From the NCBI GenBank assembly GCA_040752595.1, contig JBFMGX010000001.1:1-36968 (forward strand): a stretch of DNA of 36,968 nt. The letters run 5' to 3'. Of the stretch, positions 1 through 36,968 are shown in pieces (the stretch's first letter is position 1; every line of letters begins with the position of its first letter). The translations under genes were made by a program, and so were the position numbers. Below the pieces are notes generated by a model. That model ran no database searches. It was given only the letters and a program-made list of their open reading frames with translations, and was not told the DNA's origin. The stretch is from Candidatus Zixiibacteriota bacterium. GTDB lineage: Bacteria; Zixibacteria; MSB-5A5; WJJR01.

Positions 1-114
1 CACAGCGCCTCAGCGCGTCCATACGCGTGACCCGCACAAGAAAAACGTGGCGGCGACGTCCCATGACAGAACCGGCTCCGCGGTTCTCCTTTGTGGGGAT
101 GAAGTAGGGGGTTC

Positions 115-326
115 TTCAACAGGCCCAAGAATGCCTGTCCTCCTACACCACAATTCGATCGTCAGGAGGACAGACATTCCTGGGCTTGTTGAAAAACCTC
201 CCAATTCCGCCCATGTGCGGTCGGGTGCCCACACCCGACCGTTGATGCACAGCCACTTGCGCCGGGTGTGGGCACCCGGCGCCACGGAAACGGTGGCTTT
301 TTCAACACGCCCATTCCTGTCTGTCC
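115..326. repeat. Inverted repeat and diverged third copy
   Basis: Arms at 115-144 and 164-193 are reverse complements over 30 bp with three mismatches, around a 19-base spacer, and could form a long hairpin. A third copy at 298-326 shares the TTTTTCAACA start and the GTCTGTCC end, but its central hexamer is reversed (ATTCCT instead of AGGAAT). Between copies two and three lie two shorter hairpins (218-241 and 261-280). There is no credible coding sequence in 1-415; reading frames here simply run through the repeats. Confidence 0.8.
218..280. repeat. Pair of mutually complementary hairpins
   Basis: The hairpin at 218-241 has 10-bp arms (CGGTCGGGTG / CACCCGACCG) and loop CCCA. The one at 261-280 has 8-bp arms (GCCGGGTG / CACCCGGC) and loop TGGG. 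The 14-base core at 223-236 is the exact reverse complement of 264-277, so these are two copies of one element in opposite orientation. Confidence 0.8.
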
Positions 327-405
327 GTTTGAGAATCCCCTTGACGCCCAACGCCCTGGCACTATCTTGCCCTTGGCGGTTCGGTTTTTCACAAACGGTT
401 CATTC

Positions 406-415
406 GGAGGTGATC
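406..415 (+). promoter_or_regulatory. Very strong ribosome binding site
   Basis: GGAGGTGATC directly precedes ATG 416 and matches the 16S rRNA 3' end complement over its whole length. This supports real initiation at 416 even though the reading frame is only 43 codons. Confidence 0.7.
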
Positions 416-547
416 ATGCGTCGGCTCGGCGCTTTGCTCTTGGCGGGGGGCATGGGGCTGTGCGTTTGTCCATTGGGTGGCCCAAACCTGTTGGCGGCGA
501 CAATCCATGTCCCCGCCGCTGTACCAACGGCCCAAGGGGTCGAATAG
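416..547 (+). pseudogene. Truncated secreted beta-helix-type protein start (43 aa)
   Basis: A 43-residue frame begins after a near-perfect ribosome binding site. It has a clear signal peptide (MRRLGALLLAGGMGLCVC and on to LLAA), followed by TIHVPAAVPTAQGVE and a stop. The stretch IHVPA.VPT resembles the first strand of secreted parallel beta-helix proteins, which often begin IHVPADxPTIQxGI after signal cleavage; that resemblance is from memory of the family. The frame stops just where the repeat coils would begin, so I read it as the 5' remnant of a deleted or rearranged gene. Its stop codon (545-547) overlaps the AGGAGG of the next gene (546-551), so it could alternatively act as a translated leader coupling to that gene. 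Confidence 0.5.
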
Positions 548-555
548 GAGGTGCT

Positions 556-1929
556 ATGAAGGACCATGTAGTGCTCACCGTTGCCGCTTTTCTTACCGTT
601 GTGGTAGCCACCGCAGATGCATCCCCGCCGGTCTACTTCCTGGGGACGGGGCATTGGTATGAGGTTGTGAATCCCGCTAGCGTCACCTGGAACCAGGCAC
701 GTGATTCCGCCACTGCGCTGGGCGGGTACTTAGCTAGCATTCGGTCGCAGGCAGAGAACGATTTCATCGCCTCTATCCTACCGTCTTTGGAAGGCTGTTA
801 CATAGGCGGCTACGAGGTAAGCGAATCTACCTGGGTGTGGGTTGACTCTTCGGACACATTCTGGGACCACGGTACTGCTGTCGAGTATTCGAATTGGGCT
901 GTGGGAGAACCGAACAACAGCGCTGGCGGTGAGAACGCGGCCGGGATGTGGGGCGCGACTAACCCACCCGAGATCCCGGGAACGTGGAATGACTTCAGGG
1001 GTGATGTCGTCTACGGGGCGCCATATTCCTATTGCTTCATCGTCGAATACGACTGCCTTTCGTCCACGATCTTCGGACGGGGACTACGGTTCGACGGTGT
1101 TGATGACTATGTTTATGTGCCACCCTTTGCCAACGACAACTCAGCACTGACGGTCGAGGCACGAATCCGGCTCGAGGAGATCCCGACCGTCAGCGATTTC
1201 AATATAGTTTCTCACCTTACAGGCTACAGTGGTTACGATCTCAGAGTCCGGGGCCCTGGCCTCCTTCCGCACGGCACGGTGGAATTCTCTTTGCCGGGTG
1301 CCGGGCTCGCCTCGAACACTGTATTGCAGGCTGGCGGCTGCTACCATCTCGCTGGAACGTTCGACGGTACTACGATGCGGTTGTACATCGATGGGATGCT
1401 GGATGCCGAGCGGACCGCGAGCGCGACAGGAACATCATGGTTTCAGCTCAACATCGGCCGGAACTTCTACATCTCGTCAGAGCACTTCAAGGGCGATATT
1501 GACGAAGTGCGGCTAAGTAGAGCTGCCAAGGCTCCCTCGGAATTCTGCCTGACGGGAGAGTGCACGCCGGACGGCAGCACGGCATTGTGGCATTTCGACG
1601 AGGCTTCGGGCGACATCGCATTGGATGCGGCCAATGCCCACGATGGCACGATCTACGGCGCGTCCCGCGTCGACAACTGTGCCTGCTGCACCTGCCCCTG
1701 CCACGGCGACCCGCAATGCGACAGCGTGGCCAACCTCCAGGACGTCGTGCAGACTGTGAACGTGGCGTTTCGCGGCGCTACACCAGAGACCGATCCGTTG
1801 TGTCCACGCGAGCGCACCGACGTCAGTTGCGACGGCGTGACAACGGTCGTGGATGTCGTCAAGGCGGTGAATGTCGCCTTCCGCGGGGCGAATACGGCGA
1901 CGGAATTCTGCAATCCGTGCGCGCCGTAG
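556..1929 (+). CDS. Secreted C-type lectin/LamG/dockerin-like protein
   Basis: Predicted secreted, multidomain carbohydrate-binding protein of 457 residues; exact role unknown. ATG 556 is chosen because AGGAGG (546-551) sits four bases upstream and a signal peptide (about residues 1-22, ending ADAS) follows directly; the frame is open further upstream but without a signal. Residues about 28-166 form a C-type lectin domain with the calcium/sugar motifs EPN (in WAVGEPNN) and WND (in GTWNDF), a combination linked to mannose-type binding in the family. Residues about 172-345 look like a LamG/concanavalin-type jelly roll (LRFDGVDDYV, LAGTFDGTTMRLYIDG, GDIDEVRLS). The tail is Cys-rich and carries two dockerin-like halves, each with CD, then DVV, then VNVAFRGA. 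The stop codon lies inside the start of a palindromic repeat. I infer attachment to the cell surface or to another secreted protein through the tail. Confidence 0.85.
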   Translation: MKDHVVLTVAAFLTVVVATADASPPVYFLGTGHWYEVVNPASVTWNQARDSATALGGYLASIRSQAENDFIASILPSLEGCYIGGYEVSESTWVWVDSSDTFWDHGTAVEYSNWAVGEPNNSAGGENAAGMWGATNPPEIPGTWNDFRGDVVYGAPYSYCFIVEYDCLSSTIFGRGLRFDGVDDYVYVPPFANDNSALTVEARIRLEEIPTVSDFNIVSHLTGYSGYDLRVRGPGLLPHGTVEFSLPGAGLASNTVLQAGGCYHLAGTFDGTTMRLYIDGMLDAERTASATGTSWFQLNIGRNFYISSEHFKGDIDEVRLSRAAKAPSEFCLTGECTPDGSTALWHFDEASGDIALDAANAHDGTIYGASRVDNCACCTCPCHGDPQCDSVANLQDVVQTVNVAFRGATPETDPLCPRERTDVSCDGVTTVVDVVKAVNVAFRGANTATEFCNPCAP

Positions 1930-2285
1930 GGTGGGTGCTCCCTTCGACTGCGCTCAGGGCAAGCCGCACCCACCGTCAGCGGGTTGAAAACCCGCTGTCC
2001 GAAATCCAATTCAATTCCCTGTAGGGTGGGCTCCGCCCACCTCTTTTGTAGCGCCGCATGGTGGGCAGAGCCCACCCTACGATTCCCACGGGTAAGGTTC
2101 TCGTAGGGGCCGGTCTGAGACCGGCCCGTGAGGGGTCGATCTCAGATCGACCCCTACAAACGCCGGTCCTCAAGGCAACGCGACATCCAACTTTGCCATT
2201 GACAGCCGGGGAGGGGGCCGGTTGCTTCTCTGATGGTCCAGGGGGCTGGCTCCGCAAGGGGCCGGCAAGGGAGGGGCCGCTCGCC
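1930..2285. repeat. Gene-free stretch of stacked palindromic elements
   Basis: This 356-base gap before ftsK holds at least four palindromes. 1977-1997 is CAGCGGGTT/AACCCGCTG. 2021-2041 and 2060-2080 are 21-base arms, each itself a small hairpin, forming an inverted repeat with one mismatch, bounded by GTAGGG and CCCTAC. 2103-2157 contains two hairpins in tandem and is bounded by GTAGGGG and CCCCTAC. I see no coding sequence. A TTGACA occurs at 2199-2204 without a convincing -10 box. The ftsK ribosome site (AAGGGAGGGG, 2267-2276) closes the region. Confidence 0.8.
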
Positions 2286-4607
2286 ATGCGGTGGTTCTCG
2301 GCGCTGACATATCAGCGCAAGAGTGAGATTTTTGGATTTCTCCTGATCGTCGTCTGCCTGTTCATCGGGCTGTCGTTGGCGACCCATGCCCCCGGCGACG
2401 ACGAGTGGATTTCCGCTGGTCCCGACGAGGAGTGGGTTGCGGCCTATCAGGCGCGCAATCTCGCCGGGACAGTCGGGGCATTGGTCGCGTACGCCTTCAA
2501 CGAGTGGTTCGGTCTCTCCGCCTTCTTCCTTACGCTCCTAATCGGGGCGGTCGGTGTACGGCGCTTCCTGAAGTCCCGGCCCGAAAAACCGGTGCGCTAC
2601 GCCTTTTGGCTTCTCGTCTGGGTGTTTGTCCTCGGTGTTGCCGTTGACCTTCCGATCGCTCGCACTTCGCCCGAGTGGGTTGCCGGTGCGCTGACCGTCT
2701 CCGGGCAGACAGGACGGCAGGTCGCCGAGTGGGTGTCGTATCTCTTGGGCGTCGTCGGCGGGATCCTGGTCCTGGGTTCCATTCTGCTCGGGGCCGTGCT
2801 GTTGGCCATTCCCTGGAAAAAGCTGAACATCCAATGGTCCAAGAAGCCGGCCAAACACCCGGTGAAGAGGGGCAAGACACATGCGCCCACATTCTGGAGC
2901 CGGGCCATGGCAGGACTGTGGCGGCGTCTCGTAACTCCGTACCGCAATTGGCAGGAGGAACGTCGCCGTCGGGCGCTCGCCGATGCGGCGTTGGCGGCGG
3001 CTGAGGCCGACAACGGCCATGGCAACCCGGATGATCTGGAGCTCCCGGCTTGGGCGACCAATGAGCAGGCAGAGGATGAACCGCCCGAACCGGCATTCCA
3101 GTTCGAGCCGGAGCGTCCAGCACCAGCGCCACGGCCTCGTCCAGTCCCCCGCCATGGCAACGGCGACTCATACCAGTTGCCGACGCTCGATCTTCTGGCA
3201 CCACTGGAGGCGCAACATCGAAGGCGGGTCGATGGCCGCGGCGCCGAGCTACTCGCCAAGGCGCTGGAGACCTTCGACGTCGGCATCGATGGTCCGATTG
3301 AGGCCTTCCCCGGTCCAGTGATTACGCGCTACGAATTCCGACCTGCGCCCGGCGTCAAGGTCAATCAGGTGGTCGGCTTGGCCGATGACCTGGCATTGGC
3401 GCTGTCGGCGTCGCGGGTCCGGATTGTCGCCCCGGTTCCCGGCAAGGCGGCGGTCGGTATCGAAGTCCCCAATCACGATCCCGACACCGTCCAACTGGCC
3501 CAGATCCTCGGTAGCCCTGAGTTCTTGGATTCCGACGCTGCGCTCCCGTTGGCGTTGGGAGAAACGATCGACGGCCAGCCGTATGTGGCCGATCTGGCCA
3601 ACATGCCCCACCTGTTGATTGCCGGCGCAACCGGATCGGGGAAGAGTGTCTGCATCAATGTGATCATCACGTCGCTTCTGTTCCGGCATCATCCCAATGA
3701 CGTCCGGCTGCTCTTCGTCGACCCCAAGCGACTTGAACTGTCGGTCTATGCCGGTATCCCGCACATGGAACGGCCGGTCGTGACTCATCCCCGGGCCGCC
3801 GAACGGCTCCTGGCCGATGCCACCAAGGAGATGGATGAGCGCTATCGGCTCTTGGCCTCCCAGGGTGTGCGCAATGTCGCCGACTTCAACACTCTGGCCC
3901 CCGGAGGGCGCAAGCTGCCGTACATCATCATCGTGGTCGATGAGCTTGCCGATCTGATGATGAGCCAGTCGGCGGCGCGCATCGAGCTTCTGATCACGCG
4001 TCTGGCGCAGATGGCACGGGCCGTCGGCATCCACCTGATCTTGGCAACCCAACGCCCGTCGGTCGACGTCATCACCGGGCTGATCAAGGCGAATTTCTCC
4101 TGTCGGATCGCCTTCCAGGTGGCCAGCAAGATCGACTCGCGCACCATCTTGGACGGCAACGGGGCCGAAAAGCTCCTCGGCAGGGGCGACATGCTCTTCT
4201 TGTCGCCCGGGAAGGCCGAGCCGACACGTATCCATGGCGCCTATATTTCCGGTGCTGAAACGACGGCCATCGTCGAGTTCCTCCGCAGCCAGATGATCGA
4301 GCCGGAGGCGCTCCCCAGCTTCTCCGCGACCGTCGAGAATGACGGGAGTGGGGAAGAAGAAGGCGATGAAGTCGACGACCATGGCGATCGCCTGTTCCAA
4401 GAGGCCGCCGAACTGGTCGTCCGCCACCAGCAAGGCTCAGTCTCGTTGCTCCAGCGTCGGCTCGGGATCGGCTACCAGCGTGCCGCCCGTCTGATCGACC
4501 GCCTCGAAGAGGCCGGGGTTGTCGGCCCCTACGATGGCAGCAAGGCCCGCGAGGTCCTGTGGACGATGGCGGACTACGAAGACAAGTTCGCCCGCGCCGT
4601 CTCCTGA
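2286..4607 (+). CDS. ftsK: DNA translocase FtsK/SpoIIIE
   Basis: Septal DNA pump that segregates chromosome termini during division. It is 773 residues from ATG 2286, chosen for the AAGGGAGGGG site nine bases upstream and because the first membrane segment follows at once. Four membrane segments lie at about residues 14-33, 58-88, 103-120 and 150-172, then a charged, Pro-rich linker (about 185-300). The motor has Walker A GATGSGKS (447-454), the FtsK signature VDPKRLEL around D479 and Walker B VVDELADLM (D552, E553). A C-terminal winged-helix gamma domain (about 705-770, with LLQRRLGIGYQRAARLIDRLEEAGVVG in shortened form LLQRRLGIGYQRAARLID) would read polar sequences. The linker is short compared with E. 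coli FtsK. lolA follows, the common ftsK-lolA order. Confidence 0.97.
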   Translation: MRWFSALTYQRKSEIFGFLLIVVCLFIGLSLATHAPGDDEWISAGPDEEWVAAYQARNLAGTVGALVAYAFNEWFGLSAFFLTLLIGAVGVRRFLKSRPEKPVRYAFWLLVWVFVLGVAVDLPIARTSPEWVAGALTVSGQTGRQVAEWVSYLLGVVGGILVLGSILLGAVLLAIPWKKLNIQWSKKPAKHPVKRGKTHAPTFWSRAMAGLWRRLVTPYRNWQEERRRRALADAALAAAEADNGHGNPDDLELPAWATNEQAEDEPPEPAFQFEPERPAPAPRPRPVPRHGNGDSYQLPTLDLLAPLEAQHRRRVDGRGAELLAKALETFDVGIDGPIEAFPGPVITRYEFRPAPGVKVNQVVGLADDLALALSASRVRIVAPVPGKAAVGIEVPNHDPDTVQLAQILGSPEFLDSDAALPLALGETIDGQPYVADLANMPHLLIAGATGSGKSVCINVIITSLLFRHHPNDVRLLFVDPKRLELSVYAGIPHMERPVVTHPRAAERLLADATKEMDERYRLLASQGVRNVADFNTLAPGGRKLPYIIIVVDELADLMMSQSAARIELLITRLAQMARAVGIHLILATQRPSVDVITGLIKANFSCRIAFQVASKIDSRTILDGNGAEKLLGRGDMLFLSPGKAEPTRIHGAYISGAETTAIVEFLRSQMIEPEALPSFSATVENDGSGEEEGDEVDDHGDRLFQEAAELVVRHQQGSVSLLQRRLGIGYQRAARLIDRLEEAGVVGPYDGSKAREVLWTMADYEDKFARAVS

Positions 4608-4728
4608 TTCCCCCACGCTGTCGTTAATACGTTATTGTTCAATGGGTTGGTCAGTCGCAGTTGACCCTGACCAAGCCCCGTCTCGCCTGAAAACCGGAAC
4701 TCCGCAGTCATATTTCCATACTAAGACC

Positions 4729-4756
4729 TTGTCGATTCGACTTGCGGCGTTATATT
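4729..4756 (+). promoter_or_regulatory. Candidate sigma70-type promoter for lolA
   Basis: TTGTCG (4729-4734) and TATATT (4751-4756) are separated by 16 bases, in the 187-base gap after ftsK. Transcription would begin near 4763, about 30 bases before the lolA start, so lolA-rimO and downstream genes can be expressed apart from ftsK. Confidence 0.45.
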
Positions 4757-4794
4757 GGTTCAGTCCGGACATTGTGCGTTTGGGGAAGCTCGCG

Positions 4795-5535
4795 ATGCTG
4801 TCGCCGACCGTCTGTTGCCATGCAAAGTCCAAAGCGCCCACCCGAAGGGGCGGTGTCTTTGGCTTATTGGGCCTTCTGGCCGTGATCGGGCTGCCCCTAC
4901 AGGCACCGGAGCAGGCACTCGCCTGTTCGGCCGACTCCGCGGTCTCATTGTTCGAGAAGCAAGTCAGCGCCCAGCAGATCATCCGGCTGAAATACCGCAA
5001 GGAAGCGCATTCGCTGGTCTTCGGGGAACGAGAGCCGGAGGCCGGAACGCTCTGGCTCGGTCCACCCAAACGCTACCGGGTGGAGAGCCCGACGCAGACG
5101 ATCGTGCGTGGCGCCGACACTCTGTGGACCTACACGCCGAGCACCAAGCAGGTCACTCTCCGGGTCGGTGGTCTGGATTCTCTTGAGTTCGGCCCCGCCG
5201 GTTTCTTCGGTTCGTTGCGGCAGGATTTCCTCGTTGTAGATTGTCGGCTCGATACGGTCGGGACACATCCCTCCTGGCAGGTGCGCTTGGCGGCCAAGAC
5301 CGAGACCGCACCGATCCAGCGTCTGACACTTTGGATCGATTGCCGGACACACTGGGCGGCGTCCGCCTCCTACGTCGACTACAACGAAGAAACCGCGCAA
5401 CTGACGTTCAGCGACTACCGCTTCGACATCATGGAAGGCAAAGACCCCTTTGGATTTGTCTACCCGCGTGGTGTTGAGCGCATTGTCCTCCCGAACACCG
5501 ATCGCACCCGCCGTCGCGGCGGAGCGGTCGAATAG
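4795..5535 (+). CDS. lolA: Outer-membrane lipoprotein carrier protein LolA
   Basis: Periplasmic chaperone that carries lipoproteins from the inner to the outer membrane. The 246-residue product starts at ATG 4795 with GGGGAAG eight bases upstream; an in-frame GTG at 4774 is possible but would bury the ribosome site in the coding sequence. A long signal peptide (hydrophobic part about residues 19-38, GVFGLLGLLAVIGLPLQA) is followed by the LolA half-barrel: GTLWLGPPKRYRVESPT, then TLWTYTPSTKQVTL, which match the FxQ/W-type strands of the family. The C-terminus is Arg-rich. It sits between ftsK and rimO with 30 bases to rimO, so probably co-transcribed with it. The window also encodes several predicted lipoproteins that would need it. 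Confidence 0.88.
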   Translation: MLSPTVCCHAKSKAPTRRGGVFGLLGLLAVIGLPLQAPEQALACSADSAVSLFEKQVSAQQIIRLKYRKEAHSLVFGEREPEAGTLWLGPPKRYRVESPTQTIVRGADTLWTYTPSTKQVTLRVGGLDSLEFGPAGFFGSLRQDFLVVDCRLDTVGTHPSWQVRLAAKTETAPIQRLTLWIDCRTHWAASASYVDYNEETAQLTFSDYRFDIMEGKDPFGFVYPRGVERIVLPNTDRTRRRGGAVE

Positions 5536-5565
5536 TCCCGCTTTACGGATTCAAGGGTTAGGCGC

Positions 5566-6972
5566 ATGAGCGTACGTGGTCGTGTCTATGTCCGCACCTT
5601 GGGTTGCCCCAAGAATGAAGCCGATGGGGCGGCGTTGATCCGCCATCTCGAACGGCAGGGATGGATGGTGGTCGACGACCCAGCGAACGCTGATGCGGAA
5701 GTCATCAACACCTGCGGTTTCATTGAAGCGACCAAACTGGAGTCGTTGGAAGCTGTCTGGGAGGGGGTTGCCCGCAAAGAGGCCCTGAATGGCCAAGGCG
5801 CATTGCGGCGGCTGATCGTCACCGGGTGTCTCGCGCAGCGTTACCCGACTGCGGTGGCCAAAGACATCCCGTTCCTGGATGCGGTGATCGGCTTCAACCG
5901 TCCCGATCTCGTGGCCCGGGCGCTGACGATGCCCTTGCCGTCGGGTGCGCCGGCGTGCTGGGTGGACAAGCCCGATGTCGTCTATCGCGAGGACGAGTCC
6001 CCGTGGGTCGCGGATGCTGGAAGTCCCGCCCCGTTGTCCGTCTATGTGAAGATCGGTGACGGCTGCGATAACGGCTGCCGCTTCTGTGCGATTCCCTCGA
6101 TACGAGGCCGCCTCCGGTCACGGCCCCTCGTCGCGATCCGCGATGAGGTGGCGGCGCTGGTCGATCGCGGCACGCGCGAGATCATTCTGGTCTCGCAGGA
6201 TTCGACGTCCTGGGGCATCGACTTCCACGATGGCACGGACTTGGGAACGCTGTTGGAGGCACTTGACGCCTTGCCGGGAGACTTGTGGATTCGTCTGATG
6301 TATGCCCATCCGGCGTTTCTGACGGAGCGACACATCGCCGTCTTCGGGGCGTGTGAGAAGATCGTCTCCTACCTCGACATGCCGATGCAGCGCGCCTCCG
6401 ATCACATGCTGCGGCTGATGAACCGTCACACGACGCGGGCGGCGACACAGCAGAAGATCGACGCGCTCCGTCGCGTTCGTCCCGATCTGGCGCTACGCAC
6501 AACGTTCATCGTCGGCCATCCGGGGGAGACCGGGGCCGACTTTGAGGAACTGGTGGCCTTCGCGGCGGACAACTCCTTCGAACGGATGGGTGTGTTTGCC
6601 TATTCGACCGAGGAGGGCACGGCCTCCACACAATTGCGTCCGCTGGTTCCTCCTCGGGTGGCGCGGGAACGAGTGGCGCGGCTCACCGAGGTGTTTGACC
6701 GCTGGTCGGCGATGCAGTCCGTTGACAAGGTCGGCCGGACGCTGCCTTGTCTGTTGGAGCGGCGCGACGGCACCGGCTCCTGGGTTGGACGCTCGATTCA
6801 CGATGCCCCGGAGATCGACGGTCATGTTACGGTCGCGGCGGCGCACGTCACCGGCCCCGGGATCTATCACGTGGAAATCGACTCTGCCCAAGGTGTGGAT
6901 CTGGCGGGACGAATCGTACACTCGCGAGGGGCTGCCTCTCTGCGGGATCATCCACCGGGGAGGCCCGCGTGA
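5566..6972 (+). CDS. rimO: Ribosomal protein S12 methylthiotransferase RimO
   Basis: Radical-SAM enzyme that adds a methylthio group to an Asp of ribosomal protein S12. It is 468 residues, the usual family length. The N-terminal MTTase domain supplies three cluster cysteines (C14 in LGCPKN, C50 in NTCGF, C88 in TGCLAQRY). The radical-SAM motif CDNGCRFC gives C167, C171 and C174, followed by SIRGRLRSR. RimO rather than MiaB is preferred because of the LGCPKNEADG start and the GDGCDNGCRFCAIP sequence. The C-terminal about 65 residues form a TRAM domain. The start is ATG 5566; the ribosome site is weak (GGTTAGG). The stop TGA overlaps the GTG start of the next gene in a GTGA. Confidence 0.95.
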   Translation: MSVRGRVYVRTLGCPKNEADGAALIRHLERQGWMVVDDPANADAEVINTCGFIEATKLESLEAVWEGVARKEALNGQGALRRLIVTGCLAQRYPTAVAKDIPFLDAVIGFNRPDLVARALTMPLPSGAPACWVDKPDVVYREDESPWVADAGSPAPLSVYVKIGDGCDNGCRFCAIPSIRGRLRSRPLVAIRDEVAALVDRGTREIILVSQDSTSWGIDFHDGTDLGTLLEALDALPGDLWIRLMYAHPAFLTERHIAVFGACEKIVSYLDMPMQRASDHMLRLMNRHTTRAATQQKIDALRRVRPDLALRTTFIVGHPGETGADFEELVAFAADNSFERMGVFAYSTEEGTASTQLRPLVPPRVARERVARLTEVFDRWSAMQSVDKVGRTLPCLLERRDGTGSWVGRSIHDAPEIDGHVTVAAAHVTGPGIYHVEIDSAQGVDLAGRIVHSRGAASLRDHPPGRPA

Positions 6973-7682
6973 GAAGACGGCTTCTGATCGTGCGACGGCG
7001 CGGCATGAGCATTGGCTGGCCCATGGCCGCTGCGCTCGTGGCCGCGTGGGTCTTGCCTCTGGTGGGTTTCGTCCATCTGGCGCGCCAGAATGTGGCGCTC
7101 ACCGAGACTCTGAGGCAGCAAAGAGCGGAGTTTGAACGCCAGAATGACGAGATTACCCGCCTGCGGGAGCGGCTGCGCATCTTGGAGGCGATCGAGGATC
7201 TGCAGACCCGGCTATCCCCGGATGAAGCCGCCCACTTGGCCCGCCATGTCTACGACTACAGCCGGCGCCACCGGATCGATCCTCTGTTATTGCTGGCGAT
7301 GATCGATGTCGAGTCGAGTTTCCGGACCCGCAGCATGTCGGTGATGGGCGCCCGGGGGTTGTTGCAGCTCCTTCCCTCGACCGGACGCGCCGTCGCGGCC
7401 CGCCTCGGTCAGGACTGGCCGGGCGACGATGGTCTCTTCGAGCCCGAGTTCAATCTCCGGTTGGCCGCCACGTATTTATCTGATTTGATCGATGATTTTG
7501 GGAGTGTGGAAAAGGCGCTGGTGGCGTACAATCACGGCGAGGGGGCGGTCCGACTGCGACTGTCGACCGGCGAACCGCTGCCGACCGGGTATGTTCAACG
7601 CGTCCTGGCCACCTACCACTGGCTCCAGTTCCGCCATGCTTCGCTGCCGCTCTGCCGCAACGCCAACACACAGGACCCGTAG
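6969..7682 (+). CDS. Membrane-anchored lytic transglycosylase (SLT domain)
   Basis: Predicted peptidoglycan-cleaving lytic transglycosylase of 237 residues held at the inner membrane. The GTG 6969 start overlaps the rimO stop (GTGA) and is preceded by GGGGAGG at 6957-6963. An Arg-rich cytoplasmic tip, one membrane segment (about 16-37) and a coiled coil (about 40-75) precede the SLT fold (about 85-230). The catalytic Glu is E115 in IDVESSF; GARGLLQLLPST and ALVAYNHGEG are the matching downstream motifs of the family. The fold is of the Slt70/MltC type. Its place next to bamD and lolA fits an envelope-growth job. It overlaps the next gene by 47 bases, in another frame. Confidence 0.88.
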   Translation: MRRRLLIVRRRGMSIGWPMAAALVAAWVLPLVGFVHLARQNVALTETLRQQRAEFERQNDEITRLRERLRILEAIEDLQTRLSPDEAAHLARHVYDYSRRHRIDPLLLLAMIDVESSFRTRSMSVMGARGLLQLLPSTGRAVAARLGQDWPGDDGLFEPEFNLRLAATYLSDLIDDFGSVEKALVAYNHGEGAVRLRLSTGEPLPTGYVQRVLATYHWLQFRHASLPLCRNANTQDP

Positions 7683-8331
7683 AGTCCCCGTTCATCTCGG
7701 ACTGCTGGTTCTCCTTCATCTGATCTTCGTCGCTCGTTGTCTCGCATCCGCGGATTCCGCGGTGGTGACTCCGACGCACGCCGATTTCGTCCGCAACGCC
7801 ATCCGGGTCACCACGCAGAACGTGTACTCGGAGTTTCCCTACCGCCGGGGCAAGCCGCTGAGCATCGTCCCGGATGGCGAACAGCCGGAGGCGGCACTCT
7901 GGTTTGAAGCGGCCTCAACCCACGAGCTGTATACCAAGGGGATGTTGGTTCGTCAGCAACAGATGAATGACACGGCCGACGACGGTGGAAGCTGGCTGTT
8001 ACGCTATCGCCTGTCGACCTGTCGATTGGAGTTGAGCGATCCCCATCACGACGGCTTTCTGGGACACATCTGGTTGAAACGGACCGTCACGATCGGTCTG
8101 TCGGTGAGTCTCTGGGATACGTCCGGCAGCGAGATGCTCTGGACAAACACGGCCGACACAACGTTTGAGGATCGGATCCCCAAGCGAATGCTGCCGACGT
8201 TGGCCGATCCCTCGGTCGATGTTCTCTCGCCGGAAGCGCCGAGCACGGCTTGGGAGCGGGCCGCGGCTCCGGCGTTGAGCGCTGCTGCCGCAGCCGGCGT
8301 GCTCGCCGTCCTCTTCCTGGTTGTTCGTTGA
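7636..8331 (+). CDS. Unknown envelope protein with C-terminal membrane anchor
   Basis: I do not recognise this family. From ATG 7636 the product is 231 residues. A basic N-terminus and a hydrophobic stretch (about 19-35, HLGLLVLLHLIFVARCLAS) look like a signal peptide. The body contains an acidic and Trp-containing domain (ALWFEAASTHELYTKGM, LWDTSGSEMLWTN), and the protein ends in one hydrophobic helix (AAAAAGVLAVLFLVVR), so it should be anchored in the inner membrane with the body outside the cytoplasm. The start overlaps the transglycosylase end by 47 bases; no better start exists downstream that keeps the signal sequence. It is 130 bases ahead of the BamD-like gene. A role in cell-wall or outer-membrane assembly is only a guess from position. 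Confidence 0.75.
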   Translation: MLRCRSAATPTHRTRRVPVHLGLLVLLHLIFVARCLASADSAVVTPTHADFVRNAIRVTTQNVYSEFPYRRGKPLSIVPDGEQPEAALWFEAASTHELYTKGMLVRQQQMNDTADDGGSWLLRYRLSTCRLELSDPHHDGFLGHIWLKRTVTIGLSVSLWDTSGSEMLWTNTADTTFEDRIPKRMLPTLADPSVDVLSPEAPSTAWERAAAPALSAAAAAGVLAVLFLVVR

Positions 8332-8464
8332 CTCATTGCCGTCCTCATGGGACACACGCCGATCTTCGCACTTGGCCCCGGGACCCGATCCCAGTAAGTT
8401 CACCGCCATGATCGGGCCGATGAGTACTTGGAGACGGACAGCTGCCGGCAACCCGGGGCACGTG

Positions 8465-9232
8465 ATGCGGCTGGCATTGGCGTTGGGCGCGGCGCTGCTG
8501 CTCTCGTGCAGCGCCCACCATGTCCCACCGACTCCCGGTTCGGCTCCCGAGATGTTCACCCAAGCACGTTCCCTCTACGAGCACAAGAAATGGGACAAGG
8601 CCAAGATCGCGCTGGAGAGCGTCATCTTCAATCACCCCGGCGCTACGGTCGTGGACTCGGCGCAGTTCCTTCTGGCGATGTGTTCCTACCGGCAGAAAGA
8701 CTATGTCATCGCCGCCGACGAATTCCGGCGTCTGCGGTCGCGCTATCCGACCAGTCCCCTCGTCGACGAAGCCGACATGATGCGGTGCCGTTCTCTGCTG
8801 CTGACGGCGCCGAGCAACTCGGCACTCGACCAGGATCGCACCCAGGAGGCGGTGGTACAACTGCGATTGTTCAAAGACAACCATCCGCTGTCGCCATATC
8901 TGCCCACCGTCGATTCGCTGGTGGCTCAGGCGGACGGTCGGTTGTCGAAGCGGGATTTCAAGACCGGCGTGCTCTATCACCGCCTCGGGCGGTATGAGGC
9001 GGCCCGCATCTACCTCCAGCGGCTGATCGACGAGTTCACGGATTCGCCGCTGGTGCCTGAGGCGTTGTTTTACATTGGCGAGGGGCATCGGCGGCTCGAC
9101 TCGCTGGACCGGGCGCAGGAGTACTACGAGAAACTGATCTACGTGTATCCCGATCATCCGCGAACGGCCAAGGCGCGGAAGCGCGTGGCTGAGTTGGCCC
9201 GGCGCCGCGAGCAACTGCAGGCCGGCCCGTAG
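8465..9232 (+). CDS. bamD: BamD-like outer-membrane assembly lipoprotein
   Basis: Predicted lipoprotein of the BAM complex, which inserts beta-barrels into the outer membrane. From ATG 8465 it has 255 residues; the lipobox LLSC places the lipidated Cys at residue 15. In-frame ATG codons at 8408 and 8420 would lengthen the signal peptide, and no upstream site has a clear ribosome binding site, so the start is uncertain. After the anchor come tetratricopeptide-type repeats: FTQARSLYEHKKWDKAKIAL, DSAQFLLAMCSYRQKDYVIA, LYHRLGRYEAARIYLQRLID and EYYEKLIYVYPDHP. This order and length match the BamD/YfiO family. The tamA/tamB genes in this window supply other parts of outer-membrane protein assembly. 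Confidence 0.85.
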   Translation: MRLALALGAALLLSCSAHHVPPTPGSAPEMFTQARSLYEHKKWDKAKIALESVIFNHPGATVVDSAQFLLAMCSYRQKDYVIAADEFRRLRSRYPTSPLVDEADMMRCRSLLLTAPSNSALDQDRTQEAVVQLRLFKDNHPLSPYLPTVDSLVAQADGRLSKRDFKTGVLYHRLGRYEAARIYLQRLIDEFTDSPLVPEALFYIGEGHRRLDSLDRAQEYYEKLIYVYPDHPRTAKARKRVAELARRREQLQAGP

Positions 9233-9276
9233 ACGGCGTTGCGCGGGATCGCTTCTTGACTGGGTGGGGCGCGGCG

Positions 9277-9855
9277 ATGGCGCAGCGGATCGCAATCCTC
9301 GGCGGGACGTTTGATCCGGTCCACGTCGGTCACTTGGTGCTCGCCGTGTGTGCCCGCGAGCAGTTGGCCGCCGACCGGCTCCTGTTGGTCCCGAACGTCC
9401 GTTCACCGCTCAAGTCAACGACGCCTCAGGCATCATTCGCCGACCGGTACGAAATGCTCTGCCTTGCGGTCGGCGATGACTCCGGCGTGTCCATCAGTGA
9501 CATTGAGGGGCAAAGGGGTGGAATCTCATTCACCATTGACACGCTGCGGGCGCTCCGTGACGAGTACGCACACGGCGAGTTCTTCCTGTTGCTCGGGGGC
9601 GATGCGCTGCGCGACTTCTCGGCGTGGAAAGACCATCAGGAGGTCGCCGCATTGGCGCACTTGGTCGGCGTGCAGCGCGGGGTTGATCCCCTGGCCCCGG
9701 CCGCTCCCCTGAAACACGTCATCGAAATGCCGCGCATCGATGTCTCGTCTTCGTTGCTCCGGGTGAGGATCGCCGCCGGTCTGACAATCGACTTCATGAC
9801 ACCCGCTGCCGTGGTCCTGTACATTCGTTCGCACGGGCTGTACCGTCGTGCATAG
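9277..9855 (+). CDS. nadD: Nicotinate-nucleotide adenylyltransferase
   Basis: Adenylates nicotinate mononucleotide in NAD synthesis, in the cytoplasm. The 192-residue product begins at ATG 9277, with GGTGGGG eight bases upstream; a TTG at 9256 is in frame but is less likely. The nucleotidyltransferase motif GGTFDPVHVGH (residues 9-19, with H16 and H19) is intact, as is the C-terminal RIDVSSSLLRVRIAAG block that corresponds to the ISSTxIR motif. The region LLLVPNVRSPLK is the substrate-binding segment typical of NadD. It starts 44 bases after the BamD-like gene and is the last member of the run begun at lolA. Confidence 0.93.
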   Translation: MAQRIAILGGTFDPVHVGHLVLAVCAREQLAADRLLLVPNVRSPLKSTTPQASFADRYEMLCLAVGDDSGVSISDIEGQRGGISFTIDTLRALRDEYAHGEFFLLLGGDALRDFSAWKDHQEVAALAHLVGVQRGVDPLAPAAPLKHVIEMPRIDVSSSLLRVRIAAGLTIDFMTPAAVVLYIRSHGLYRRA

Positions 9856-9881
9856 CGATTCCACTTTGCGCCCCGCTGTTC

Positions 9882-9911
9882 TTGTGTCCCGCTCGGCGAA
9901 GGTGTTATAAT
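9882..9911 (+). promoter_or_regulatory. Candidate promoter for the DUF2064-like gene
   Basis: A consensus TATAAT at 9906-9911 has TTGTGT (9882-9887) 18 bases upstream. Transcription would begin near 9918, right at the ribosome site GGGGA (9918-9922), so the untranslated leader would be very short. Confidence 0.55.
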
Positions 9912-9931
9912 CCACCCGGGGAAATTGGTGC

Positions 9932-10699
9932 ATGGCCGTCCGCTCAGTCATCCTGATCCAGTTGCGCAACCCCGTCGGCAAGAACGAGCCGGTGCCGGTG
10001 CTGCGCGTCTTTGATGACGTGCAGATGCTGCGGCTGAAGCGCGCGTTCTTTGAGGATACGCTCTGCCAGGTGGCCGCGATCAATCAAGTCGACATCAAGA
10101 TCGCCTTCGCCCCGTCGTCCCGGCTGGTGTGGGGGCGCGATGCGATTGCCAATCTGGTCGAGCGCTTTCCCCGGCGCCGCGCCTTCCAGTCTTTGCCCGA
10201 GCGCACCGAACTGATCGCCCAAGCGGTGGCGCCGATCGCCGAGCGGACGACCGAGAATCTGCGGCGGTGTCTGGAGAACGGCTATGCGCAGATCATTCTG
10301 TTGGCGGGATACATCCCGACGATTCGCTCGGAGTTGATCCAGTCGGCGCTGAACCATCTCAAACGCCATCCGCTGATTCTCGGCCCGACCATCGAGGGCG
10401 GCTGTTATCTGGTTGGTCTCCGGTCCGACTCTCCCGAAGCGGCCGCGTTGGTATCGATTGGGACTGACACCTCATACAAGGACTCCACGTCGGCGCTAAC
10501 CGCCGCCGGCATGACGTGGCAGGAGATCGACCTGTCATATGATGTCAGCCATCAGGAAGACCTCGAGTTCATCGTGCGGGAGATCAATCACTGCCGATTC
10601 ACGGGTGACGAGGAGACGGCGCGCTGCACGGAGGCGGTCCTTGCCGAGTTCATGCGCGACAAGCCCGGTGCCGGCGACGGCAAGGGGACAGGGTCGTAG
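9932..10699 (+). CDS. DUF2064-like glycosyltransferase-fold protein
   Basis: Cytoplasmic protein of 255 residues related to the DUF2064/TIGR04282 family, which shares the fold of MobA- and CofC-type nucleotidyltransferases. The family's best conserved block is present as ILGPTIEGGCYLVGL, matching GPxxDGGYYLxGL, followed by the C-terminal IDLSYDVSHQEDLEF that matches YDVDTPEDL. The middle segment ENGYAQIILLAGYIPTI fits the strand that carries the D-P/T substrate loop. In contrast to most members, the N-terminal KTRL loop is missing: only RNPVGKNEPVPVLRVFDD precedes the helix LKRAFFEDTL. Its substrate is unknown. The start is ATG 9932 with GGGGA nine bases upstream and its own promoter. A palindromic repeat follows the stop. 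Confidence 0.7.
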   Translation: MAVRSVILIQLRNPVGKNEPVPVLRVFDDVQMLRLKRAFFEDTLCQVAAINQVDIKIAFAPSSRLVWGRDAIANLVERFPRRRAFQSLPERTELIAQAVAPIAERTTENLRRCLENGYAQIILLAGYIPTIRSELIQSALNHLKRHPLILGPTIEGGCYLVGLRSDSPEAAALVSIGTDTSYKDSTSALTAAGMTWQEIDLSYDVSHQEDLEFIVREINHCRFTGDEETARCTEAVLAEFMRDKPGAGDGKGTGS

Positions 10700-10711
10700 C
10701 ATAGTTCGTAG

Positions 10712-10762
10712 GTCAGGTGCCCTGTGCACCTGACAAGAGCCGCAGGAGCGCAGGGCTCCTGC
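10712..10762. repeat. Two tandem hairpins between genes
   Basis: Hairpin 10712-10734 has arms GTCAGGTGC/GCACCTGAC around CCTGT; hairpin 10742-10762 has arms GCAGGAGC/GCTCCTGC around five bases. The pair is bounded by GTAG (10708) and CTAC (10764), like the elements before ftsK. It fills the 116-base gap before the creatininase-family gene. No poly-T run follows, so it is not a standard terminator. Confidence 0.75.
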
Positions 10763-10815
10763 GCTACCACACGAGTATTCCTCTTCAGCCACAGCGTGGA
10801 GAAGGGAACTTGACC

Positions 10816-11550
10816 ATGCCTGTCTATTGGGAGGATCTCAACTGGGCGGAGTTTCAAAAGCGGGTTCCGGAGGAATTCGCGGTTGCCATCATCCCGGTCG
10901 GTACCATCGAGGCCCATGGCGTCGCGCCGCTGGGAACCGACAACTTCATTCCCATCGACTTGGTGACGCAGATGGCCGTCGATCTCGGTGCGCTCATCTG
11001 TCCACCCATCCACTATGGACAGGTGCGCGGCCTCGCCGGCTACCCCGGCGGGATCTCCGTCGACGAGGAGATCTTCGCCGCCTATTGCACGAGCGTCTTT
11101 CGCGGCATCGCGGGGTGGGGCTTCGACAGTCTGATCGTCATCAATGGCCATGGCGGCAACACGCAATCGTTGAAGAAGGCCGCGTGGGCGGTCCACAGCG
11201 AGACCGGGCTGAAGATGCTCGTCGTCGATTGGTGGGTGCTGGCCAATCCAGTGTGCGAAGAGGTCTACGGTCAATCAGGAGGACACGCTGGCACGGACGA
11301 GAACGGTTACGTCTTGGCCATCCGGCCCGAAACGATTCATCGCGACTGGTATTCCGAAAAGATGATCTTCCCCTTCGATCCGGCCATCACGACCTATCCC
11401 TATCCCGGCCCGATCATCATCTACAAGTCCGACGAGGGCGCCCCCGATTTCGATCCCGACAAGGCCCAGCGCTATCGCGCCGGCGCCATCGCCAAGGTCC
11501 GTGACTACTGCCGCGCCGTGTTATCTCAGTGGGAGACGATGGGATTGTAG
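10816..11550 (+). CDS. Creatininase-family metal-dependent amidohydrolase
   Basis: Cytoplasmic, likely metal-dependent amide hydrolase of 244 residues. The family includes creatininase, ArfB-type amidases and MftE peptidase; the substrate here cannot be named. The start is ATG 10816 with GGAGAAGGGAA just upstream. Metal-site motifs are visible: GTIEAHGVAPLGTDN (E32, H34, D42), INGHGGN (H112), and the GHAGTDEN block near residue 160 where most members have HAGExET. The Glu normally seen in that last motif is shifted by two positions, which may mean a different metal geometry. The gene stands alone between repeats, and its stop codon TAG is part of a GTAGGGG palindrome. Confidence 0.85.
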   Translation: MPVYWEDLNWAEFQKRVPEEFAVAIIPVGTIEAHGVAPLGTDNFIPIDLVTQMAVDLGALICPPIHYGQVRGLAGYPGGISVDEEIFAAYCTSVFRGIAGWGFDSLIVINGHGGNTQSLKKAAWAVHSETGLKMLVVDWWVLANPVCEEVYGQSGGHAGTDENGYVLAIRPETIHRDWYSEKMIFPFDPAITTYPYPGPIIIYKSDEGAPDFDPDKAQRYRAGAIAKVRDYCRAVLSQWETMGL

Positions 11551-11622
11551 GGGCACGGCGTGCCGTGCCCAAGGAGGCATTCCCTTATGGCAGAGCAGGG
11601 GCGTATTGCAATACACCCCTAC
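11547..11622. repeat. Palindromic element between convergent genes
   Basis: The element starts GTAGGGG and ends CCCCTAC. It contains a perfect hairpin GGGCACGGC/GCCGTGCCC (11551-11570) and a second at 11598-11619 (GTATTGCAATAC with GGGG and CCCC outside). The creatininase-family stop codon (11548-11550) is part of it. Since it lies between genes on opposite strands, it may serve as a two-way transcription end, but there is no T run. Confidence 0.75.
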
Positions 11623-11648
11623 CAATTCGGCCTGCATGTGGTCGGAAT

Positions 11649-12947
11649 TCAGATCCGATACCCGAACGTCACAAACGCCCGCCGGGTCTTGTACTTGGCG
11701 AAATACGTGCCGGGGTCGTCGTTGCGCAGCTCATACCCGCCCTGCACATAGGCCAGATCGAGTGTCATCACCCGGTCGATGAGAAGCCCCACGCCGGCGG
11801 TCACGTACTGCCGCTGTGATTCGATGAATCGCGCATCGACCGGGAGCGGGTCGCGGAAGTACCCGGCCCGGAGGGTCACACCTCGATCGGGAATGAGGTA
11901 TTCGGCGCCGATGTTTACGCCCAAGACTTCGGTGAGGTTGTCTTGGATAAAGCGCTTGGCAGCGGCCTCGTCATTCTTGAGAGCCGGATCATCGTAACTG
12001 AAATCCAATTGCGTCCAATCCGTGTATCGCAAATCACCGAGGATGTTCAATTGCCGGACTGAAGCCGCCAATCCAAGACCGAACGCCAGGGGACGTAGAA
12101 TCTGGTAGTTGGAGGTCGTCTCATCGTACCATTGCCATTCCGAATCCAGAGTATCGACGACCAGCCTGGCGTTCTCCTCGACAGCGAGGTAGGTGGGCGT
12201 CTCAAGCGTCAGCGCCGCAGATACCACCGGCGAAATCGCGTATGTGAGTCCGGCGGTGGCCGACACGCCGACGTAATCCAGGTTGATCGTCTGGTCTTCC
12301 GTGATCGTATTGGCCGTGCGGTTGTCCTCGCGGTTCCACTGGTAGTCGTCCTTGCCGGTGAGGAGGTGCAAAGACATGCCGGTGGACAGCCGCGGCGATA
12401 TATCGACCGCACCACCCGCCGTCCACTTCCAAATGCCGCCGGTCTCCAACTCACGGCCGCGATCGGTGGCGACGCCGCTGGTGCCCAGTTCGTCGTACAG
12501 TACGCCAAAGGCGCGATCAAATGAATTGATCCGATGCAGACCAAAGCCGAAGACGAGCGATCCGCGATAAGTCGGTACCGGTACCGTGAGCGACAAGGCG
12601 TTGATGCGCGTCTTGTTGAGATTGCGATCGTCGGTGAATGCCTGCCCACCCCACAACAGGCGCGTGTCGTTCGCCAGCCGCTGATGTGACAACCCCGCGC
12701 GGAACTCAATGCGTTTGATTTTGGCCAGATTGGCCGGGTTGTAGATCATGGCGGACCCGTCATGGGAAAACGCCAATCCCGTGTTGCCCATCGCCATGGC
12801 CCGCGCATCGCTGCCGAAGAAGTCAGACCAGAGCGTCTCCTGGCCCAATGCCTCGGTATCAAACACTTGGGCCGACGCCGTGCTGACGCAGACGAACATG
12901 AGGGCTGCGCCGAGCCCGATGCGGCGTACCCGGTCGACCAATCGCAT
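11649..12947 (-). CDS. FadL/OMPP1-like outer-membrane protein
   Basis: Predicted outer-membrane beta-barrel of the FadL/TodX (OMPP1) type, a family that moves hydrophobic compounds. The 432-residue product starts at ATG 12947; a longer frame to a TTG at 12989 lacks a ribosome site. A signal peptide (about residues 1-26, ending STASA) is followed by the family's early block: SDARAMAMGNTGLAF, then SAMIYNPANLAKIKRIEF, which matches the G...A.A.NPAgLa pattern. The rest shows alternating strands ending in the aromatic-terminated strand RRAFVTFGYRI. Its substrate is not evident. It is the last gene of a minus-strand group and lies 39 bases after the haem lipoprotein gene, so these two are likely co-transcribed. 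Confidence 0.82.
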   Translation of the reverse strand: MRLVDRVRRIGLGAALMFVCVSTASAQVFDTEALGQETLWSDFFGSDARAMAMGNTGLAFSHDGSAMIYNPANLAKIKRIEFRAGLSHQRLANDTRLLWGGQAFTDDRNLNKTRINALSLTVPVPTYRGSLVFGFGLHRINSFDRAFGVLYDELGTSGVATDRGRELETGGIWKWTAGGAVDISPRLSTGMSLHLLTGKDDYQWNREDNRTANTITEDQTINLDYVGVSATAGLTYAISPVVSAALTLETPTYLAVEENARLVVDTLDSEWQWYDETTSNYQILRPLAFGLGLAASVRQLNILGDLRYTDWTQLDFSYDDPALKNDEAAAKRFIQDNLTEVLGVNIGAEYLIPDRGVTLRAGYFRDPLPVDARFIESQRQYVTAGVGLLIDRVMTLDLAYVQGGYELRNDDPGTYFAKYKTRRAFVTFGYRI

Positions 12948-12985
12948 TGTCCGTATCACCGTACCCTCAACTTTCGCACGGCCGC

Positions 12986-13630
12986 TCAATTCGGCGGGAC
13001 ACCACCGCGTCGATCGGCCTTCTTGTCTGTTGTCTTTTGCTCCGTGGTGCCGGTGCTGTCGGGCGGCGTTTGCCCGGTTATCTTCACGCGGGTCTTGGTC
13101 GGTGTCGTTCCCGGTCCCGCCCCTCCGGGTTCGGTCCCAGTCCCACCTTTGCCGGTACCAACACCACTGCCAATGGCACGATACCCTCCGCCCGTGCCGC
13201 CCGGTGCCGAGACCGCTGGGGCACGGTCAACATACGGTGGGACGATCCCGCCCCGGCGCTCGGCTTTGGTGGAGCTGGTTCCCTCGTCGCCACCGGCCTC
13301 GGCCGCATCGGGTTCGTACCATTGGTGGTCCCACCACCACGGGTAGGCGTAGTAGTACCCCCAGCGCGGGTTCTCGAAGTAGTACTCCGGGTAGAACCCA
13401 TAGAAATATCCGTAGGGGTATGTGGCATAATCCGCGTGGCAGTCGAGGCAGTTCTGCCGGTAGTACTCCTGCGAGTGGACATCCGCGTCGGTTCGCTCGG
13501 GCCCCTCGTTCTCGGTGATCGGATGCTTCAGCATGGTGTAGCACCCGACCAGTCCGAACACCAGGGCGACTACAATCGGGGCGGCCCAGAGCGCGGGAGC
13601 ACGCGGACCGGTTCTCATTGGTTCAGCCAT
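12986..13630 (-). CDS. One-haem lipoprotein with aromatic-rich segment
   Basis: Unrecognised 214-residue lipoprotein. ATG 13630 is chosen because GAGG is six bases upstream; ATG 13633 is next to it. A signal sequence ends in LVGC (lipidated Cys30). A single CXXCH motif, CLDCH at residues 61-65, predicts one covalently bound c-type haem. Residues 68-107 are remarkable: 21 of 40 are Tyr, Trp or Phe (for example YGYFYGFYPEYY and AYPWWWDHQWYEP). The C-terminal half is low in complexity, rich in Gly, Thr and Pro, with Lys near the end. No second haem motif or obvious axial Met domain was seen. It lies between two outer-membrane barrel genes, so a surface or periplasmic electron-transfer role is possible but unproven. 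Confidence 0.75.
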   Translation of the reverse strand: MAEPMRTGPRAPALWAAPIVVALVFGLVGCYTMLKHPITENEGPERTDADVHSQEYYRQNCLDCHADYATYPYGYFYGFYPEYYFENPRWGYYYAYPWWWDHQWYEPDAAEAGGDEGTSSTKAERRGGIVPPYVDRAPAVSAPGGTGGGYRAIGSGVGTGKGGTGTEPGGAGPGTTPTKTRVKITGQTPPDSTGTTEQKTTDKKADRRGGVPPN

Positions 13631-13772
13631 CATCCACCTCAGGTTCTTCCGGCACGACCGGCTCTCCGCCGTCCACGTGCACCCCACCGAGAGCTTCTAC
13701 GCCCGGCGACCCCCTCCCGTTGCCGTCATAAACGACAATTTCGGCGCCCGGAGCCACCCTCGGCACTGGCAT
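13623..13772 (-). CDS. Possible small coupled reading frame (49 aa)
   Basis: A frame from ATG 13772 runs MPVPRVAPGAEIVVYDG and ends HVDGGEPVVPEEPEVDDG at a stop that overlaps the start of the haem lipoprotein gene. The acidic, Pro-rich end and the overlap suggest translational coupling, but the ribosome site (TAGG) is weak and I know no homologue. It may be chance. Confidence 0.25.
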   Translation of the reverse strand: MPVPRVAPGAEIVVYDGNGRGSPGVEALGGVHVDGGEPVVPEEPEVDDG

Positions 13773-13776
13773 GTAC

Positions 13777-13982
13777 CTACTGAGATGGATCGGCTTCGGC
13801 AGGGGAGAGGTCACTGGGATCCGGCGTCCCGTCCGAGCCAACACCGTGGGTCAACAAGGGGCTTAAGCCCCTTGTTTGCCCATGATATTCGTGATCTCTG
13901 CCAGGTTGTGAAGCCGACTCCGCGAGGACAAGCGGCTTCAGCCCCTTGCGCACCGACGCGGAGAACACACCCGAATTGTCGC
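13777..13982. repeat. Palindrome-containing gap
   Basis: The gap before the second barrel gene contains the perfect 24-base palindrome AACAAGGGGCTT/AAGCCCCTTGTT at 13853-13876 and a diverged relative at about 13929-13950 (CAAGCGGCTTCAGCCCCTTG). The same palindrome occurs again at 33352-33373. No gene is evident here. Confidence 0.7.
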
Positions 13983-14801
13983 CTAGAACGACTCGACGTA
14001 GATCAGCCGGAGCTCACGCCCGATGGTGTTGCTCCCGCGCCGGTTGGTCAGAATGTCCTTGAGATTGAACTCCATAAGGACTCGTTCCAGTACCGTCCAC
14101 CGCGCCCCGGCATTGAGATACCCCTCGCCTTTGCCCAGACTGTGATGCTTGCGATCGTCGTTCAAACCCAGATCATACTCGACGACGAATCCGATGTTGT
14201 TGTCGAAACGCAGATCACTGCCGAAGAAGAAATCGACGTCGTCGTCCTTGTCCGCACGCTCGCGTGAGTAGTTGACGCCGCCGTGGAGCGACGAGGTGAA
14301 ACTGGTGCCGCGGTAGGCCTTCGACACGACCGCATAGAAGCCCTTCGACTTGATGTCGAATCGGTCCAGCGAGTCGATCCACGGCCCGAAACCGATGTCC
14401 TCGTAACCGACCGCCAGACCGGGGAGCGCCATCGTCTCGCCGATCAACTGCAACCGCGTGAGGAACTGCATGTGGGGGTTCCATTGCGGATCATGCGCGG
14501 CGATGATGTTGGTTCCCCCATAGGCGATGCCCACCATCCAGTTCTTGGTGAGACCGATCTGCAGAATCCCGAGCATGCCGCCGTCGGGGAAGGCGCGCAA
14601 TTCGGTGTCGAATGAACCACGGCCGAGCATCCCCGCTGTGGGATTGTCGATCATACGGCGCGGCGCTCGTTCATTACCGATGTTCTCGTCGTTGGACAGG
14701 CCTCGGTATCGAGACGACCGTTGCGCGTCCGCCGATGTGGCAGTGACCAACACAAGCAACGAGGCCACAAGCCCCGCCCAGGACCACCGTAGATTCTTCA
14801 T
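13983..14801 (-). CDS. Outer-membrane beta-barrel protein, unknown function
   Basis: Predicted 272-residue outer-membrane barrel that I cannot assign to a named family. ATG 14801 is preceded by GAGAGGGG at a good distance, and by a promoter with consensus TTGACA. A signal peptide (about residues 1-26, ending TSADA) is followed by a short charged region and then repeated amphipathic strands: SFDTELRAFPDGGMLGILQIGL, shown here only in part as GGMLGILQIGL, then MVGIAYGGTNII and SSLHGGVNYSRER. It ends in RELRLIYVESF, with a C-terminal Phe as in many barrels. The RGSFDTELR/FPDGG and NPHMQFLTRLQLI segments suggest a YjbH-like or related exopolysaccharide-linked barrel, but this is a weak resemblance. 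It is first in the minus-strand group. Confidence 0.72.
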   Translation of the reverse strand: MKNLRWSWAGLVASLLVLVTATSADAQRSSRYRGLSNDENIGNERAPRRMIDNPTAGMLGRGSFDTELRAFPDGGMLGILQIGLTKNWMVGIAYGGTNIIAAHDPQWNPHMQFLTRLQLIGETMALPGLAVGYEDIGFGPWIDSLDRFDIKSKGFYAVVSKAYRGTSFTSSLHGGVNYSRERADKDDDVDFFFGSDLRFDNNIGFVVEYDLGLNDDRKHHSLGKGEGYLNAGARWTVLERVLMEFNLKDILTNRRGSNTIGRELRLIYVESF

Positions 14802-14839
14802 TTGTCCCCTCTCGGATAAAGTACACCCTGCCACTGTGG

Positions 14840-14868
14840 ATAATCTCCCGTCCGTGGAAACCTGTCAA
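14840..14868 (-). promoter_or_regulatory. Promoter for the minus-strand barrel gene
   Basis: Read on the minus strand, a perfect TTGACA (14868-14863) is followed after 17 bases by GATTAT (14845-14840). Transcription would begin near 14833, giving a leader of about 32 bases that holds the GAGAGGGG ribosome site. This is among the best promoter matches in the window. Confidence 0.6.
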
Positions 14869-15134
14869 TACAAAAACGGGTGCCACGCCACGATCTACCT
14901 CTCAGCGCATGAGGGCTCGGCCAGGGGCTGAGGAACGCTCCGAGGTGGGAAACAGGCTTGGTTGTGCTCCCGGTGGCACCGATTCTGTGCGCCGGTGGAT
15001 TGGGGACTGCCGTTTCTTTAGGCCAATCTCCCGGGAGGGCCTGCCACGGCCCGGCACCGACCGGATCGCGACAATGCCAGCAGCTTGTCGTTCAATAAGT
15101 TACCCGACGGATTGGCCCGGCGCAGCTTTCGAGC
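14869..15134. other. Gene-free divergent intergenic region
   Basis: This stretch separates the minus-strand barrel gene from the sigma-factor gene. Reading frames here are open but give low-complexity, Arg- and Gly-rich products with no family resemblance. I see no repeat or RNA gene. Promoters lie at both edges. Confidence 0.5.
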
Positions 15135-15162
15135 TTGGATCGACAGGAATTCGGCATATATT
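15135..15162 (+). promoter_or_regulatory. Candidate promoter for the sigma-factor gene
   Basis: TTGGAT (15135-15140) and TATATT (15157-15162) lie 16 bases apart, with an AT-rich run after them that contrasts with the GC-rich surroundings. Transcription would begin near 15169, about 70 bases before the TTG start. Confidence 0.5.
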
Positions 15163-15220
15163 TTTGTGGAACGTCTCTCGGAGCCAGCGGGTAATAGGGG
15201 AGAATGAAGTCCCCAACCCG

Positions 15221-15235
15221 CGGAGGGGAGAGGAG
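15221..15235 (+). promoter_or_regulatory. Ribosome binding site deciding a TTG start
   Basis: CGGAGGGGAGAGGAG lies just before TTG 15239. Two overlapping strong sites here, and the conserved sigma region that begins soon after, favour the TTG over the ATG at 15272 and over longer upstream frames. Confidence 0.6.
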
Positions 15236-15238
15236 ACA

Positions 15239-15835
15239 TTGGATACCTCAAAAGCCATCGACCATGGGCTGATGCGTCGAGTCCAGCAGGATGACTACGA
15301 CGCGTTCGAGCAACTCGTGGATCGGTACAAGTCACGACTGGTCAACATCATCTACCGGATGCTCGGCGATCAAAACGAGGCCGAGGATCTGGTCCAAGAG
15401 ACCTTCCTTCGTGTCTGGACACATCGCCAGGATTATGACTTTTCGTACTGTCTGTCGACTTGGATCTATACAATCGCGCTGAACTTGGGCAAGAACGAGT
15501 TGCGGAAACGCCGTAAGTTCAAGTTTTACAGTCTCTTCGATCTTTCGGAGAAAGGTGTCGACATCCCCGACACCAAGATGGGGCCCTCAGCCCTCGGTCA
15601 CCTCCTCCAAGGAGCGATCGGTCGCTTGCCGATCCGGTACAAGGAGGCCTTCCTGTTGCGCGACGTTGAGCAATTGCCGTACGAGGAAGTCGCTCAGATT
15701 TTGGGAGTCCCACTGGGGACGGTCAAGTCACGGGTCAATCGCGCCCGTGCGGTGTTGAAAGATGAACTGAAACCGAAGTTGGAGCAATCCGGTGCGTTGT
15801 CGCAAGGCACGTTGGTACCTGTCCGCACGTTGTGA
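15239..15835 (+). CDS. ECF RNA polymerase sigma factor (RpoE-like)
   Basis: Extracytoplasmic-function sigma factor of 198 residues that would direct RNA polymerase to an envelope-related regulon. TTG 15239 is chosen for its ribosome site. Region 2 (about residues 20-85) holds YDAFEQLVDRYKSRLVNI and the core-binding signature NEAEDLVQETFLRVW, then FSYCLSTWIYTIALN. Region 4 (about 120-175) holds LPIRYKEAFLLRDVEQLPY and the helix-turn-helix EEVAQILGVPLGTVKSRVNR. There is no long C-terminal extension. The anti-sigma gene overlaps its end by 44 bases and an HtrA-like gene follows, the same order as in algU-mucA-mucD-type loci. The regulon cannot be read from the window; whether it controls its own promoter is unclear. 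Confidence 0.93.
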   Translation: MDTSKAIDHGLMRRVQQDDYDAFEQLVDRYKSRLVNIIYRMLGDQNEAEDLVQETFLRVWTHRQDYDFSYCLSTWIYTIALNLGKNELRKRRKFKFYSLFDLSEKGVDIPDTKMGPSALGHLLQGAIGRLPIRYKEAFLLRDVEQLPYEEVAQILGVPLGTVKSRVNRARAVLKDELKPKLEQSGALSQGTLVPVRTL

Positions 15836-16406
15836 CGGGACGCTGTCCGAACGCCAGCGGGTGCGTTTGGACGCCCATCTTTCGGCATGTCCTGAATGCC
15901 GACGGGAGGGCTTCTACTTCTCGGAGATCGGTGCTTTGGCCGAGCGTCTGGAGAAGGTCTCGGTGCGTCCCGACTTCAATCTGCGGTTGCGGGCGGCGAT
16001 CCGACGTGTCGAGACCGGTGAGTCCCGTCCCGCTTGGCGCCGGCGCTTCATCCCCGTCATTCCCCGTCCCGTTCTAGCCCTGGCAGCCGCCACGCTCGTG
16101 GTCGGCGTCGGTCTGGGTGCCTATCGGTTTCTTTCTCCGGCGCCGGGTCCGCTCGCGCAGGGAAAGGTGGACGCGGCCGGAGAGTTGTCAACGTCCTCCG
16201 CACTGCCCGCGACGCTGACCCCTGTGGAAGGTCTGACGCCGGAGATGCGTCGCCTTCAGGAGCAGTATCTGGCGGCTGGTCGGCTGCCGGAGAACTATAT
16301 CGTTGAGGCGGTCGGCCTCAATGACCCAACCTCCAAGAAACTCCCGACCCGCTATGTTCTGCCTACAGTGTCTACCGAGCAGGTCTCGCGCAAAGACAGT
16401 TTCTAA
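15792..16406 (+). CDS. Zinc-finger anti-sigma factor
   Basis: Membrane anti-sigma factor of 204 residues, predicted to hold the upstream sigma factor inactive. It starts at GTG 15792, seven bases after GGAG, inside the end of the sigma gene (44-base overlap), so translation of both is coupled. The N-terminal zinc-binding anti-sigma domain shows C3 and the H29-x3-C33-x2-C36 motif in HLSACPEC. A membrane segment lies at about residues 94-113 (VLALAAATLVVGVGLGAYRFL), leaving about 90 residues outside the cytoplasm. That outer part includes the conserved-looking TPEMRRLQEQYLAAGRLPENY. Release by regulated proteolysis is usual for such factors, but the HtrA-like protein next door lacks a catalytic residue. 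A terminator follows. Confidence 0.9.
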   Translation: MRCRKARWYLSARCDGTLSERQRVRLDAHLSACPECRREGFYFSEIGALAERLEKVSVRPDFNLRLRAAIRRVETGESRPAWRRRFIPVIPRPVLALAAATLVVGVGLGAYRFLSPAPGPLAQGKVDAAGELSTSSALPATLTPVEGLTPEMRRLQEQYLAAGRLPENYIVEAVGLNDPTSKKLPTRYVLPTVSTEQVSRKDSF

Positions 16407-16430
16407 CCGAATTCCCTGTAGGGCTTGAGA

Positions 16431-16457
16431 AGGGCCGCGGTTGCGGCCTTTTCTTTC
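16431..16457 (+). terminator. Rho-independent terminator after the anti-sigma gene
   Basis: A GGCCGC/GCGGCC stem with loop GGTT, extended by AAG/TTT pairs, is followed by TTTTCTTT. It would end sigma/anti-sigma transcripts, so the next gene probably has its own start or relies on read-through. Confidence 0.75.
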
Positions 16458-16599
16458 GCAGAACGGCGAGGTTGTGCCATCCGGCGCACCCAATCGCCCT
16501 AAGATCGTGGCGCCCAATCCGGTCTTGGGTGTAAAATACCATGGAACCCTGGTGCAAAGCAGGGCGAAGAGGTCGAGGGGAGCAACGGAGACTGACTGA

Positions 16600-17964
16600 A
16601 TGGACCATGGCGATCGGTGTAGGCACATCCCAAAGCTGACAACACGATACCTATGTCTGGCGCTTGCCGCGTCGTTGGGCGGCATCGCAGTCCATGGCAT
16701 GTCGCAGGCCCGGGTGCCGGGAGGTCCGCCCGGTTCCTTGCTGCAGGCGCTCGAGCATGAACTACGAACCGTGGTCGATGCTGTTTCTCCTTCCGTGGTC
16801 ACGATTCGCTCCGCCTGCCGCATGGACTCGGGCCGCACCCCGAAGGCGGGGTCATCGTCGCTTTCCGTGGGTTCCGGTGTCATTATGGATACGCTCGGCC
16901 GAATCCTCACCACGTCACGCGTCATCGAGGATGCCGATGATTTTTGGGTCGAATCGGCCGATGGACGGCTCTTTCAAGCGACGCTGCTCGGCACTCATGG
17001 CGACGTCGCCGTTCTGCAGATTACCGCCACCAACCTCGTGCCGGCCCGGTTCGGAGACGGCGCGAACCTTGGCGTGGGATCGTTCGTCGCGGCCATCGGG
17101 AATTCCTACGGATACTCCGGCGGGTTGTCGTGGGGGGAGGTCAATGGGTTCCGGCCCGATGGGACAATCCAGATGTCGCTGGGTGTTTCCGCCGGGAGTT
17201 CCGGCGGCGCGTTGGTGAACAGCCGCGGCGAAGTCATCGGTCTTGTCAAGGCCAAGATCTCCGAGCCGTTCTATGTCGATCCACTCCTTCTGCCCGCCGG
17301 TGAGGGACGTGGGTCTGTCACCGTTCCCGGCCGGCGACTGGAATTGCCGACCTCCTCCGTCTCGCTGGCCATTCCGATCACGGTGGCACTGCGGGCGGCC
17401 GGGCGTGTCACCGATGTCGGTTTTGAAGCGCCCGCCTACATCGGCGTGTATGTTGAAGATCTGACCGGCTGGTATGCCGCCCACTTCAAGACCGAGAACG
17501 GTGTCTTGGTCACCGGGGTCGTGGAACACACACCGGCGGCACGCTTCGGGATCAAACAGGGGGATGTGATTGTCACAGTTGATCGCCAGGTTGTCCCGTC
17601 CGTCCGACGCTTCCGTCAGATCATCTCTCAGTCCCGTCCCGGGCAACGGCTGATGATCGACCTGCTCCGAGGTGGCAAACCGCTTAAGGTCGCGCTGGAA
17701 GCGGGCCGGGCGGATCTGCCCGAGCTGCAGGTCAGCACCGCGCCCTCGTCTTCTGCGTTAGGTCCATCCGGTGGTTCTCCCTTCTGGCTCCCTTCCGCGA
17801 TTGTCCAAGATCGGCTGGCACGACCCGACAGGCCCGGTCTGGGTGCGGCACCGAAGGGGGATCAAGAACCGACAGACTGGGCGCAGCGCCTGCGCCGCCT
17901 GGAACAGATCGTGGACTCGCTGCAACAGGAATTGTCGGCTCTCAGACATACAGGCCAACACTGA
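16600..17964 (+). CDS. HtrA/DegP-like PDZ protein, catalytic His replaced
   Basis: Trypsin-fold envelope protein with one PDZ domain, 454 residues, likely a pseudoprotease. The start is ATG 16600, nine bases after GGAG. A signal or anchor segment lies at about residues 14-33. The protease domain (about 52-270) matches DegP: GSGVIMDTLGRILTT, then SRVIEDAD where DegP has NHVVDNAT. Position 107 is thus Arg (CGC, 16918-16920) in place of the catalytic His; Asp135 (GTHGDVAVL) and Ser201 (SAGSSGGALVN) remain. A PDZ domain (about 280-368, with VTGVVEHTPAARFGIKQGDVI) and a C-terminal coiled coil (about 425-450, RLRRLEQIVDSLQQELSAL) follow. Its place after a sigma/anti-sigma pair recalls MucD/DegS, but with the dyad broken it more likely binds or senses misfolded proteins. 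Confidence 0.88.
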   Translation: MDHGDRCRHIPKLTTRYLCLALAASLGGIAVHGMSQARVPGGPPGSLLQALEHELRTVVDAVSPSVVTIRSACRMDSGRTPKAGSSSLSVGSGVIMDTLGRILTTSRVIEDADDFWVESADGRLFQATLLGTHGDVAVLQITATNLVPARFGDGANLGVGSFVAAIGNSYGYSGGLSWGEVNGFRPDGTIQMSLGVSAGSSGGALVNSRGEVIGLVKAKISEPFYVDPLLLPAGEGRGSVTVPGRRLELPTSSVSLAIPITVALRAAGRVTDVGFEAPAYIGVYVEDLTGWYAAHFKTENGVLVTGVVEHTPAARFGIKQGDVIVTVDRQVVPSVRRFRQIISQSRPGQRLMIDLLRGGKPLKVALEAGRADLPELQVSTAPSSSALGPSGGSPFWLPSAIVQDRLARPDRPGLGAAPKGDQEPTDWAQRLRRLEQIVDSLQQELSALRHTGQH

Positions 17965-18097
17965 CGCACGCCGTGCCGATCTCGCTCGGCTGACATGACG
18001 GTACTCGCGATGGCCTTGCCCCGGCCCTCCGAGCATCGTATCGTGAGTCCGACTCGGTGGGGCGGCCTGTGAGTTCGACGCGGCGCGGCCTGGCAGT

Positions 18098-21000
18098 ATG
18101 CGGAAACGCTTCAAAATCCCCCTTTGGACCTTGAGCTTTGTGCTGGTCGTCGGGGTCGGCACATACATCTGGCTGACCCAGTCCCCGTGGTTGAAGAATC
18201 GTCTGGTGGACAGGATCAACCGGACACTCCAACCGATCACGGACGTTCGCGTCGGCATCGGTTCTCTATCCGGAAACGTCCTCTCTTGCGTCGGCGCCAG
18301 CGGCATCGTCATCACAGCCCCGGGGCGCGGGGGCACTCTTGACACTCTGGTCACCGTCGGGCAGCTGGTGCTCGCCTATGACGTACGGACTCTCCTGTCC
18401 GAGGGACACGTCATCGATAGCATCCGGCTTTCGCAGGTTCGGCTCTTCCTGCCACGAGATTCGCTGGCGGCGCGGTGGCGGTCGCTACACCGGACTTCCG
18501 CATCAGAAGGAGGAATCAGAGGCGCTTTCGATCTGTCCTTGCGCTCCATTATCATCGAAGATGCCGCGCTCTGGCGGGTCGGGGACACGGTGCCGATCGT
18601 GGACGCGGTACGCATGGACGCGTTGCTCGCCGCCCAAAAGGGAGATGTCCACCTGCGACTCTGGGACATGTCAGCCCACTCCCATGCACTTGGGTCGGTC
18701 TCCGCGGCTGGACGCTGCGATATCACCAGCGCCGGGTGGGTCTGCGATTCACTCGTCCTGCGAGCCGGGCAGTCGGACCTCTTGTTGTCGGGGACCGCGG
18801 ACCGGTGGCGTGTGCAGGGGCGGCCGCTGGTGTTGGATGATGTCGAGGCCATCGTCCATCTCGGTATACGGGGACGTCTGAATGTAGACGGGAAGATCCG
18901 AGCCGACTGGGAAGGGAAGCGGTGGACCGGTGACGTCATCACGACGGGCACGCTCGAGGGGTTTGTGCTGCAGGACGTTGCTGTCAGGTTTACTGCCGAG
19001 CCGGGTCACCTGGCTTTTGACTCGATTTCCGGGAATATCGCCGATGCCCGCTGGCACGGTACGGCACACGTGGATTGGGAGGCCCATCCCATACGGTGGA
19101 GCTACACGGGGAACGTGCGGGATCTCAACCTGGAACGCCTTGCCGAGGGGACGTATACCAGCGATTTCTCGGGGTTCGTTCGGCTGGAAGGTCTGGGTTC
19201 CACCGGCGATGATCTGCGCGTGCGCGGCGACGTCGACATGAGTGCCGGCGTATTTGATGACGTGCACTTCCAGCGTGCTCGGGGCGCCATCGGGGTGACA
19301 TCGGACTCACTGATTCTGGGTGGCGATTTCACAGTGGAACTGAACGGGACGACCTTCGTCGGCGGCGGGACGGTCGCCTTCGCCGATTCGTTGGACCTCT
19401 TCGCCGATGTCACCTGCGGCGACCTGAGCCGGTGGGACCCGATGATCTTCATCGACTCCTTGGCCGGACGGGGGAGCGGCCGGATCATCCTCAGCGGGCT
19501 GACTCGCGATCCCGACTTGGAAGGGACCGTGGCGTCCGACACGTTGCGCATGTACGATCTCTACACGAACGAGTTCTCCGCCCGGTTCTCTGTTCCGCGG
19601 TTCCTGTACGAGCGTGCCGGCACTGTGGAAGCCCATTGGGGACGATCATCCACATGGGACGTGGCGACGGATTCGATCGAATTGAAGGCCCGTTTGATGG
19701 CGCATGACGTCGTCATCGATTGGGCGCATTGGTCGTCGCCGAACGTCGACGTGGAAGGGGCCGGGTGGCTCAACTGGTCGGCCGACACGGTCCCGGTCCA
19801 ACTGTATCCCTTGACCATACAGTGGGACAACCAGCACTACTCCGCCGGCGACAGCGTCAGCATCGTCGTCGACTCCGTCGGATTTCGTCTGGCTCCCCTG
19901 TCATTTGAAGGGCCACTTGGTGTAGTCCACGCGGAAGGTCGTTTCGACTACGACACACGGATGGACCTGGGCTGGGAAGTGGAGCAATTCCGCCTGGAGT
20001 CTCTCTGGCGGCGGTTCTTTCCCACGGTTGAGTTGGCAGGCTTGCTGGAGGCGCGGGGACGCCTTCAGGGGACCTTTGCCGCCCCGCGGTTCTCTTTGAC
20101 CGGCGCACTGTCCGATCTCAGCTATCAGGACCGCGACTTTGGTGATTTGGAGGGAGCGTTGTTCTACGAGGACAAACGTCTGGTGGCCGATTGGCTTCGC
20201 CTGAAGAATCCCGACTTTCAGGTGGACGCCAGCGGGACCTTCCCGATCGACCTGAGCTTCGAGACTGTCGATCAGCGCGTTCTGGCCGAACCGCTGTCGG
20301 GTCGGCTGAGTGCCTCGGGTGATAATCTCGATCGCATCGTGAGTTTCTGGCCGCAGACATTGGAGTCGATCCATGGCTCGTACTCTTTGTCCGCGACCGT
20401 CGGCGGCACGCCGCAATCGCCGCTCTTCAGCGGCAGCGGCACCATGCGCTCGGCGAGAGTCAAGGCGCTCGAAATCGTCAATCCCATCGAAGACGTCCAG
20501 GTTGACCTCACGTTGCGGCAGGATACGATCCGTGTCGACAAGGCGACCGGAATCGTGCGCGACGGACGCAAGCGGGGTCGCATCCGTGCCGTCGGATCGC
20601 TGTTGGTCGAATCGTATGATCGCTTCGACTACGATCTCACAGTGACGGGACGCGATGTTCCGGCGCGCTTCGAATTCGAGGACTACGCCGTCACCACTGA
20701 TTTCGATCTGACGGTGAAAGGGTCAACGCCGCCGATTGTGAAGGGGACGATTCATCCCCTGCGTGTCGACGATCACGAGCCGCTCGCGGCGGAACCCGAG
20801 GCGCCGGTGATCGACACGACACTGTGGGACTGGGACATGTTGATCGACATGCCCGGAAACTACTGGCTGCGTAACGATCAGATCGAAGCTGAGCTGTCGG
20901 CCGACCTCCGTCTGGTGCGCTCGCGCGGGCAGGTGAACTACATCGGCACCGCGGAGTTCGTTCGCGGCAAGATCTACCTTCTGGACAAGGTCGGGCAGAT

Positions 21001-21577
21001 CAAGCGGGGCGTCATCACTTTTGACGATCCGGTTCAGCCGAACCCGCAATTGGATATCGACGTCGTCTTTCGCATTCAGCAGCCTCGGGTGCAGGCGACG
21101 GCGACGGGCTCGTCGAGCCAGGTCGTCGATCTGAACCTGCATATCGGGGGCCGGGCCTCCGAACCGCTGATTCAACCCGAGGCGCCCTACACCGAACAGG
21201 ACGTACTGCTGCTGCTGGCCACCAACACGACATCGGGATCCGGTGGGAGCGACACAACGACGACCGGCGATCCCTTGGCCAACCGGTTGAAGTTCGCCGC
21301 CACGGGGTTGCTACTCTCCGAGGTCCAGCGAGCGGCGGCGCGCAGACTCGGACTTGAGACGTTGGAGATCAACTCCCTCGGCGGGCTGAATGCGCAGATC
21401 ACCGTCGGTCGGTATGTCTCACCGCATTTGTATCTGTACGGTAGCAGCCCGATTGACGTGGCCGGAGGGCAGGAGGTCGGGTTCGAATATCGCCTCGGTC
21501 GACATGTGTTCCTGGAAGGCAACCGCGACAAAGACAGTCGCTACCGGCTCAACCTGCACTTCAATTGGGACTATTGA
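18098..21577 (+). CDS. tamB: Translocation and assembly module protein TamB
   Basis: AsmA-like bridge protein of 1159 residues that spans the periplasm and works with TamA in outer-membrane protein insertion or lipid transport. The start is ATG 18098; no clear ribosome site is seen. One N-terminal membrane anchor (about residues 9-27, LWTLSFVLVVGVGTYIWL) is followed by about 750 residues of repeated beta-strands that would form the long hydrophobic groove. The C-terminal DUF490 domain (about 800-1159) shows the family's features: GTAEFVRGKIYLLDKVGQI, ITFDDPVQPNPQLDIDV, the PLIQPEAPYTEQDVLLLL motif and a final strand set ending LHFNWDY. It overlaps the next gene by four bases (TTGA), so TamB and TamA are produced together. 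Confidence 0.92.
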   Translation: MRKRFKIPLWTLSFVLVVGVGTYIWLTQSPWLKNRLVDRINRTLQPITDVRVGIGSLSGNVLSCVGASGIVITAPGRGGTLDTLVTVGQLVLAYDVRTLLSEGHVIDSIRLSQVRLFLPRDSLAARWRSLHRTSASEGGIRGAFDLSLRSIIIEDAALWRVGDTVPIVDAVRMDALLAAQKGDVHLRLWDMSAHSHALGSVSAAGRCDITSAGWVCDSLVLRAGQSDLLLSGTADRWRVQGRPLVLDDVEAIVHLGIRGRLNVDGKIRADWEGKRWTGDVITTGTLEGFVLQDVAVRFTAEPGHLAFDSISGNIADARWHGTAHVDWEAHPIRWSYTGNVRDLNLERLAEGTYTSDFSGFVRLEGLGSTGDDLRVRGDVDMSAGVFDDVHFQRARGAIGVTSDSLILGGDFTVELNGTTFVGGGTVAFADSLDLFADVTCGDLSRWDPMIFIDSLAGRGSGRIILSGLTRDPDLEGTVASDTLRMYDLYTNEFSARFSVPRFLYERAGTVEAHWGRSSTWDVATDSIELKARLMAHDVVIDWAHWSSPNVDVEGAGWLNWSADTVPVQLYPLTIQWDNQHYSAGDSVSIVVDSVGFRLAPLSFEGPLGVVHAEGRFDYDTRMDLGWEVEQFRLESLWRRFFPTVELAGLLEARGRLQGTFAAPRFSLTGALSDLSYQDRDFGDLEGALFYEDKRLVADWLRLKNPDFQVDASGTFPIDLSFETVDQRVLAEPLSGRLSASGDNLDRIVSFWPQTLESIHGSYSLSATVGGTPQSPLFSGSGTMRSARVKALEIVNPIEDVQVDLTLRQDTIRVDKATGIVRDGRKRGRIRAVGSLLVESYDRFDYDLTVTGRDVPARFEFEDYAVTTDFDLTVKGSTPPIVKGTIHPLRVDDHEPLAAEPEAPVIDTTLWDWDMLIDMPGNYWLRNDQIEAELSADLRLVRSRGQVNYIGTAEFVRGKIYLLDKVGQIKRGVITFDDPVQPNPQLDIDVVFRIQQPRVQATATGSSSQVVDLNLHIGGRASEPLIQPEAPYTEQDVLLLLATNTTSGSGGSDTTTTGDPLANRLKFAATGLLLSEVQRAAARRLGLETLEINSLGGLNAQITVGRYVSPHLYLYGSSPIDVAGGQEVGFEYRLGRHVFLEGNRDKDSRYRLNLHFNWDY

Positions 21578-23481
21578 CGCCCGCTCCCGCTCGACGCGCT
21601 TTGATTTGTGCCGCCGCGTTGATCGCTCTCGGCGGTTCGGTGCTGCCCGTACTGGCACAAGCACAGGATGAGGCACTACGGACCTGGCGACGCAAACGTC
21701 CCGAGGTGGCCCGCGTCGATGTGGTCGGCAACCGGGCGCTGTCTGCCGGGCGGATTCGCGCCGTGATGGAGATTCATGCGCCGGGATTCTGGGCTCAACT
21801 GGGTTTGGCCCATCGTTCACACCTGCTGGTCGGCGCCGAGTATCGTGATCGCGAGGCGATTCGTCTCGCATACCGACGGCAGGGTTTCTGGGAAGCGGCG
21901 GCGCAGATCAGTGCCGCTCCTGATGAGAGCGGGGCTGCCATTGTCACCGTCACGATCAACGAAGGCCCGTGCTATTACTGGGGGGGCGTCCGTTTGGACG
22001 GTGACTCTCCGACACTCGTGGCACGGGGACAGCGGGAGCTGCGAGTTCTGGCTCGTGGCGCTCCCGCCGACTCGTTGACCATGGCTTTGGTTGCGGATCG
22101 TGTGCGTGCCCTCTGCGCTGACCGGGGGCACCCGCGGGCCGTGATGAGCGTGGCTCTCCATCCTCGCGCCGACTCCATCGATGCCGAGCTTCATCTCACC
22201 GCTGCAGATTCCGTCGTCTTGGGGGAACTGACCATCCGCGGAGCCGAGAAAACCAACGAGCGGCTGGTGGGCCGTGAGATCGCATGGGAACCGGGCGCCG
22301 CCTTCTCCCAGCGACGCCTGGCGTGGCGCCAACAGGATGTCTATGCCAGTGGTCTGTTCAGCTTCGTTCACCTGGAACCGACCGGGTTTGACTCAGCCGG
22401 TCCGGGGCAGCCGAAGCGCGCCAACTACCAACTTCGCGTCGTTGAGCGCGACCCCTCATATGTGGAATTCCGCACCGGCGCCGGGCAGGATCCGGAACGC
22501 GACCTGACGTGGGACTACGCGGTCGAGTGGGGCTCCCGGAATTGGATGGGGTCGGGGCGTCAGTGGTCATTGTCGGCCCAGTCCGGATTCGTCATCGTCA
22601 CCGACTGGCGGGTGCTCCATCATCGCTTCGCCGCGCGCTATACGGAGCCATGGGTCTTTGGTGTGCGTCTGCCGACGACACTCACCCTGGCCTACCAGCC
22701 GGGTGTGCGCGCCGCGACCCAAGACTTCAAAGTGGAGACCTATTCCGGCGAGTTGAATGTGACGCGGCGTGTTGGCCGGACGGCTCGGTGGTGGTCTTCG
22801 CTCATCTATGAACGTGTGACGATCTACGGTATACCGGCGGATCAGTACCAAACGTTCCTGGAACAGCAGGGAATCAGTGTTCGACGTCGTTGGACCGTGG
22901 CGGCGGAACGGGACACGCGGCCCAACGTGTTCATTCCGACCTCGGGCGCGCGCACACGCGTGGACGGGGAATATGTCGGTGGTGTCCTGGGTGGAGCTGA
23001 TGATTTTTACAAGTTGGACATTTCCTGGGCCCGTTACCAGATCGTCAGCGCCCCGACGGTGCTGGCGTCGCGTTTTCGCCTCGCTTGGGCGAATACGCAC
23101 TCCGGGGGCACGCTCATTCCCACGCTGGACCGGTTCTATCTGGGCGGGGCCAACTCGATTCGGGGGTACGCCGAGAACACGATCGGTCCGGTCGACGATT
23201 CCACCGGCGCGCCGATCGGCGGACGCGTCGTGACGATGGCCAACCTCGAGTTGCGTACGCCGGCGGTGTCCAAGCTCTGGTTCACTCTTTTCCTCGACGC
23301 CGGGAACAACTTCGCGGACTTCCGGCGCGTCGCGCTCAAGGATATGCTGGTTTCCTTGGGCATCGGTTGGCAGTACATCGCGCCGGTGGGGCCGATCCGT
23401 CTGGACTACGCCCGACGGGTCGTGCACCCGCGGTATCCCAAGTCGGACCGATTGCATTTGTCGATTCTGTTCTCATTCTGA
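21574..23481 (+). CDS. tamA: Omp85-family outer-membrane protein TamA/BamA
   Basis: Outer-membrane barrel of the Omp85 family, 635 residues, partner of the upstream TamB. TTG 21574 overlaps the tamB stop (TTGA); TTG 21565 is the other candidate and neither has a good ribosome site. A signal peptide ends near VLAQA (about residue 30). Three POTRA-like domains cover about residues 40-310 (VARVDVVGNRALSAGRIRAV, VLGELTIRGAEKTNERLV). The 16-stranded barrel follows. Loop L6 has the family signature in FYLGGANSIRGY, and the last strand ends LHLSILFSF with a C-terminal Phe. Size and tamB linkage favour TamA over BamA, which would usually have five POTRA domains; I cannot exclude that it also serves as the BamA here. 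Confidence 0.88.
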   Translation: MTPAPARRALICAAALIALGGSVLPVLAQAQDEALRTWRRKRPEVARVDVVGNRALSAGRIRAVMEIHAPGFWAQLGLAHRSHLLVGAEYRDREAIRLAYRRQGFWEAAAQISAAPDESGAAIVTVTINEGPCYYWGGVRLDGDSPTLVARGQRELRVLARGAPADSLTMALVADRVRALCADRGHPRAVMSVALHPRADSIDAELHLTAADSVVLGELTIRGAEKTNERLVGREIAWEPGAAFSQRRLAWRQQDVYASGLFSFVHLEPTGFDSAGPGQPKRANYQLRVVERDPSYVEFRTGAGQDPERDLTWDYAVEWGSRNWMGSGRQWSLSAQSGFVIVTDWRVLHHRFAARYTEPWVFGVRLPTTLTLAYQPGVRAATQDFKVETYSGELNVTRRVGRTARWWSSLIYERVTIYGIPADQYQTFLEQQGISVRRRWTVAAERDTRPNVFIPTSGARTRVDGEYVGGVLGGADDFYKLDISWARYQIVSAPTVLASRFRLAWANTHSGGTLIPTLDRFYLGGANSIRGYAENTIGPVDDSTGAPIGGRVVTMANLELRTPAVSKLWFTLFLDAGNNFADFRRVALKDMLVSLGIGWQYIAPVGPIRLDYARRVVHPRYPKSDRLHLSILFSF

Positions 23482-23588
23482 CGAACTTCGTGGGCGAGTG
23501 AAGAATCGGCGCGATCCGATCAACGCTTTCAGTAAACCGTGCGTACTGTGATCATGCCGCGCCGAACGCGGCTTGGAGGGAATGGCTT

Positions 23589-24374
23589 GTGGATAAGCCG
23601 CCACTCATCTGCCTGACCTTGCGGGGACAGTCGTATAATGAAGGACGTCGTGACCCGACGCCGTACGCGTATGAATGGCTTCCCAGTGCCTTCGGGGCGG
23701 CGATTGCCGCGGCCGGCGGTGTTCCCATCGGGATCTCCAATGAATGCCCGACGGCGCAGGTCGCTTCCGTGCTCGATCACGTTGATGGGCTGTTTCTCAC
23801 CGGTGGTGAGGACGTGGCGCCGGAGCACTTCGGTGAACATGCCGAAGTGGACAATCTGACCATCAATCCGGAACGAGATCGGGTTGAATTGGCGGCGATC
23901 GCGGCGGCCGATTCACTCGGCCTGCCGATACTGGGAGTCTGTCGCGGGATTCAGGTTCTCAACGTGGCCCGGGGTGGGACGCTCTATCAGGATCTGGGCG
24001 AGCAATACCCACAGTCGCCGCGCGATCATTCCCGCGGCGGCAGCGGGCTGTATGTGCAGACACATGCCGTGGACGTCGCGCCGGGGTGTCGCCTGCAATC
24101 TGTCCTGAAGGCGGCACGGGTCGCCGTGGCCACCAGCCATCATCAGGCCATCAAGTCGCCGGGACGCGGTCTCGTTGTGACCGCGCACGCCCCGGAGGAC
24201 GGCGTCATCGAGGCGGTCGAGGAGGTCGGTGATCGGTTCGTTGTCGGCGTCCAATGGCATCCAGAAGTGCGCCCCGATGATGATGCCACCGTGCGGCTCT
24301 TCCGTGCGTTTGTGGAGGCGGCACAACTGTACTCCGCGCGTCGCCGTCGCATGACAGGTTCTCTGTCAACCTGA
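23589..24374 (+). CDS. Class I glutamine amidotransferase, PuuD-like (peptidase C26)
   Basis: Cytoplasmic gamma-glutamyl hydrolase of 261 residues, similar to gamma-glutamyl-gamma-aminobutyrate hydrolase PuuD. GTG 23589 is eight bases after GGAGGG; a small hairpin (23556-23572) sits just before that site. The nucleophile elbow GVCRGIQVLNV gives Cys118, and QWHPE gives His224 and Glu226, completing the triad. Earlier, DGLFLTGGEDVAPEHFGE matches the family's GGxDxxPxxYGE block that defines the oxyanion region. Polyamine-pathway neighbours (puuA-C) are absent, so the true substrate is open. It is the first gene after tamA, 107 bases away. Confidence 0.85.
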   Translation: MDKPPLICLTLRGQSYNEGRRDPTPYAYEWLPSAFGAAIAAAGGVPIGISNECPTAQVASVLDHVDGLFLTGGEDVAPEHFGEHAEVDNLTINPERDRVELAAIAAADSLGLPILGVCRGIQVLNVARGGTLYQDLGEQYPQSPRDHSRGGSGLYVQTHAVDVAPGCRLQSVLKAARVAVATSHHQAIKSPGRGLVVTAHAPEDGVIEAVEEVGDRFVVGVQWHPEVRPDDDATVRLFRAFVEAAQLYSARRRRMTGSLST

Positions 24375-24405
24375 CAGTCGGGAGCAAGAGAGCGACATAC
24401 ACACC

Positions 24406-25560
24406 ATGCACGCAATCTACTGCGACTATAACAGCACGACACCGACCGACCCCCGCGTGGCTGACATCGTGCGCCAGGTCGCCGTGGAGGATTTCGCGAA
24501 CGCCTCGTCGGCGCACCGGCTGGGGCAACGTGCCCGCGTACGGCTGGACGACTCCCGTGCCCAGATCGCCTCGTTCATTGGGGCGAAGCCCTCCGAGATT
24601 GTCTTCACCGGCTCCGGGAGCGAGGCCGACAACCTCGCGATTCTCGGCTCCCTCCACGCGCCGGATGCGCGCGGCAGGCACTGGGTGACCGTCGCCACCG
24701 AGCACCATGCGATCACCGAGACGGCGGCGTGGACGCGCCGCGCCGGTCTTGAAGTCACCGTGCTGCCGACGGACCGGTTGGGGCGGGTTGATCCGGAGGA
24801 ATTCGCACGATCGTTGCGGACGGATACGCAGGTTGCGTCGGTCATGCTGGCCAACAACGAGATCGGGACGATCCAGCCGGTGTCACTGTTGGCACGGTTG
24901 GCCCACGAGCGCGGCGTGGTCTTTCATACCGACGCGGTCCAGGCATTGGGGAAGATCCCCGTGGACGTGGACAAGCTGGGAGTCGATCTACTCTCCCTGT
25001 CTTCCCACAAGTTCTATGGACCGAAGGGTATCGGGCTGCTCTATGTCCGGCAGGGCATTCGGTTGGCTCCGATCCTGCATGGCGGTGGCCAGGAAATGGG
25101 CCGTCGTCCCGGCACCGAGAATGTCCCCGGTGCGGCAGGAACCGCCGTCGCGATGAAGCTCTTGCATGAAGACCCCGACGAACCCAGACGCGTCGCGGCG
25201 ATTGCGGCGGAATTTCAACGGTTGCTGGGTGAGAAAGTCACCGACATTGAGCTCTTCGGTGATCCCGATAGCCGACTTCCCAACACCGTGGCGGTCGGCT
25301 TCGGCGGCGTGGACGGAACCGACCTGATGATTGCGCTGGATCTGCGGGGACTCTGCGTCTCAACCGGCTCGGCATGTACCTCGGGCGTTCGTGAGCCGTC
25401 GCATGTGCTCCAAGCGCTGGGCATTGTGCCGCATTACGCCCATGGATCGATTCGTTTCTCATTCGGACGAGGCAGTCGCACAGAACATGCTGCCATCATC
25501 GCCGATGCCGTCGCTGCCGAAGTCGAGCGGATGCGGACGCTGCCACGTGGCGGGCTCTGA
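24406..25560 (+). CDS. Cysteine desulfurase (IscS/NifS family)
   Basis: PLP enzyme of 384 residues that takes sulfur from cysteine for iron-sulfur clusters and thio-modified tRNA. The N-terminus IYCDYNSTTPTDPRV matches the family's YLDNxATTP start. ATEHHAI has the PLP-stacking His, HTDAVQALGKIPVDV the PLP-binding Asp, and SSHKFYGPKGIG the PLP Lys (K202). The catalytic Cys is C324 in STGSACTSG, in the loop of class I (IscS/NifS-like) enzymes. ATG 24406 follows a weak AAGAGAG site. mnmA is the next gene, which is the usual partner for a dedicated desulfurase in organisms without TusBCD; no iscU or nifU gene is in the window. Confidence 0.93.
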   Translation: MHAIYCDYNSTTPTDPRVADIVRQVAVEDFANASSAHRLGQRARVRLDDSRAQIASFIGAKPSEIVFTGSGSEADNLAILGSLHAPDARGRHWVTVATEHHAITETAAWTRRAGLEVTVLPTDRLGRVDPEEFARSLRTDTQVASVMLANNEIGTIQPVSLLARLAHERGVVFHTDAVQALGKIPVDVDKLGVDLLSLSSHKFYGPKGIGLLYVRQGIRLAPILHGGGQEMGRRPGTENVPGAAGTAVAMKLLHEDPDEPRRVAAIAAEFQRLLGEKVTDIELFGDPDSRLPNTVAVGFGGVDGTDLMIALDLRGLCVSTGSACTSGVREPSHVLQALGIVPHYAHGSIRFSFGRGSRTEHAAIIADAVAAEVERMRTLPRGGL

Positions 25561-25620
25561 TTGTACGGCGTGGTGAGAGTACGAGTCTGAATATGATGTG
25601 CCATGTTCTGACGACAGAGC

Positions 25621-25748
25621 CCCTCACCCAACCCTCTCCCCAGAAGGGAGAGGGGAAGACCCTGCTCCCTGTCTGGCAGGGCGACGGCGACAGATAACCT
25701 CTCCCTCCGGGAGAGGTCGCTCGGACCTCCGGTCCGAGCGGGTGAGGG
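25621..25748. repeat. Composite palindromic element with terminal repeats
   Basis: Nine-base ends CCCTCACCC and GGGTGAGGG are reverse complements and enclose three hairpins: CTCTCCCC/GGGAGAGG at about 25634-25654, ACCTCTCCC/GGGAGAGGT at about 25697-25717, and GCTCGGACC/GGTCCGAGC at about 25719-25739. It fills most of the 221-base gap between the desulfurase gene and mnmA. There is no coding sequence. Confidence 0.8.
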
Positions 25749-25781
25749 ATCGTGCCGCCCCCTCTTGGAAATGCGTAGAGC

Positions 25782-26918
25782 ATGTTGAGTGGTTTCGCAT
25801 CGATCATCGACTCCCGCTGGAGAGGTCGCCGCGTGGCGGCGGCCATGTCGGGGGGTGTCGATTCATCGGTCGCGGCCGTCCTGCTGGCGGCCGCCGGCTG
25901 TGACGTCGTCGGCATCACGATGAAGCTCTGGGATTACGAAGCGGTGGGCGGAGATCGCGCGCGCGATGGTCGGTGTTGCACGGTCGAATCGTTTGCCGAC
26001 TGCCGGGCGATCGCGGCCAAGTTTGACTTCCCGCACTACACGGTCGATTTGTCGCGGCGATTCGCGGAGACCGTGATGGCCGATTTCGTGTCCGAATACC
26101 GTCGCGGACGGACCCCCAATCCCTGCGCGGTCTGCAACACGCAGATCAAGTGGCCGGCGCTCTGGGAGAAGGCGGTCGCCTACGGATGCGACGCCATCGC
26201 CACCGGTCACTATGCGCGCCTGGAGCAATGCGCGGGTGGCGACATCGCCCTGCACCGGGGGATCGATGCGACACGTGACCAGTCGTACTTTCTGTGGGGC
26301 GTGCCGCGCGAGTTTCTGACGCGCACCATCTTCCCGCTGGGTCGGCTGACGAAGATTCAAGTTCGCGAGATCGCCCGCCGGCACGGCCTCGTCAACGCCG
26401 AGCGTCCCGAGAGTCGCGACATCTGCTTCGTCACCGACAATGACTTGGATCGATTCCTCGCCGAGTGTGCCGATCGCGACGGTGTCGCATCGACACCCGG
26501 TCCCGTGCTCAACGCCCAAGGCATCGCCATCGGTCGGCATGACGGATTCGAACGGCTGACCATCGGCCAGCGCAAAGGGTTGGGGATTGCGACCGGGCGG
26601 CCGCAATACATCACGGCCATCGATGCCGAGACCGGTGCCGTGACCATTGGCGACGATGCCGATCTGTTCTGTCACCGCTGCCTCGTCACCAGGGTGAACT
26701 GGTTGATGGAGCCGCCTAAGGAGACGTTTCGCGCCCGGGTGCAGATACGCTATCGGCACCAGGCCGCACCCGCGCTGGTGATACCGGACGGCCCCGAGAG
26801 CTTCGAGATTGTCTTTGATGCGCCCCAGCGCGCCATCACGCCGGGGCAATCGGCCGTCGTCTATGATCCCGATTCCGACCGACTCCTCGGCGGCGGCGTC
26901 ATTGCTTCTGTGAGATAG
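25782..26918 (+). CDS. mnmA: tRNA-specific 2-thiouridylase MnmA
   Basis: ATP-dependent enzyme that puts sulfur on wobble uridine 34 of Lys, Glu and Gln tRNAs. The 378-residue product has the PP-loop AMSGGVDSSVAA (residues 23-29 for SGGVDSS), the nucleophile Cys118 in NPCAVCN and the second catalytic Cys215 in DICFVT. GHYARL and DQSYFLWGV, which contact tRNA and ATP, are also present, and the C-terminal beta-barrel domain (about 290-378) ends in VVYDPDSDRLLGGGVI. The ATG 25782 start gives 21 residues before the PP-loop Met and has no clear ribosome site, so a slightly shorter product is possible. The desulfurase upstream is its likely sulfur source. Confidence 0.95.
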   Translation: MLSGFASIIDSRWRGRRVAAAMSGGVDSSVAAVLLAAAGCDVVGITMKLWDYEAVGGDRARDGRCCTVESFADCRAIAAKFDFPHYTVDLSRRFAETVMADFVSEYRRGRTPNPCAVCNTQIKWPALWEKAVAYGCDAIATGHYARLEQCAGGDIALHRGIDATRDQSYFLWGVPREFLTRTIFPLGRLTKIQVREIARRHGLVNAERPESRDICFVTDNDLDRFLAECADRDGVASTPGPVLNAQGIAIGRHDGFERLTIGQRKGLGIATGRPQYITAIDAETGAVTIGDDADLFCHRCLVTRVNWLMEPPKETFRARVQIRYRHQAAPALVIPDGPESFEIVFDAPQRAITPGQSAVVYDPDSDRLLGGGVIASVR

Positions 26919-26953
26919 GACTGACGATCTTGGTCTCACACACAGGAGGGTCG

Positions 26954-27313
26954 GTGAACTACGACATTCACTCCGACATCAAGTATGCGCCGCTGGAACT
27001 CGTGGAAGTCGGGCGGCTTGCCGGTGAGTGCACGACGCAATGGTGGAATCAATCACTCTGCCAGGTGAATGACAGTGTCGTGCGGCTGGGCGTCTTTCAG
27101 GGAGAATTCCACTGGCACAAACACGACCGCGAGGACAAGTTCTTCTTCGTCCTTGAGGGCAGTCTGCTATTGGATTTGGAGGGGCGGACAGTGGAACTCG
27201 GTACGCGGGAGGGGTTGCTTGTGCCCCATGGCGTCCGGCATCGGACACGAGCGTTGCAGCGCACGGTTGTCCTGATGATCGAGGCCGCCACAGTCGTCCC
27301 GACCGGGGACTGA
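26954..27313 (+). CDS. Small single-domain cupin protein
   Basis: A 119-residue cupin barrel, probably metal-binding, function unknown. GTG 26954 follows AGGAGGG (26944-26950); a TTG at 26930 is also in frame. Motif 1 is FHWHKHDREDKFFFVLEG, with two His, the DKFF acidic residues and the closing Gly, and motif 2 is VPHGVRHRT. Such proteins often serve as sugar isomerases or sensors, but this one has no added domain. It is 35 bases after mnmA and may be co-transcribed with it. Confidence 0.85.
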   Translation: MNYDIHSDIKYAPLELVEVGRLAGECTTQWWNQSLCQVNDSVVRLGVFQGEFHWHKHDREDKFFFVLEGSLLLDLEGRTVELGTREGLLVPHGVRHRTRALQRTVVLMIEAATVVPTGD

Positions 27314-27335
27314 CTTGCCTCGTGCCGTGCCGCTG

Positions 27336-27515
27336 TCACGACCGGAAGAAGTAGTCGTACATCGATGACACGCCGAGACTGTCGGGCGTCAACGGTTCAA
27401 ACGTGTCGCCCCGCCAGATCAGCAGACAGCGCATGCAGACCCAGAGTCCATGTTGGCAGATCAGTTTGCGCTGGCAGCGCGGACAGGATCGATGATGACG
27501 ATGCCGCTTGTGCAT
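27336..27515 (-). CDS. 59-residue zinc-ribbon protein
   Basis: Small protein from ATG 27515, 14 bases after the stop of the membrane-protein gene, with GCGGGGG upstream. The sequence starts MHKRHRHHRSCPRCQRKLIC, and two CxxC knuckles lie at C11/C14 and C27/C30 (VCMRC), as in a zinc ribbon. The N-terminus is rich in His and Arg, and the end, SSMYDYFFRS, is aromatic. It could bind nucleic acid or help a partner protein fold, but its role is unknown. The short distance from the membrane-protein gene suggests an operon of three small genes. Confidence 0.65.
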   Translation of the reverse strand: MHKRHRHHRSCPRCQRKLICQHGLWVCMRCLLIWRGDTFEPLTPDSLGVSSMYDYFFRS

Positions 27516-27528
27516 TGCGCCCCCGCTT

Positions 27529-27915
27529 TCATCGCGAACGCGAGATCAGCATGAACATGGTGACACCCATGAGAATGGGGAAGGTCTTCATCGGCGACCA
27601 ACAGGGCATCAACACGAGCAACAGAACCGTCAGGATCGCCGACGGCAGGATGACATAGAACGTCAGGTTGACAGCCGCCTTCGCGGCCCGGCCCAGCAGT
27701 ATGAGCACGCCGAAGGCTATCAGGATCCAGATTCCCCACTTGACCGGCGCGCCATAGCGGCTCTCGATCCAGACATTCATCTCGATCCATCGTCCGGACA
27801 GACCGGCGATGAACTGCTGGATGGCTCCGATGATGGTCGTCAACAGGGTTGTCACGATGCGCCACCGTGTTCTGACGACTGCTGGGTCAGGTGCATTGCT
27901 GACCGATCGGTTCAA
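27529..27915 (-). CDS. Small multi-pass membrane protein, unknown function
   Basis: A 128-residue inner-membrane protein that I do not recognise. The start is probably TTG 27915, which overlaps the end of the upstream small gene by 29 bases; GGGGAG lies about 12 bases before it, so coupling is likely. Hydrophobic segments lie at about residues 21-40 (amphipathic), 58-76 (VKWGIWILIAFGVLILLG), 82-104 (NLTFYVILPSAILTVLLLVL) and 109-125. The N-terminal 50 residues contain a Trp and Gln-rich helix. It sits between a 74-residue soluble protein and a zinc ribbon. Confidence 0.7.
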   Translation of the reverse strand: MNRSVSNAPDPAVVRTRWRIVTTLLTTIIGAIQQFIAGLSGRWIEMNVWIESRYGAPVKWGIWILIAFGVLILLGRAAKAAVNLTFYVILPSAILTVLLLVLMPCWSPMKTFPILMGVTMFMLISRSR

Positions 27916-28111
27916 TGGTCAGCGATGACTCCCCGACCTCGCTCAATCCGTTCATCCGCGACGTCAGGAAGTTGCGCGAGGTGATCCACTTCTGCGAGAA
28001 ATCCATCACCTCATCCTGAGTCGCTTCGTCCTCCCAATCGAGGGTCAGACTCTCGATGCGCTCACCGTGAACCAGGAGCTCTTCCATTGTCAGGACATAA
28101 CGGACTTTCAT
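27887..28111 (-). CDS. Small protein, unknown function (74 aa)
   Basis: Small acidic protein from ATG 28111 with GAGGGCGGGG just upstream. It reads MKVRYVLTMEELLVHGERIE at the start, then an acidic segment LDWEDEATQDEV and ends with EPIGQQCT. It has no membrane segment and no known motif. The end overlaps the start of the membrane-protein gene. Codon third positions are GC-rich like in neighbouring genes, which supports coding. It is first in the three-gene minus-strand group. Confidence 0.6.
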   Translation of the reverse strand: MKVRYVLTMEELLVHGERIESLTLDWEDEATQDEVMDFSQKWITSRNFLTSRMNGLSEVGESSLTIEPIGQQCT

Positions 28112-28233
28112 CGCCCCGCCCTCGTCTGCGGGTCCGCCTGCGCGAACCCACAGCCAGGGGATGCAATGGAAGTGCCGGGCAACTTGGAGGGTCAGTCAGC
28201 CATCACTCCATGCCAGTAAGCAACTAAGGGATA

Positions 28234-28386
28234 ATGGGATACGTGATCTGCTTCGAGTGTCGGTTTATGTGCGAGCCGACCGTCTCGACAAACGAGGACG
28301 AGTGGGAAGTGGTGACCGGCCTACAAGATGTGGCAAACGGACAACGTCCCCGATGCCGCCTTGGCGTTCAGGGATTGGCGGATTGA
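28234..28386 (+). CDS. Possible small Cys-rich protein (50 aa)
   Basis: A frame from ATG 28234, after AAGGG, begins MGYVICFECRFMCEPTVST and goes on to acidic NEDEWEVVTGL, then ends CRLGVQGLAD. Cys6, Cys9 and Cys13 could bind a metal. The stop overlaps the end of the Nudix gene on the other strand by 19 bases. It is the only coding candidate in the 256-base gap 28112-28367. It may be a remnant of a longer gene; coding is uncertain. Confidence 0.35.
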   Translation: MGYVICFECRFMCEPTVSTNEDEWEVVTGLQDVANGQRPRCRLGVQGLAD

Positions 28387-28952
28387 TACTGGAGGAATAG
28401 GGGATGGACCGCCGCCACCTGCTCGTGGAGGGCGGCGCGGTAGTGCAGTCCGCCGTGTGATGTCAGCCGCATCATACGTCCGAAGGCGGCAAACTCCGAT
28501 GGCAAGGCCCAACGGGCTTCACGAATCTCATGGTGATCGACCGGTGCGATCTTTTGGTCGATGGCCGAGGCCGAGAACACATGCGTGCACCAGTCAATCC
28601 TGCGGGTGTCTTCCACGAATGTGACATCGACACGAAGCAGGTAGGAGGCGAGGCGAATGCGGAGTCCCGTCTCCTCGTATGCCTCGCGCGATGCCCCCGC
28701 TTCGAGTGATTCACCGGGAGTCAGCCCCCCTGAGGGTGCGCGGAACATGCCGGGCGGGTAGACAGGCTTTGCGATTACGGCGATCCGGCCATCGGCCGCG
28801 ATGTACAGCGTGATGTCGTGCGCCCGCCCGTCCCTCTGACTCCCTCTGATGATCGCGTAGTTATCGGGTGTGACCGGCTGGATGTGAGTCCACCGAACCG
28901 GGGTGCCGTAGCGCGCCTCCCAGCTCTCAATTGTCGTTGCCGGGATGTCCAT
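28368..28952 (-). CDS. Nudix hydrolase
   Basis: Predicted pyrophosphohydrolase of 194 residues that cleaves nucleoside diphosphates linked to another group; substrate unknown. The Nudix box is complete: GGLTPGE, then ASREAYEETGL, which fits G-x5-E-x7-REUxEExGU. A preceding strand, AVIAKPVYPPGMFRAPSG, and following VDVTFVEDTRRIDWCTHVF complete the fold. ATG 28952 lies eight bases after the stop of the M24 peptidase gene; a GTG at 28982 is a longer choice. Neither has a strong ribosome site. The two genes are probably one transcript. Confidence 0.88.
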   Translation of the reverse strand: MDIPATTIESWEARYGTPVRWTHIQPVTPDNYAIIRGSQRDGRAHDITLYIAADGRIAVIAKPVYPPGMFRAPSGGLTPGESLEAGASREAYEETGLRIRLASYLLRVDVTFVEDTRRIDWCTHVFSASAIDQKIAPVDHHEIREARWALPSEFAAFGRMMRLTSHGGLHYRAALHEQVAAVHPLFLQYQSANP

Positions 28953-28959
28953 CGCCCGT

Positions 28960-30129
28960 TCAGAGAAGTGGGGTGACGGCACGTTGCAACGGGAGGGTTG
29001 TGACCACGGGACGGCCCCGCTCGATCAATACGTTGATCTCTGAACGAATCCCGAATTCAGGCAGGTAGATCCCCGGTTCAATCGTGAAGGCGACGCCGTC
29101 CTGCAGGCGACGACGGTCTTGTGTCTCCAGGTTGTCGATGTTCGGTCCGACGTCGTGCACATTGGCGCCCAGCGAGTGCCCGGTGCGGTGAATGAACCGG
29201 TCACCGTATCCCGCCTCCACGATCACGGTCCTGACCGCCTCATCGACCTCGTAGCCGCAGACGGTGCTCCCGCCCTCCATCTTCTTCGCCAGGAATTCCA
29301 CGCCCCGGTCGCGGGAACGGGCCACAACTTGGAACACCGAATCGATTCGGGCCGGAATCGTCCTGCCCGTGTATCCCGTCCAGGTGATGTCGGCGTAGAC
29401 GCCATCCGGGGTATCGTGCTTCGCCCACAGATCGAGCAGGACAAGCTGGTCCGGACCGATTGAGGCGCTGCCTTGGGGACCCGGTTCGTAATGTGGATCG
29501 CCGGCGTTGGCGTCCACCGCGCAGATCGGCCCCTCCCCGTCGTTGATCATCCCGCGGCGTGCAAACTCCTCCCGAATGAACTGGACGACGTCGTACTCGT
29601 GCAGCGTCCTGTGCGCCGAGATCTGATCGGTGATCAGGCGGAAGGCCGCATCCTTGATTTCGATCAGCGCGTCGGCGGCCCGGCGGTGAAGCGCGATCTT
29701 CGCCGGCGACCAACAAGCGAGCATCGTCGCCACCAGATCAGCCGAGGAGACGATGTCCACGCCGAGGGCGCGCACCTTCTCAATCGTCCCGGCATCAACC
29801 CGGGCGACATAGGGAATCGCATTGTCGGGAGAATACTCCATGGCGACGCGCCGCCCACGCACGATCCGGCGCAGTGCCTGATCCAACTCCTGCCACGACA
29901 GGTAGGTATGGCGATGCGCCCGAAGATCGGCAAAGGCGGGCTGTTCCATTATGTGAATGACGGCCTCCGGCTCGCCCTCCCGGGGAATGAAGACGAACCA
30001 GCGGCGGGTGACCATCCGCTTAAGTCCGACCACCTGCCGGGCGATCGGATTCAAACCGTGCGCGTCATACAAAAGCCACCCATCCAGATCGGTCTGCGCC
30101 AGGAGTGCTTGGATTTCAGATGTCCTCAT
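28960..30129 (-). CDS. M24-family Xaa-Pro aminopeptidase-like protein
   Basis: Cytoplasmic metallopeptidase of 389 residues, Xaa-Pro dipeptidase/aminopeptidase type. ATG 30129 is preceded by GGAGG at five bases; longer frames lack that support. The N-terminal creatinase-like domain covers about residues 1-160. The pita-bread catalytic domain has the two metal Asp in the LLDLWAKHDTPDGVYADITWT segment (D in LLDLW and D in YADIT), the His in HRTGHSLG, Glu in TIEPGIYLP, and Glu in RSEINVLI. All five metal ligands therefore appear present. Substrate preference cannot be read. The Nudix gene follows directly. Confidence 0.92.
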   Translation of the reverse strand: MRTSEIQALLAQTDLDGWLLYDAHGLNPIARQVVGLKRMVTRRWFVFIPREGEPEAVIHIMEQPAFADLRAHRHTYLSWQELDQALRRIVRGRRVAMEYSPDNAIPYVARVDAGTIEKVRALGVDIVSSADLVATMLACWSPAKIALHRRAADALIEIKDAAFRLITDQISAHRTLHEYDVVQFIREEFARRGMINDGEGPICAVDANAGDPHYEPGPQGSASIGPDQLVLLDLWAKHDTPDGVYADITWTGYTGRTIPARIDSVFQVVARSRDRGVEFLAKKMEGGSTVCGYEVDEAVRTVIVEAGYGDRFIHRTGHSLGANVHDVGPNIDNLETQDRRRLQDGVAFTIEPGIYLPEFGIRSEINVLIERGRPVVTTLPLQRAVTPLL

Positions 30130-30240
30130 CGGTTCCTCCATCTCGCCGAAGCGGGTGCACCCGGCAATCAACGCAACTGCGGGTCCACGACACAAGCGCC
30201 ATCGTCATGTGTTGCATGGGGTGAACATGAACCCGCATCT

Positions 30241-30317
30241 GTCATCCCGAGCGAAGCGAGGGATCTGCTGTTTCCGGTGGTTCAACAAAGCAGATCCCTC
30301 ACTTCGTTCGGGATGAC
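30241..30317. repeat. 29-bp inverted repeat
   Basis: Arms 30241-30269 and 30289-30317 are reverse complements over 29 bp with two mismatches, around a 19-base spacer. Ends read GTCATCCCGA and TCGGGATGAC. It lies in the 333-base gap between the divergent M24 and gatC genes, together with the gatC promoter; no coding sequence is seen there. Confidence 0.8.
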
Positions 30318-30388
30318 GAAGGAGCTGCGTTCCTCGACCCCAGTGGCGCCCCGGTCGCAACGATCGATTCCGGGTCCAGAAATGGTGA

Positions 30389-30417
30389 TTGACAGGAGAT
30401 GCACGCACGGCTATTGA
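30389..30417 (+). promoter_or_regulatory. Candidate promoter for gatC
   Basis: Perfect TTGACA (30389-30394) and TATTGA (30412-30417) are separated by 17 bases. Transcription would start near 30424, about 40 bases before gatC. Confidence 0.5.
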
Positions 30418-30462
30418 TGGTGCACGGGAAAGGGAGACTCCGACTTTTGGGGTCTGGAGCAG

Positions 30463-30756
30463 ATGGCAATCACAGCGGAAGATGTGGCATACGTGGCGCG
30501 TCTGGCGCGTCTGGAGTTGACCGAGGAAGAGATCGCCCGCTTCGGACGGGAGCTGGGGCAGATCAGCGCCTACGTGGCGCAATTGTCCGGGCTCGATTTG
30601 GGTGATGTCGATCCCGAGCCGGTGCTCCCTTTGATCAAGTCGGCAGAGGCGCTGCGTTCCGACGAGGTCTCTCCGAGTCTCCCGGTCGATCAGGCACTGT
30701 CCGGGGCTCCCGATGCTGCCGACGGCTTCTTCCGGGTTCCCAAGGTGATCGGGTAA
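30463..30756 (+). CDS. gatC: Asp-tRNA(Asn)/Glu-tRNA(Gln) amidotransferase subunit C
   Basis: Small subunit of the GatCAB complex that turns mischarged Glu-tRNA(Gln) or Asp-tRNA(Asn) into the correct form. It is 97 residues, the standard size. VAYVARLARLELTEEEIARF and LGQISAYVAQLSGLD match the family's N-terminal helices, followed by the extended belt LRSDEVSPSLPVDQAL and a Phe-rich end, DGFFRVPKVIG. GGAG lies three bases before ATG 30463. gatA and gatB do not follow; the next gene is kdsB, so the complex is encoded at more than one place. Confidence 0.95.
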   Translation: MAITAEDVAYVARLARLELTEEEIARFGRELGQISAYVAQLSGLDLGDVDPEPVLPLIKSAEALRSDEVSPSLPVDQALSGAPDAADGFFRVPKVIG

Positions 30757-30767
30757 CAGATCTGTAG

Positions 30768-30784
30768 GGCGGGCTCTGCCCGCC
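30768..30784. repeat. Short hairpin after gatC
   Basis: GGCGGGC/GCCCGCC around TCT, preceded by GTAGG as in other repeats of this window. No T run follows, so termination is doubtful. Confidence 0.6.
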
Positions 30785-30811
30785 ATTGTCTCACTCTGAA
30801 ACGATCATACC

Positions 30812-31570
30812 GTGAATTCCGCTCGCGCCATCGGCCCCGATGACATCATCGGCGTCATCCCCGCGCGTTGGGGGGCGACTCGTTTTCCCGGCAAGATGCT
30901 GGCGTCAATCGCCGGGCGGCCGCTCATCACGTGGGTCGTGCGCGGTTGTCGGCGGTCACGTCGAGTGACACGGTGGATCGTTGCCACCGACGACCAACGG
31001 ATTGCCGTTGCCGCCGCGGCCGCGGGTGCCGGCGTCGTCATGACGTCGCGCGGGCTCAAGAGCGGCTCCGACCGTGTCGCCCAAGCGGTGGCCAACGAAC
31101 GCGTTGCTTGGGTCGTCAACTGGCAGGGCGACGAGTGGCTTCCCAACGGCCGTCCGATCGATCTGTTGGTGGCGGCGCTGGAGCGGGACGATTCCTGCTC
31201 CGTGGCCACGCTGGTCCGACCGCTTCCGCCGGTGGAGGCACGAAATCCGAACCGCGTCAAAGTTGTTGTTTCCCGCAGCGGACGCGCGTTGTACTTTTCG
31301 CGGGCACCGATCCCGCACGATTCGACCGGAAAGGCGCCCTTCTGGTTGCATGTCGGCGTCTATGGCTTTGCCCGACGCACCCTATTGGAATTCGCCGGGT
31401 GGCCGCAGACGCCATTGGAGAAACAGGAGAAGTTGGAGCAGTTGCGGCTCCTGGAGCATGATGTCCCGATCGCGGTGGCCCGCAGTCGCGTCGCGACATA
31501 TGGAATCGACACCCCGGCCGATGCCCGCGCGCTCGCGAGGCGTCTCCGGCCGGGCCGGCGGAGCCAATAG
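30812..31570 (+). CDS. kdsB: 3-deoxy-manno-octulosonate cytidylyltransferase
   Basis: Activates Kdo with CTP to CMP-Kdo for the LPS inner core. The 252-residue product starts at GTG 30812, without an obvious ribosome site. The CTP loop is IPARWGATRFPGKML, and the metal Asp of the QGDE motif and of IDTPADA are present. NPNRVKVV, ALYFSRAPIPHD, HVGVYGF and EKQEKLEQLRLLE match the family. Differences from E. coli include NWQGDEW for NVQGDEP, and SGSDR for SGTER. pyrG, which makes its CTP, is next, and the other Kdo genes follow. Confidence 0.92.
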   Translation: MNSARAIGPDDIIGVIPARWGATRFPGKMLASIAGRPLITWVVRGCRRSRRVTRWIVATDDQRIAVAAAAAGAGVVMTSRGLKSGSDRVAQAVANERVAWVVNWQGDEWLPNGRPIDLLVAALERDDSCSVATLVRPLPPVEARNPNRVKVVVSRSGRALYFSRAPIPHDSTGKAPFWLHVGVYGFARRTLLEFAGWPQTPLEKQEKLEQLRLLEHDVPIAVARSRVATYGIDTPADARALARRLRPGRRSQ

Positions 31571-31627
31571 TCATTCGCAATCGAATGGACAGGGATGCCG
31601 ATGACCTCGTAGGGGAGGGATAGGGAT

Positions 31628-33301
<1,674 letters not shown>

Positions 33302-33351
33302 GTTCGTCTCTCGCCGACACCCGTGGGTGCTCTGCCCGTTGCGAATCCAAG

Positions 33352-33373
33352 ACAAGGGGCTTAAGCCCCTTGT
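33352..33373. repeat. Palindrome ACAAGGGGCTT/AAGCCCCTTGT
   Basis: Perfect 22-base palindrome followed by TTACC, in the 142-base gap between pyrG and kdsA. The same core occurs at 13853-13876. It might weaken read-through from pyrG, but the T run is too short for a clear terminator. Confidence 0.75.
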
Positions 33374-33443
33374 TTACCGGTAACCCAGTTGACATGATTG
33401 TGTATACTCTGTGGTCGCGGGGTCCGACCGCACGGAGATCGAT

Positions 33444-34268
33444 GTGAATACGGGATTCCCTTCACCAGTCGTTCGACACTTCCCCGTCGGCCCGCACACT
33501 GTCGGCGACGGTCGGTTGCTGTGGATCCTCGGCCCCTGCGTGCTGGAATCCGAAGAGATGGCGGTGCGCGTGGCTGAAGGGCTCGCCGAGGCGTCGCAAC
33601 GCGACGGCCACGCCATCGTCTTCAAGTCATCGTACATGAAGGCGAATCGGATGCGCGGCGACTCGTACAGCGGCCCCGGTCTCGATGAGGGGCTGGCGAT
33701 TCTCGAACGCGTGCGCGCTGCCACGGGCCTGCCGCTCACGACCGATGTGCACACGGCGTTCGAGGCCCACGCGGCTGCAAACGTGGTCGATTTGTTGCAG
33801 ATTCCCGCCTTCCTTTGTCGCCAGACCGATTTGGTGGTGGCGGCGGCCGAAACCGGCAAGCCGATCAATATCAAGAAGGGTCAGTTTCTCGCTCCCGCCG
33901 ACATGGGTCACATCGCCGACAAGGCGGTCCGCGCCGGCAACGACCGCGTGATCCTGACGGAACGCGGCAGCACCCACGGGTACAATGATCTCGTCGTCGA
34001 TTTTCGCTCCCTGCCGATCATGCGTGGGCTGGGATTCCCGGTTTGCTACGACGCGTCCCACTCGCTCCAGACGCCCGGTTCGGCCGGCGGTCGGAGTGGC
34101 GGTCGTCGCGAGTTTCTTTTGCCGTTGTTACGGGCGGCGGTCGCCGTCGGCGTGGACGCCGTGTTCTGCGAGGTGCATCCCGATCCGGCGACGGCGTTGA
34201 GCGACCGCGATACGCAGTGGCCGCTGGCCGAGCTGGACCGGCTCTTTGAGGCGGTAACTCATGCGTAG
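33444..34268 (+). CDS. kdsA: 3-deoxy-8-phosphooctulonate synthase
   Basis: Condenses phosphoenolpyruvate with arabinose 5-phosphate to Kdo 8-phosphate. From GTG 33444 (GGAG six bases upstream) it has 274 residues. Signature stretches are VFKSSYMKANRMRGDSY, GPGLDEGLAIL, TDVHTAFEA, QIPAFLCRQTDLV and SGGRREF. Cys32 in LGPCVLESEE, His206 in YDASHSLQ, Glu243 in FCEVHP and Asp254 in LSDRDTQWPL correspond to the four metal ligands of the metal-dependent enzymes, such as that of Aquifex; E. coli KdsA has Asn at the first site. So this enzyme should need a divalent metal. The next gene overlaps its end by eight bases. Confidence 0.95.
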   Translation: MNTGFPSPVVRHFPVGPHTVGDGRLLWILGPCVLESEEMAVRVAEGLAEASQRDGHAIVFKSSYMKANRMRGDSYSGPGLDEGLAILERVRAATGLPLTTDVHTAFEAHAAANVVDLLQIPAFLCRQTDLVVAAAETGKPINIKKGQFLAPADMGHIADKAVRAGNDRVILTERGSTHGYNDLVVDFRSLPIMRGLGFPVCYDASHSLQTPGSAGGRSGGRREFLLPLLRAAVAVGVDAVFCEVHPDPATALSDRDTQWPLAELDRLFEAVTHA

Positions 34269-34803
34269 TCACAGGCGCCCCCCACGAGCCCGTTTGCAGA
34301 AGATACAAATGCTGATCTTCGATTTTGACGGTGTATTGACCGACAACTACGTCTATTTGACCGAGCGCGGCGAGCGGATCAAGCGCTTCTGGGTGCCTGA
34401 TGGCGTCGGCGTCTTCATGGCGCACCGTGCCGGAATCAAGATGGCGATCATCACCGGCAACGAGGACGGCTCAACGCGGCATCGCGCGGAGTACCTGCGC
34501 ATCTCTGACGTTTTCCAAGGCGTGCGCGACAAGGTGGCCGTCTACGAGGGGCTCCTTCACAAGTACCGGCTATCCGATTCCGATTGCCTGTTCATCGGCG
34601 ATGATCTCCCCGATCGGGAGATCTTCCGGCGTCGCGGCCTTCTGACTCTGGCGCCGCCCGATGCGCATCCGGAGATTCTGCGTCTGGCACGGTGGGTCGG
34701 GACGATGCCCGGTGGACGGGGGATCGTGCGCGAGGCGATCGATGCGCTGTTGGCGGCGCGGATGTCCCCTCGTCGGTCGCTGTTGGCGGGGAGAAGGCGA
34801 TGA
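34261..34803 (+). CDS. kdsC: Kdo 8-phosphate phosphatase (HAD family)
   Basis: HAD-type phosphatase that removes phosphate from Kdo 8-phosphate. The 180-residue product starts at ATG 34261, within the last codons of kdsA (8-base overlap). Motif I is FDFDGVLTDN (nucleophile D21, acid/base D23), motif II IITGNED, and motif IV IGDDLPDREI. No cap domain is present, so the active form should be a tetramer as in other C0 HAD phosphatases. FQGVRDKVAVYEGLL matches the KdsC-specific region. The Arg-rich end MSPRRSLLAGRRR is not typical. The stop overlaps the start of kdsD (ATGA). Confidence 0.92.
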   Translation: MRSHRRPPRARLQKIQMLIFDFDGVLTDNYVYLTERGERIKRFWVPDGVGVFMAHRAGIKMAIITGNEDGSTRHRAEYLRISDVFQGVRDKVAVYEGLLHKYRLSDSDCLFIGDDLPDREIFRRRGLLTLAPPDAHPEILRLARWVGTMPGGRGIVREAIDALLAARMSPRRSLLAGRRR

Positions 34804-35846
34804 CAAGATCGATACCTATCTCCTTCACCAATGCGGCACCAGTCTCAGCCGACCCGGCTGTCACTGTGTCGGACGCAGCGCGGGAACGTCGCCTGGGGAT
34901 CGCACGCGACGTGATTCGCCGCGAAGCCGAAGCGGTGGGGGCACTGGTGGAGCGGCTCGATGCCCGGTTTGCCGTCGCGGTGGAGTTGCTCTTGCATGCG
35001 ACCGGCCGGGTGATCGTCACGGGAATGGGGAAGTCCGGGCTGATCGGGCAGAAGATCGCCGCCACACTGTCCTCCACCGGCACGCCGGCGTTCTTTCTCC
35101 ATCCGATTGAAGCGGGCCATGGCGATCTCGGTGTCGTCGGCACCGGCGATGTCGTCATCGCCATCTCACGATCGGGAGTGTCCGATGAGATCGGCGACTT
35201 GCTCCCCGCCTTCAAGCGGTTGGCGGTTCCGATTGTTCTGATCACCGGCAACAGCGAGGGCGACCTGGCGCGTCGTGCCGACGTCGTCCTCGATGCTGCC
35301 GTCGTGGGGGAAGCTGAACCACACGATCTGGTTCCGACCTGCTCAACGACCGCTGCCCTGGCCTTGGGCGATGCGCTGGCGGTGGCGGTTCTCTCCGAGC
35401 GTGGTTTCACGCCCGAGCAGTTTGCCCGTCTGCACCCACGCGGTGCCTTGGGCCGACGGCTGCTGCTCACGGTCGCCGACCTGATGCACACGGGCGACGC
35501 CATCCCACTGGTGAACCAAGAGGCACCGTTCAAAGACGTCTTGGTCGAGATGACACGCAAACGTCTGGGCGCGACCGGGGTTGTCGATGACAGCGGGCGA
35601 CTGGTCGGGATCTTCACCGATGGCGACCTGCGCCGACGCGTCGAAACCGGCGGTGATTTGATGTCACTCACGGCGGCCCAGGTCATGACCCCTGGGCCGA
35701 AGACGGTTGCCGCCACGGAACTGGCGGTCGGTGCTTTGGCGCGGATGGAAGAGAATCGAATCACCGTGCTGTTTGTTATCGATGCGAAGGGGCATCCCGC
35801 CGGCATTCTGCACATGCACGATGTCCTATCCTCGGGGGCGGTCTGA
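34800..35846 (+). CDS. kdsD: Arabinose-5-phosphate isomerase (SIS-CBS)
   Basis: Turns ribulose 5-phosphate into arabinose 5-phosphate, the first step to Kdo. The 348-residue product starts at ATG 34800, overlapping the kdsC stop (ATGA) after GGGGAGAAGG. The SIS domain (about residues 45-190) has GMGKSGLIGQKIAATLSSTG, the HPIEAGHGDLG block with the active His, and SRSGVSDEI. Two CBS domains (about 215-270 and 285-345) follow: TRKRLGATGVVDDSGRLVG, DGDLRRRVE, and FVIDAKGHPAGILHMHDVL. The order matches KdsD/GutQ; the neighbours favour KdsD. The N-terminal about 35 residues are unusual in length. Confidence 0.94.
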   Translation: MTRSIPISFTNAAPVSADPAVTVSDAARERRLGIARDVIRREAEAVGALVERLDARFAVAVELLLHATGRVIVTGMGKSGLIGQKIAATLSSTGTPAFFLHPIEAGHGDLGVVGTGDVVIAISRSGVSDEIGDLLPAFKRLAVPIVLITGNSEGDLARRADVVLDAAVVGEAEPHDLVPTCSTTAALALGDALAVAVLSERGFTPEQFARLHPRGALGRRLLLTVADLMHTGDAIPLVNQEAPFKDVLVEMTRKRLGATGVVDDSGRLVGIFTDGDLRRRVETGGDLMSLTAAQVMTPGPKTVAATELAVGALARMEENRITVLFVIDAKGHPAGILHMHDVLSSGAV

Positions 35847-35891
35847 TTGTCGTGCTCTTCCTCCAGAATCACCCATCACAGGGGATGAACA

Positions 35892-36446
35892 ATGACCCGT
35901 AGGGGCGACAATGGGATTCTCTGCCTGACAGTGGCCGCGCTCCTCGTCTCCTGCGGACGCCATGAACCCGCCGTGCCGCCGGCGGCGCAGTCATTCCCGT
36001 CGTCCGAGGCCACCAATGCCACGACGGTCTTTCTGACCGGTCCGGTGGTGACGACACGAATCACCAGCGGGAAAATCGTCAGCTATGCGGAGCAGGATTC
36101 GGCGTGGGGATACAGTCTGTCGGTCGACTTCTACGACGAGCAGGGGAAGCACACCTCCATCCTGGTAGCCGATTCCGCCCTCGTCCGGGAGAAGGCGCGT
36201 TTCCTCGAGGTCTTTGGCGACGTGAAGATCACGACCGATGATGGGCGCACGCTCGAAACCGATCGTCTCGCTTGGAACGACAACAAGAGGACGATCAGCA
36301 CCGATGGATATGTAGTCATCACGAAGGGCAGCGACGTCATGCGCGGTTACGGCTTCGAGTCCGATCCGGAACTGACGCACATCCGTTTGCGGCGGCAGGT
36401 CACCGGACGGCTGACGAACATGGAGAAACTGCGAGACACTACCTAA
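35892..36446 (+). CDS. lptC: LptC-like LPS export protein (predicted lipoprotein)
   Basis: Predicted 184-residue member of the LptC/LptA-fold family, which hands LPS from the inner-membrane pump LptBFG to the periplasmic bridge. ATG 35892 follows GGGGATG. Unlike E. coli LptC, which has a membrane helix, this has a lipobox LLVSC, so Cys21 should be lipidated. The beta-jellyroll covers about residues 45-175: VDFYDEQGKHTSILVADSAL, FLEVFGDVKITTDDGRTLET, LAWNDNKRTISTDGYVVIT and MRGYGFESDPELTHIRL. lptA and lptB often come next in other genomes; here a VOC gene follows. Confidence 0.85.
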   Translation: MTRRGDNGILCLTVAALLVSCGRHEPAVPPAAQSFPSSEATNATTVFLTGPVVTTRITSGKIVSYAEQDSAWGYSLSVDFYDEQGKHTSILVADSALVREKARFLEVFGDVKITTDDGRTLETDRLAWNDNKRTISTDGYVVITKGSDVMRGYGFESDPELTHIRLRRQVTGRLTNMEKLRDTT

Positions 36447-36463
36447 CTCGCGGAGGTTCGGGC

Positions 36464-36820
36464 ATGGCACAACCCGTCGTTCATTTCGAAATCTGCGGCG
36501 CCGACGCCGCCAAGGCGCGCGCGTTCTATGCCAAGCTGTTTGAGTGGGAAATCTCGATGTGGGAGGGTCAGGACTATGGTCTCGTGGCCAAGACAGGCGA
36601 CAATAGCATCGGCGGCGGCGTCGGCCCGCTGATGCCGGGTCAGCAGCCGTCGATTCTGATCTACATTCAGGTCGACGACCTGCAGAAGTACCTGGACAAG
36701 GCAACTGCGCTCGGCGGGAAGACGATCCACCCTCCATCGCCAATCCCTGGTATCGGCAGCTTCGCGCTTTTCGCCGATCCCAATGGCGTGACGGTCGGTC
36801 TGTTCAAACCGCAGACGTAA
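36464..36820 (+). CDS. VOC/glyoxalase-superfamily protein
   Basis: A 118-residue single vicinal-oxygen-chelate domain; function unknown. ATG 36464 is seven bases after GGAGG. HFEICGADAAKARAFYAKLFEW is the classic first module (cut here: HFEICGADAAKARAFYAKLF), and FALFADPNGVTVGLFKP the end of the second. The middle is shorter than in most glyoxalases, as in the small 'PhnB/YcgJ-type' proteins. It is 17 bases after the LptC-like gene, so probably in the same transcript, with no evident role in LPS. Confidence 0.88.
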   Translation: MAQPVVHFEICGADAAKARAFYAKLFEWEISMWEGQDYGLVAKTGDNSIGGGVGPLMPGQQPSILIYIQVDDLQKYLDKATALGGKTIHPPSPIPGIGSFALFADPNGVTVGLFKPQT

Positions 36821-36968
36821 TGCCGTGCAAGCTGCGGAAAGTGCTAGTGTCGTGTCCCAGAAATTCCTTTGCGCAGAAAACGGACTTCTGCTCGGGGATT
36901 GCCCGCGCAATCCTCGGCTATGCAACGGGTTATGGTCGAGGCGCATAAACGAAAGCCTGAAACTTATG
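36821..36968. other. Window-edge DNA with possible cut reading frame
   Basis: A frame from ATG 36920 reads MQRVMVEAHKRKPETY and runs off the window. It has no clear ribosome site. The DNA around 36840-36900 (GTGCTAGTGTCGTGTCCCAG and after) is less GC-rich than the gene before it and could be the edge of a repeat or insertion element; the part inside the window cannot decide. Confidence 0.25.

Follow-up and report, generated by a model that had tools for sequence, protein, structure and literature searches.

An HtrA-like pseudoprotease fixed in a sigma/anti-sigma operon of Zixibacteria, a probable sensor that would dock on the anti-sigma factor instead of cutting it

Introduction

What can an HtrA-like protein do in an envelope-stress operon when it carries arginine at the position of the catalytic histidine? 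The question is raised by a gene at positions 16600..17964 of the window, which is the 36,968-nucleotide stretch analysed here (Candidatus Zixiibacteriota bacterium, assembly GCA_040752595.1 of 2.94 Mb, contig JBFMGX010000001.1, positions 1 to 36,968); all positions below refer to the window and to its forward strand unless a minus sign or a locus name is given. In DegS-type control, misfolded outer membrane proteins (OMPs) are sensed by switching a protease on. That HtrA proteases act in sigma-E pathways is known already, and so are HtrA pseudoproteases with non-catalytic roles, namely MamO of magnetotactic bacteria (PMC4794232) and the inactive plant Deg proteins (PMC3473262).

Results

The gene has an ATG start. 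Its product of 454 residues combines a degenerate trypsin-like domain and a single PDZ domain with a C-terminal coiled coil, and also has a hydrophobic, signal-like segment. Pfam placed Trypsin_2 at residues 91-215 (3.6e-19) and the single PDZ domain at residues 280-366 (17437..17697; PDZ_2, 5.3e-13), and the succession of a trypsin-like domain and a PDZ domain that marks HtrA/Do proteins was found by Pfam, in the structural model and by Foldseek. The AlphaFold2 model contains a complete trypsin fold and the PDZ domain, with pLDDT mostly >90 across both, and a C-terminal helix at residues 425-452 (17872..17955), as most orthologues have; the intact fold claimed in a preliminary description of this DNA agrees with the model. 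Its top Foldseek matches were DegQ, DegP, AlgW and DegS, and the neighbours included DegS and AlgW structures that hold a C-terminal peptide, for which the TM-score to target reached 0.80. The NCBIfam scores fell below the cut-offs for both Do (157.5 against 416.2) and DegS (134.3 against 422.95), the MamO score was weak (19.9 of 800), and Pfam found no TauE domain in the protein.

Alignment with canonical HtrAs confirmed the earlier reading that Arg107 (codon CGC, 16918..16920) occupies the catalytic His position and that Asp135 (GAC, 17002..17004) and Ser201 (TCC, 17200..17202) are kept. The protein therefore has R-D-S where HtrA/Do proteases have His-Asp-Ser, and in the same alignment H/D/S is intact in both canonical Do paralogues that the genome encodes. 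Arg stands at this position in 5/6 family members, two of which have Glu in place of Asp and Thr in place of Ser: the residues are R/D/S in G001 of the same genus, R/Q/S in G004, R/E/T in G005 and G006, and S/D/T in G003, and the sister family has L/D/S. The preliminary description had left open whether the substitution was a recent change or a fixed loss, and had named His in close relatives as the sign of an error or strain mutation; G001, G004, G005 and G006 all have Arg, so a recent change, like a sequencing or strain error, is ruled out, and with 72 of the 75 readable orthologues lacking an intact triad the fixed loss is supported. A substitute His at the active site was likewise ruled out, since the nearest His in the sequence, H133, is private to this protein and is not a conserved stand-in, Asp being found there in 68/76 orthologues. 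At a guess, an Arg-Asp/Glu salt bridge may replace the His-Asp pair. A query of genome contigs with the single protein matched two close relatives (G005 and G006) and two distant ones. For a further genome of the same genus (G002), the searches found neither the sigma factor nor the HtrA, which reflects either loss or an assembly gap.

The orthologue set was assembled by a profile search of the class together with retrieval of the loci, and the class appears to be the whole phylum within the genome collection used. The protein occurs in at least 16 families of the Zixibacteria-like phylum: the set numbers 76 orthologues from 16 families, and f17 was found later as a further one. One orthologue is masked at His and Asp and could not be read; an intact H/D/S triad was found in only three of the 76, all of family f6. 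Outside f6 the three positions drift: the His column shows S (40), R (7), T (5) and ten further residues, the Asp position holds mostly G or N, with Glu or Gln in members of the family studied here, and the Ser position holds I, L, V, T, A and others. The triad columns rank 119, 168 and 172 of 299 by conservation, and the conserved columns are the fold glycines and the PDZ loop. This carboxylate loop, AYIGV in the window, follows the pattern [GA][YF][LIV]G[IVL] across the orthologues, with Gly282 present in 76/76; it has the form of a loop that takes C-terminal peptides, and its binding of aromatic ligands is putative. Ten close orthologue pairs gave dN/dS of 0.06-0.29, and the protein is therefore under purifying selection. 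Judged by its sequence, the HtrA-like protein is a fixed and old pseudoprotease.

On the tree, the orthologues form one clade against the two Do paralogues of the same genome (support 100), and the intact family f6 is placed inside the inactive families (SH-aLRT 84-90); a single loss of the triad was not rejected by the AU test (p 0.13). The orthologue of locus L047 (f11; 10305-11510) has His at the catalytic position and Gly at Asp and sits inside a clade with Pro and Gln, its His being either kept or regained. Two f10 orthologues (L041 9278-11329 and L042 9407-11674) are much longer, with 684 and 756 aa, and carry Asp at the His position.

The gene lies behind an ECF sigma factor of the RpoE/SigW type (15239..15835, TTG start) and a zf-HC2 anti-sigma factor (15792..16406), and is followed by a TamB-like protein (18098..21577, ending FNWDY) and an Omp85 protein with POTRA domains and barrel (21565..23481), both conserved neighbours. 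In nearly all loci with enough contig, HtrA stands directly behind the sigma and anti-sigma genes, in that order, and most continue with TamB. An ECF-type promoter, GGAAC-N18-GTAA (15168..15197), precedes the sigma gene and is kept across the phylum: GGAAC-N16-20-GTA occurs upstream of sigma in 30/34 loci as compared with 4/199 control stretches, a count in which families f1 and f2 are not independent because the motif was read off these two before being scored on all; it held in the other families. HtrA thus belongs with sigma and anti-sigma to one gene set behind a sigma-type promoter, and we infer an autoregulated envelope-stress operon. Classic ECF motifs (GAAC...GTC, GAACTT...TC and similar) gave no match, and a stricter pattern, GGAACTN15-16GTATNAT, was too rare genome-wide for defining a regulon. 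Elsewhere in the same genome, on contig C16, a matching GGAAC-N16-20-GTA site precedes the start of an active Do gene by ~105 bp. RseP-type M50 proteases are present as well.

Two further features of these loci were observed. The HtrA gene of sister family f2 has a GGAAC-N-GTA site of its own immediately upstream, the second one at the locus (L062 7962 (-) and L063 10269 (-)). A gene of ~240 aa, by eye of the carboxymuconolactone decarboxylase/AhpD type (L223 2702-3424, L225 2634-3401, L218 1651-2346), separates HtrA from TamB in f8 and immediately follows the anti-sigma gene in the HtrA-less families f19 and f5.

The anti-sigma factor has a cytoplasmic zinc-finger domain, one hydrophobic segment predicted to cross the membrane, and a periplasmic tail, giving an N-in/C-out topology as judged by eye. 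Its C-terminus in the window, VSRKDSF, is the proposed PDZ ligand. In 65/69 genomes, the anti-sigma factor encoded before HtrA ends with Tyr (46) or Phe (19), and positions -2 to -8 are variable, unlike the terminal aromatic. By comparison, other zf-HC2 proteins of the phylum end with F/Y in 3/30 (Fisher 8e-17 against the HtrA-linked anti-sigmas), and long ORFs of the same loci in 15%. Since the tail ends in Phe or Tyr, it imitates the C-termini of OMPs, and in the window itself the ends are alike for the anti-sigma factor (KDSF), Omp85 (ILFSF) and one predicted OMP (YVESF).

The aromatic end is associated with the presence of HtrA. When further loci were counted, it was found in 76/80 anti-sigmas with HtrA at the locus versus 5/13 without (Fisher 5e-6), and by genus in 54/58 versus 3/9 (p 1.5e-4); these tests count genomes or genera as independent and overstate the significance, because HtrA was lost only about three independent times (f19, f5 and G046). 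This HtrA-less set was defined by the presence of the sigma/anti-sigma pair, and in f19 and f5 the HtrA is cleanly absent between the anti-sigma gene and the next conserved gene. The four HtrA-bearing genomes in which the aromatic end is missing belong to f18 (three) and f8 (one), and the five HtrA-less genomes noted above keep it.

Discussion

Based on these findings, we propose that the secreted HtrA pseudoprotease of this autoregulated sigma operon works by binding, with its PDZ domain docked on the anti-sigma tail, and that it most likely serves as a guard or sensor, a reading that we hold to be somewhat better than an even chance. The inactive HtrA would probably dock on its anti-sigma partner instead of cutting it, and cleavage of the anti-sigma factor by a protein that has lost the catalytic His appears improbable. 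First, the PDZ domain could hold the periplasmic C-terminus of the anti-sigma factor, and the anti-sigma factor bound in this way would be shielded. Upon envelope stress, unfolded OMPs would pile up and their C-termini would compete for the PDZ domain, and the freed anti-sigma factor would lie open to cleavage, first by an active site-1 protease and next by an RseP-like site-2 protease, which would release the sigma factor. Such a guard, titrated by OMP tails, would follow the logic of DegS, RseA and RseB with one sensor that does not cut. From sequence we infer the pairing of PDZ and tail, protection over recruitment, competition by OMPs and the identity of the cutting protease. The wider form of the proposal, a titration switch that replaces the allosteric DegS throughout the phylum, in which unfolded OMPs and the OMP-like anti-sigma tail compete for one non-cutting PDZ domain, is more tentative, and we would put it somewhat short of even. 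The preliminary description, which had suggested a binder or sensor and not a protease, fits well with what the sequences indicate; it had missed the loss of the whole triad across the phylum, the ECF sigma/anti-sigma operon, and the probable partner, the anti-sigma factor encoded upstream.

The fold of RseB is a lipid-binding one. The protein studied here, with its HtrA/PDZ fold, differs from RseB/MucB in this respect, although its proposed role would be analogous: a non-catalytic periplasmic protein, produced from a sigma/anti-sigma operon, with the anti-sigma factor as its binding partner. HtrA genes next to a sigma/anti-sigma pair also occur as MucD and the mycobacterial HtrA, and the gene position behind the pair is the same; however, these proteins are to our knowledge catalytically intact, whereas the triad here is lost phylum-wide. 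DegS of E. coli and AlgW of Pseudomonas are the closest folds by TM-score to target and resemble our protein in having a trypsin domain with one PDZ domain, in being secreted and in belonging to an ECF sigma/anti-sigma envelope-stress pathway. They differ in that the protein of this phylum lacks the catalytic His, has a decayed triad, is encoded in the sigma operon, carries a C-terminal coiled coil and scores far under the DegS cut-off, and in that we propose the anti-sigma tail itself as ligand. AlgW uses its PDZ domain to bind the C-termini of mislocalised OMPs or the tail of MucE (...WVF), and MucB/RseB forms a complex with MucA/RseA that suppresses cleavage (PMC8545111).

The frequent linkage of HtrA to TamB and Omp85, together with the coiled coil and a PDZ domain suited to OMP C-termini, would also be consistent with a non-catalytic periplasmic OMP chaperone, expressed under sigma control, that works with TamB/Omp85 and has no part in regulating the anti-sigma factor. 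However, the linkage to sigma and anti-sigma is tighter, as HtrA adjoins this pair in several families that have no TamB nearby, and a chaperone would account for the operon but neither for the aromatic anti-sigma tail nor for its decay where HtrA is missing; we therefore regard this explanation as unlikely.

The tail itself could be bound for another purpose, and the main alternative with the same PDZ-tail contact is a recruiter for an active Do protein. Here the pseudoprotease would be an allosteric partner of an active HtrA, in a mixed oligomer or as an adaptor in the manner of MamO and MamE, and would deliver or license the anti-sigma factor for cutting instead of guarding it. The genome has two active Do proteins, one of them behind the matching sigma-type promoter, MamO activates MamE without a triad of its own (PMC4794232), and the ancestor may have cut the anti-sigma factor itself, because family f6 keeps the triad. 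However, mixed oligomers are hypothetical, and the genes of both Do proteins lie elsewhere in the genome, their products being of other length and sequence. We consider recruitment quite unlikely. MamO itself binds metal, carries a TauE domain and is without a sigma/anti-sigma partner. In place of the pseudoprotease, the PDZ domain of an active Do or of RseP could recognise the aromatic end of the anti-sigma factor. It is highly improbable that the protein remains proteolytic through an unusual active site or that Arg107 is an error: although the protein retains Asp135, Ser201 and a Gly-rich oxyanion loop, Arg is fixed in five of the six family genomes, in two of them alongside Glu and Thr at the remaining triad positions, and the nearest His, H133, is unique to this protein.

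What is new here is the aromatic end of the anti-sigma factor, which goes with the presence of HtrA, together with the invariant glycine of the HtrA PDZ loop. Open-access papers covering sigma factors of Zixibacteria, pseudoproteases of the HtrA family and ECF classification in connection with PDZ domains yielded no description of the module, nor any report of a sigma/anti-sigma operon with a fixed inactive HtrA or of an OMP-like PDZ ligand at the C-terminus of an anti-sigma factor, which is not proof of absence. With catalysis lost phylum-wide and both the place in the sigma operon and the peptide pocket kept, the system suggests that sensing can operate without the cutting half. It would offer a natural separation of sensing from cutting and a case of pseudoenzyme evolution with the intact cousin f6 for comparison, and the anti-sigma C-terminus provides a concrete candidate ligand for peptide-binding work.

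Upstream of the sigma gene, the window also encodes two predicted OMPs (13983-14834 (-) and 11649-12989 (-)), which are conserved neighbours in several families; one of them is FadL/PorV/BamG-like with a weak score.
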